From: Verrucomicrobiota bacterium
GTDB lineage: Bacteria > Pseudomonadota > Gammaproteobacteria > Nevskiales > Nevskiaceae
DNA: 32,930 bases
Direction: 5' to 3'
NCBI GenBank assembly: GCA_903970595.1
Contig: CAJCJI010000292.1
Location: forward strand, 1 to 32,930
Each line of letters starts with the position of its first letter. Position 1 is the stretch's first letter. The position numbers were made by a program, and so were the translations under genes. Positions 1 through 32,930 of the stretch are shown here, in pieces. The notes beneath the pieces are model-generated. The model did not search any database. It saw nothing but the letters and a program-made list of their open reading frames with translations, and was not told the DNA's origin.

Positions 1-928
1 GGGCGGCAGGTGCCGCAGCCGGGCGCGGCGGCTCGGGCCGTGCCGCGATCGCCGGCGGGTGGTACGCCGGTTTTGCCACGGCCACCACGGCCGGCTTGCC
101 GTGATTGACGCTGGCGAACTGAGCACGATCAACGCTGGCCTGGCGTTCGTGCTGGGCCTGTTCGTTGGTCAGGGCGATATGCCGCTCATGCTCCGCCTCG
201 ACCTGTTCCGCGGAGGGCCTGGCGGTGATGCCGCCGGTGCCGCCGTTGTAGCTGACGTTGTTGACCGTGATGTTGTTGATCACGGTTTTGTTGTAGGTGT
301 TGTGGATGATGTTCACGTTGACGCGGTTGACCGCGGTGTTGTACTGGAACCTTCCGCCATCCCAGCGTCCGCCTTCGTAACCGCCGCCGCCGTAACCGAA
401 GCCATAATTGACGCCGCCATAGAAGCCGACGTGGGGACCCCAGTAGCCCAGGTGGAAGATAAACGCGCCGCCGCTCCAGCCCCAATAGCCGGGAGTCCAG
501 TAGTAATTGGGCTGTGGTGCCAGCACCCAGGTGCCGGGCACCCAGAAGTAGCCTTCCGCACCCCAGCGCCAGTAGCCCGGAGTCCACAAGTACCCGTCGC
601 CCGGGCATTCGGGCTGCTCGTATACCGGAATCGGCGGCGGCGGCTGCGTCACCTGGACGGCCGGCGCTTCGTAGACTTCGGAGGGTAGTGCTTCAGCCTG
701 GGGCTCAGCCGCGGCAGCGGTGACCGTCAGCTCCGCGGCCGGGGCAGCCGCGACCGAGGCCGCGGGAGCGGCACTCACCGATGCGGCAGCTGCCGGCGCC
801 ACCGACGAAGCCGGCGCCGGTGTCGCGCCGGACGAAGAATTCTGACTTTGGTCGGAGGACTGTGGCGAACACGCCGCCAGCAGCAATGCGGCAGTCGACA
901 GCAGGCCAGCGGCGCAGCTCTTGTTCAT
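1..928 (-). CDS. YXWGXW-motif lipoprotein (3' end outside window)
   Basis: This is a minus-strand frame that is open from an ATG at 928 to the window edge, about 309 codons, so its C-terminus is missing. The start is preceded by CCGGAG six bases upstream. The N-terminus is a lipoprotein signal ending in LAAC (Cys20). Residues 21-100 are a low-complexity Ala/Ser/Pro linker. Residues 113-190 carry repeated aromatic motifs (WTPGYW at 115, VPGTW at 130, WTPGYWGW at 144), then a Gly/Tyr-rich patch. Residues 199-230 are Asn/Val-rich, and a charged Gln/Glu/His stretch follows. The WxPGxW repeats match the YXWGXW repeat family, which consists of exported proteins of unknown function. I infer an outer-membrane or cell-surface lipoprotein. 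A TACAAT at 984-979 on the minus strand could be its -10 box, but I see no good -35. Confidence 0.85.
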   Translation of the reverse strand, partial: MNKSCAAGLLSTAALLLAACSPQSSDQSQNSSSGATPAPASSVAPAAAASVSAAPAASVAAAPAAELTVTAAAAEPQAEALPSEVYEAPAVQVTQPPPPIPVYEQPECPGDGYLWTPGYWRWGAEGYFWVPGTWVLAPQPNYYWTPGYWGWSGGAFIFHLGYWGPHVGFYGGVNYGFGYGGGGYEGGRWDGGRFQYNTAVNRVNVNIIHNTYNKTVINNITVNNVSYNGGTGGITARPSAEQVEAEHERHIALTNEQAQHERQASVDRAQFASVNHGKPAVVAVAKPAYHPPAIAARPEPPRPAAAPAA

Positions 929-1078
929 GACATTCTCCGGCTTGATCCTGAGGGGCTTGAAGCTTCTTGATTCTTAGGATTGTACGATACCTGTCTTATC
1001 AGAGGTGCGCTGCACGGCCGAAGTTCCCGCAAGGAAGCACCCCGGCGCTGCGCCTTAGCGCTTGAACAGGCTTTGACG

Positions 1079-1102
1079 GGCCGCGCTTCAATGCGCGCGG
1101 CC
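1079..1102 (-). terminator. possible hairpin terminator after the FimV-like gene
   Basis: An 8-bp perfect stem (GGCCGCGC / GCGCGGCC) with an 8-base loop lies 16 bases beyond the stop of the FimV-like gene. No T-run follows on the minus strand, so this is not a classical intrinsic terminator. It may simply mark the transcript end or be a chance GC-rich inverted repeat. Confidence 0.3.
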
Positions 1103-1118
1103 GCTGCTCAGAATGTAT

Positions 1119-2213
1119 TCAGGAGCGTGCCAGGGAAGGGCCTTGGAAGCGCGGCCCGGTCTGCGGGGCAGGCAACATCCGGGGCCTGGAAGCCGCAGCC
1201 CGGTTTGCCATGAGCCTGGTATGGCGACGATAGCCGAGCCCTAGATTCAGCAGCGCCAGGCATGCGATGCACCACCAGCGCCAATTCAGGAATTCGCTGT
1301 CCCGACCGGGCAAAGCAGGCACTGGCTGGCGACGAAGCGGCGCCTCGGTCGCGGCCGCGGCACTGCGCGCATCATCGGCCGAAGCTGGTGCGATGAGCCC
1401 GGGCGCCGGAGCGGAAGCCGCTTCCGTCTCGAAGCTGTCGAAAGACTGCGCGAGTTGAAAATGTTTCAGGCCCATCGGCGGAGCCGCGGCCTGGGTAGCC
1501 GCCAGCGCCAAGTAGCTGTCGAAGGACCGCGCCAGCTGAAAATGCTGCAGGTGCATTCGCGGGGCCGCGGACCGGGTGATTGCCGCCTGTCGTTCAAAGG
1601 ATCCCGCTGCGTGTGCCACCGGTTGGCGCACCCGCGCCGATGCCGCAGCGATGATGGAAACTTCGGGCGCTGTTACGGACACAGCCCGGCTGGCCGTCAG
1701 GGAATCCTGATCGGGATGCGGCGCGGCGACCTGGCTTGCGATCATCCCGCCGGACCCCGCTGGTGCAAGATCGAAGATCAGCGGAATCTCCTGCAGCAAG
1801 CGCAGGTGGGGTGTCTGTACGTCCAGCCGCAGCATGGCGATAGGTTCCGAGATCGGATCGTCACTGCTCAGTTCCGCCACGTAGCGGCTTGGGCCGCCGG
1901 ACAAATGAATGTGGAGCGCGTGCGATGCCAGTGCGGGAAAACCGGGGTCGGCCGCCTGGTCCGTCGGAGGCACGATGCGCGCGCTCAAGGCAGCGGCGTC
2001 ATCGATTTCCGTCTGCGTGGTCAGTTCGATCGGGACGCGCGCTTCGAGTTTCTGCCCGAAATGCGACAGCAACTGCGCTTCCCCGATGCTCAGGCAGTGA
2101 GCCTGCGCCGGCCACAGGAAACAGACGGCGACGCCGTAGAGCAAGGCCTTGTGCGGCACCGCAACGGGAATCTCGCTCTTGGTCGCGTGGGAAAGAAGAG
2201 CAACGCTGATCAT
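1119..2213 (-). CDS. short FimV-like protein (FimV N-terminal domain plus one membrane segment)
   Basis: 364 residues. I chose the ATG at 2213 because GGGAGG sits four bases upstream; an in-frame ATG at 2261 lacks such a site. An N-terminal hydrophobic segment ends at WPAQAHC. It is followed by LSIGEAQLLSHFGQKLEARV, which matches the start of the FimV/HubP periplasmic core (a conserved 'small-change-to-Arg-Val' beta domain of about 110 residues). The middle (about 155-300) is low-complexity Ala/Ser/Pro with a 27-residue repeat. Near the C-terminus RWWCIACLALLNLGLGY is a membrane segment followed by a basic tail. Family FimV proteins are usually far longer, with LysM and a cytoplasmic TPR/FimV C-terminal domain; both are absent here. 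FimV proteins scaffold polar type IV pilus and secretion machinery; for this short form the role is unknown. Confidence 0.7.
   Translation of the reverse strand: MISVALLSHATKSEIPVAVPHKALLYGVAVCFLWPAQAHCLSIGEAQLLSHFGQKLEARVPIELTTQTEIDDAAALSARIVPPTDQAADPGFPALASHALHIHLSGGPSRYVAELSSDDPISEPIAMLRLDVQTPHLRLLQEIPLIFDLAPAGSGGMIASQVAAPHPDQDSLTASRAVSVTAPEVSIIAAASARVRQPVAHAAGSFERQAAITRSAAPRMHLQHFQLARSFDSYLALAATQAAAPPMGLKHFQLAQSFDSFETEAASAPAPGLIAPASADDARSAAAATEAPLRRQPVPALPGRDSEFLNWRWWCIACLALLNLGLGYRRHTRLMANRAAASRPRMLPAPQTGPRFQGPSLARS
1431..1556 (-). repeat. two 45-base degenerate repeat units with an 81-base period inside the FimV-like gene
   Basis: Units at 1431-1475 and 1512-1556 encode near-identical peptides, QHFQLARSFDS and KHFQLAQSFDS, offset by 81 bases (27 residues). 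A weaker relic (GSFERQAA) lies just upstream in the protein. The DNA copies have diverged, so this is an old internal duplication, not a recent slippage. Confidence 0.7.
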
Positions 2214-2314
2214 AAAGCCTCCCGGTGCCTGCCCGAGCTTGCAGCATACTCCTTCCGGCAAATCCGGTTAACCCCGGCTCGGCCTGTGGCCGCCGACGGA
2301 TTTTGGGGCGCAGC

Positions 2315-3871
2315 CTACTTTGCGGCCGCCCCCTGCCACACCGCCATCATGTCCGGGGAGCCCTGGGCGCGCACGCCGTTGTCGGTGAGGATGTCGTCGG
2401 TCGCCGCGAGCATCTCGGCGCGGGGAAACACCATGGCCTCGCCGCCGATGCCGTCGAATTCCAGGGTGACGAATTCATCCTTCAGATCGCGCAGCACGGC
2501 GACCAGATGACGCAGGTCGCGTATCGGCGTGCCGTTGACGGAATGCACCACGCCGCCGGCAGGATTGCTGTAGCCGGTGGTGAGCTTGTGCGGGAAAAAC
2601 GGCGAGGAGACCACCACGATTTCGTCGCGGTTGGCATCCGGTGAACTGGCTAGCTGCGTGATCAGCGGACTGCCGATGAAGCCCAGGCGGGACACGGCGT
2701 CCTTGTTGCCCAGGATGGAGAGGAAGGGGTAGCTGGCCTTGGAGAACACCAGTGGTCCGTAGATGAAGTAGGGCGGGTAGCTGCCTTTCAGGTCGGAGAC
2801 CAGCATCGGTTTGTCCGTGCCCACCGGAACCTGGACCTGCATGGACTTGCCGGCGCGAACGATGCTCAACGGCAGCTTGCCGTCCTTGGCCGCCTTCTGC
2901 ACCAGGTACTGGAAATTCACCTGCAGGTCCGCGCTCAGCCGGATCTTGCCCTGGTTGTCGACCGGGCTGTCGGCGATTTTCGAGATGACGTCCCATTCCT
3001 TCAGCGGGTAGGCGGCATCGGTGCGGGACGGCTGGTGCACGACGATCCCCTCCACAGATTTGTCCAGCTTCAGGTAGGCCCGCAAGGCCGGATTTTCGAG
3101 CGTCTGCAATTCGTCGAACAGGGCCGGCTTGCCGTCGTAGTGCCCGTCCGCGATGTCCTGCAGGAACAACTCGATCTCCTCGTTCGGGATGATGTAGCCG
3201 ATGTTCTCGCCGCCGCCCAGCTTGCTGAAGGTCAGGCCGATCATCTTGTCGCCGGCCACCGCTGGGCCGCCGCTGTTGCCGGGATTGATCGCCGCGTCGA
3301 TCTGGATGCGCAGGCCGCTGACGGTGGTGTTGTAGGGGACGAATTCGATGCGCGAGACGATGCCCTTGGTAATGGAGAGCGAGGTGCCGCCGGTGGGAAA
3401 GCCGTAGGCCAGCACCGCATCCTTGATGGCGGGCAGGGTGTTGGCGCGGGGCAGCGGCGCGTGCTTGTCGAAGAAGGCGGGCTCGTCGAGCTTGAGCACC
3501 GCCAGGTCGATGCCCGGGGCGATGGCTTCCACCGTGGCCGGGATGCGGTCGCCGCCCTGGTCGGCCTGGACTTGCACCTGGCTGGCGTAGAGCACCACAT
3601 GCGCATTGGTGAGAATGCGCTTGCCGTCGATCACCACGCCCGAGCCGCTGATGTCGTTGGGCGCCTGTTTGGTCCAGGGCTTGAACGGATCGGGGTAGCG
3701 GACCGTGCTGAATACCTTGACCACCGAACGCTCCACCTTGTCCGGCACGGCTTCGGCAGATGGTGCCGCAGCGGCGGCATCGGCCTGCGCCGGTGCATCG
3801 AGCGCCAGGGCTTCGAATGCAAGGAGCCCGGCCAGCAGGCACAGGCATACGGGGAGGTTCAACTTGGTCAT
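2315..3871 (-). CDS. exported HtrA/Deg-type serine protease with PDZ region
   Basis: 518 residues. A signal peptide (LLAGLLAFEALALDA) suggests periplasmic location. The trypsin-like domain spans about residues 45-240 and shows the full triad of family S1C: His91 in TNAHVV, Asp122 in GIDLAVLKL and Ser200 in NPGNSGGP. Two PDZ-like regions follow, about 250-345 (GIVVHQPSRTDAAYPL) and 400-490 (GGVVHSVNGTPI). The sequence after the protease domain resembles the plant-type Deg9/Deg10 arrangement more than classical DegP or DegS. Expected role: periplasmic protein quality control or regulated proteolysis. There is no clear ribosome site before the ATG, so the start is by signal-peptide fit. It is divergent from the AraC gene at 4000. 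Confidence 0.85.
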   Translation of the reverse strand: MTKLNLPVCLCLLAGLLAFEALALDAPAQADAAAAAPSAEAVPDKVERSVVKVFSTVRYPDPFKPWTKQAPNDISGSGVVIDGKRILTNAHVVLYASQVQVQADQGGDRIPATVEAIAPGIDLAVLKLDEPAFFDKHAPLPRANTLPAIKDAVLAYGFPTGGTSLSITKGIVSRIEFVPYNTTVSGLRIQIDAAINPGNSGGPAVAGDKMIGLTFSKLGGGENIGYIIPNEEIELFLQDIADGHYDGKPALFDELQTLENPALRAYLKLDKSVEGIVVHQPSRTDAAYPLKEWDVISKIADSPVDNQGKIRLSADLQVNFQYLVQKAAKDGKLPLSIVRAGKSMQVQVPVGTDKPMLVSDLKGSYPPYFIYGPLVFSKASYPFLSILGNKDAVSRLGFIGSPLITQLASSPDANRDEIVVVSSPFFPHKLTTGYSNPAGGVVHSVNGTPIRDLRHLVAVLRDLKDEFVTLEFDGIGGEAMVFPRAEMLAATDDILTDNGVRAQGSPDMMAVWQGAAAK

Positions 3872-3906
3872 GGGGCGGGGAAGACGCGGCTTTGTAATTT
3901 GCGGTC

Positions 3907-3915
3907 AGCATAGCA
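3907..3915 (-). promoter_or_regulatory. possible extended -10 element for the HtrA-type protease gene
   Basis: On the minus strand the sequence reads TGCTATGCT, an extended -10 pattern (TGn plus TATGCT, 4 of 6 to consensus) about 36 bases before the ATG. No convincing -35 is visible, as is allowed for extended -10 promoters. Confidence 0.3.
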
Positions 3916-3999
3916 AATCCGCCTGAGGGCCCGGCTCGCGTCCGGCCCCCGCAATTCACCCTTTCCGGTAGGATGCTGCCCTGGCATGGAATGGCTCAT

Positions 4000-4764
4000 A
4001 TGACCGCCGCCCATTTTTCCGATCTGCGCGTTTCCCGCTATGCGCCGGCTTCCGTCTTGGCGGCGCATCAGCATGAGACCTCCTGGCTGAGCTTGTTGAC
4101 GGCCGGGCGCTACCGGGAACGGATCCGCTCTCGCGAGCAGGACCACCAGCCCGGCGACCTGCTGTTCTGCCCCGCGCACACCAGCCACTCGCAGCAGATC
4201 GGTCCGGCCGGCGCGGTCAAGATTCTGCTGGCACCCGGTGCGGAGGCCCTGGAGTTTCTGCACGATCAGGGTGTGGCGCTGGCGCAGGCGCCGTACCTGC
4301 GGCGTTCGCCGGAACTGGTACTGATCGGTACACGATTGCGGCAGGAGCTGGCGCTGGGCGACGCGTTTGCACCCCTGGCGGTGGAAGGGCTGGCGCTCGA
4401 ACTGGTGGCCGCCTTCGGGCGCAGCCTCTGCGCTGCCGGCCGGCTCCGCACCGCCGGCTGGCTGCGGCAGCTCAAGCAGCGCCTGGACGAGAGCGCAACC
4501 GGTGCGTTTTCGCTCAAGCATCTTGCCGCGGAGGCCGGCCGTCATCCGGTCCATGTCGCCAGGACCTTCCGCGAGGTCTACGGCTGTACCATCGGCGCCT
4601 ACGCCCGCCGTGTCCGCGCCGAAAAGGCCGAGGTCCTGCTGCGCTGCACCCGGCGTCCGCTGATCGAGATCGCCCTGGAATGCGGCTATGGCAACGCATC
4701 GCAGTTTTCCAGGTCGTTCAAGGCCGTGTTCGGCGTTGTGCCGTCGGTTTACCGCGCACGCTAA
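4000..4764 (+). CDS. AraC-family transcriptional regulator
   Basis: 254 residues from the ATG at 4000. ATGs at 3973 and 3991 are in frame and would add six to nine residues, and no strong ribosome site decides between them. The N-terminal half (about 1-130) has the HQHETSWLSLLTAGRY and PGDLLFCPAHTSHSQQI pattern of an AraC cupin-like sensor domain. The C-terminal 100 residues hold the two AraC helix-turn-helix motifs: FSLKHLAAEAGRHPVHVART, and IEIALECGYGNASQFSRSFK ending in VFGVVPSVYR. It probably binds DNA in response to a small molecule. The divergent protease gene and the downstream peptidase gene are the nearest possible targets; neither link is shown by sequence. Confidence 0.85.
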   Translation: MTAAHFSDLRVSRYAPASVLAAHQHETSWLSLLTAGRYRERIRSREQDHQPGDLLFCPAHTSHSQQIGPAGAVKILLAPGAEALEFLHDQGVALAQAPYLRRSPELVLIGTRLRQELALGDAFAPLAVEGLALELVAAFGRSLCAAGRLRTAGWLRQLKQRLDESATGAFSLKHLAAEAGRHPVHVARTFREVYGCTIGAYARRVRAEKAEVLLRCTRRPLIEIALECGYGNASQFSRSFKAVFGVVPSVYRAR

Positions 4765-4861
4765 TCCGCCGCAAATGCGCTGGTTTTCGGCAAGCACGGC
4801 GCCTGCCGGCGGTATAGATTCCGGGGAGCACGGATCGGGTGCGCAATTTGCGGGTGCGGGC

Positions 4862-6847
4862 ATGAACAGGATGTGGTGTGCTGCCCTTGGTCTGGCCGGC
4901 GTGTTGGCGCCGGCGGTTCCGGCGCAGACGGCGGCGGTCGAGCCTGCGGCTCTGCCGCAACAGAGCTACGCCATCGATCAGACCCGCTACTTCGCCTCGC
5001 CGGAAGTCGAACAGGCGGAACTCGCGCAGCGCCTGGCCGAGCTTGCGGCACTGCCGCCAACCGCACCGGGCAAGCCGGCCGCGCTGCTTGTCTATCTGCA
5101 TCGTGCCGAAGCCCTGCTGGCGCAGTTGGAGCGCCATAAGGCTTATCTGCATCTGCGCGCATCGCGGGATCTGGACGACCGGGCCGACGCCGATGCGGCC
5201 GACCGGGCGGCGGACGCCATCGATCGCCTGCATACCGCGGTGGGTGCAGCGCTGCGCGGTCTCGGCGCCGCCGCCTTGTCCAGGGATGCGGCAGCCTACC
5301 CGGCGCTGAAGCCGTACGCCTTCCTGCTGTCCCAGGCCGAGCGCGAACTGCCGCATGAATTGCCCTGGCCGCAGCAAACGGTCATCGACCAGCTGGCGGA
5401 TCCGGCCGCCGCGAACCTGTGGACCCTGTACCAGCAAACCGTGCGGAGCACGCCCTTTGCCAAGATCGGCACCGCCGAGGGCGCGCGCGACGCCAAACAG
5501 GACGCAAGGCTGCTGGCGCTCGATCCGGACCGCGGCATCCGTCAAGCCGCCTGGCAGGCACGCTGGGACGGCTATGCCGCGCGGGCGGACCTTTACGCCG
5601 GCATCCTGCTGGGTGTGGTGCGCCTGGGCGACCGCGTGGCGCATCTGCAAAAATTTCCGGATGCGCCGAGCCGGGTTTATTTCAGCCGCGAGCTCGACCG
5701 CAAGGACGTGAGCGCGGCCTTGGCCGCCATCGAAAGCCATGCCGAAGTGTTCAAGGACTACCAGCGCCTGCGGGCCCGGCACATCGCGGCCATGACGGGC
5801 ATTGCCGAGGTGCGCTCCTGGGACTGGTCTTTGCCTGCTCCGGGCTTCGCCGTGCCGCGGATGACGCTGGAGCAGACCAGCGCCGCCGCCCTGGCGGCAC
5901 TGGCGCCGCTGGGCGCGGACTATGTCGAGCACTTCCGGCAGCTGCTCGATCCCGCGAACGGGCGCATGGATGTCGCCATGGAGCAGGGCAAGCGCGCCAA
6001 CGGCGGCTTCTCCGTCGGAGCGCCCGGGGTGCCCACCGGGCTGTTCGTCGAGAACTACGGCAGCGGCCTGATCGGCGACAGCCGCGTCGTCATTCACGAG
6101 GGTGGGCATGCCATCCACCGGCAGCTGATGAACGAGCGCGGCGTGTCGCCGTTCTATCTGCGGGGTCCGAACTGGATGTTCGAGGCGTTCGCCACCCTCA
6201 ACGAATTCCTGCTGTACGACCATCTGTACCAGACCAGCACGGACCCGAAGGCCCGCGCCTACTACCTCGAAGCGCTGATCGACGACATCGGCTTCCAGCT
6301 GTTCGGCTCGGCCGAGGAGGGCACGCTGGAGCAGTCGATTTACGACGGCGCCGCCGCCGGCAGTATCAGAAACGCGGCGGATCTCGACGCGCTGACCCTG
6401 TCGATCTGGGACCGCTACGAAATCTGGCCCGCGCTGGAGCCCGAGCTGGCCCACACCTGGATGAGCAAGAGCCTGATGGTGGAGGACCCGCTTTACCTGG
6501 TGAACTACCTTTACTCCGGCCTGCTTGCCACCAAGATGTTCGACCTGGCCCAACGCGATCCGTCCGCGTTCCAGCAGCGTTATGCCGACCTGCTCGGCAA
6601 GGGGTTTTATGCCCCGCCGCGGGAACTGCTGCGCGGCTTCTTCGGCCGCGACCTCTCACAGCAGGAACTGGTCGACGACGGCATGAGCATCCTGCAGCAG
6701 CGCATTCAGGACCTGGCTGAAATCTACCGCGAGATCGATGGCCCGGCCGCGGGCAGCTCCGCCGGTCCTGTCCCTGAAGCAAAGCCCGAGGGGCAGCCGG
6801 ATCCCGGTTCAGCGCTCAATACGCCACGTCCGGCAAGGGCTCGGTGA
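4862..6847 (+). CDS. exported M3-type (oligoendopeptidase F-like) zinc metallopeptidase
   Basis: 661 residues from the ATG at 4862, which begins a signal peptide (MNRMWCAALGLAGVLAPAVP, probable cleavage after PAQ). An upstream frame extension overlaps the AraC gene and is not credible. The zinc motif HEGGHAIH places His412, Glu413 and His416. Glu441 in MFEAFATLNEF lies 25 residues after the second His, the spacing expected for the third ligand of M3 peptidases. The N-terminal half is mostly helical, as in oligoendopeptidase F. The C-terminal 30 residues are a low-complexity Pro/Gly/Ala tail. Oligoendopeptidases of this type are typically cytosolic, so export is notable. Its last 32 bases overlap the end of the convergent wax ester synthase gene. 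Confidence 0.8.
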   Translation: MNRMWCAALGLAGVLAPAVPAQTAAVEPAALPQQSYAIDQTRYFASPEVEQAELAQRLAELAALPPTAPGKPAALLVYLHRAEALLAQLERHKAYLHLRASRDLDDRADADAADRAADAIDRLHTAVGAALRGLGAAALSRDAAAYPALKPYAFLLSQAERELPHELPWPQQTVIDQLADPAAANLWTLYQQTVRSTPFAKIGTAEGARDAKQDARLLALDPDRGIRQAAWQARWDGYAARADLYAGILLGVVRLGDRVAHLQKFPDAPSRVYFSRELDRKDVSAALAAIESHAEVFKDYQRLRARHIAAMTGIAEVRSWDWSLPAPGFAVPRMTLEQTSAAALAALAPLGADYVEHFRQLLDPANGRMDVAMEQGKRANGGFSVGAPGVPTGLFVENYGSGLIGDSRVVIHEGGHAIHRQLMNERGVSPFYLRGPNWMFEAFATLNEFLLYDHLYQTSTDPKARAYYLEALIDDIGFQLFGSAEEGTLEQSIYDGAAAGSIRNAADLDALTLSIWDRYEIWPALEPELAHTWMSKSLMVEDPLYLVNYLYSGLLATKMFDLAQRDPSAFQQRYADLLGKGFYAPPRELLRGFFGRDLSQQELVDDGMSILQQRIQDLAEIYREIDGPAAGSSAGPVPEAKPEGQPDPGSALNTPRPARAR

Positions 6848-8237
6848 GCCCGGAGTCGGGTGTGGGAACCAGGGCTTGCAAGCCTTCCAGCTCGCTGCGG
6901 AAGGCTTCCAGCAGGCCGCGCGGGCTGGGCAGCAGGGCCAGGTCCGCGGAGATGCCGAAGCTGAGCTGGCCGGCGTAGCTGAAAAAGCTCAGGCCCAGGC
7001 CGATGCCGCCCGACTGCGGCGGCCAGAACACCAGGTTGCGCATGCGGGCGCCGCCGATCCGCACATGGCGCCGCGGGCCGGGCAGGCTGGAGACCACGGC
7101 GATGGCCTTGGAGCCGATGCGATCCACCAGCTTGCGTTCCAGCGGCACCGGCAGGTGCCCGGCCGCGGCCAGGCCCAGCATGGTGGCGCGCGCCTGCGCC
7201 GAATCCTTCAGTTCGGACATGCGCTGCGACACCAGGCGCAGGCGCGTCATCTGGCTGGGTTCGCCCACCGGCAGGTCCAGCAGCACCAGGCCGAAATGAT
7301 TGCCGAGCGAACGTCCCTTGCCGTTGCGCAGATTCACCGGCACCGAAATCCGCAGGTTCTGGTCCTCCGGCAGCTCGGCGCTGGTATGGTGCAGCTGCCG
7401 GTTGAACGCGCCCGCCAGGGCGGTCATCAGCAAGTCGTTGACGCGCACGCCCAGTATCTTGGCCTGGCGCCGCAAGGGATCCAGGGGAATGTCGTCGGCC
7501 CAGGCGACACCGCGCCGGCCGGACAGCGGCTTGCACAGCGAGGGCGGATTGTTCTCCGGCAGCGCCAGCACGTGGCGCACCGCGGCGACGGCGTCGCGCC
7601 CCTGCTGGTATTGATGCAGCAGCCGGACCCGGCCGGCCTTGCTGCGCACCATGCCGCGCAGCTTGATCAGGCCGTCGTTGAGAAAGATCAGCGAGTCGAT
7701 CAGCGTGCCCAGGGGGCCGGGACGGGCGCCCTGCACCGGCGGACTGGCCAGCGGTTCCGGTGCGCGCTGGAAGCCGCTGTCGGTGCTGTCGATCAGCAGG
7801 GTCACCAGGGCGATGCCGTCGGCCAGGGCGTGGTGGGCGCGGAACAGCACGGTGACCGGGCCGCTCGGGCAGGGGTACAGCAGCATGCGCCACAGCGGCC
7901 GGTTGTGGTCGAGTTCGCGCGAGACTTCGGCCGAAATCGCCTTGCGCAGGTCGCGATCCTTGGCGCCCGCCGGCAGGCGCCGCACGTGCACATGATTGCG
8001 GTAGTCGAGGTTCCGGTCGGCCACCCAGCGCGGCGCGCCCTGGCTGCGATCCACCCGCTGGCTGAAGCGCGGGAAGCGCAGCAGCCGCTCCACCATCACT
8101 TTCTGCAGGTTGGCTGCATCCACCGGCCCCTCCAGCTGGAAGATCGCGCTGATCACCATGGGGTTGCAGGGGTCGTCCATATCGAGCCAGGCGCGGTCCA
8201 CTGCGCTCATCGGCTCGCTGTGCTGATGCTCAATCAT
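6816..8237 (-). CDS. wax ester synthase / diacylglycerol O-acyltransferase (WS/DGAT)
   Basis: 473 residues from the ATG at 8237. The start is chosen because homologues begin just before PMSAVDRAWLDMDDPCNPM; a longer frame upstream has no family similarity. The catalytic HHxxxDG motif is HHALADG at residues 135-141. Further family marks are PLSGRRGVAWADDIPLD, VRVNDLLMTALAGA (the ND motif region) and a C-terminal domain with ISVPVNLRNG and GNHFGLVLLDLPVGE. WS/DGAT enzymes move acyl groups from acyl-CoA onto fatty alcohols or diacylglycerol to make wax esters or triacylglycerol as storage lipid, acting at the inner face of the membrane. The gene is divergent from a ketosteroid-dehydrogenase-like flavoprotein, and an acyl-CoA synthetase lies 10 kb away. 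Confidence 0.92.
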   Translation of the reverse strand: MIEHQHSEPMSAVDRAWLDMDDPCNPMVISAIFQLEGPVDAANLQKVMVERLLRFPRFSQRVDRSQGAPRWVADRNLDYRNHVHVRRLPAGAKDRDLRKAISAEVSRELDHNRPLWRMLLYPCPSGPVTVLFRAHHALADGIALVTLLIDSTDSGFQRAPEPLASPPVQGARPGPLGTLIDSLIFLNDGLIKLRGMVRSKAGRVRLLHQYQQGRDAVAAVRHVLALPENNPPSLCKPLSGRRGVAWADDIPLDPLRRQAKILGVRVNDLLMTALAGAFNRQLHHTSAELPEDQNLRISVPVNLRNGKGRSLGNHFGLVLLDLPVGEPSQMTRLRLVSQRMSELKDSAQARATMLGLAAAGHLPVPLERKLVDRIGSKAIAVVSSLPGPRRHVRIGGARMRNLVFWPPQSGGIGLGLSFFSYAGQLSFGISADLALLPSPRGLLEAFRSELEGLQALVPTPDSGLTEPLPDVAY

Positions 8238-8568
8238 GAAAATCGTCCATGTGGTACGGCACTTCACTGCAAGGTTCGGGCCGGACAGCCTGGCCGCTTG
8301 CGTCGTCCCTGTCGGCAAGGTCCGCAGACTATACCGCGCCGGGTAGTGGCGACCGTGAAGCGGCGATGAAAGTTCCATGAATAGCGCCGGCGGAATGGTG
8401 GCGCTTGCAACAGCTTGTATCACCCGCGTGACAGATCCCGCATTCATCCGTTTGCGTGAGATGCGCCGGGCGCGCTTGCAGCAACATGATGCGGGGGAGC
8501 TTGCCGGCCAGGCGCCGCCTTCCGGGCCGAACCGATGGGCGGTCCTAAAAGACCTAAGGAGGAGCGTG
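8238..8568. other. 331-base divergent intergenic region
   Basis: This holds the upstream regions of both the WS/DGAT gene and the flavoprotein gene. I see no credible small gene. On the minus strand TATAGT at 8333-8328 is a possible -10 for WS/DGAT, without a good -35. On the plus strand GTGACA at 8428-8433 resembles a -35 but lacks a good -10; it is also one arm of an inverted repeat. AAGGAGGAG ends just before the flavoprotein ATG and is a strong ribosome site. Confidence 0.5.
8418..8433. promoter_or_regulatory. imperfect inverted repeat, possible operator
   Basis: TATCAC-CCGC-GTGACA is a 6-bp inverted repeat with one mismatch, about 135 bases before the flavoprotein ATG and inside the divergent region. 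It could be a repressor site, but one imperfect copy is weak evidence. Confidence 0.25.
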
Positions 8569-10239
8569 ATGGAGACCAGGGCGTGGGATGTAGCCACCGA
8601 TGTGCTGGTGGTGGGATCGGGGGCCGGCGGCCAGACTGCCGCGATCGCGGCGGCCGAAAGGGGCGCGCAGGTGGTGGTGATCGAAAAGAGCAGCCTCTAC
8701 GGCGGCACTTCGGCCATGTCCGGCGGCGCCATCTGGATCCCGGTCAGCAGCCAGGCCCGCGCCGCCGGGGCGCAGGATTCGCCGGAGGAGGCCTTCCAGT
8801 ACATCCGCGCGCTGGCCGCGCCGAATGTGCCGGACAGCCTGATCCGCGCCTACGTGGAGCAGGCGCCGGCGATGCTGGACTGGGTCGAGGCCCACACCGA
8901 GGTGCGCTTCTTCAGCGTGCCGTATACCGACTACCACGCCGAACTGCCGGGCGGAAAGCCCGGCTGGCGCACCCATATGCCGCTGGAGATCGATGGCCGG
9001 AAACTCGGCGCCGACGTGCAGATCCTGCGCCCGGCATCGAAAGCGGCCAGCCTGTTCGGCGACATCAACTGGACCCTGATGGAAGCCCACATCCTGCTCA
9101 ACCGCCCGGCCGGGTGGTTCGGCGTGCTGCTCAAGATTCTGTGGCGTTATTACGGCGACGTGATCCAGCGCCTGCGCTCGCCGCGCGACCGCTTCCTGAC
9201 CCTGGGCAATGCCCTGGTCGGGCGCCTGCGCCTGTCCCTGAACAGCCGCGGCGTGCCGATCTGGCTCGAAACTCGGCTGGTGTCCCTGGTGACGGACCAG
9301 GGCAGGGTGGTCGGCGCGGTGGTGGAGCGCGGTGGCGCGACGCAGCGCATCCAGGCACGCAAGGCGGTGGTGCTCGCGGCCGGCGGTTTCGAGCGCAATG
9401 CGCAGATGCGCCAGCAGTTTCTGCCGGGCAGCGCGGACCCCGGCAACACCGGCGCGCATCCCTACAACACCGGCGATGCCATCCGCATCGGCCAGGAAGC
9501 GGGCGCGGCGGTGCGCAATCTGGGCTCGGCCTGGTGGGCGCCGGTGTTCAAGGTGCCGGGCGAGGAGTCGGCGCGGCTGTGCACCTACGAGCGGGCGCTG
9601 CCGGGCTGCATCATCGTCAACCGCAAGGGGCAGCGCTTCCACAACGAGGCCGCGTCCTATCACATCTCGGCGCAGGAGATGATCAAGGCCGACAGCGCCA
9701 GCGCCTGGGCGGTGTTCGATGCGCGTTACCGCGGCAAGTACCCGATGGGGCCGGTGATCCCCATGTTCCCCGACTGGATCCTGCCGCCGGCGGTGCGCTC
9801 GATCCTGCTCAAGGCCGCCAGCTGGGAAGAACTGGCGCACAAGATGAGTGTGCCTGCTGACACCCTGAAGGACACCATCGAACGCTTCAACGCGGGCGCG
9901 GCGCAGGGCAAGGACCCGCAATTCGGCCGCGGCGACGCCGCCTATGACCGCTACTACGGCGACCCCAAGGTCCAGCCCAATCCCAACCTGGCTCCGCTGC
10001 TGCAGGCGCCGTACTATGCCTTCCCCATCTACTCCGGAGACATCGGCACCAATGGCGGCCTGGTGATCGACGAGCAGGCGCGCGTGCTCGATAGCGGCGG
10101 CCAGCCCATCGCCGGGCTGTATGCCACCGGCAACTGCACGGCATCGGTGATGGGCGGGGCCTATCCGGGGGCGGGCTCCACCCTCGGACCGGCGATGACC
10201 TTCGGCTGGCTGGCCGGGCGGCATGCCGCGGGGCTTTGA
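8569..10239 (+). CDS. FAD-dependent 3-ketosteroid dehydrogenase-like flavoprotein
   Basis: 556 residues. The ATG at 8569 is fixed by AAGGAGGAG just upstream; the longer open frame starting at 8377 is not needed. GSGAGG at 16-21 begins the FAD Rossmann fold, followed by VVVIEK and YGGTSAMSGGAIW. The C-terminus has APYYAFPIYSGDIGTNGG, and a later YPGAGSTLGPAMTFGW. These are the active-site and FAD-closing motifs of the KstD / Delta4-5alpha-dehydrogenase branch of the fumarate reductase-like flavoproteins. Members introduce a double bond into ring A of 3-ketosteroids. Other FAD enzymes of the branch act on different enones, so the substrate is inferred. It is divergent from WS/DGAT. Confidence 0.78.
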   Translation: METRAWDVATDVLVVGSGAGGQTAAIAAAERGAQVVVIEKSSLYGGTSAMSGGAIWIPVSSQARAAGAQDSPEEAFQYIRALAAPNVPDSLIRAYVEQAPAMLDWVEAHTEVRFFSVPYTDYHAELPGGKPGWRTHMPLEIDGRKLGADVQILRPASKAASLFGDINWTLMEAHILLNRPAGWFGVLLKILWRYYGDVIQRLRSPRDRFLTLGNALVGRLRLSLNSRGVPIWLETRLVSLVTDQGRVVGAVVERGGATQRIQARKAVVLAAGGFERNAQMRQQFLPGSADPGNTGAHPYNTGDAIRIGQEAGAAVRNLGSAWWAPVFKVPGEESARLCTYERALPGCIIVNRKGQRFHNEAASYHISAQEMIKADSASAWAVFDARYRGKYPMGPVIPMFPDWILPPAVRSILLKAASWEELAHKMSVPADTLKDTIERFNAGAAQGKDPQFGRGDAAYDRYYGDPKVQPNPNLAPLLQAPYYAFPIYSGDIGTNGGLVIDEQARVLDSGGQPIAGLYATGNCTASVMGGAYPGAGSTLGPAMTFGWLAGRHAAGL

Positions 10240-10259
10240 CCTCCGGCCGCGCCCCGCGG
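10226..10259 (+). terminator. 9-bp inverted repeat across the flavoprotein stop codon, possible transcript end
   Basis: CCGCGGGGC at 10226-10234 pairs perfectly with GCCCCGCGG at 10251-10259 across a 16-base loop that contains the TGA. There is no T-run after it. It could terminate or protect the mRNA end. Confidence 0.3.
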
Positions 10260-10417
10260 TCGATGCCGGCCTTTACCCAGCTTTACCCGTCAGTGTGCCC
10301 GATTGGCGCCGGCGGCGGCTATGCGCAATGATTCGTTCTGGCTGATCCTGCAAACTTTGTAATAACTGTGCGGCAGCGTTTGCCGCCCATCGCGATGGAA
10401 ACCCCTGGAGTGAAAGT

Positions 10418-10891
10418 ATGTGGCGCACGGTGATGGCGATGGCACTCGCTGGCGGCTTGCTGGCGTGTGTCGGCGAGCCCGAGGTCCAGCGCGTGGATCT
10501 CACCGCCGATTCGGAAAAAGCGGTGTTGGCGGCCCTGACCAAGGTCAAGGCCAGCGAGGCGCAAAGGATCGCCGTGCTCAATGCTTACGACAGCCGCAAT
10601 GGCGAACTGGTCAAGCTGAACCGCAGTTCGAAGCAGATCATCGATCAGTGGTACACGCTGAAGCGTACAGCGCCGGACTACCTGCAGCAGGTCGACGCCC
10701 TGGCGGTGAAATGGGCGCAGGTGAACGCGGACGAGATGAGGGCGCGCGGGGCCTATGAACACGAGCTTGCCGCCAACCTGAGCCCAGGGCAGTGGAGCGG
10801 CTGGCTGGACTTCATGGCCAACCTGGCCGCCGCGCGACGGCGCGCCGAGCTTTACCGCCAGGACGGCATCGCCGGGCCGCGAGGTCCCTAG
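10418..10891 (+). CDS. small helical lipoprotein, function unknown
   Basis: 157 residues. The signal ends in GLLAC, giving a lipobox with Cys17; the residue at +2 is Val, so outer-membrane sorting is likely. The mature part looks almost wholly alpha-helical, with charged heptad-like stretches (SEKAVLAALTKVKASEAQRI, and ARRRAELYRQDG near the end). I do not recognise a family. A GAGTGA about seven bases before the ATG is an acceptable ribosome site. In the leader, TGTAAT at 10358-10363 is a possible -10, and a 6-bp hairpin (GCGGCA/TGCCGC, 10370-10386) follows. The next gene, a SulP transporter, starts 72 bases downstream and may or may not be co-transcribed. Confidence 0.7.
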   Translation: MWRTVMAMALAGGLLACVGEPEVQRVDLTADSEKAVLAALTKVKASEAQRIAVLNAYDSRNGELVKLNRSSKQIIDQWYTLKRTAPDYLQQVDALAVKWAQVNADEMRARGAYEHELAANLSPGQWSGWLDFMANLAAARRRAELYRQDGIAGPRGP

Positions 10892-10963
10892 CGGTTCGCC
10901 CGCGCTGCATGTCCCCTTGGCGACGGTGCTATTGTGCGCGTTTAACCAGCCGAGGTTCGCAAA

Positions 10964-12625
10964 GTGATCGCGGTGGTCGAAGCGGCGCGAGCCGGCTTGT
11001 TCCGGCGCGGCCAATGGCTGCGCAATATCGTCGCCGGAATCATCGTCGGAGTGGTGGCGCTGCCGCTTGCCATGGCATTCGCCATCGCCTCCGGGGTCAA
11101 GCCCGAACAGGGCATCTACACCGCCATCGTCGCCGGCCTGGCGGTATCCCTGCTCGGCGGCAGCCGCATCCAGATCGCCGGGCCGACCGGCGCTTTCATC
11201 GTCATCCTCGCCGGCGTCACCGCCGAGCATGGGGTCGACGGCCTGTTGCTGGCCACCTGCATGGCCGGATTCATCCTGGTGGGCTTGGGCGTGGCCAGGT
11301 TCGGCGGCGTCCTGCGCTTCATTCCCGCTCCGGTGATCGCCGGCTTCACGGCCGGAATCGGCGTCATCATCTGGGTCGGTCAATGGAAGGATTTTTTCGG
11401 CCTGCCGGCGCCGATGGGGGTGCATTTCCATCAGAAACTGCTGCATCTGCTGACGGCGCTTCCGGCCCTGCAACCGGCTACCACCTGCCTGGCGCTGCTC
11501 AGCCTCCTGGTGACGCTGTACGCTCCGCGCATTCCGGGTCTGAGCCGTGTCCCGGGCCCGCTGATCGCGATGGTGCTCGCGACCGCCATTCAATCCGCAT
11601 TCGGGTTTCCTGGCGTGGCCACCATTGCCAGCGCGTTCGGCGGCATCCCGCAGGGATTGCCGCAGCTGGGCCTGCCGCTGGTGACATTCGACCGGCTGTT
11701 GTCGCTGGTGCCTTCGGCCTTCACCATCGCCATGCTGGGCGCCATCGAGTCCCTGTTGTCGGCGGTCGTCGCGGACGGCATGGCGGGCACCCGTCATGAC
11801 CCGAATCAGGAACTGATCGGCCAGGGTATCGCCAACATTGTTTCGCCCCTGCTGGGCGGCTTTGCCGCCACCGGGGCGATCGCCCGCACCGCCACCAATT
11901 TCCGCAATGGCGGCAACAGCCCCCTGGCCGGTGTGGTGCACAGCCTGACGCTGCTGCTGATCCTGTTGCTGCTCGCTCCTCTGGCCGCGCAGATTCCGCT
12001 GTGCGCCCTGGCGGCCATCCTATTCGTGGTCGCCTGGAACATGAGCGATCTGAAGCACTTCCTGCGCATCGTGCGGACGGCGCCGCGCGCCGACGTGGCG
12101 ATCCTGTTGACCACTTTTCTGCTCACCGTGTTCACCGACCTAGTGGTCGCGGTCAACGTCGGCGTCATCCTGGCCATGTTGCAGTTTCTGCGTCGCATGG
12201 CCTCGTCGGTGGAGGTGCTGCGCGTGGACGAGCAGGCCATGCAGGAGGAACTGCGCGAAGCCGGCCTCGTGCGCCTGCCGCCGGGTACGCTGGTCTACTC
12301 CATCGAAGGACCCCTGTTTTTCGGAGCGGTCGAGAACCTGGAGCGCGTGCTCAAGCAGTCCGGCGCCGATCCGCGTTGTGTCGTGATCCGCCTGAGACGG
12401 GTGCCTTTCATGGACATTACCGGAATCCAGAGCCTGGAGGATGCGATCCACAGTTTCGAGCGGCGCGGTGTCCGTGTCCTGTTGTGTGAGGCCAGCCAAC
12501 GGGTGCTGGGCAAGCTGGTGCGCGCCGGCCTGGTCCGGAAGCACTTCGGCCCGCGGCGCTACTTCGGTCCGTTGGGCGCGGCGCTGCGTGCCTGTGACGA
12601 GCCTGCCGCTGCCATGCCGCCGTGA
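10964..12625 (+). CDS. SulP/SLC26-family anion transporter with STAS domain
   Basis: 553 residues, starting at a GTG. The transporter part (about 1-400) has the SulP signature near the N-terminus (VALPLAMAFAIASGVKPEQG) and a string of hydrophobic segments consistent with the family's usual 14-helix 7+7 inverted fold. Its core marks include GGSRIQIAGPTGAF and a later NFRNGGNSPLAGVVH. The C-terminal STAS domain (about 435-540) contains the loop D484-I-T486-G, the position that is phosphorylated in SpoIIAA-type STAS proteins. Members carry sulfate, bicarbonate or C4-dicarboxylates into the cell. No sulfate-assimilation or carbonic anhydrase gene is adjacent, so the substrate is open. The ribosome site is weak. 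Confidence 0.9.
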   Translation: MIAVVEAARAGLFRRGQWLRNIVAGIIVGVVALPLAMAFAIASGVKPEQGIYTAIVAGLAVSLLGGSRIQIAGPTGAFIVILAGVTAEHGVDGLLLATCMAGFILVGLGVARFGGVLRFIPAPVIAGFTAGIGVIIWVGQWKDFFGLPAPMGVHFHQKLLHLLTALPALQPATTCLALLSLLVTLYAPRIPGLSRVPGPLIAMVLATAIQSAFGFPGVATIASAFGGIPQGLPQLGLPLVTFDRLLSLVPSAFTIAMLGAIESLLSAVVADGMAGTRHDPNQELIGQGIANIVSPLLGGFAATGAIARTATNFRNGGNSPLAGVVHSLTLLLILLLLAPLAAQIPLCALAAILFVVAWNMSDLKHFLRIVRTAPRADVAILLTTFLLTVFTDLVVAVNVGVILAMLQFLRRMASSVEVLRVDEQAMQEELREAGLVRLPPGTLVYSIEGPLFFGAVENLERVLKQSGADPRCVVIRLRRVPFMDITGIQSLEDAIHSFERRGVRVLLCEASQRVLGKLVRAGLVRKHFGPRRYFGPLGAALRACDEPAAAMPP

Positions 12626-12651
12626 GCGGTTCCGGAATGCGCCGACCGGTC

Positions 12652-13518
12652 TCAGGCCTGCTGCCGCACCTTGCCGGGTGCAAAGCCCTGCACCCGCTTG
12701 AAGGCGCGGCGGAACGCCGCCTCGGTCCGGTAGCCGAGGCGTTCGGCGATACGCGCCACGCTCTGGTGTGGATCGCGTAGCAGGCGCAGCGCTTCGGCCA
12801 TGCGCCATTCCGTCAGGTATTGCATCGGCGCCACCCCGAGCACGGCCGAAAAGTGCTCGCAGAATGCCGTGCGCGACAGCAGCGCCACTTCGGCCAGCTG
12901 GGCGATGCTCCAATCGCGGCCCGGATCCTCGTGCATCGCCGCCAGCGTCCGCGACAGGCGCGGGTCGTCGAGCGCCGCCAGCAGTCCCCGCCGCGGCGGG
13001 TCCTTGACCAGGTGATCGCGGATCGCCAGCACCAGCAGCGAATCGGCCAGCTTGTTCAGCACCAGCTGGTTGCCGAACAGCGACTGGCGCGAATGCTCCG
13101 CCATCATCCGGCCGAGGGCGCGGAAGTGACCGGCATCCTCCGTTTCGCTGACCACGAAACAGTCGGGCAGGCTGTCCAGCACCGCGTTGCGCCTGCCGCT
13201 CTGCGAGGTGAATTCGCCGCACAGCATGGCGGTGTCGGCCGGCGCATCGCCGCCGCCGTGCATCACCTGGCACAGGGTGTGTGCGCTGCCGCGCGGAAAC
13301 ACGATCAGGTCGCCCACGCCCAGGCTGATCGGAGCGGGCAGGTAGCTCGCCTCGACCTGGCAGCGGCCGGCGCTGATCAGGTGGAAGATGCCGCGATTCA
13401 TCTGCGGCTCGCGTTCGATCCATTGGCCGCAGTAGGTGACGTCGTCGGTGATACGGGCGGAGATCTGGTAAGCACCCAGGATCGAGGCGAATACTTTTTC
13501 CGCCGACGGTTCGAGCAT
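12652..13518 (-). CDS. AraC-family regulator with cupin_6 sensor domain
   Basis: 288 residues. The N-terminal part (about 5-175) matches the cupin-type sensor seen in this AraC subgroup: GIFHLISAGRCQV, then LGVGDLIVFPRGSAHTLC, then TAMLCGEF. The C-terminal 100 residues are the AraC DNA-binding domain, ending with SVARIAERLGYRTEAAFRRA and GFAPGKVR. It is convergent with the SulP gene, 26 bases apart, and divergent from the small secreted protein gene. Two copies of the palindrome GCATGC, at 13515-13520 (overlapping its ATG) and 13530-13535, could be an autoregulatory site. Its target is unknown. Confidence 0.88.
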   Translation of the reverse strand: MLEPSAEKVFASILGAYQISARITDDVTYCGQWIEREPQMNRGIFHLISAGRCQVEASYLPAPISLGVGDLIVFPRGSAHTLCQVMHGGGDAPADTAMLCGEFTSQSGRRNAVLDSLPDCFVVSETEDAGHFRALGRMMAEHSRQSLFGNQLVLNKLADSLLVLAIRDHLVKDPPRRGLLAALDDPRLSRTLAAMHEDPGRDWSIAQLAEVALLSRTAFCEHFSAVLGVAPMQYLTEWRMAEALRLLRDPHQSVARIAERLGYRTEAAFRRAFKRVQGFAPGKVRQQA

Positions 13519-13730
13519 GCCCTAATCTAGCATGCGTCTGTTGCCGGTCCGTAGACCGCGCCGGGCCGGGGGCGGTGGACTGCGCGGGCAGGCGATCTGC
13601 TACCATTTAGCGCCAGCGGCGGATTGGCCCGACTCGATTCGGGCGGGCCGAAGGCCGCAAGTGTTGCAGACGACGAGCCCTGACCGAGCAAGGGCCGTCC
13701 GGGGTTCTCAGGGGCGATCAGGAGATTGCG

Positions 13731-14105
13731 ATGAACGTGAATTTCAGCTTGGCCGGATGCGCCGCGATCGCGGCGGTCGGCATTTTCGCCGCAGGCGCAG
13801 CCGCAGCGGATGGCAGGATCAAGATCTGCAGGATTGCGCTCCCCGGTGCGGACAAGGAAACCCAGTACATTCCCGCGGACGGCACCTATGGCGGCGCCTG
13901 CGATGCGAACGGGGACAATTGCCGCAAGATCGTGGTGGCGGTCACCGCCGGCACCCACCTGAAGGCCGGTCAATCCTGCGTCGAGTTGAATGCGGTGCTC
14001 GTGCAATCCGACGGCCAGCCCCTGGTGGCCGGCCAGAAACTGATTCCGAATTGGGACACGGGGACCTTCGAGTCCAACACGGTCGTCACCAAGTCCTTCA
14101 ACTAG
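13731..14105 (+). CDS. small secreted protein with four cysteines, unknown
   Basis: 124 residues. A clear signal peptide (AAVGIFAAGAAAA, cleavage near residue 26) is followed by a mature domain of about 98 residues with Cys33, Cys57, Cys64 and Cys83, suggesting two disulfides. I do not recognise a family. CAGGAGATTGCG before the ATG is a good ribosome site. The 212-base region upstream, shared with the divergent AraC regulator, contains no other gene. Location is likely periplasmic. Confidence 0.75.
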   Translation: MNVNFSLAGCAAIAAVGIFAAGAAAADGRIKICRIALPGADKETQYIPADGTYGGACDANGDNCRKIVVAVTAGTHLKAGQSCVELNAVLVQSDGQPLVAGQKLIPNWDTGTFESNTVVTKSFN

Positions 14106-14132
14106 CCTTCCTCAATCAGCCGAAGGGCAAAC

Positions 14133-14155
14133 CGGCCCGGAGCAGGTCCGGGCCG
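14133..14155. terminator. probable bidirectional hairpin between convergent genes
   Basis: CGGCCCGGA and TCCGGGCCG form a perfect 9-bp stem with a GCAGG loop. It lies in the 68-base gap between two convergent genes. It is followed only by GGTTT on the minus strand and by no T-run on the plus strand, so termination in both directions is plausible but not proven. Confidence 0.55.
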
Positions 14156-14173
14156 TCGCTCGGCTGCTGCGGG

Positions 14174-14920
14174 CTACGGGTTGGCGACGCAGGCCCCGGC
14201 GGCGTAAACGTCGATGTTGGTGAGCACATTGGCCACGCCGGACACGTCCAGCCGCACCGCGTTGAACGGGCCGGTGCTGGTCACCGTCGCCACGGTTTCG
14301 CCGGTGTTGGCCAGCAGGCTGAGCAGATCCAGCGCCACGGGCCGCGTGCTGCCGGCAGAACTGACGTCGGTGGAACTGGTACTGGTGATATCCACCGAGG
14401 TCACCGTCACCGGCTGCAGCACCGCCAGGTTCAGCAGATCCGCCCCGGGCACGGAGACGATGAATCCCACCAGGTCGCCGGCGGGATAGGTGGTGCTCGT
14501 ATCCTCCACCGTGATCGAGGCATCGCCGTTGAGCAGCCCCACCGGAATGGAGATCGTCGCCGGATCGCTGGTGGCGGGATCGACCACATTCTGCGTATTC
14601 GCCACCGAGCAGCCCAGGCACAGGCCGGATTGCGCCATCGAGGCGACAAAGGTGGTGTCGCTGGAGGTGGCGTTGACGAAGGGCTTGAACGTCGTCCCGG
14701 CGGGGCAGGCGACGATGGTCTGGCAGCCATTGGTGCCCGGCTTGCAGTTGCCGCTGCCGCTGCTACCGCTGCTGCCACTGCTACCGCTGCCGCCGCTGCT
14801 GCTGACGACGGTGTTGCTGCCGGGGCTGCTGTCGGCACAGCCCGCAAGGAACAGGGCCGCGCAGGCCAGGAAGGCGTAGCGCGGTAGCGCGGATCGGCTG
14901 AGGGAATGCTGGAGGTTCAT
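14174..14920 (-). CDS. lipoprotein with Gly/Ser linker and unrecognised C-terminal domain
   Basis: 248 residues. The signal ends in LAGC, giving Cys28. Residues 40-57 are a Ser/Gly linker. The mature domain begins with a cysteine-rich part (Cys59, Cys66 and Cys72, then CLGC) and continues as a likely beta-sandwich. The ending FNAVRLDVSGVANVLTNIDV, followed by Tyr, resembles C-terminal parts of some surface proteins, but I cannot name a family. AAGGA nine bases before the ATG supports the start. The gene follows the OmpA-family gene by 28 bases on the same strand, so the two probably form an operon of outer-membrane components. Confidence 0.72.
   Translation of the reverse strand: MNLQHSLSRSALPRYAFLACAALFLAGCADSSPGSNTVVSSSGGSGSSGSSGSSGSGNCKPGTNGCQTIVACPAGTTFKPFVNATSSDTTFVASMAQSGLCLGCSVANTQNVVDPATSDPATISIPVGLLNGDASITVEDTSTTYPAGDLVGFIVSVPGADLLNLAVLQPVTVTSVDITSTSSTDVSSAGSTRPVALDLLSLLANTGETVATVTSTGPFNAVRLDVSGVANVLTNIDVYAAGACVANP
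14750..14803 (-). repeat. Ser/Gly-coding low-complexity tract
   Basis: This encodes residues 40-57 of the lipoprotein, including (GSS)n units built from related AGC/AGT and GGC/GGT codons. It serves as a flexible linker between the lipid anchor and the folded domain. Such tracts can change length by slippage. Confidence 0.7.
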
Positions 14921-14948
14921 ATGCGGTTTTCCTTGAGCGGTCGTACGG

Positions 14949-16241
14949 CTACTTGCCCACCACCGTGAATTCGACGCGGCGGTTCAATTCCCGATCGTCC
15001 GAAGTCTTCTCGGGATTGATCAGCAGCCTGGTTTTGCCGTAGCCGACCGCGGTGATCTGCTCGGGGTGGGCGCCCTGGCCGATCAGGTACTCGCGCACGG
15101 CGTCGGCGCGGCGCTGCGACAGCCCCTGGTTGTAGGCCGTGCCGCCGATGCTGTCGGTATGTCCCGCGATCTCGACGTGCAGGGACGGCTGGCCGCTGAA
15201 CGCCGGCACCAGGCCATCCAGCACCGCCTTCGCGTTTGGCGTCAGCCGGGTCTTGTTGAACTCGAACGTCACGCCGCGCAGCACGATGGTCTGTCCGGGG
15301 ATGATGCAGCCGTCGGAATCCACCTTGAATCCATGCGGAGTGCCCGGGCACTTGTCGTGCTCGTCGTCGACGCCGTCGCCGTCGGAGTCGATCCAGGGGC
15401 GCGGCACCGACACCGGCTGCACGATCTGCACCGGCCGGGACTCCAGCTGCACCGAGCGCACCACCTGTCCGAGCGGAATCTCGACGCCGGCCGAAGCGCG
15501 GTAGTCGGTCACGCCGATGCCGGGTCCGGAGCGGAACTCGTTGTTGAAGTCGTGAACGATGCGGCCCTCGGCCCGGAACTTGATACCGTAGAAGAAGGGC
15601 TTGGTGACCAGGCCCAGTCCCGCATCGACGTCGAAAGTGCCCTTCTTGCCGCTCGCCGGCTGGACATCCTCGTAGTCGCCGCCGATGCCGGCAAGAACGA
15701 ATGGGGTGATGGCGGACTGGGTGCGGCTGGTGAATGCGTAGGCCAGATCGACCGTGCCGCCGTACTGGTAGAAGTCCGTGCCCTTGTTCTCGCCGGTATC
15801 GAAGATCGATATCGCCGGGTTCACTTCAAGCGACAAGTGCTCGTTGAAAAGATGTCCGTAAATCAGCGAAAAGCCGCCGCCGTGGCGCGTGGTGTCGCGC
15901 CGGCTGTCCGGGATCACGTAGCTGGCCAGGAAGCCGACATATTCATGTTCGCCGTGATAGACGTTGGCCTCCGGTTCGTCGCCGGGAAGCGGCGCCACCG
16001 GCGGCGCGGCTTCCTCTGCGGCGCCCTCCGCGGGCGCCGGCAAGGGCGGCAGCGATTGCGGCGTATCGGCGGCCGGCGGCAGCGGCTGCTGCGTATCGGT
16101 GGTCGGCGGAACGTACGTGGTGGTGGGCGCGCCCGCGTTATCGGCCGGCGGGGTGCCCAAGGGGACGGGAACAGCAGGCGCATCCTGAGCGGCGGCGACG
16201 CCGGCAATCAGCACGGTACAAGCCACAAGCATCCTGAGCAT
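14949..16241 (-). CDS. OmpA-family outer-membrane protein (beta-barrel, TSP3 repeat, OmpA C-terminal domain)
   Basis: 430 residues. A signal peptide (cleavage near AAAQ, residue 19) is followed by a Pro/Ala-rich stretch to about 90. A barrel-like domain spans about 95-258 with alternating hydrophobic strands. A thrombospondin type-3 calcium motif follows (DSDGDGVDDEHDKCPG, 285-300, and DSDGC at 308). The OmpA peptidoglycan-binding domain covers about 320-428. In it Asp363 (HTDSIGG) and Arg378 keep the 15-residue spacing of the diaminopimelate-binding pair. It should span the outer membrane and hold the cell wall. AGGGAG eight bases before the ATG sets the start. The downstream lipoprotein is likely co-transcribed. 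Confidence 0.9.
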   Translation of the reverse strand: MLRMLVACTVLIAGVAAAQDAPAVPVPLGTPPADNAGAPTTTYVPPTTDTQQPLPPAADTPQSLPPLPAPAEGAAEEAAPPVAPLPGDEPEANVYHGEHEYVGFLASYVIPDSRRDTTRHGGGFSLIYGHLFNEHLSLEVNPAISIFDTGENKGTDFYQYGGTVDLAYAFTSRTQSAITPFVLAGIGGDYEDVQPASGKKGTFDVDAGLGLVTKPFFYGIKFRAEGRIVHDFNNEFRSGPGIGVTDYRASAGVEIPLGQVVRSVQLESRPVQIVQPVSVPRPWIDSDGDGVDDEHDKCPGTPHGFKVDSDGCIIPGQTIVLRGVTFEFNKTRLTPNAKAVLDGLVPAFSGQPSLHVEIAGHTDSIGGTAYNQGLSQRRADAVREYLIGQGAHPEQITAVGYGKTRLLINPEKTSDDRELNRRVEFTVVGK

Positions 16242-16360
16242 TGTTGCTGCTCCCTGAGGTCTTTATATGTCGGGTGACTGAGCCCGCGCCAACACGAGGC
16301 GTCTGGTTCCCGCCCATCCGTTACCGCCGGAAGCCGGGACCCCAAGTCGAAAGAAGCGTT

Positions 16361-16386
16361 GCGGACCGACACTCCCGTCAGTCCGC
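16361..16386 (-). other. hairpin in the region upstream of the OmpA-family gene
   Basis: GCGGAC and GTCCGC (6 bp), one C-A mismatch, then GAC/GTC around a 6-base loop. It lies about 120-145 bases before the ATG, where it could be part of an untranslated leader. No riboswitch class that I know fits. Confidence 0.35.
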
Positions 16387-16457
16387 GCGCCCCCATCGCT
16401 GGGCTTTGGGGTGCATTGTACAGCCGAATTCGCCTCTACGGGAATTTAGCAAACGAT

Positions 16458-16477
16458 ATGCCACTAAATGCCACTAA
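16458..16477. repeat. perfect tandem 10-mer ATGCCACTAA x2
   Basis: Two identical, directly adjacent copies of ATGCCACTAA (TTAGTGGCAT on the other strand) lie in the 275-base gap between the OmpA-family and DUF2058 genes, in an AT-richer patch. The 10-base period places both on one face of the helix. It may be a regulator site or a chance duplication. Confidence 0.6.
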
Positions 16478-16516
16478 GCTTGCTCCCGAGGGATTTATTT
16501 CTGTCGGCCGCGGTTT

Positions 16517-17086
16517 TCACCAGATCAGGTCGTCGGGCACCACGTAGTTCTTGTACGGATCGTTTTCGTCCGGCTGCGCCGGGGCCGCGGTGACCTGCGG
16601 GATCACGGCGCGCTCGTCGCGTTCGCGGATGCGCTCGGCGATCGGGGCGGGTACCACCTCGTAGCGTCCTTCGCAGCGCGCGATGCGCAATTCGCCCTGG
16701 ACCAGCCGGGCGCGCGTTTCGGGGCTCACCGGCAGGCGGCGGATCTTGCTGCCGTCGACAAAGTTGTAGCAGTCGTCGCTGTCCACCTTGGGCAGGCGGT
16801 TCTGCTCGACCAGTTGCTTGATTTGCGCGTGGCGCGCCTTGCGCTCGGCCTTTTCCTGCTGCTGCCGGTTGCGCTGCAGGTCCTGCGCGATCTTTTCCTC
16901 GCGGGCTTTTTGCGCCGCCTGCTGCGCGGCGAGCTGGGCGGCCCGTCTTTTTTCCTCGGATGGATTCGCCGGCTTTTTCGGCGCCCGGTCCTGGCGCTGA
17001 TGGTGGGGCTGCTTGGCTGCCTGTTCCGCCTGCTTCTTGCTGATCAGGCCGGCTTCCAACAACTGCTCGCGCAACGACATGCTCAT
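16517..17086 (-). CDS. DUF2058 family protein (YaiL-like)
   Basis: 189 residues from the ATG at 17086, giving MSMSLREQLLEAGLISKKQA, the usual N-terminus of the family; a longer frame to 17314 has no support. Residues 20-95 are highly charged and helical (many K, Q, E, R and A), likely a coiled coil. The C-terminal part has the family marks NFVDGSKIRRLPVSPETR and GELRIARCEGRYEVVPA. DUF2058 is mainly a gammaproteobacterial family annotated as nucleoprotein or polynucleotide-associated; its function is not settled. It is divergent from the SDR gene, with 197 bases between the two starts. Confidence 0.9.
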   Translation of the reverse strand: MSMSLREQLLEAGLISKKQAEQAAKQPHHQRQDRAPKKPANPSEEKRRAAQLAAQQAAQKAREEKIAQDLQRNRQQQEKAERKARHAQIKQLVEQNRLPKVDSDDCYNFVDGSKIRRLPVSPETRARLVQGELRIARCEGRYEVVPAPIAERIRERDERAVIPQVTAAPAQPDENDPYKNYVVPDDLIW

Positions 17087-17283
17087 GACATTCTCTCTGC
17101 ATTCGATAGGCCGGCGACAAGACACCCGCCGCTTCCATCCTTCACGGCGACAATCCTCCCGGTTCCGGCGCCGCGGCGCAAGCATGGAGAGTTGCCGCCT
17201 TGGTTGATGCCGCCGCCAACCCGCCGGCCGGCGCCGGGCCATAATGGGACGCGCCGGCAAGCGCGTACAACCCGGAGGAGATA

Positions 17284-18021
17284 ATGGCCGAGACTGCGGA
17301 TAAGGGCGTCGCACTGGTCATCGGCGCGGGCGACGCCACCGGCGGCGCCATCGCCAGGCGCTTCGCGCGCGAAGGCTATTTCGCCTGCGTCACGCGCCGC
17401 AGCGCCGACAAGCTGCTGCCGCTGGTGGCCCAGATCGAGGCGTTGGGCGGCCGTGCGCGCGGCTTTGCTTCGGATGCGCGCAAGGAAGAGGAGGTGGCGG
17501 CGCTGGTGCAGCAGATCGAGCAGGAAATCGGCCCGATCGAGGTGCTGGTGTTCAACATCGGCGCCAATGCGCCCTGCAGCATTCTCGAAGAGACGGCGCG
17601 CAAGTATTTCAAAATCTGGGAAATGGCCTGCTTCGGCGGCTTTCTCGCCGGCCGCGAAGTGGCCCGGCGCATGGTCGCGCGCGGGCGCGGCACCATTCTC
17701 TACACCGGGGCCACCGCCAGCCTGCGCGGCTCCGCCCACTTCGCCGCCTTTGCCGGCGCCAAGCACGCCCTGCGCGCCCTGGCGCAGAGCATGGCGCGCG
17801 AATTGGGGCCGCGTAACATCCATGTCGCCCACGTGGTGGTGGACGGCGCCATCGATACGGATTTCATCCGGACCAGCTTTCCCGAGATGTATGCGCGCAA
17901 GGAGCGGGACGGCATCCTCGATCCCGAACACATCGCCGACAACTACTGGCACCTGCATCGCCAGCCGCGCGATGCCTGGACCTTCGAGCTCGATCTGCGT
18001 CCCTGGATGGAGAAGTGGTAG
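17284..18021 (+). CDS. short-chain dehydrogenase/reductase family protein with altered active site
   Basis: 245 residues; GGAGG five bases before the ATG. The Rossmann motif is GAGDATGGAIA (14-24), a variant of TGxxxGxG. Where classical SDRs have Ser and YxxxK, this protein has TGATASLRGS and F156-A-G-A-K160: the Lys is kept, the Tyr is Phe, and the expected Ser position is about Ala143. The sequence around it (AAFAGAKHALRALAQSMARE) is otherwise strongly SDR-like. I believe this Phe form recurs in a subfamily of SDRs, but I cannot confirm that here. It may work by another mechanism or may have lost reductase activity. The HCCA isomerase gene follows by 48 bases, suggesting co-transcription. 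Confidence 0.82.
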   Translation: MAETADKGVALVIGAGDATGGAIARRFAREGYFACVTRRSADKLLPLVAQIEALGGRARGFASDARKEEEVAALVQQIEQEIGPIEVLVFNIGANAPCSILEETARKYFKIWEMACFGGFLAGREVARRMVARGRGTILYTGATASLRGSAHFAAFAGAKHALRALAQSMARELGPRNIHVAHVVVDGAIDTDFIRTSFPEMYARKERDGILDPEHIADNYWHLHRQPRDAWTFELDLRPWMEKW

Positions 18022-18069
18022 ACGGCGCATGCGGCCAAGGCGCCTGCGCGGGATGAAACGGAGCATTGC

Positions 18070-18666
18070 ATGAGCAAGGGCATCGAGTTCTATTTCGACT
18101 TCGGCAGTCCCGCCGCCTACCTGGCCAGCACCCAGCTGCCGCGGATCGCCGCCGCGGCCGGCGCGGAGCTGATCTACAAGCCGGTGCTGCTGGGCGGCAT
18201 CTTCCAGGCCACCGGCAATGTCTCCCCGGTGACCGTGCCGGCCAAGGGCAGGTACATGATGATCGACCTGCAGCGCTACGCCGCGCGCTACGGCGTGCCG
18301 CTGGTGTTCAATCCGCAGTTCCCCATCAATACCCTGCAGCTGATGCGCTGCGCCATCGGCGCGCAGCTGAGTCAGCCGGCGCGCTTCCCGGCCCTGGTGG
18401 AAGCCCTGTACCACGCCATGTTCGGACAAGGCCGCAACCTCGGTGATCCGGCCGTGCTCGGCCCGATCCTGACCGAGGCCGGTTTCGATGCCGCCGCCAT
18501 CGTCGCCGGCGGCACCGACCCTGTGGTCAAGGACCGGCTGAAGCAGGAAACCGAGGCCGCGGTGAAGCGCGGCCTGTTCGGCGTGCCGGCGATGTTTGGG
18601 GACGGCGCGATGTTCTTCGGCCAGGACCGGCTGGATTTTGTGCGCGAGGCTCTCGGGCGGCTTTAA
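18070..18666 (+). CDS. 2-hydroxychromene-2-carboxylate isomerase / GST-kappa family protein
   Basis: 198 residues of the DsbA-like thioredoxin fold. The family marks are YFDFGSPAAYLASTQLP near the N-terminus (its Ser is the glutathione-contacting residue), LLGGIFQATGNVSP, the NPQFPINTLQLMR block, and GVPAMFGDGAMFFGQDRLDF at the C-terminus. Members isomerise 2-hydroxychromene-2-carboxylate with glutathione in naphthalene breakdown, but many homologues outside naphthalene pathways have unknown substrates. No naphthalene genes are nearby. GGAG precedes the ATG. The neighbouring SDR and acyl-CoA synthetase on the same strand suggest a catabolic run for an aromatic, steroid or lipid compound. Confidence 0.88.
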   Translation: MSKGIEFYFDFGSPAAYLASTQLPRIAAAAGAELIYKPVLLGGIFQATGNVSPVTVPAKGRYMMIDLQRYAARYGVPLVFNPQFPINTLQLMRCAIGAQLSQPARFPALVEALYHAMFGQGRNLGDPAVLGPILTEAGFDAAAIVAGGTDPVVKDRLKQETEAAVKRGLFGVPAMFGDGAMFFGQDRLDFVREALGRL

Positions 18667-18751
18667 CTTGGGATTATGCTGTCGGGCGCGCCCGCAGGCG
18701 CAGCCCGATCCATTCAAAATTTCCCTAATAAAGGCAGCACTGGAGGAGTCG

Positions 18752-20437
18752 ATGAGTTCAAGCCCGGACAAGACCAATCTGCTGAACTGCCTCCACTATT
18801 GGGAGCGTTATACGCCGGAGGCGGTATACTTGACCCAGCCCTTCCCGGGCGGCCGCGTGGTGGACTACAGCTGGCGCGAGGTGGCGGACCAGGCGCGGCG
18901 CATGGCCGCGTATCTGCAGGGCCTGGATCTGCCGCAAGGCAGCAGCATCGCCCTGCTCGGCAGGAACAGCGCGCACTGGATCATGGCGGACCTCGCCATC
19001 TGGATGGCCGGCCATGTCAGCGTGCCGCTGTACCCCACGCTGAACGCCGAGACCGCCCGTTACATCCTGCAGCACTGCCAGGCCCGGCTGCTGTTCCTCG
19101 GCAAGATGGACGGCACCACCGACGGCTGGCACGAACTGCGGCACGCCCTGCCGGAAGACCTGCCGACGATCGCGCTGCCGATGTCGCCACGCAAGGACCT
19201 GCCGCAGTGGGATGAGTTGATCAAGCATAGCCAGCCGCTGGAGCAATTCGTGCCGCGCGGCGCCGAGGTCCTGGCCACCGTCGTCTACACCTCCGGCAGC
19301 ACCGGCCAGCCCAAGGGCGTCATGCACGGTTTCCGCTCCATGACCGCCGGGCAATCGGGTGTCAGCGCCCTGTTCGATATCACCCAGGACGATCGCATGC
19401 TGTCCTATCTGCCGCTGGCGCACGTGGCGGAGCGCGCGGCGGTGGAGTGCGGCTCCCTGTATTTCGGCTTCCGCGTGTACTTTGCCGACAAGCTGGATAC
19501 CTTTCAGCAGGACCTCAGGCGCGCGCGGCCGACCATCTTCTTCTCGGTGCCGCGGCTGTGGACCAAGTTCTACCTGGGGGTCAACGACAAGCTGTCGCCC
19601 GCCAAACAGCGTCTGCTGTTCCGCCTGCCGCTGGTGTCGCGCCTGGTGAAGAGGAAAATCCTCCGGGAAATGGGCCTGGACCACGTGCGTTTCGCGCTTA
19701 CCGGCGCGGCGCCGCTGCCGCCGGAGATCATCGAGTGGTACCGCCGCCTCGGCCTGGAGCTGCTCGAGGTCTACGGCATGACCGAAAACTTCGCCAACTC
19801 CCATATCAGCCGGCCGGGGCTGGTGCGGATCGGCTACGTCGGCAGCGCCACGGTGGGCACGTTGTGCCGCATCGCCGAAAACGGCGAGGTGGAGGTAAAA
19901 AGCCCCGGCCAGATGCTCGGCTACTACAAGATGCCGGAAAGGACCGCGGAAGACCTCACCGCGGACGGCTACTTCAGGACCGGCGACCGCGGCGAAATCG
20001 ACGAGAAAGGGCGCCTGCGCATCACCGGCCGGGTCAAGGAGCTGTTCAAGACCAGCAAGGGCAAGTACATCGCCCCGGTGCCGATCGAGAACAAGCTCAA
20101 CCACCCCAGGATCGAGGTCAGCTGCGTCACCGGTCCCACCCAGCCGCAGCCCTTCGTGCTGCTGATGCCCTCGCCGGACGCGCAGAAGCAGCTGCGCGAC
20201 GGCGCCCTCAGCCGCGAGGCCCTGGGCCGTGAATTCGCCAGCCTGCTGGATCAGGTCAATGCCACCCTGGAGGACCACGAGAAGCTCGACTATGCCGTGG
20301 TGGTGAAAGAGCAGTGGACCATGGAGAACGGCTTCCTCACGCCGACCATGAAAATCCGGCGCAGCGTGATCGAGGAGCACTACCTGCCGCAGGCGGAACA
20401 GTGGAAGCAGGCGGGTAACACGGTGGTGTGGGAATGA
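18752..20437 (+). CDS. long-chain acyl-CoA synthetase (AMP-forming)
   Basis: 561 residues from the ATG at 18752, which follows TGGAGGAG; the open frame begins further upstream, inside the previous gene, and that part is ignored. The ATP/AMP signature YTSGSTGQPKG is at 179-189 and YGMTE at 341-345. Asp412 lies in TGDRGEID, and the A8 hinge region is RLRITGRVKELFKTSKGKYI. The KELFKTSKGKYIAP form is typical of long-chain fatty acyl-CoA ligases of the FadD15/ACSL type rather than short-chain enzymes. It activates a carboxylic acid (fatty acid or possibly a steroid side chain) to its CoA ester in the cytoplasm or at the membrane, which could feed beta-oxidation or the WS/DGAT at 6816-8237. Confidence 0.92.
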   Translation: MSSSPDKTNLLNCLHYWERYTPEAVYLTQPFPGGRVVDYSWREVADQARRMAAYLQGLDLPQGSSIALLGRNSAHWIMADLAIWMAGHVSVPLYPTLNAETARYILQHCQARLLFLGKMDGTTDGWHELRHALPEDLPTIALPMSPRKDLPQWDELIKHSQPLEQFVPRGAEVLATVVYTSGSTGQPKGVMHGFRSMTAGQSGVSALFDITQDDRMLSYLPLAHVAERAAVECGSLYFGFRVYFADKLDTFQQDLRRARPTIFFSVPRLWTKFYLGVNDKLSPAKQRLLFRLPLVSRLVKRKILREMGLDHVRFALTGAAPLPPEIIEWYRRLGLELLEVYGMTENFANSHISRPGLVRIGYVGSATVGTLCRIAENGEVEVKSPGQMLGYYKMPERTAEDLTADGYFRTGDRGEIDEKGRLRITGRVKELFKTSKGKYIAPVPIENKLNHPRIEVSCVTGPTQPQPFVLLMPSPDAQKQLRDGALSREALGREFASLLDQVNATLEDHEKLDYAVVVKEQWTMENGFLTPTMKIRRSVIEEHYLPQAEQWKQAGNTVVWE

Positions 20438-20468
20438 ACCTTAAAGGAAACAATCGGGGGATCGCCCC

Positions 20469-20576
20469 ATGAATCTGCGCATGGATATGGCCGGCGATTT
20501 GAGCGCGGCCGGGAAATTCCTCGAAGGCGGCATCTACCAGCTTCGTTCGGTGCAGCCGCCGCCTAAGCGGGCCTGA
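20469..20576 (+). CDS. possible 35-residue small protein
   Basis: An ATG at 20469 opens 35 codons (starting MNLRMDMAGDLSAAGKFLEG, ending PPPKRA) in the 160-base gap between the acyl-CoA synthetase and the convergent monooxygenase. A GGGGG lies 9 to 13 bases upstream and could serve as a ribosome site. It has no recognisable family, and a chance frame or a gene relic is equally likely. Confidence 0.25.
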   Translation: MNLRMDMAGDLSAAGKFLEGGIYQLRSVQPPPKRA

Positions 20577-20597
20577 TCCGGGCTTGATAGGGGGCGC

Positions 20598-22118
20598 TCA
20601 GGCCGTGCGCGCGGCCCGAACCTCCAGCGGCAGCGGAATCAATTGATAGTCGTCCGGGTTTGGCACGCGCAGGCGCCGGCCGTATTCGCTCATGTAGCCG
20701 ACCCAGTTGTTGGTGTTGCGTCCGTCCAGTCCGATGTACCAGCTATGGCAGCCGGATTCATAGGTGGTGCCGCGATTGCGTTGCTGCACTTCCCGGTTGA
20801 AGTCCCGCTGCACGGCTTCGTGCACCTGCATCGAACGCAGGTCCTGCTGCTGCAATAGCTGCACGCACTGGGCGATGTAGCGCGCCTGCGCCTCCAGCAT
20901 GTAAATGATCGAGCCGGCGCCGAGATTGGTGTTGGGGCCGTAGAGCATGAAGAAATTGGGAAAGCCCGCGACGCTCACGCCCAGGTAGGCCTCGGCGCCG
21001 TCGCGCCAGCGTTCGCGCAGCGACTGGCCGTTCAGGCCCTTGAGCTCCATCGGCGCCAGGAACTGCGCGGCGGCGAAGCCGGTGCCGTAGACGATGGCGT
21101 CGACGGCATAGCGGGTTCCGTCCCTGGTTTGCACGCCGTCCGAGGTGATCTCGGCAATGGCCTCTGTGACCAGCGTCAGCTTGGGGCTGGCCAGGGCGGG
21201 CAGCCAGTCGTTGGAGAGCAGGGTGCGCTTGCAGCCCACCGGAAAATCCGGGGTGAGCTTGCGCCGCAGTGCGGCGTCGCGCACCTGCACCCGCATCAGC
21301 ACCCTGGCCAGGGACTGCATCACGCCGTCGGCCAGGCGGCTGAGCAGGCCGCGGGCGATCATCGAGGAGGCGAGGAATTCGATCAGCCAGAAAATACGCC
21401 GCCGGTCGAGGTCGTAAAGGACCGGAAAGCGCCGCAGCAGCATGCGCTCGAAGGCGCTGAACTTGCGGTCGAACTTGGGGATGCACCAGCCCGGGGAGCG
21501 CTGGAACAGGACGATCCGCTGGGCCTGTTTGAGCAGTTCCGGCACGAACTGCACGGCGCTGGCGCCGCTGCCGATCACCGCCACGGTCTTGCCGCCGAAG
21601 TCGTAGCCATGATCCCAGCGCGCGGAGTGGAAGGCGCGGCCGGCGAAGCGCTGCATGCCGGGGATGTCGGGAAAGGCCGGGCGGTGCAACTGGCCGACCG
21701 CCGATACCAGCACGGCCGCTTCAACCACGCTGCCGTCGCCGAACTGAACCCGCCACACACCCTGCTCCGCGTCGTACTGCGCCCCGGCGACTTCCTTGCC
21801 GAAGCTGAAATGGCGCAGCAGGTCATGCTTTTGTGCCACCAGGCGGGCGTAGTCGAGGATTTCCGACTGCTTGCCGTAGCGGCAGGACCAGGGATAGTGC
21901 GGCTCGAAGGAAAACGAATACAGGTGCGAAGGGATATCGCAGGCGGCACCGGGGTAGGTGTTCTCGCGCCAGACCCCGCCCAGGTCGGCGGCCTTCTCGA
22001 AAATCGTGAAGGATTCGATCCCGGCCCGCTTCAGGTAATAGGCCATGCTGAGCCCGCCCAGGCCGCCGCCGATGATGGCGATGGTCCGGTTCTGCTTGGC
22101 GCTGCCGTCTGGGGCCAT
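20598..22118 (-). CDS. flavin-containing monooxygenase, type I Baeyer-Villiger-like
   Basis: 506 residues; AGGGTGGAGG directly before the ATG. There are two dinucleotide-binding motifs: GGGLGG at 17-22 for FAD and GSGASA at 183-188 for NADPH. Between them is F158-A-G-R-A-F-H164-S-A-R-W168, an exact fit to the Baeyer-Villiger fingerprint FxGxxxHxxxW, followed by Asp. ENTYPGAACDIPSHLYSFSF is also typical of this group. Such enzymes insert oxygen next to a ketone or oxidise N or S atoms, using NADPH and O2. In this setting a cyclic or steroid ketone is a reasonable but unproven substrate. It is convergent with the acyl-CoA synthetase. Confidence 0.9.
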   Translation of the reverse strand: MAPDGSAKQNRTIAIIGGGLGGLSMAYYLKRAGIESFTIFEKAADLGGVWRENTYPGAACDIPSHLYSFSFEPHYPWSCRYGKQSEILDYARLVAQKHDLLRHFSFGKEVAGAQYDAEQGVWRVQFGDGSVVEAAVLVSAVGQLHRPAFPDIPGMQRFAGRAFHSARWDHGYDFGGKTVAVIGSGASAVQFVPELLKQAQRIVLFQRSPGWCIPKFDRKFSAFERMLLRRFPVLYDLDRRRIFWLIEFLASSMIARGLLSRLADGVMQSLARVLMRVQVRDAALRRKLTPDFPVGCKRTLLSNDWLPALASPKLTLVTEAIAEITSDGVQTRDGTRYAVDAIVYGTGFAAAQFLAPMELKGLNGQSLRERWRDGAEAYLGVSVAGFPNFFMLYGPNTNLGAGSIIYMLEAQARYIAQCVQLLQQQDLRSMQVHEAVQRDFNREVQQRNRGTTYESGCHSWYIGLDGRNTNNWVGYMSEYGRRLRVPNPDDYQLIPLPLEVRAARTA

Positions 22119-22204
22119 CCTCCACCCTGCGCACAGTCATGGCGTTATGGGACGCGCCGATTATCGTATACCCCGGCGGGCCGGAAGGGCAGTTGGGCCT
22201 GCCG

Positions 22205-22597
22205 CTAAGGCGTCGGCACAGCCTCGCAGACGCCGGTCTGGGTTTCCACCAGGCAGCCGGATTCCAGGTGATAGTTGAACGCGCCGGTACTGCTATCCAG
22301 CGTGGCGTCGCGGCCGGCCGTGCCGGCCCCCCATTTTTGCAGCGTGACGACCTTGCCGTCGGTGGTGACGGGGCCGGTCATATGGTCGGACCTCCAGACC
22401 TTCTGCTCCAGGTCGATGTCTAGCGGGGAATGATCCTGGATCGGGGCGATCGTTCCGGGGCAGTGGCTGGGACCAAAGGTCATGGTGGTGTTGCACTTGA
22501 AGTGCAACTGGCTCTGGGCCTGGGCGGCGGCGCAGCAGGCCAAGGCCGACGCGGCCAGCAAAGGCCTGAAGCTTTGCATCCTGAGCGAGGCTTTCAT
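22205..22597 (-). CDS. small secreted protein, unknown
   Basis: 130 residues. A signal peptide (FRPLLAASALACCAAAQAQ, cleavage about residue 28) is followed by about 100 residues with four cysteines (in HFKCN, PSHCPG, SGCLVE and TGVCEA). The mature part looks beta-rich. I do not recognise a family. An in-frame Met at residue 7 is an alternative start. It stands alone on the minus strand between the monooxygenase and DusB genes. Confidence 0.65.
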   Translation of the reverse strand: MKASLRMQSFRPLLAASALACCAAAQAQSQLHFKCNTTMTFGPSHCPGTIAPIQDHSPLDIDLEQKVWRSDHMTGPVTTDGKVVTLQKWGAGTAGRDATLDSSTGAFNYHLESGCLVETQTGVCEAVPTP

Positions 22598-22693
22598 GCC
22601 CTGTGCCTGCGTTGATAGTGTGCTAAAAAAGTAGCAAGCAGCTTGCCAAGATGAAGCGGCAAGCAGCCGCAGCCTCGATTGTGCGCCGAAATC

Positions 22694-23680
22694 TCAGGCC
22701 GCCTGCGCCAATCTCCCTGGATCGAGGTCGAAAAAGCCGCAGACCAGCTGCCGCTGCAGCGGCGCGCTATCGACCCGGTTGACCGCCTGCCAGAACGCCT
22801 CGCTGCCGGCATGGCTGCGGCAGTACCACTGGATATGCTTGCGCGCCACGCGCAATCCCGCGGCTTCGCCGTAGAGTTCGTACAGCGCATCCAGGTGCTG
22901 CAGCAACAGGCCGCCGACCTGCCGCGGCGACGGGGCCGGCAGTCGTTCACCGGTGGCGAGGAAATGCGCGATCTCGCGGAAGATCCAGGGACGGCCCTGC
23001 GCGGCGCGGCCGATCATCAGGCCGTCGGCGCCGGTGTGGCGCAGCACTTCGCGCGCCTTTTCCGGCGTGTCGATATCGCCGTTGGCCCACAGCGGGATGC
23101 GCACGGCCTGCTTGATCGCGGCGATGGTGTCGTATTCGGCCGCGCCGGCATACAACTCCTCGCGCGTGCGGCCATGCACGGCCAGCGCCGCGATGCCGCA
23201 GTCCTCGGCGATCCGCGCCACTGCCGGACCGTTGCGATGGGCGCGGGCCCAGCCGGTGCGCATTTTCAAGCTCACCGGCACCGGCACCGCGCGCACCACC
23301 GCCGAGCAGATGCGCGCCACCAGCGCCTCATCCCGCATCAGCGCCGATCCGGCCTCGGCGTTGCAGACCTTCTTCGCCGGGCAGCCCATGTTGATGTCGA
23401 TGATCTGCGCGCCCTGCGCCACGTTGTGGCGCGCCGCCTCGGCCAGGCGCAGCGGGTCGGCGCCGGCGATCTGCACCGCGATCAGGCCGGGCTCGCCGCT
23501 GTGGTTCATGCGGCTGCGCGACTTGGGCGTGCTCCAGAAGCGCGGATCGTCGATCGTCATCTCCGACGCCGCCAGACCCGCACCCAGGCGCTTGCACAGG
23601 ATGCGGAACGCGCGGTCGGTGACGCCGGCCATGGGGGCCAGCGCCAGCGCCGGTTCGATGAGGTAGGGGCCAATCCGCAT
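22694..23680 (-). CDS. dusB: tRNA-dihydrouridine synthase, DusB type
   Basis: 328 residues from the ATG at 23680, matching the family start MRIGPYLIEPALALAPMAGV. The FMN/TIM-barrel marks are APMAGVTD, VQIAGADP and IDINMGCPAKKVCNAEAGSA with the catalytic Cys100. Later marks include HGRTREELY, PLWANGDIDTPE and DGLMIGRAAQGRPWIF. The NMGCPAKKV block and ASEMTxxDPRxW favour DusB over DusA or DusC. It reduces specific uridines in the tRNA D-loop with NADPH. In many gammaproteobacteria dusB sits directly before fis; no fis gene is seen here. Function is confident, subtype fairly so. Confidence 0.92.
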   Translation of the reverse strand: MRIGPYLIEPALALAPMAGVTDRAFRILCKRLGAGLAASEMTIDDPRFWSTPKSRSRMNHSGEPGLIAVQIAGADPLRLAEAARHNVAQGAQIIDINMGCPAKKVCNAEAGSALMRDEALVARICSAVVRAVPVPVSLKMRTGWARAHRNGPAVARIAEDCGIAALAVHGRTREELYAGAAEYDTIAAIKQAVRIPLWANGDIDTPEKAREVLRHTGADGLMIGRAAQGRPWIFREIAHFLATGERLPAPSPRQVGGLLLQHLDALYELYGEAAGLRVARKHIQWYCRSHAGSEAFWQAVNRVDSAPLQRQLVCGFFDLDPGRLAQAA

Positions 23681-23750
23681 GGTCTTATTGTCGCCGATTG
23701 GCCGGCCGTTCGGGACAGAGCGAGCGGCAATGTGCCGCCCGCCCAGGCGC

Positions 23751-23975
23751 TCACTCCCGCTTGTAGACGATTTTCTTGGCGCCGCCCTCACAGGAGCCGA
23801 CCACCTTCTGCTCCTTGACCTCGGCGGCCGGCACCACGCTGAGCGTGTAAGTCTTCACCCCGTGCGCCTTGATCTTGGCGTCGATCTTGTCTTTCACGGC
23901 GTCGCAAGGCGTCGCCCAGGCCGCGGCGGAGGCGATGGCAAGCAATAAGGCAATAATGGCTTGGTTGTATTTCAT
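23751..23975 (-). CDS. DUF1161 small exported protein
   Basis: 74 residues from the ATG at 23975, with AGGGAG seven bases upstream. The signal peptide (IIALLLAIASAAAWA) is cleaved about residue 22. The mature 52 residues have the DUF1161 pattern: CDAVKDKIDAKIKAHGVKTY, then VVGSCEGGAKKIVYKR, with two conserved Cys that can pair. The family is small, periplasmic and uncharacterised. A promoter and a 5' hairpin are visible upstream. It ends 70 bases before dusB and could be read together with it. Confidence 0.88.
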   Translation of the reverse strand: MKYNQAIIALLLAIASAAAWATPCDAVKDKIDAKIKAHGVKTYTLSVVPAAEVKEQKVVGSCEGGAKKIVYKRE

Positions 23976-24000
23976 GGCAAATCTCCCTGGTTCGTCACTG

Positions 24001-24019
24001 CGGTGCTCCCAAAGCACCG
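24001..24019 (-). other. 5' leader hairpin of the DUF1161 transcript
   Basis: CGGTGCT and AGCACCG form a 7-bp stem with a 5-base loop. It falls at the expected start of the transcript from the promoter at 24027-24054, so the mRNA would begin with a stem-loop, an arrangement known to slow decay. Confidence 0.4.
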
Positions 24020-24026
24020 GATGCCC

Positions 24027-24054
24027 AATGTAGCAAGCTGCGGCGTAATCTCAA
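24027..24054 (-). promoter_or_regulatory. sigma-70-type promoter for the DUF1161 gene
   Basis: On the minus strand TTGAGA (-35, 5 of 6) is followed by 16 bases and TACATT (-10, 4 of 6) preceded by TGC, an extended -10. The predicted start of transcription is near 24020, giving a leader of about 45 bases. Confidence 0.55.
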
Positions 24055-24116
24055 TACCGGTGACATGAAATTTCCAGGCCAATCACGCCGGGAAGGTGCG
24101 GCAGCACACCCCGAAT

Positions 24117-24145
24117 CTGCCAAATTCACTCAAGCACCGTATAAT
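24117..24145 (+). promoter_or_regulatory. sigma-70-type promoter for the TetR-family gene
   Basis: A perfect TATAAT at 24140-24145 lies 17 bases after CTGCCA (4 of 6 to TTGACA). Transcription would start near 24152, just before the operator-like palindrome. Confidence 0.65.
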
Positions 24146-24159
24146 TACCCGGAAAGCAG

Positions 24160-24179
24160 TTGATTGAATGATCAATCAA
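24160..24179. promoter_or_regulatory. operator-like palindrome before the TetR-family gene
   Basis: TTGATTGA-ATGA-TCAATCAA is a perfect 8-bp inverted repeat with a 4-base centre. It lies between the TATAAT promoter and the ribosome site of the TetR gene. This is the expected place and shape for an autorepressor site. Confidence 0.7.
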
Positions 24180-24186
24180 GGATACG

Positions 24187-24795
24187 ATGGAACCACCTGA
24201 CACCCGCTTGCGAATCATCCTCACGGCCATGCAATTGTTCTGGGAAAAAGGCTACGGCTCCACCAGCGTCGCGGATATTCTCAAGGCCGCGGGGGTCAAC
24301 AGCGGCAGCCTGTACCACTACTTCGACGGCAAGCAGGCGCTGCTGCTGGCGGTGCTGGAGACCTATCACGCCGGCATCGGGCCGATGCTGCTGGAGCCGG
24401 CCTGGGCCGGCGTGGACGATCCGGTCGAGCGGATCTTCAGCCTGCTGGCGCGCTACCGCAAAAGCATCGTCGATACGGATTGCACCTACGGCTGCCCCAT
24501 CGGCAGCCTGGCCTTGGAGATTCACGAGCCCGACCCGCCGGTGCGGCAGAAGCTGATCGACAACTTCAGCGCCTGGACCGCCGCCATCGAACGCTGCCTG
24601 GCCGAGGCCGGCACGCGCCTGCCGGCGGAGCTGGACCGCGGCGACCTCGCCAGGTTCGTGCTGAGCACCATGGAGGGCGGGGTGATGCAGGCGCGCACCT
24701 ACCGCGACGTCGGCGCGTTCGACGCCTGCGTGCGCCAGCTGCGGCAGTACTTCGACGGCTTGCTGGCCAGGCCGCAGGTTCCGGCCGCGCATTGA
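24187..24795 (+). CDS. TetR/AcrR-family transcriptional regulator
   Basis: 202 residues; AAGGA five bases before the ATG. The N-terminal 60 residues form the TetR helix-turn-helix: ILTAMQLFWEKGYGSTSVAD, then AAGVNSGSLYHYFDGKQALL. The C-terminal ligand-binding domain includes CTYGCPIGSLALEI and a later ARFVLSTMEGGVMQAR block, as in TetR proteins of the TetR_C_6 / YcdC-like type. It likely represses its own gene through the palindrome at 24160-24179. Neighbouring targets could be the two genes just downstream. Confidence 0.9.
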   Translation: MEPPDTRLRIILTAMQLFWEKGYGSTSVADILKAAGVNSGSLYHYFDGKQALLLAVLETYHAGIGPMLLEPAWAGVDDPVERIFSLLARYRKSIVDTDCTYGCPIGSLALEIHEPDPPVRQKLIDNFSAWTAAIERCLAEAGTRLPAELDRGDLARFVLSTMEGGVMQARTYRDVGAFDACVRQLRQYFDGLLARPQVPAAH

Positions 24796-24840
24796 TCGTT
24801 CATTGACGGCAAGCCGGCCGTTTCCGGCAAAGGGGGAGTT

Positions 24841-24963
24841 ATGGGGAATGTGAATCTGTGGGCGGTATTGGCGGCGGCGGTGTCCGCCTTCCTGCTGGGC
24901 GGCCTGTGGTATTCGCCGCTGCAGTTCACCCTGTACGGCCTGGTTTTCGGCCTTTGGCATTGA
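24841..24963 (+). pseudogene. internally deleted DUF1761 gene (40 codons)
   Basis: The frame opens at an ATG with GGGGGAG upstream and encodes 40 residues: MGNVNLWAVLAAAVSAFLLG, GLWYSPLQF, then TLYGLVFGLWH. The first 29 residues match the start of DUF1761 membrane proteins (NxxAVxxAAVxxFxLGxLWYSP). The last 11 look like the end of the same family, while the roughly 90 central residues are missing. It may be a relic or a still-translated one-helix membrane peptide: the ribosome site is intact, and the next gene starts eight bases after its stop. Confidence 0.55.
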
Positions 24964-24971
24964 GGTCACCC

Positions 24972-25466
24972 ATGCGCGCCTTGTTTGCTTTGTGCCTGCT
25001 GCTGCCCCTCGCAACCCTCGCCGACGATGCGCCGGCCGAGCCGTACCAGCCGATGGCGTTCCTCGCCGGCCATTGCTGGAAGGGCAGCTTTCCCAACAAG
25101 CCGATGACCGACGAGCACTGTTTCGAGTGGGTCTACGACGGCCGCTTCCTGCGCGACCGCCATACGGTGCATGCCGAAGGCAAGCCCGATTATCTGGGTG
25201 AAACCATGTACTACTGGGATCCGGCTTCCAGGCAGATCCAGTTCATCTATTTCGAGAGCCAGGGCGGCGTCAGCAAGGGCAGCGTGCAGGGAGCAAGCGA
25301 CGGGCTGCTGTTTCCGCCCGCCAGCTATGTGGACGCCGATGGGGAACAGACCTACCGCAGCCACTGGCAGCGCAGCGGCGGCGATGCCTACGAAGCCGTC
25401 AACGAGTTCAAGACCAAGGATGGCTGGGTCGTGGCCTGGAAAATAAAAATGCAGAAGCAGCCTTGA
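24972..25466 (+). CDS. secreted protein, likely lipocalin-like beta barrel, unknown
   Basis: 164 residues from the ATG at 24972; GAGGT, overlapping the stop of the preceding frame, is its ribosome site, so the two are probably translationally coupled. The signal peptide (LFALCLLLPLATLA) is cleaved about residue 17. The mature part has PYQPMAFLAGHCWKGSF and DEHCFEWVYDGRFLRD, then GETMYYWDPASRQIQFIYFE. Such alternating strands and Trp/Tyr pairs suggest an 8-10-stranded barrel like those of DUF1579-type or lipocalin-like proteins. No function is known to me. It sits two genes after the TetR regulator. Confidence 0.75.
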   Translation: MRALFALCLLLPLATLADDAPAEPYQPMAFLAGHCWKGSFPNKPMTDEHCFEWVYDGRFLRDRHTVHAEGKPDYLGETMYYWDPASRQIQFIYFESQGGVSKGSVQGASDGLLFPPASYVDADGEQTYRSHWQRSGGDAYEAVNEFKTKDGWVVAWKIKMQKQP

Positions 25467-25527
25467 GGCGGCGCGGGCCGAATCGATAGCTTGACCGCGG
25501 GACTGCGCCCGGGTGTCCCTGGCGGAC

Positions 25528-25941
25528 TCAGGCGCGCGCGGCTTGCCTGGGGACGATCGATTCCGCTGGGGCCGGTGCGGCGCGCATGGCTGGATTGTGC
25601 CATTGGCAGATGATCGCCCCAGCCGCGTCCTGCACCTGGTAGTGGCTCACCAGATAGCTCAGGCTCATGCCTTGCAGCCGGGCCTGTGCCGTGAAAGCAC
25701 CGGGGAATTGCAGGCGCAGCCGGTCCAGCACCGCCAGCAGGCGTGCCAGCGCCGGGCGCAATGCGCTGCCGAGCAGGCGCGCGGCCTCATTGGCGGAAGG
25801 GTAAGAAGCCAGGATCCGGCCGGCCTGGTCGGAAAGCATTTCGGCGCTCTGGAAGCCCCATTGCCCTTCGGCCGTCATGGCGTAACGGACCAGCAACTCC
25901 GCGCCGGGTTTCAGCTCGGGCTTGACGCTTGCTTCAGGCAT
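25528..25941 (-). CDS. hypothetical soluble protein
   Basis: 137 residues from the ATG at 25941; GGGGAGAGGCAGG directly upstream is a good ribosome site, and the longer open frame to 26520 overlaps the GYF gene and is rejected. There is no signal or membrane segment. The N-terminal two thirds look like a mixed alpha/beta domain (PGAELLVRYAMTAEGQWGFQ, SANEAARLLGSALRPALARL). The ending QVQDAAGAIICQWHNPA precedes an Ala/Pro tail. I do not recognise a family. It is convergent with the secreted-protein gene at 24972-25466. Confidence 0.6.
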   Translation of the reverse strand: MPEASVKPELKPGAELLVRYAMTAEGQWGFQSAEMLSDQAGRILASYPSANEAARLLGSALRPALARLLAVLDRLRLQFPGAFTAQARLQGMSLSYLVSHYQVQDAAGAIICQWHNPAMRAAPAPAESIVPRQAARA

Positions 25942-26223
25942 CCTGCCTCTCCCCAGGTAGTGGCGGGGGCACATAGCGGCCGCCGCGTGCAGATGCCCAG
26001 GCGGCGCCGCCGTCCTGGTTTCTACTTGCGGCTCGCTCGAATTGTGGCACAGGCGCAGGCTTTTTGTGCGGCTGCGCCCTGACCGACGGTAGAGCTTGCC
26101 TGCCGGATGCGGCATCCTTGGCCTGTGCACGATTCCTGCTTGTGCAGGAGGCGGACTGCAATCGTATCGGCTTGAAGCGCGGCCATCGGATTGGCGCATT
26201 GGGCCGTCGGCCTGGGAGCAAAG

Positions 26224-26439
26224 ATGTCCGACACCATTTACCTGGGCCGGAACGGCCAGCAATTGGGGCCCTATGCCTGGGCGCAGATGGCCGCAATGGC
26301 GTCCACCGGCCAGGTGCGGCCGGGTGATCTGGCCTGGCATGAAGGCATGCCCAACTGGCAGCCGGCCGATCAGGTGCTGACCCGGCTGGGTTTCAGCCTG
26401 CCGGAAAAGCCGCGGCCGGGACCTGGCGGAGCGCGCTGA
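26224..26439 (+). CDS. stand-alone GYF_2 domain protein
   Basis: 71 residues from the ATG at 26224, with GGGAGC seven bases upstream. The sequence is one GYF_2 domain: IYLGRNGQQLGPYAWAQMAA, then GDLAWHEGMPNWQPADQV, with the LGPY, W and GMxxWxP positions typical of the domain. GYF_2 usually sits at the N-terminus of larger bacterial membrane proteins and is thought to bind proline-rich peptides; here it is alone. It leads a same-strand run with the GIY-YIG gene, which begins 10 bases after its stop. The 282 bases upstream hold two small hairpins (26105-26117 and 26134-26149) and no other gene. Confidence 0.82.
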   Translation: MSDTIYLGRNGQQLGPYAWAQMAAMASTGQVRPGDLAWHEGMPNWQPADQVLTRLGFSLPEKPRPGPGGAR

Positions 26440-26449
26440 AACCCGCACG

Positions 26450-26767
26450 ATGCCCGCACCCGCCGGATCGAGGAAGCAGCGCCCCTGGCTGCTGTATCTG
26501 CTCGAGTGCAAGGGCAACAAGCTCTACGCCGGCATCAGCCCGGACCCCGCTGCGCGGTTCGAGCTGCATCGCACCGGCCGGGGCGCCAAATTCACCCGGG
26601 CCAATCCGCCCCTGCGCATCCTGGCGGCGCAGACCTACCCGAACCATTCGGCGGCCCTGATCGCCGAGCGGGCGCTGAAGAAACTGCGGCGCCCGGGCAA
26701 GCTTTTATGGGCCCAGGAGCGGCGCTGGCCGGCGGTCGGCCCGGGCGCACCCCTGTGCGATACTTGA
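26450..26767 (+). CDS. GIY-YIG domain protein (YhbQ/UPF0213-like)
   Basis: 105 residues. The single-domain GIY-YIG fold is seen in WLLYLLECKGNKLYAGISPD (the YLL and YAGI pair replaces the textbook GIY/YIG), RFELHRTGRGAKFTRANPP and AALIAERALKKLRRPGK, with the conserved Glu of the last block present. Short proteins of this type (YhbQ) are putative structure-specific nucleases with DNA-repair roles suggested in E. coli. The start lacks a strong ribosome site; translation may be coupled to the GYF_2 gene 10 bases upstream. The TAXI gene begins 33 bases after its stop. Confidence 0.88.
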   Translation: MPAPAGSRKQRPWLLYLLECKGNKLYAGISPDPAARFELHRTGRGAKFTRANPPLRILAAQTYPNHSAALIAERALKKLRRPGKLLWAQERRWPAVGPGAPLCDT

Positions 26768-26800
26768 GGCACGCACTCAACGCTGGAACGGACGCCCGCT

Positions 26801-28171
26801 GTGACCGAGAGCCCGCCGAAAAGGGAATTCCCCCCGCTGCGACTGCTGCAGAAGATCCCGCGAATTTCCTGGCGCGACCTCGCCGTCACGCTGGGCCCGG
26901 TGCTGCTGCTGAGCGCGCTGGCCATCCTCGCCGCCTTGCACTTCGTGCGGCCGGCGCCGCCCGGCAGCCTGACCATCAGCAGCGGGCCCGACGGCAGCAA
27001 ATTCAGGACCGTGGCGGAGAGTTACCGCAAGTTCCTGGCGAACAACGGCATCAAGCTGGTGATCCTGCCCTCGCGCGGCTCGGTCGAAAACCTGCAGCGC
27101 CTGAGCGACCCTGATTCGGGCGTCGATATCGCCCTGGTGCAGGATGGAGTCAGGCCCGACGGCGGCGACAGCAGCAGCAGCGGCGAAGGTCCCGACCTGG
27201 TCTCCCTGGGCAGCGTCTTTTACGAACCCCTGACGGTGTTCTATCGCGGCCCGCGCCCGCTCACCCGCCTGTCCGAGCTGCAGAGCAAGAAGATCGCCAT
27301 CGGCCCGGAAGGCAGCGGCACGCGCCTGCTCGCCCTGGCCCTGCTCAAGGCCAACGGGATCGAACCATCGGGGCCGACCCAGCTGCTGGACCTGGAAGGC
27401 GACGCCGCGATCAAGGCCCTGGAGGACGAACAGGTCGATGCGATCTTCCTGGCCGGCGACTCGGCCACGCCGGCCAGCATCCGCCAGACGCTGCATGCCA
27501 AGGGCGTGCGCCTGTTCGACTTTCCGCAGGCCGACGCTTACGTCCGCCGCTTCCGCTACCTGAGCAAGCTGGAGCTGCCGGCCGGCGCCTTCGACCTGGG
27601 CGACAACCTGCCGGCCGAGCCTATCGCCATGCTGGCGCCGACGGTCGAGCTGGTCGCCCGCTCGGACCTGCACCCGGCGCTGTCGGACCTGCTGATCGAG
27701 GCGGCGCAGGCCGTGCATGGCCGTGCCAGCCTGCTGCAGAACGCCAGCGAGTTCCCAGCGCCCCTGCAGCACGACTATCCGATCAGCGACGACGCGGCGC
27801 GCTACTACAAGTCCGGCCGCAGCTTCGCCTATCGCTACCTGCCGTTCTGGCTGGCCAGCCTGGCGGACCGCGCGGTGGCGGTGCTGGTGCCGATCATCGT
27901 GCTGCTCATCCCGGGGCTCAGGGCGGTTCCGGCCTTGTACGGCTGGCGCATCAACAACCGCATCTATGGCCGCTATGCCGAACTGATGGCGCTGGAGCGC
28001 GCCGTGGTGGGGCCCCTGACCGAGGAGGAACGCGTCAACATGATGAGCCGGCTGGCCGAGATCGAACGATCGGTGATCGACGCGCGCATGCCCGGCGCCT
28101 ATGCCAACCAGATCTTCCTGCTGCGCCGGCACATCAAGTTCGTGCGGGACCAGCTGGCGGAATCGGCATGA
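26801..28171 (+). CDS. membrane-anchored TAXI-family (TRAP-type) solute-binding protein
   Basis: 456 residues from a GTG start. One membrane segment lies near the N-terminus (LAVTLGPVLLLSALAILAAL, about 29-48). The TAXI/NMT1-type binding domain follows (about 54-325), with LTISSGPDGSKFRTVAESYR, VDIALVQDG, GSVFYEPLTVFYRG and IAIGPEGSGTRLLALALL. A second membrane segment (about 355-372, VAVLVPIIVLLIPGLR) precedes a charged helical tail of about 80 residues that would lie in the cytoplasm. Ordinary TAXI proteins are free periplasmic receptors for a DctM-type TRAP permease; none is present here. The gene overlaps kup by four bases (ATGA), so the two are certainly close partners in expression. Confidence 0.85.
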   Translation: MTESPPKREFPPLRLLQKIPRISWRDLAVTLGPVLLLSALAILAALHFVRPAPPGSLTISSGPDGSKFRTVAESYRKFLANNGIKLVILPSRGSVENLQRLSDPDSGVDIALVQDGVRPDGGDSSSSGEGPDLVSLGSVFYEPLTVFYRGPRPLTRLSELQSKKIAIGPEGSGTRLLALALLKANGIEPSGPTQLLDLEGDAAIKALEDEQVDAIFLAGDSATPASIRQTLHAKGVRLFDFPQADAYVRRFRYLSKLELPAGAFDLGDNLPAEPIAMLAPTVELVARSDLHPALSDLLIEAAQAVHGRASLLQNASEFPAPLQHDYPISDDAARYYKSGRSFAYRYLPFWLASLADRAVAVLVPIIVLLIPGLRAVPALYGWRINNRIYGRYAELMALERAVVGPLTEEERVNMMSRLAEIERSVIDARMPGAYANQIFLLRRHIKFVRDQLAESA

Positions 28172-30108
28172 GCCCGGAGAGCAAGGGTCCGGCGCCGCAG
28201 CCGGCCGAGGCGCCGTCGGCCACCGCGGCAGCCATCGAGCACGGCGGCCGCCCGGACATCGCCGGCAGCCTGCCCTGGCTGAGCCTGGCCGCGCTCGGCG
28301 TGGTATTCGGAGACATCGGCACCAGCCCGCTATACACGCTCAAGACCGTGCTGGACCTCGCCGGCGACAAGCCCGATGCGTTTACCGTGCTGGGCTCGCT
28401 GTCCCTGATCATTTGGACCCTGATCATCGTCACCTCGGTCAAGTACGTCGCCGTCGCCATGCGCATCGACAACGACGGCGAAGGCGGCATCCTGGCCCTG
28501 ATGTCGCTGCTGGGGGTCAAGCAGCGGCGGCGACCGGCCATCATCGCGCTGGGCCTGTTCGGCGCGGCCCTGATCTATGGCGACGGCGCCGTCACCCCCG
28601 CCATCTCCGTGCTGTCCGCGCTGGAAGGCCTGGACATGGTGGCGCCCTTGTTCAAGCCCTATATCCTGCCGGCCGCCGTGGCCGTACTGATCGGCCTGTT
28701 CGCGCTGCAGCCGCTGGGCACCGCCAAGATCGGCCGCGCCTTCGGGCCGATCATGAGCTTATGGTTCCTGATCATCGCAGCGCTTGGCGTCTGGGGCATC
28801 GCCCAGCATCCCGCCGTGCTGTGGGCCATCGATCCGCGGAATGGGCTCAAGTACCTGTTTTCCGGCGGGGCCGGCAGCTTCCTGGTGCTCGGCGGCGTAT
28901 TCCTCTGCGTCACCGGGGCCGAGGCCCTGTATGCGGACATGGGCCATTTCGGCGTCAAGCCCATCCGCCTGGCCTGGAATGCCCTGGTCTTTCCCAGCCT
29001 GGTGCTGAACTACGCGGGGCAGGGCGCGCTGGTCCTGAGCGGCGCCGCGGCGCAGGGCAACATCTTCTTCCGCCTGTGCCCGCCGCTGCTGCTGCTGCCG
29101 ATGGTGATCCTGGCCACGCTGGCCACCATCATCGCCAGCCAGTCCATCATCACCGGCGCCTTTTCGATGACGCGCCAGGCCATCCAGCTCGGCTGGATGC
29201 CGCGCCTGCGGATCAGGCAGACCTCGCAGACCGGCTACGGCCAGATCTATGTCGGGCCGGTGAACTGGCTGCTGATGCTGGTGACCCTGGGCCTGACCCT
29301 GGGCTTCCGCAAGTCCGACAATCTGGCCGCGGCCTACGGCATCGCCGTGTCCGCCACCATGCTGATGACCTCGGCGCTGCTGTACATCGCCATGCGCGAG
29401 ATCTGGCGCTGGAAGCTGCCGCTCGCCGCCGCCGTGGCCGGCACGTTCATGCTGGTCGATGCCGGATTCGCCTCGGCCAATTTCATGAAGATCGCCGCCG
29501 GGGGCTATGTGCCGCTGCTGCTCGCCGCGCTGGTCTACGGCGTGATGTGGGTATGGCATCTGGGCGCCCAGGCGGTATGGGCCCGCATCCAGGAGCACAT
29601 GATGCCGATCGGGGAGTTGCTGTCATTGCTGGCCGAGCGCCGCATTCCACGGGTCCCGGGCACGGCGGTGTTCCTGACGCGCACGCTGCAGGACGCGCCG
29701 CCCGTCATGGTCTGGCACATCAGGCAGAATCGCGCCCTGCACGAGCGCGTGCTGATCGTCACCACCCTCACCGAATCCACGCCCTGGATGCGGAACCGGG
29801 AGCGCCTGAAGGTGGAGGAGATCGGCGCCGGCATCTGGCGCGCCACCGCCCGTTTCGGTTTCATGGAACGGCCGGACATTCCGTCCCTGCTCGGCCCGGC
29901 CAACGAGCTGGGCTGCAAGCTGAAGCTGGACGATGTCACTTACTACGTGGGGCACGAAACCGTGGTGCGCCGCCGCGACGGCAAGGGGCTGCCGCGCGTG
30001 GTGGAAGGCATCTTCGCCTACCTGCAGCGCAATTCGGTGCATGTCAGCGACTATTTCAAACTGCCGCCCGACGCGGTGGTGGAACTGGGCAGGGAAATTG
30101 CGATTTGA
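28168..30108 (+). CDS. kup: Kup-family potassium uptake protein
   Basis: 646 residues. The family signature VVFGDIGTSPLYTLKTVLDL is at about 46-65, and there are further marks NDGEGGILALMSLLGVKQRR, YGDGAVTPAISVLSALEGLD, TGAEALYADMGHFG and GQIYVGPVNWLLM. About 12 membrane segments occupy residues 35-450, and a cytoplasmic C-terminal domain of about 190 residues ends the protein. Kup proteins bring K+ into the cell by K+/H+ symport and are low-affinity, pH-tolerant systems; some homologues respond to cyclic di-AMP or bind caesium. The start overlaps the TAXI gene by four bases. The ribosome site lies inside that gene. Confidence 0.95.
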   Translation: MSPESKGPAPQPAEAPSATAAAIEHGGRPDIAGSLPWLSLAALGVVFGDIGTSPLYTLKTVLDLAGDKPDAFTVLGSLSLIIWTLIIVTSVKYVAVAMRIDNDGEGGILALMSLLGVKQRRRPAIIALGLFGAALIYGDGAVTPAISVLSALEGLDMVAPLFKPYILPAAVAVLIGLFALQPLGTAKIGRAFGPIMSLWFLIIAALGVWGIAQHPAVLWAIDPRNGLKYLFSGGAGSFLVLGGVFLCVTGAEALYADMGHFGVKPIRLAWNALVFPSLVLNYAGQGALVLSGAAAQGNIFFRLCPPLLLLPMVILATLATIIASQSIITGAFSMTRQAIQLGWMPRLRIRQTSQTGYGQIYVGPVNWLLMLVTLGLTLGFRKSDNLAAAYGIAVSATMLMTSALLYIAMREIWRWKLPLAAAVAGTFMLVDAGFASANFMKIAAGGYVPLLLAALVYGVMWVWHLGAQAVWARIQEHMMPIGELLSLLAERRIPRVPGTAVFLTRTLQDAPPVMVWHIRQNRALHERVLIVTTLTESTPWMRNRERLKVEEIGAGIWRATARFGFMERPDIPSLLGPANELGCKLKLDDVTYYVGHETVVRRRDGKGLPRVVEGIFAYLQRNSVHVSDYFKLPPDAVVELGREIAI

Positions 30109-30159
30109 GCGAGGCTTCTTTAGTGTGATGAGTTAGAAGTTCGCTGCATAAATTGAAGC

Positions 30160-30248
30160 CCGTTCGTGGCGAGTGTCGCGCGTAGCGCGATGTATCGAGC
30201 CACCAGCGGCGCGGCTGGCCCCTCTCCCCGCTTTGCGGGAAGAGGGGG
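30160..30248. repeat. REP-like double hairpin between kup and the amine oxidase gene
   Basis: The first structure has outer arms GTGGC (30166) and GCCAC (30199) around TCGCGC-GTA-GCGCGA. The second pairs 30219-30231 with 30235-30247 (CCCCTCT, one mismatch, CCCGC, TTT loop, GCGGG, AGAGGGG). The CGTTCGTGG opening and the CCCCTCTCCCCGC hairpin resemble common repetitive extragenic elements of proteobacterial genomes. The second hairpin may also end the kup transcript. Confidence 0.55.
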
Positions 30249-30304
30249 TATTCTTCAAAGGCCCGATTCGCCATAGCGCGGCAAGGGCAAACCAGGGGGT
30301 AAGC

Positions 30305-31900
30305 ATGAGCGGCGGGGAACACGGTTCGATGAGCCGGCGCGAGTTGCTGATGATGATCGGCGCCGCGGCGGGAAGCTCGGTGGCCTACCGCGCCATGGCC
30401 AGTCTCGACCTGGCGCCGGAGTCCGACTACCAGGGGCCGATCAAGCTCGAGGGCGATCCCAATGGGACCTCGGTGCTGATCCTCGGCGCCGGGCTCGCCG
30501 GCCTGGTGGCCGCGCTGGAGCTGCGCAAGGCCGGATACAAGGTGCAGGTGCTGGAATACAACGAGCGCGTCGGCGGCCGCAACTGGACCCTCCGCGGCGG
30601 CGACACCTACACCGAGATGGGCGGGTTCCAGCAAAAGTGCGAGTTCGACCCCGGGCTCTATCTCAACCCGGGCCCCTGGCGCCTGCCCTATCACCACAAT
30701 GCCATTCTCGACTACTGCAAGCGCCTCGGCGTGGTGCTCGAGCCGTTCAACCAGGTCAATTACAACGCCTACCTGCATTCCCCCAGGGCTTTCGGCGGCA
30801 AGCCGCAGCGCTACCGTCACCTGCAGGCGGACTTCAACGGCGGCGTGGCCGAGCTGCTGGCCAAGACCACAAAACAAAGCAAGCTGGACCATGCGGTATC
30901 CAAGGAGGACCGCGAGATCCTGCTGGAGTCGCTGCAGAACTGGGGCGCGCTGGACAAGAACTACGCGTACGTCAAAGGCTTCGATTCCAGCGAGCGGCGC
31001 GGTTACGACCGGGACCCCCGCGGCGGCGCGGGCGCCGTGCCCACGCCCTCGCAGCCGATCGCCTTGGACGAGATCCTGAAGTCCGGCCTGTGGCGCTATC
31101 TGATCCACGGGCACGTCTACGAATTCCAGACCACCCTGTTCCAGCCGGTCGGCGGCATGGACATGATCTCCAAGGCCTTCGCCCGCGAGGTCGGCGACCT
31201 GGTGCGCTTCAACTGCAAGGTCACCGCCATCAAGCAGAGCGCGGACAAGGTGACGGCCAGTTACATCGACAGCAAGTCGGGCGGGGCGCCGACCCAGGTC
31301 ACGGCGGACTGGTGCCTGTGCACCATCCCGGCCTCGATCCTGAGCCAGATGGACCTGGACGTCGGCGCGCCGATGCGCGATGCGATCAATGCCTTGCCTT
31401 ACGCGGCCTCGATCAAGGTCGGCCTGCAGGCGAAACGCCGCTTCTGGGAGCAGGACGAAGGAATCTACGGCGGCATCAGCTTCACCGATCTGCCCAATAA
31501 CCAGATCGCCTATCCCAACACCGGCTACTTCGGCTCCGGCAAGGGCATTCTGCTCGGCGCCTACACCTTCGGCCCGCATGCCTACGAATTCACCGCGCTG
31601 CCGCCCGAGGAACGGGTCAGGAAGGCCATCGAGTACGGCGCCCAGATCCATCCCCAGTACAAGGACGAGATCGAGAACGGCATCGCCGTCGGCTGGAACC
31701 GTGTGCCCTGGATCATGGGCTGCGCCGGCGAATGGAACGAGGAACGGCGCAGGCTGCATTACAAGGACCTGTGCCAGATCGACGGCCGGGTGCTGCTGGC
31801 GGGAGAGCATGTTTCCTATATCCCCGCGTGGCAGGAAGGCGCCATCACCTCGTCCCTGGACGCGATTTCGCGCCTGCACCAGCGCGTGGTGAACGGCTGA
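30305..31900 (+). CDS. Tat-exported flavin amine oxidase
   Basis: 531 residues from the ATG at 30305, with GGGGG six bases upstream. A twin-arginine signal is visible: SRRELLMMIGAAAGSSVAYR (RR at 11-12). The FAD fold starts with VLILGAGLAGLVAALELRKA (GAGLAG 61-66), Glu84 and VGGR (89-92), and closes with GRVLLAGEHVSYIPAWQEGA near the C-terminus; both ends are typical of the flavin monoamine oxidase family. It should fold with FAD in the cytoplasm and be sent across the membrane to oxidise an amine (C-N bond) to an imine. The next gene, a c-type cytochrome, is a likely electron acceptor, as CycN is for NicA2. The substrate is not evident. Confidence 0.88.
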   Translation: MSGGEHGSMSRRELLMMIGAAAGSSVAYRAMASLDLAPESDYQGPIKLEGDPNGTSVLILGAGLAGLVAALELRKAGYKVQVLEYNERVGGRNWTLRGGDTYTEMGGFQQKCEFDPGLYLNPGPWRLPYHHNAILDYCKRLGVVLEPFNQVNYNAYLHSPRAFGGKPQRYRHLQADFNGGVAELLAKTTKQSKLDHAVSKEDREILLESLQNWGALDKNYAYVKGFDSSERRGYDRDPRGGAGAVPTPSQPIALDEILKSGLWRYLIHGHVYEFQTTLFQPVGGMDMISKAFAREVGDLVRFNCKVTAIKQSADKVTASYIDSKSGGAPTQVTADWCLCTIPASILSQMDLDVGAPMRDAINALPYAASIKVGLQAKRRFWEQDEGIYGGISFTDLPNNQIAYPNTGYFGSGKGILLGAYTFGPHAYEFTALPPEERVRKAIEYGAQIHPQYKDEIENGIAVGWNRVPWIMGCAGEWNEERRRLHYKDLCQIDGRVLLAGEHVSYIPAWQEGAITSSLDAISRLHQRVVNG

Positions 31901-31932
31901 TGCGCGCCATGACCCGTCACAAGGAGCATCCC

Positions 31933-32364
31933 GTGAACCCCATTTCGCGCCATGCGCGCCGGGCCCTGTGCGCGAGCCTGATGATGTTGGCCGGCCCCGC
32001 GGCGCAGGCGCAAAGCAACGACCACAGCATCAGCAGCGGCACGAGCTTCGAGCAGCGTACCGGCGAAGACCTGTTCGAAGGCATCTGCCAGGGCTGCCAC
32101 ATGCCGCTGGCGCAGGGCGCCGTCGGCGCCGCCGCCTTCCCGGCCTTGGCCGCCAATCCGCACCTGGCCTCGAAGATCTACCCGGCCTTCATCCTGGTCA
32201 ACGGCAAAGCCAATATGCCGAATTTCTCCGGCATGCTCGACGACCAGCAGATCGCCGCCGTGGTCAATTACGTGCGCAGCCATTTCGGCAACCACTACAC
32301 CGATGAACTGACCCCCGCCGAAGTGAAGGCCCTGCGCCCGAAGCATCCTGTTCCGTCCGATTGA
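31933..32364 (+). CDS. periplasmic c-type cytochrome (single heme)
   Basis: 143 residues. I chose the GTG at 31933 because AAGGAG lies seven bases upstream; an ATG at 31900, overlapping the amine oxidase stop by one base, is a second possibility. The signal peptide (ALCASLMMLAGPAAQAQ) is cleaved about residue 27. One heme site, C52-Q-G-C55-H56, and a likely axial Met95 in GKANMPNFSG, followed by DDQQIAAVVNYVRSHF, define a class I cytochrome c. It would carry electrons from the preceding flavin amine oxidase toward a respiratory oxidase. The RidA-like gene follows by 25 bases. Confidence 0.9.
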   Translation: MNPISRHARRALCASLMMLAGPAAQAQSNDHSISSGTSFEQRTGEDLFEGICQGCHMPLAQGAVGAAAFPALAANPHLASKIYPAFILVNGKANMPNFSGMLDDQQIAAVVNYVRSHFGNHYTDELTPAEVKALRPKHPVPSD

Positions 32365-32389
32365 ATCCAGCTCAAATGGGAGAACCCGC

Positions 32390-32908
32390 ATGAACAGCAG
32401 TTCGATGTTGCGCGCCATCGGCCTGAGCCTGGCCGTAGCCGCTGTACTTTTCGGTACCAGCGCCTGCGGCAAGGCCGGCGTCACCCGCTACAAGCTTCCC
32501 AACAATTCCAAGTTCCCCATCTCGATGGGCGTTGAGATTCCCGCCGGCAAGAGCATCATCTTCCTCAGCGGCATGGTGCCGCCGGTGGTCGACGAAACCC
32601 AGCCCAAGGATTCCATCGCCGCCTACGGCGACACCAAGACCCAGACCATCGGCGCCCTGAAAACCATCGAGGCCAACCTGAAAAGCATAGGCCTGGGCAT
32701 GGGCGACGTGGTCAAGATGCAGGTCTTCATGGCCGGCGACCCCGCCAAAGGCGGCAAGCTGGATTTCCCCGGCATGATGGAAGGCTACACGCAGTTCTTC
32801 GGCACCGCGGAACAGCCCAACCTGCCGACCCGCTCCGCCATGCAGGTGGCAGCGCTGGCCAATCCGGGATTTCTGGTTGAGATCGAAGTGGCGGCGGTTC
32901 GTCCCTGA
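32390..32908 (+). CDS. exported RidA/YjgF-family protein, possibly a lipoprotein
   Basis: 172 residues; GGGAG precedes the ATG. The N-terminal 26 residues form a signal segment ending in GTSAC: Cys26 could be lipidated, but the box is weak (Thr at -3), so plain secretion is possible. The RidA fold follows (about 40-172), with SIIFLSGMVPPVVDE, TQTIGALKTIEANLKSIGLG and MGDVVKMQVFMAGD. Arg148 in LPTRS and Glu164 in VEIEVAAVR correspond to the catalytic pair Arg105 and Glu120 of E. coli RidA, with one extra residue between. RidA hydrolyses reactive imines and enamines in the cytoplasm; an exported copy after an amine oxidase suggests hydrolysis of its imine product. Confidence 0.87.
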   Translation: MNSSSMLRAIGLSLAVAAVLFGTSACGKAGVTRYKLPNNSKFPISMGVEIPAGKSIIFLSGMVPPVVDETQPKDSIAAYGDTKTQTIGALKTIEANLKSIGLGMGDVVKMQVFMAGDPAKGGKLDFPGMMEGYTQFFGTAEQPNLPTRSAMQVAALANPGFLVEIEVAAVRP

Positions 32909-32930
32909 GGGGAGATTCACCCCTCTCTCT
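32907..32930 (+). terminator. possible intrinsic terminator after the RidA-like gene, cut by window end
   Basis: GAGGGG (starting inside the TGA) and CCCCTC form a perfect 6-bp stem with a 7-base loop, followed by TCTCT at the window edge. It would close the three-gene amine oxidation operon. The rest of the T-tract, if any, lies outside. Confidence 0.45.

Follow-up and report, generated by a model that had tools for sequence, protein, structure and literature searches.

The window analysed here is the whole stretch of DNA, 32,930 nucleotides long (1–32930), and constitutes an entire contig, with the locus visible up to position 32930. Three adjacent genes occupy 30305–32908 on the plus strand, an arrangement described by an earlier sequence-only reading and confirmed here by coordinates and Pfam annotation. 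The first, a lao-like gene (30305–31900), runs from an ATG at 30305 to a stop codon at 31898–31900 and encodes a Tat-type flavin amine oxidase of 531 residues (hereafter FAO; Amino_oxidase, E 2.2e-52). The second, a cccA-like gene (31933–32364), starts at a GTG at 31933, 32 bases beyond the FAO gene and preceded by AAGGAG at 31921–31926, and ends with a stop codon at 32362–32364; an alternative ATG start at 31900 overlaps the FAO stop codon. Its product is a predicted Sec-exported cytochrome c (Cytochrome_CBB3, E 9.9e-11; Cytochrom_C, E 1e-8) with a single haem, bound at a CQGCH motif encoded at 32086–32100. The third, a ridA-like gene (32390–32908), follows after 25 bases, extends from an ATG at 32390 to a stop codon at 32906–32908, and encodes a predicted exported Rid3-type imine hydrolase of 172 residues (Ribonuc_L-PSP, E 5.1e-16). 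All of these Pfam matches lie above the curated cut-offs.

Export of all three proteins, as previously proposed, is supported by prediction. The FAO N-terminus (MSGGEHGSMSRRELLMMIGAAAGSSVAYRAMAS) features a twin-arginine motif at residues 11–12, a hydrophobic stretch and an A-M-A site; the cytochrome has a Sec-type, signal-like N-terminus ending in PAAQA, followed by QS; and Rid carries a signal of its own. Genes for TatC and CcmH were found in the same genome. By both fold and top sequence match, FAO belongs to the L-amino acid oxidase (LAAO) family of the R. opacus type. Among the best 60 of 104 PDB chains retrieved by phmmer, R. opacus LAAO (2jae) is the top match (E 2.2e-91, 310 bits), and the next chains are LAAO ancestors at approximately 150 bits. 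The predicted FAO structure (mean pLDDT 81) superposes on 2jae with a Z-score of 51.6 and an rmsd of 1.6 over 394 residues, the top result among the matches listed, where snake LAAO reaches 37.7 and the monoamine oxidases about 33. NicA2 appeared neither among those best 60 of 104 chains nor among the 50 fold matches listed.

The nearest described system is the lao-cccA-ridA operon (GDI2456–GDI2454) of the sugarcane-dwelling Gluconacetobacter diazotrophicus PAL5, published in 2016 (PMC5053998), rather than the NicA2/CycN pair, which the sequence-only reading had named as precedent and which probably works alike. We identified the G. diazotrophicus locus by means of six published primers, all of which match (PMC5053998, Table 1). 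The two loci share the three gene families, their order, strand and orthology, the Tat signal on the LAAO and the signal peptide on Rid, with identities of 53% over 518 residues for FAO, 42% over 154 for the cytochrome and 55% over 143 for Rid; they differ in organism and probably in physiology. In G. diazotrophicus, Tn5 insertion in lao abolished indole-acetic acid (IAA) formation from tryptophan and left tryptophan unused (PMC5053998). Since these mutants have all three transcripts lowered and were not complemented, the roles of the cytochrome and Rid are not separated by them (PMC5053998). The earlier statement that an exported RidA has no precedent among described systems does not stand, as this operon encodes one and in Chlamydomonas a RidA partner accompanies a periplasmic LAAO (PMC5053998, PMC10805672). 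A literature search on RidA with a signal peptide, periplasmic location and amino acid oxidases returned PMC5053998 as its sole match, and the matches listed for periplasmic L-amino acid dehydrogenases using cytochrome c contained no such system. The operon is thus a good example of an already known kind of system, and its novelty is low.

To place the locus among its relatives, we compared 80 related loci at 57–69% identity, 79 of them from Pseudomonadota. The cytochrome gene adjoins FAO in 77 of the 80, and cytochrome and Rid are both present in 41, bearing out the expectation that the three genes co-occur across genomes. Evenly sampling 398 Pseudomonadota genomes yielded, outside the window's own genome, 16 FAO relatives at 49–63% identity; every one adjoins a cytochrome, and ten adjoin Rid as well. 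The arrangement is no product of chance, as it recurs in Alpha-, Beta- and Gammaproteobacteria. Rid does not directly follow the cytochrome in the other 39 of the 80 loci, although one of these (L087) has fewer than 200 bases of contig left, and the FAO tree shows a minimum of 23 changes of the Rid label; these data suggest that Rid is dispensable or able to act from elsewhere. Between FAO and Rid some relatives possess a dihaem cytochrome and others no cytochrome, possibly a new point, and certain relatives at a greater distance lack both kinds of cytochrome. A survey of neighbouring genes at the 80 loci by greedy ORF clustering, which undercounts in that it recovered FAO itself in only 59, detected no further gene as a constant partner. 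It did group proteins of TonB-dependent-receptor size in two clusters (15 and 7 loci) and M20 peptidases in a third (7 loci), as judged from the Pfam annotation of a single example per cluster. Two more clusters, the second largest overall (28 loci) and one of 11 loci, overlap the operon on the other strand and probably represent shadow ORFs.

By analogy with homologous systems, the cytochrome c would serve as the electron acceptor of FAO. According to PMC12224317, an FAO with a Tat signal and a neighbouring CytC is predicted to be a dehydrogenase within the NicA2 branch; the rule was tested on NicA2-like enzymes, and the main text names neither L-amino acid oxidases nor Rid. The window FAO presents the same combination of a Tat signal and an adjoining, predicted exported CytC. 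It resembles the NicA2-Pnao-CycN system of P. putida S16 (PMC9396064) and related FAO-CytC dehydrogenases (PMC12224317) in its Tat-exported flavin amine oxidoreductase, adjoining exported cytochrome c and probable electron route, but differs from them in being of LAAO type and in the addition of an exported Rid. Alternatively, FAO could be a true periplasmic oxidase that uses O2 and makes H2O2, with an antimicrobial or nitrogen-scavenging function like that of other secreted LAAOs, leaving the cytochrome to some other task, e.g. peroxide-related or respiratory. Its top structural match was deposited as an oxidase, and relatives of about 36–44% identity (L179, L184–L187) adjoin Rid without a cytochrome, so this fold is presumably able to use another acceptor. 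Lys371 of FAO, conserved in 37/37 alignment rows, has a counterpart in true oxidases too. However, we consider a true oxidase unlikely, given that a cytochrome accompanies all 16 sampled relatives of at least 49% identity and 77 of the 80 related loci, that the same gene pair marked dehydrogenases in the NicA2 branch (PMC12224317), and that G. diazotrophicus with ccm mutations no longer forms IAA, a finding cited in PMC5053998.

The top PDB matches of the window Rid are PSPTO3006 and PFL1385, both assigned to the Rid3 subfamily (PMC5619798) and the closest solved structures to it. Residues Ile44, Arg148 and Glu164 fit the Rid3 signature (PMC4433059), with Ile replacing Tyr17 in an alignment to TdcF; across the 22 aligned Rids, Arg148 and Glu164 are kept in all and Ile44 in 21. 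In vitro, Rid3 proteins reduce the semicarbazone trapping of imines that an LAAO produces (PMC5619798, Table 4), and their genes are sometimes clustered with FAD amine oxidases, although their in vivo substrates were described as unknown (PMC4433059). Imine hydrolysis by the window Rid is accordingly suggested by its homologues. The word "periplasm" appears in the main text of neither work, and "signal peptide" is likewise absent from that of PMC4433059 and "signal" from that of PMC5619798. By a crude rule devised for this analysis, which scores several start codons and keeps the best, 54 of 55 Rids adjoining this FAO carry an export signal; in a control set of other Rids the figure is 2 of 26, or more fairly 2 of 25, as one control row (L218) is misplaced. 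The single failure (L095) has its Rid split over two frames; at L121 the start picked by the rule is not credible, though a signal-like stretch is visible; and both control positives (L217, L219) look like genuine exported Rids of other types. A cytoplasmic Rid, the outcome that would have told against the sequence-only reading, was thus rejected in silico in favour of export.

The hydrophobic stretch of the window Rid is followed by a lipobox-like cysteine (GTSAC, Cys26), as it is in two congeners (TSAC and TSGC). Threonine at −3 is unusual for the lipobox consensus, and T-S-A could also be an SPase I site; judged from these N-termini, Rid in this genus is probably a lipoprotein. This cysteine is absent from the G. 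diazotrophicus Rid. Instead of hydrolysing imines, an exported Rid might assist the oxidase as a structural partner or by stabilising it, as the Chlamydomonas M-beta subunit may do, and PMC5053998 cites the finding of a periplasmic complex between a Chlamydomonas LAAO and a RidA protein. This seems rather improbable in view of the invariant catalytic Arg148 and Glu164 and the imine deaminase activity of Rid3 proteins in vitro (PMC5619798); structural and hydrolytic roles are in any case mutually compatible. The Chlamydomonas system of LAO1 with LAO2/RIDA is alike in its extracytoplasmic L-amino acid oxidase, its RidA partner and the formation of indole-pyruvate from tryptophan, but it is eukaryotic and H2O2-forming, and its described cluster lacks the cytochrome present in the window (PMC10805672).

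The sequence-only reading had left the substrate as an open amine (polyamine, aromatic, alkaloid or steroid). FAO Arg126 and Tyr420 align to Arg84 and Tyr371 of R. opacus LAAO, which we take to be the residues that bind the substrate carboxylate; a literature search on this pair gave no match. Arg126 is kept in 37/37 alignment rows and Tyr420 in 35/37, the remaining two having Phe. The window FAO and R. opacus LAAO are alike in fold and in carboxylate-binding residues; the latter is termed an oxidase. Together, sequence, fold and this residue pair point to L-amino acids as the substrate. Position 474, where R. opacus LAAO has an aligned tryptophan, varies (Trp in 7/37 rows, Ala in the window FAO), so side-chain specificity may differ from that enzyme. 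A dehydrogenase acting on some other amine (polyamine, aromatic amine or alkaloid), NicA2-like in mechanism and substrate, would suit the breadth of the superfamily and the variable position 474, but is very improbable given the conserved carboxylate-binding pair, the requirement for the G. diazotrophicus orthologue in tryptophan use (PMC5053998), and LAAO matches far above those to amine oxidases in sequence and fold, which also led us to reject a NicA2-like alkaloid or polyamine enzyme as first choice.

We document here the genes, order, orthology and conservation of this operon, and its most probable product, in our judgement a likely one, is a periplasmic L-amino acid dehydrogenase that passes electrons to its own cytochrome, together with a Rid3-type imine hydrolase, orthologous to lao-cccA-ridA. 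FAO, predicted to be exported folded via Tat, would oxidise L-amino acids to 2-imino acids in the periplasm; the reduced FAD would release its electrons singly to the operon's own cytochrome c, and thereby to the respiratory chain; and the exported Rid3 protein would split the imino acid by hydrolysis into a 2-oxo acid plus ammonium at the site where it arises. The earlier interpretation is thus supported for predicted export, conservation and, as a proposed route, oxidation coupled to a cytochrome with on-site imine hydrolysis, while its open amine substrate, its nearest precedent and its undescribed exported RidA find no support. Physiologically, the system may supply nitrogen and energy drawn from external amino acids; alternatively, it may turn tryptophan into indole-pyruvate and auxin.

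Rid3 gives the impression of an exported, dedicated partner, possibly another new point. We tentatively suggest, at somewhat less than even odds, that Rid3 is largely a dedicated extracytoplasmic 2-imino-acid hydrolase travelling with a single clade of L-amino acid dehydrogenases that are exported, in which evolution has exchanged the acceptor (a single-haem cytochrome, a c4-like protein with two haems, or no acceptor within the operon) and kept the FAO-Rid pair. If so, Rid3 would gain a physiological role, and the rule that a Tat signal plus CytC denotes a dehydrogenase would extend from NicA2-like enzymes to the LAAO branch. These data show a published but little-followed gene cluster to be widespread in Proteobacteria, and offer it a concrete chemistry in which outside amino acids would be respired and the imine removed on site, with a candidate role for the Rid3 subfamily. 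Annotated "L-amino acid oxidases" that adjoin a cytochrome may in many cases be dehydrogenases, and in plant-associated carriers the system may bear on bacterial auxin formation.

The operon lies at the extreme contig end, with 22 bases left after the Rid stop codon. By ORF and Pfam analysis all three genes are on the forward strand. The first (30305-31900) encodes a flavin amine oxidoreductase carrying a twin-arginine signal, the second (GTG 31933, or ATG 31900, to 32364) a single-haem cytochrome c that has a Sec-type signal and a CQGCH motif at 32086-32100, and the third (32390-32908) a Rid protein whose N-terminus is signal-like. The intergenic gaps, 32 and 25 bases, agree with the sequence-only reading. 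Upstream, Pfam finds the domains of a Kup potassium transporter in one gene (28168-30108) and of an NMT1-like solute-binding protein in another (26801-28171); elsewhere in the window a small GYF_2-domain protein (26191-26439) adjoins a GIY-YIG-domain protein (26450-26767), also by Pfam. The genome contains TatC and CcmH (cytochrome c maturation) genes, so the operon's parts could be made.

The sequence-only reading left the amine substrate open; sequence, fold and carboxylate residues argue that L-amino acids should take its place. Among the matches listed in a sequence search of solved structures, the best relative of the oxidase is the L-amino acid oxidase (LAAO) of Rhodococcus opacus (310 bits, E 2.2e-91, oxidase residues 55-529 aligned), followed by reconstructed and snake-venom LAAOs at ~120-152 bits, whereas putrescine and monoamine oxidases reach at most ~54 bits. 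An AlphaFold2 model (mean pLDDT 81.1), for which the window protein was combined with 34 relatives, resembles the R. opacus enzyme (2jae) with a Z of 51.6, compared with 37.7 for snake LAAO and near 33 for monoamine oxidases among the matches listed. Arg126 and Tyr420 align with R. opacus Arg84 and Tyr371, which we take to be carboxylate binders, a role on which a literature search found nothing. Arg126 is present in all 37 oxidase relatives compared, the most distant of 35% identity, and Tyr420 is retained in 35 of them, with Phe in the other two. Together, the LAAO-like sequence and fold and these conserved residues make L-amino acids the probable class of substrate. At position 474, where R. 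opacus LAAO has a tryptophan, the residue is variable, so side-chain preference may differ.

The closest solved structures to the window Rid are PSPTO3006 and PFL1385 (Z 19.8 and 17.2, versus 12.8 for the next), both placed in subfamily Rid3 (PMC5619798). In an alignment to TdcF, Arg148 and Glu164 fall on its catalytic Arg105 and Glu120, and Ile44 on Tyr17; Ile at this position, with Arg and Glu, is the pattern given for Rid3 (PMC4433059). Among aligned Rids, Arg148 and Glu164 are each kept in 22/22 and Ile44 in 21/22. In vitro, Rid3 proteins lowered the semicarbazone signal of imines that LAAO produced from L-Leu, Gln, Phe, Met and His (PMC5619798, Table 4). The proposal that the Rid is exported is borne out as a prediction: a crude rule that asks for a charged start, a hydrophobic core and either A-x-A or a lipobox calls export for 54 of the 55 Rids adjoining the oxidase family (41 belong to named loci and 14 to the window and its other relatives) versus 2/26 other Rid-family proteins in 21 genomes around the window, where one of these 26 was misplaced. 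A lipobox-like site reads TSAC in the window and TSAC and TSGC in its two closest relatives (L030, L031), with Cys absent from this column in the other 21 alignment rows; the Rid of this genus is, by prediction, a probable lipoprotein. Export-like starts also occur in two further Rid-family proteins of this genus (L219, L217), one of them twin-arginine-like. The congener L031 (G006:C328) carries a single in-frame stop in its oxidase gene, either a pseudogene or a sequence error.

The three-gene observation was right, and better supported than its reader could know. When named genomes were scanned with an alignment built from 16 relatives, at least 595 stretches matched, at least 585 of them relatives, and the best 80 were kept. 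Pseudomonadota account for 79 of these (by class, 43 Alpha-, 29 Gamma- and 6 Betaproteobacteria, two without class); the window's genus lies near named Nevskia and Solimonas loci. A same-strand cytochrome adjoins the target oxidase in 77/80 best loci (exceptions L077, L127 and L129), and cytochrome and Rid are both present in 41/80 (19 Alpha, 18 Gamma, 3 Beta, 1 unclassed); among the 39 Rid-less loci, L087 has too short a contig remainder. Gene arrangements vary: L114 reads cytochrome-oxidase-oxidase-cytochrome, and L037 (G027:C1:88000-103000), from a relative of the window's family, has three tandem oxidase copies, two cytochromes and three Rid genes. The congener L036 (G007:C1:4500-19000) has an oxidase-Rid pair of the 40% identity type ~3 kb from an oxidase-cytochrome pair of the 65% type, so that one Rid might serve both. 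Two clusters of TonB-dependent receptor genes, from 15 and 7 of the 80 loci (L130, L103 and cluster mates), lie close to the operon, and an M20 peptidase lies downstream in 7/80 (e.g. L060); such neighbors would fit the use of outside peptides and amino acids.

Since the named loci represent the best 80 only, an even draw of 398 Pseudomonadota genomes was added, of which 27, counting the window's own, contain a match of E 1e-80 or better. Leaving aside the window's genome, relatives of 49-63% identity carry a cytochrome in 16/16 cases and an adjacent Rid in 10/16; in G215 (L166) one copy has its cytochrome upstream, giving the order Rid-cytochrome-oxidase. Of the 14 places with 36-44% identity, three have a single-haem cytochrome and Rid, three a two-haem cytochrome and Rid (G400, G408, G270), five a Rid and no cytochrome, and three neither close by. 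Absence of a cytochrome was called by phmmer with the window cytochrome together with a search for CxxCH over the following 600 bases. In three more distant relatives (L180:5226-5846; L181:3507-4129, minus strand; L182) the two-haem cytochrome sits between oxidase and Rid, in the single-haem one's place. The G400 protein has two cytochrome c domains by Pfam, and in our reading resembles cytochrome c4.

A quick, unrooted maximum-likelihood tree covers the 95 oxidases left after thinning a set of 132 and has three long end branches (one a two-haem row). On it, acceptor state needs 5 changes versus a shuffled mean of 21.2, and the Rid label at least 23. The three two-haem rows form one group (support 99), adjoining rows with Rid and without cytochrome. 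The acceptor gene is thus tied to the oxidase clade, which supports the cytochrome as electron acceptor, while Rid comes and goes or moves, which weakens any claim that it must sit in the operon. The route first proposed, of oxidation, electron transfer to the cytochrome and imine hydrolysis on site, is plausible.

The sequence-only reading named NicA2/CycN as a precedent for the first two steps and knew of no described system adding an exported RidA. The latter point does not hold, and the closest precedent is published: lao (GDI2456), cccA and ridA of G. diazotrophicus (PMC5053998). There, two Tn5 insertions in lao abolished IAA, left tryptophan in the medium and lowered lao, cccA and ridA transcripts; ccm mutants, cited therein, had 5% of IAA. 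Its authors proposed that cytochrome and RidA act with LAAO, suggested a periplasmic location, and reported the organization also in Caulobacter crescentus and Xanthomonas. One published primer led to two genomes of the G. diazotrophicus family (L195, L196); L196 matches 6/6 primers and L195 5/6. L196 shares the window's gene order, its oxidase, cytochrome and Rid being 53%, 42% and 55% identical, and its Rid N-terminus, MVKTMAGAAALAAVLGVGMASPTRAAD, is a signal peptide. A eukaryotic parallel is periplasmic Chlamydomonas LAO1, which acts with LAO2/RIDA and forms indole-pyruvate, in a paper that cites the bacterial cluster (PMC10805672). Clustering of FAD amine oxidases with RidA, or sometimes Rid3, genes was already described (PMC4433059). 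In the NicA2 branch, flavin amine oxidoreductases with a Tat signal and a neighboring CytC are dehydrogenases (PMC12224317), in a main text silent on L-amino acid oxidases. What is new is modest: how widely the system occurs, exported Rid3 as a regular though not invariable partner in it, the exchange of cytochrome and, as a further modest and predicted novelty, Rid as a probable lipoprotein in the window's genus.
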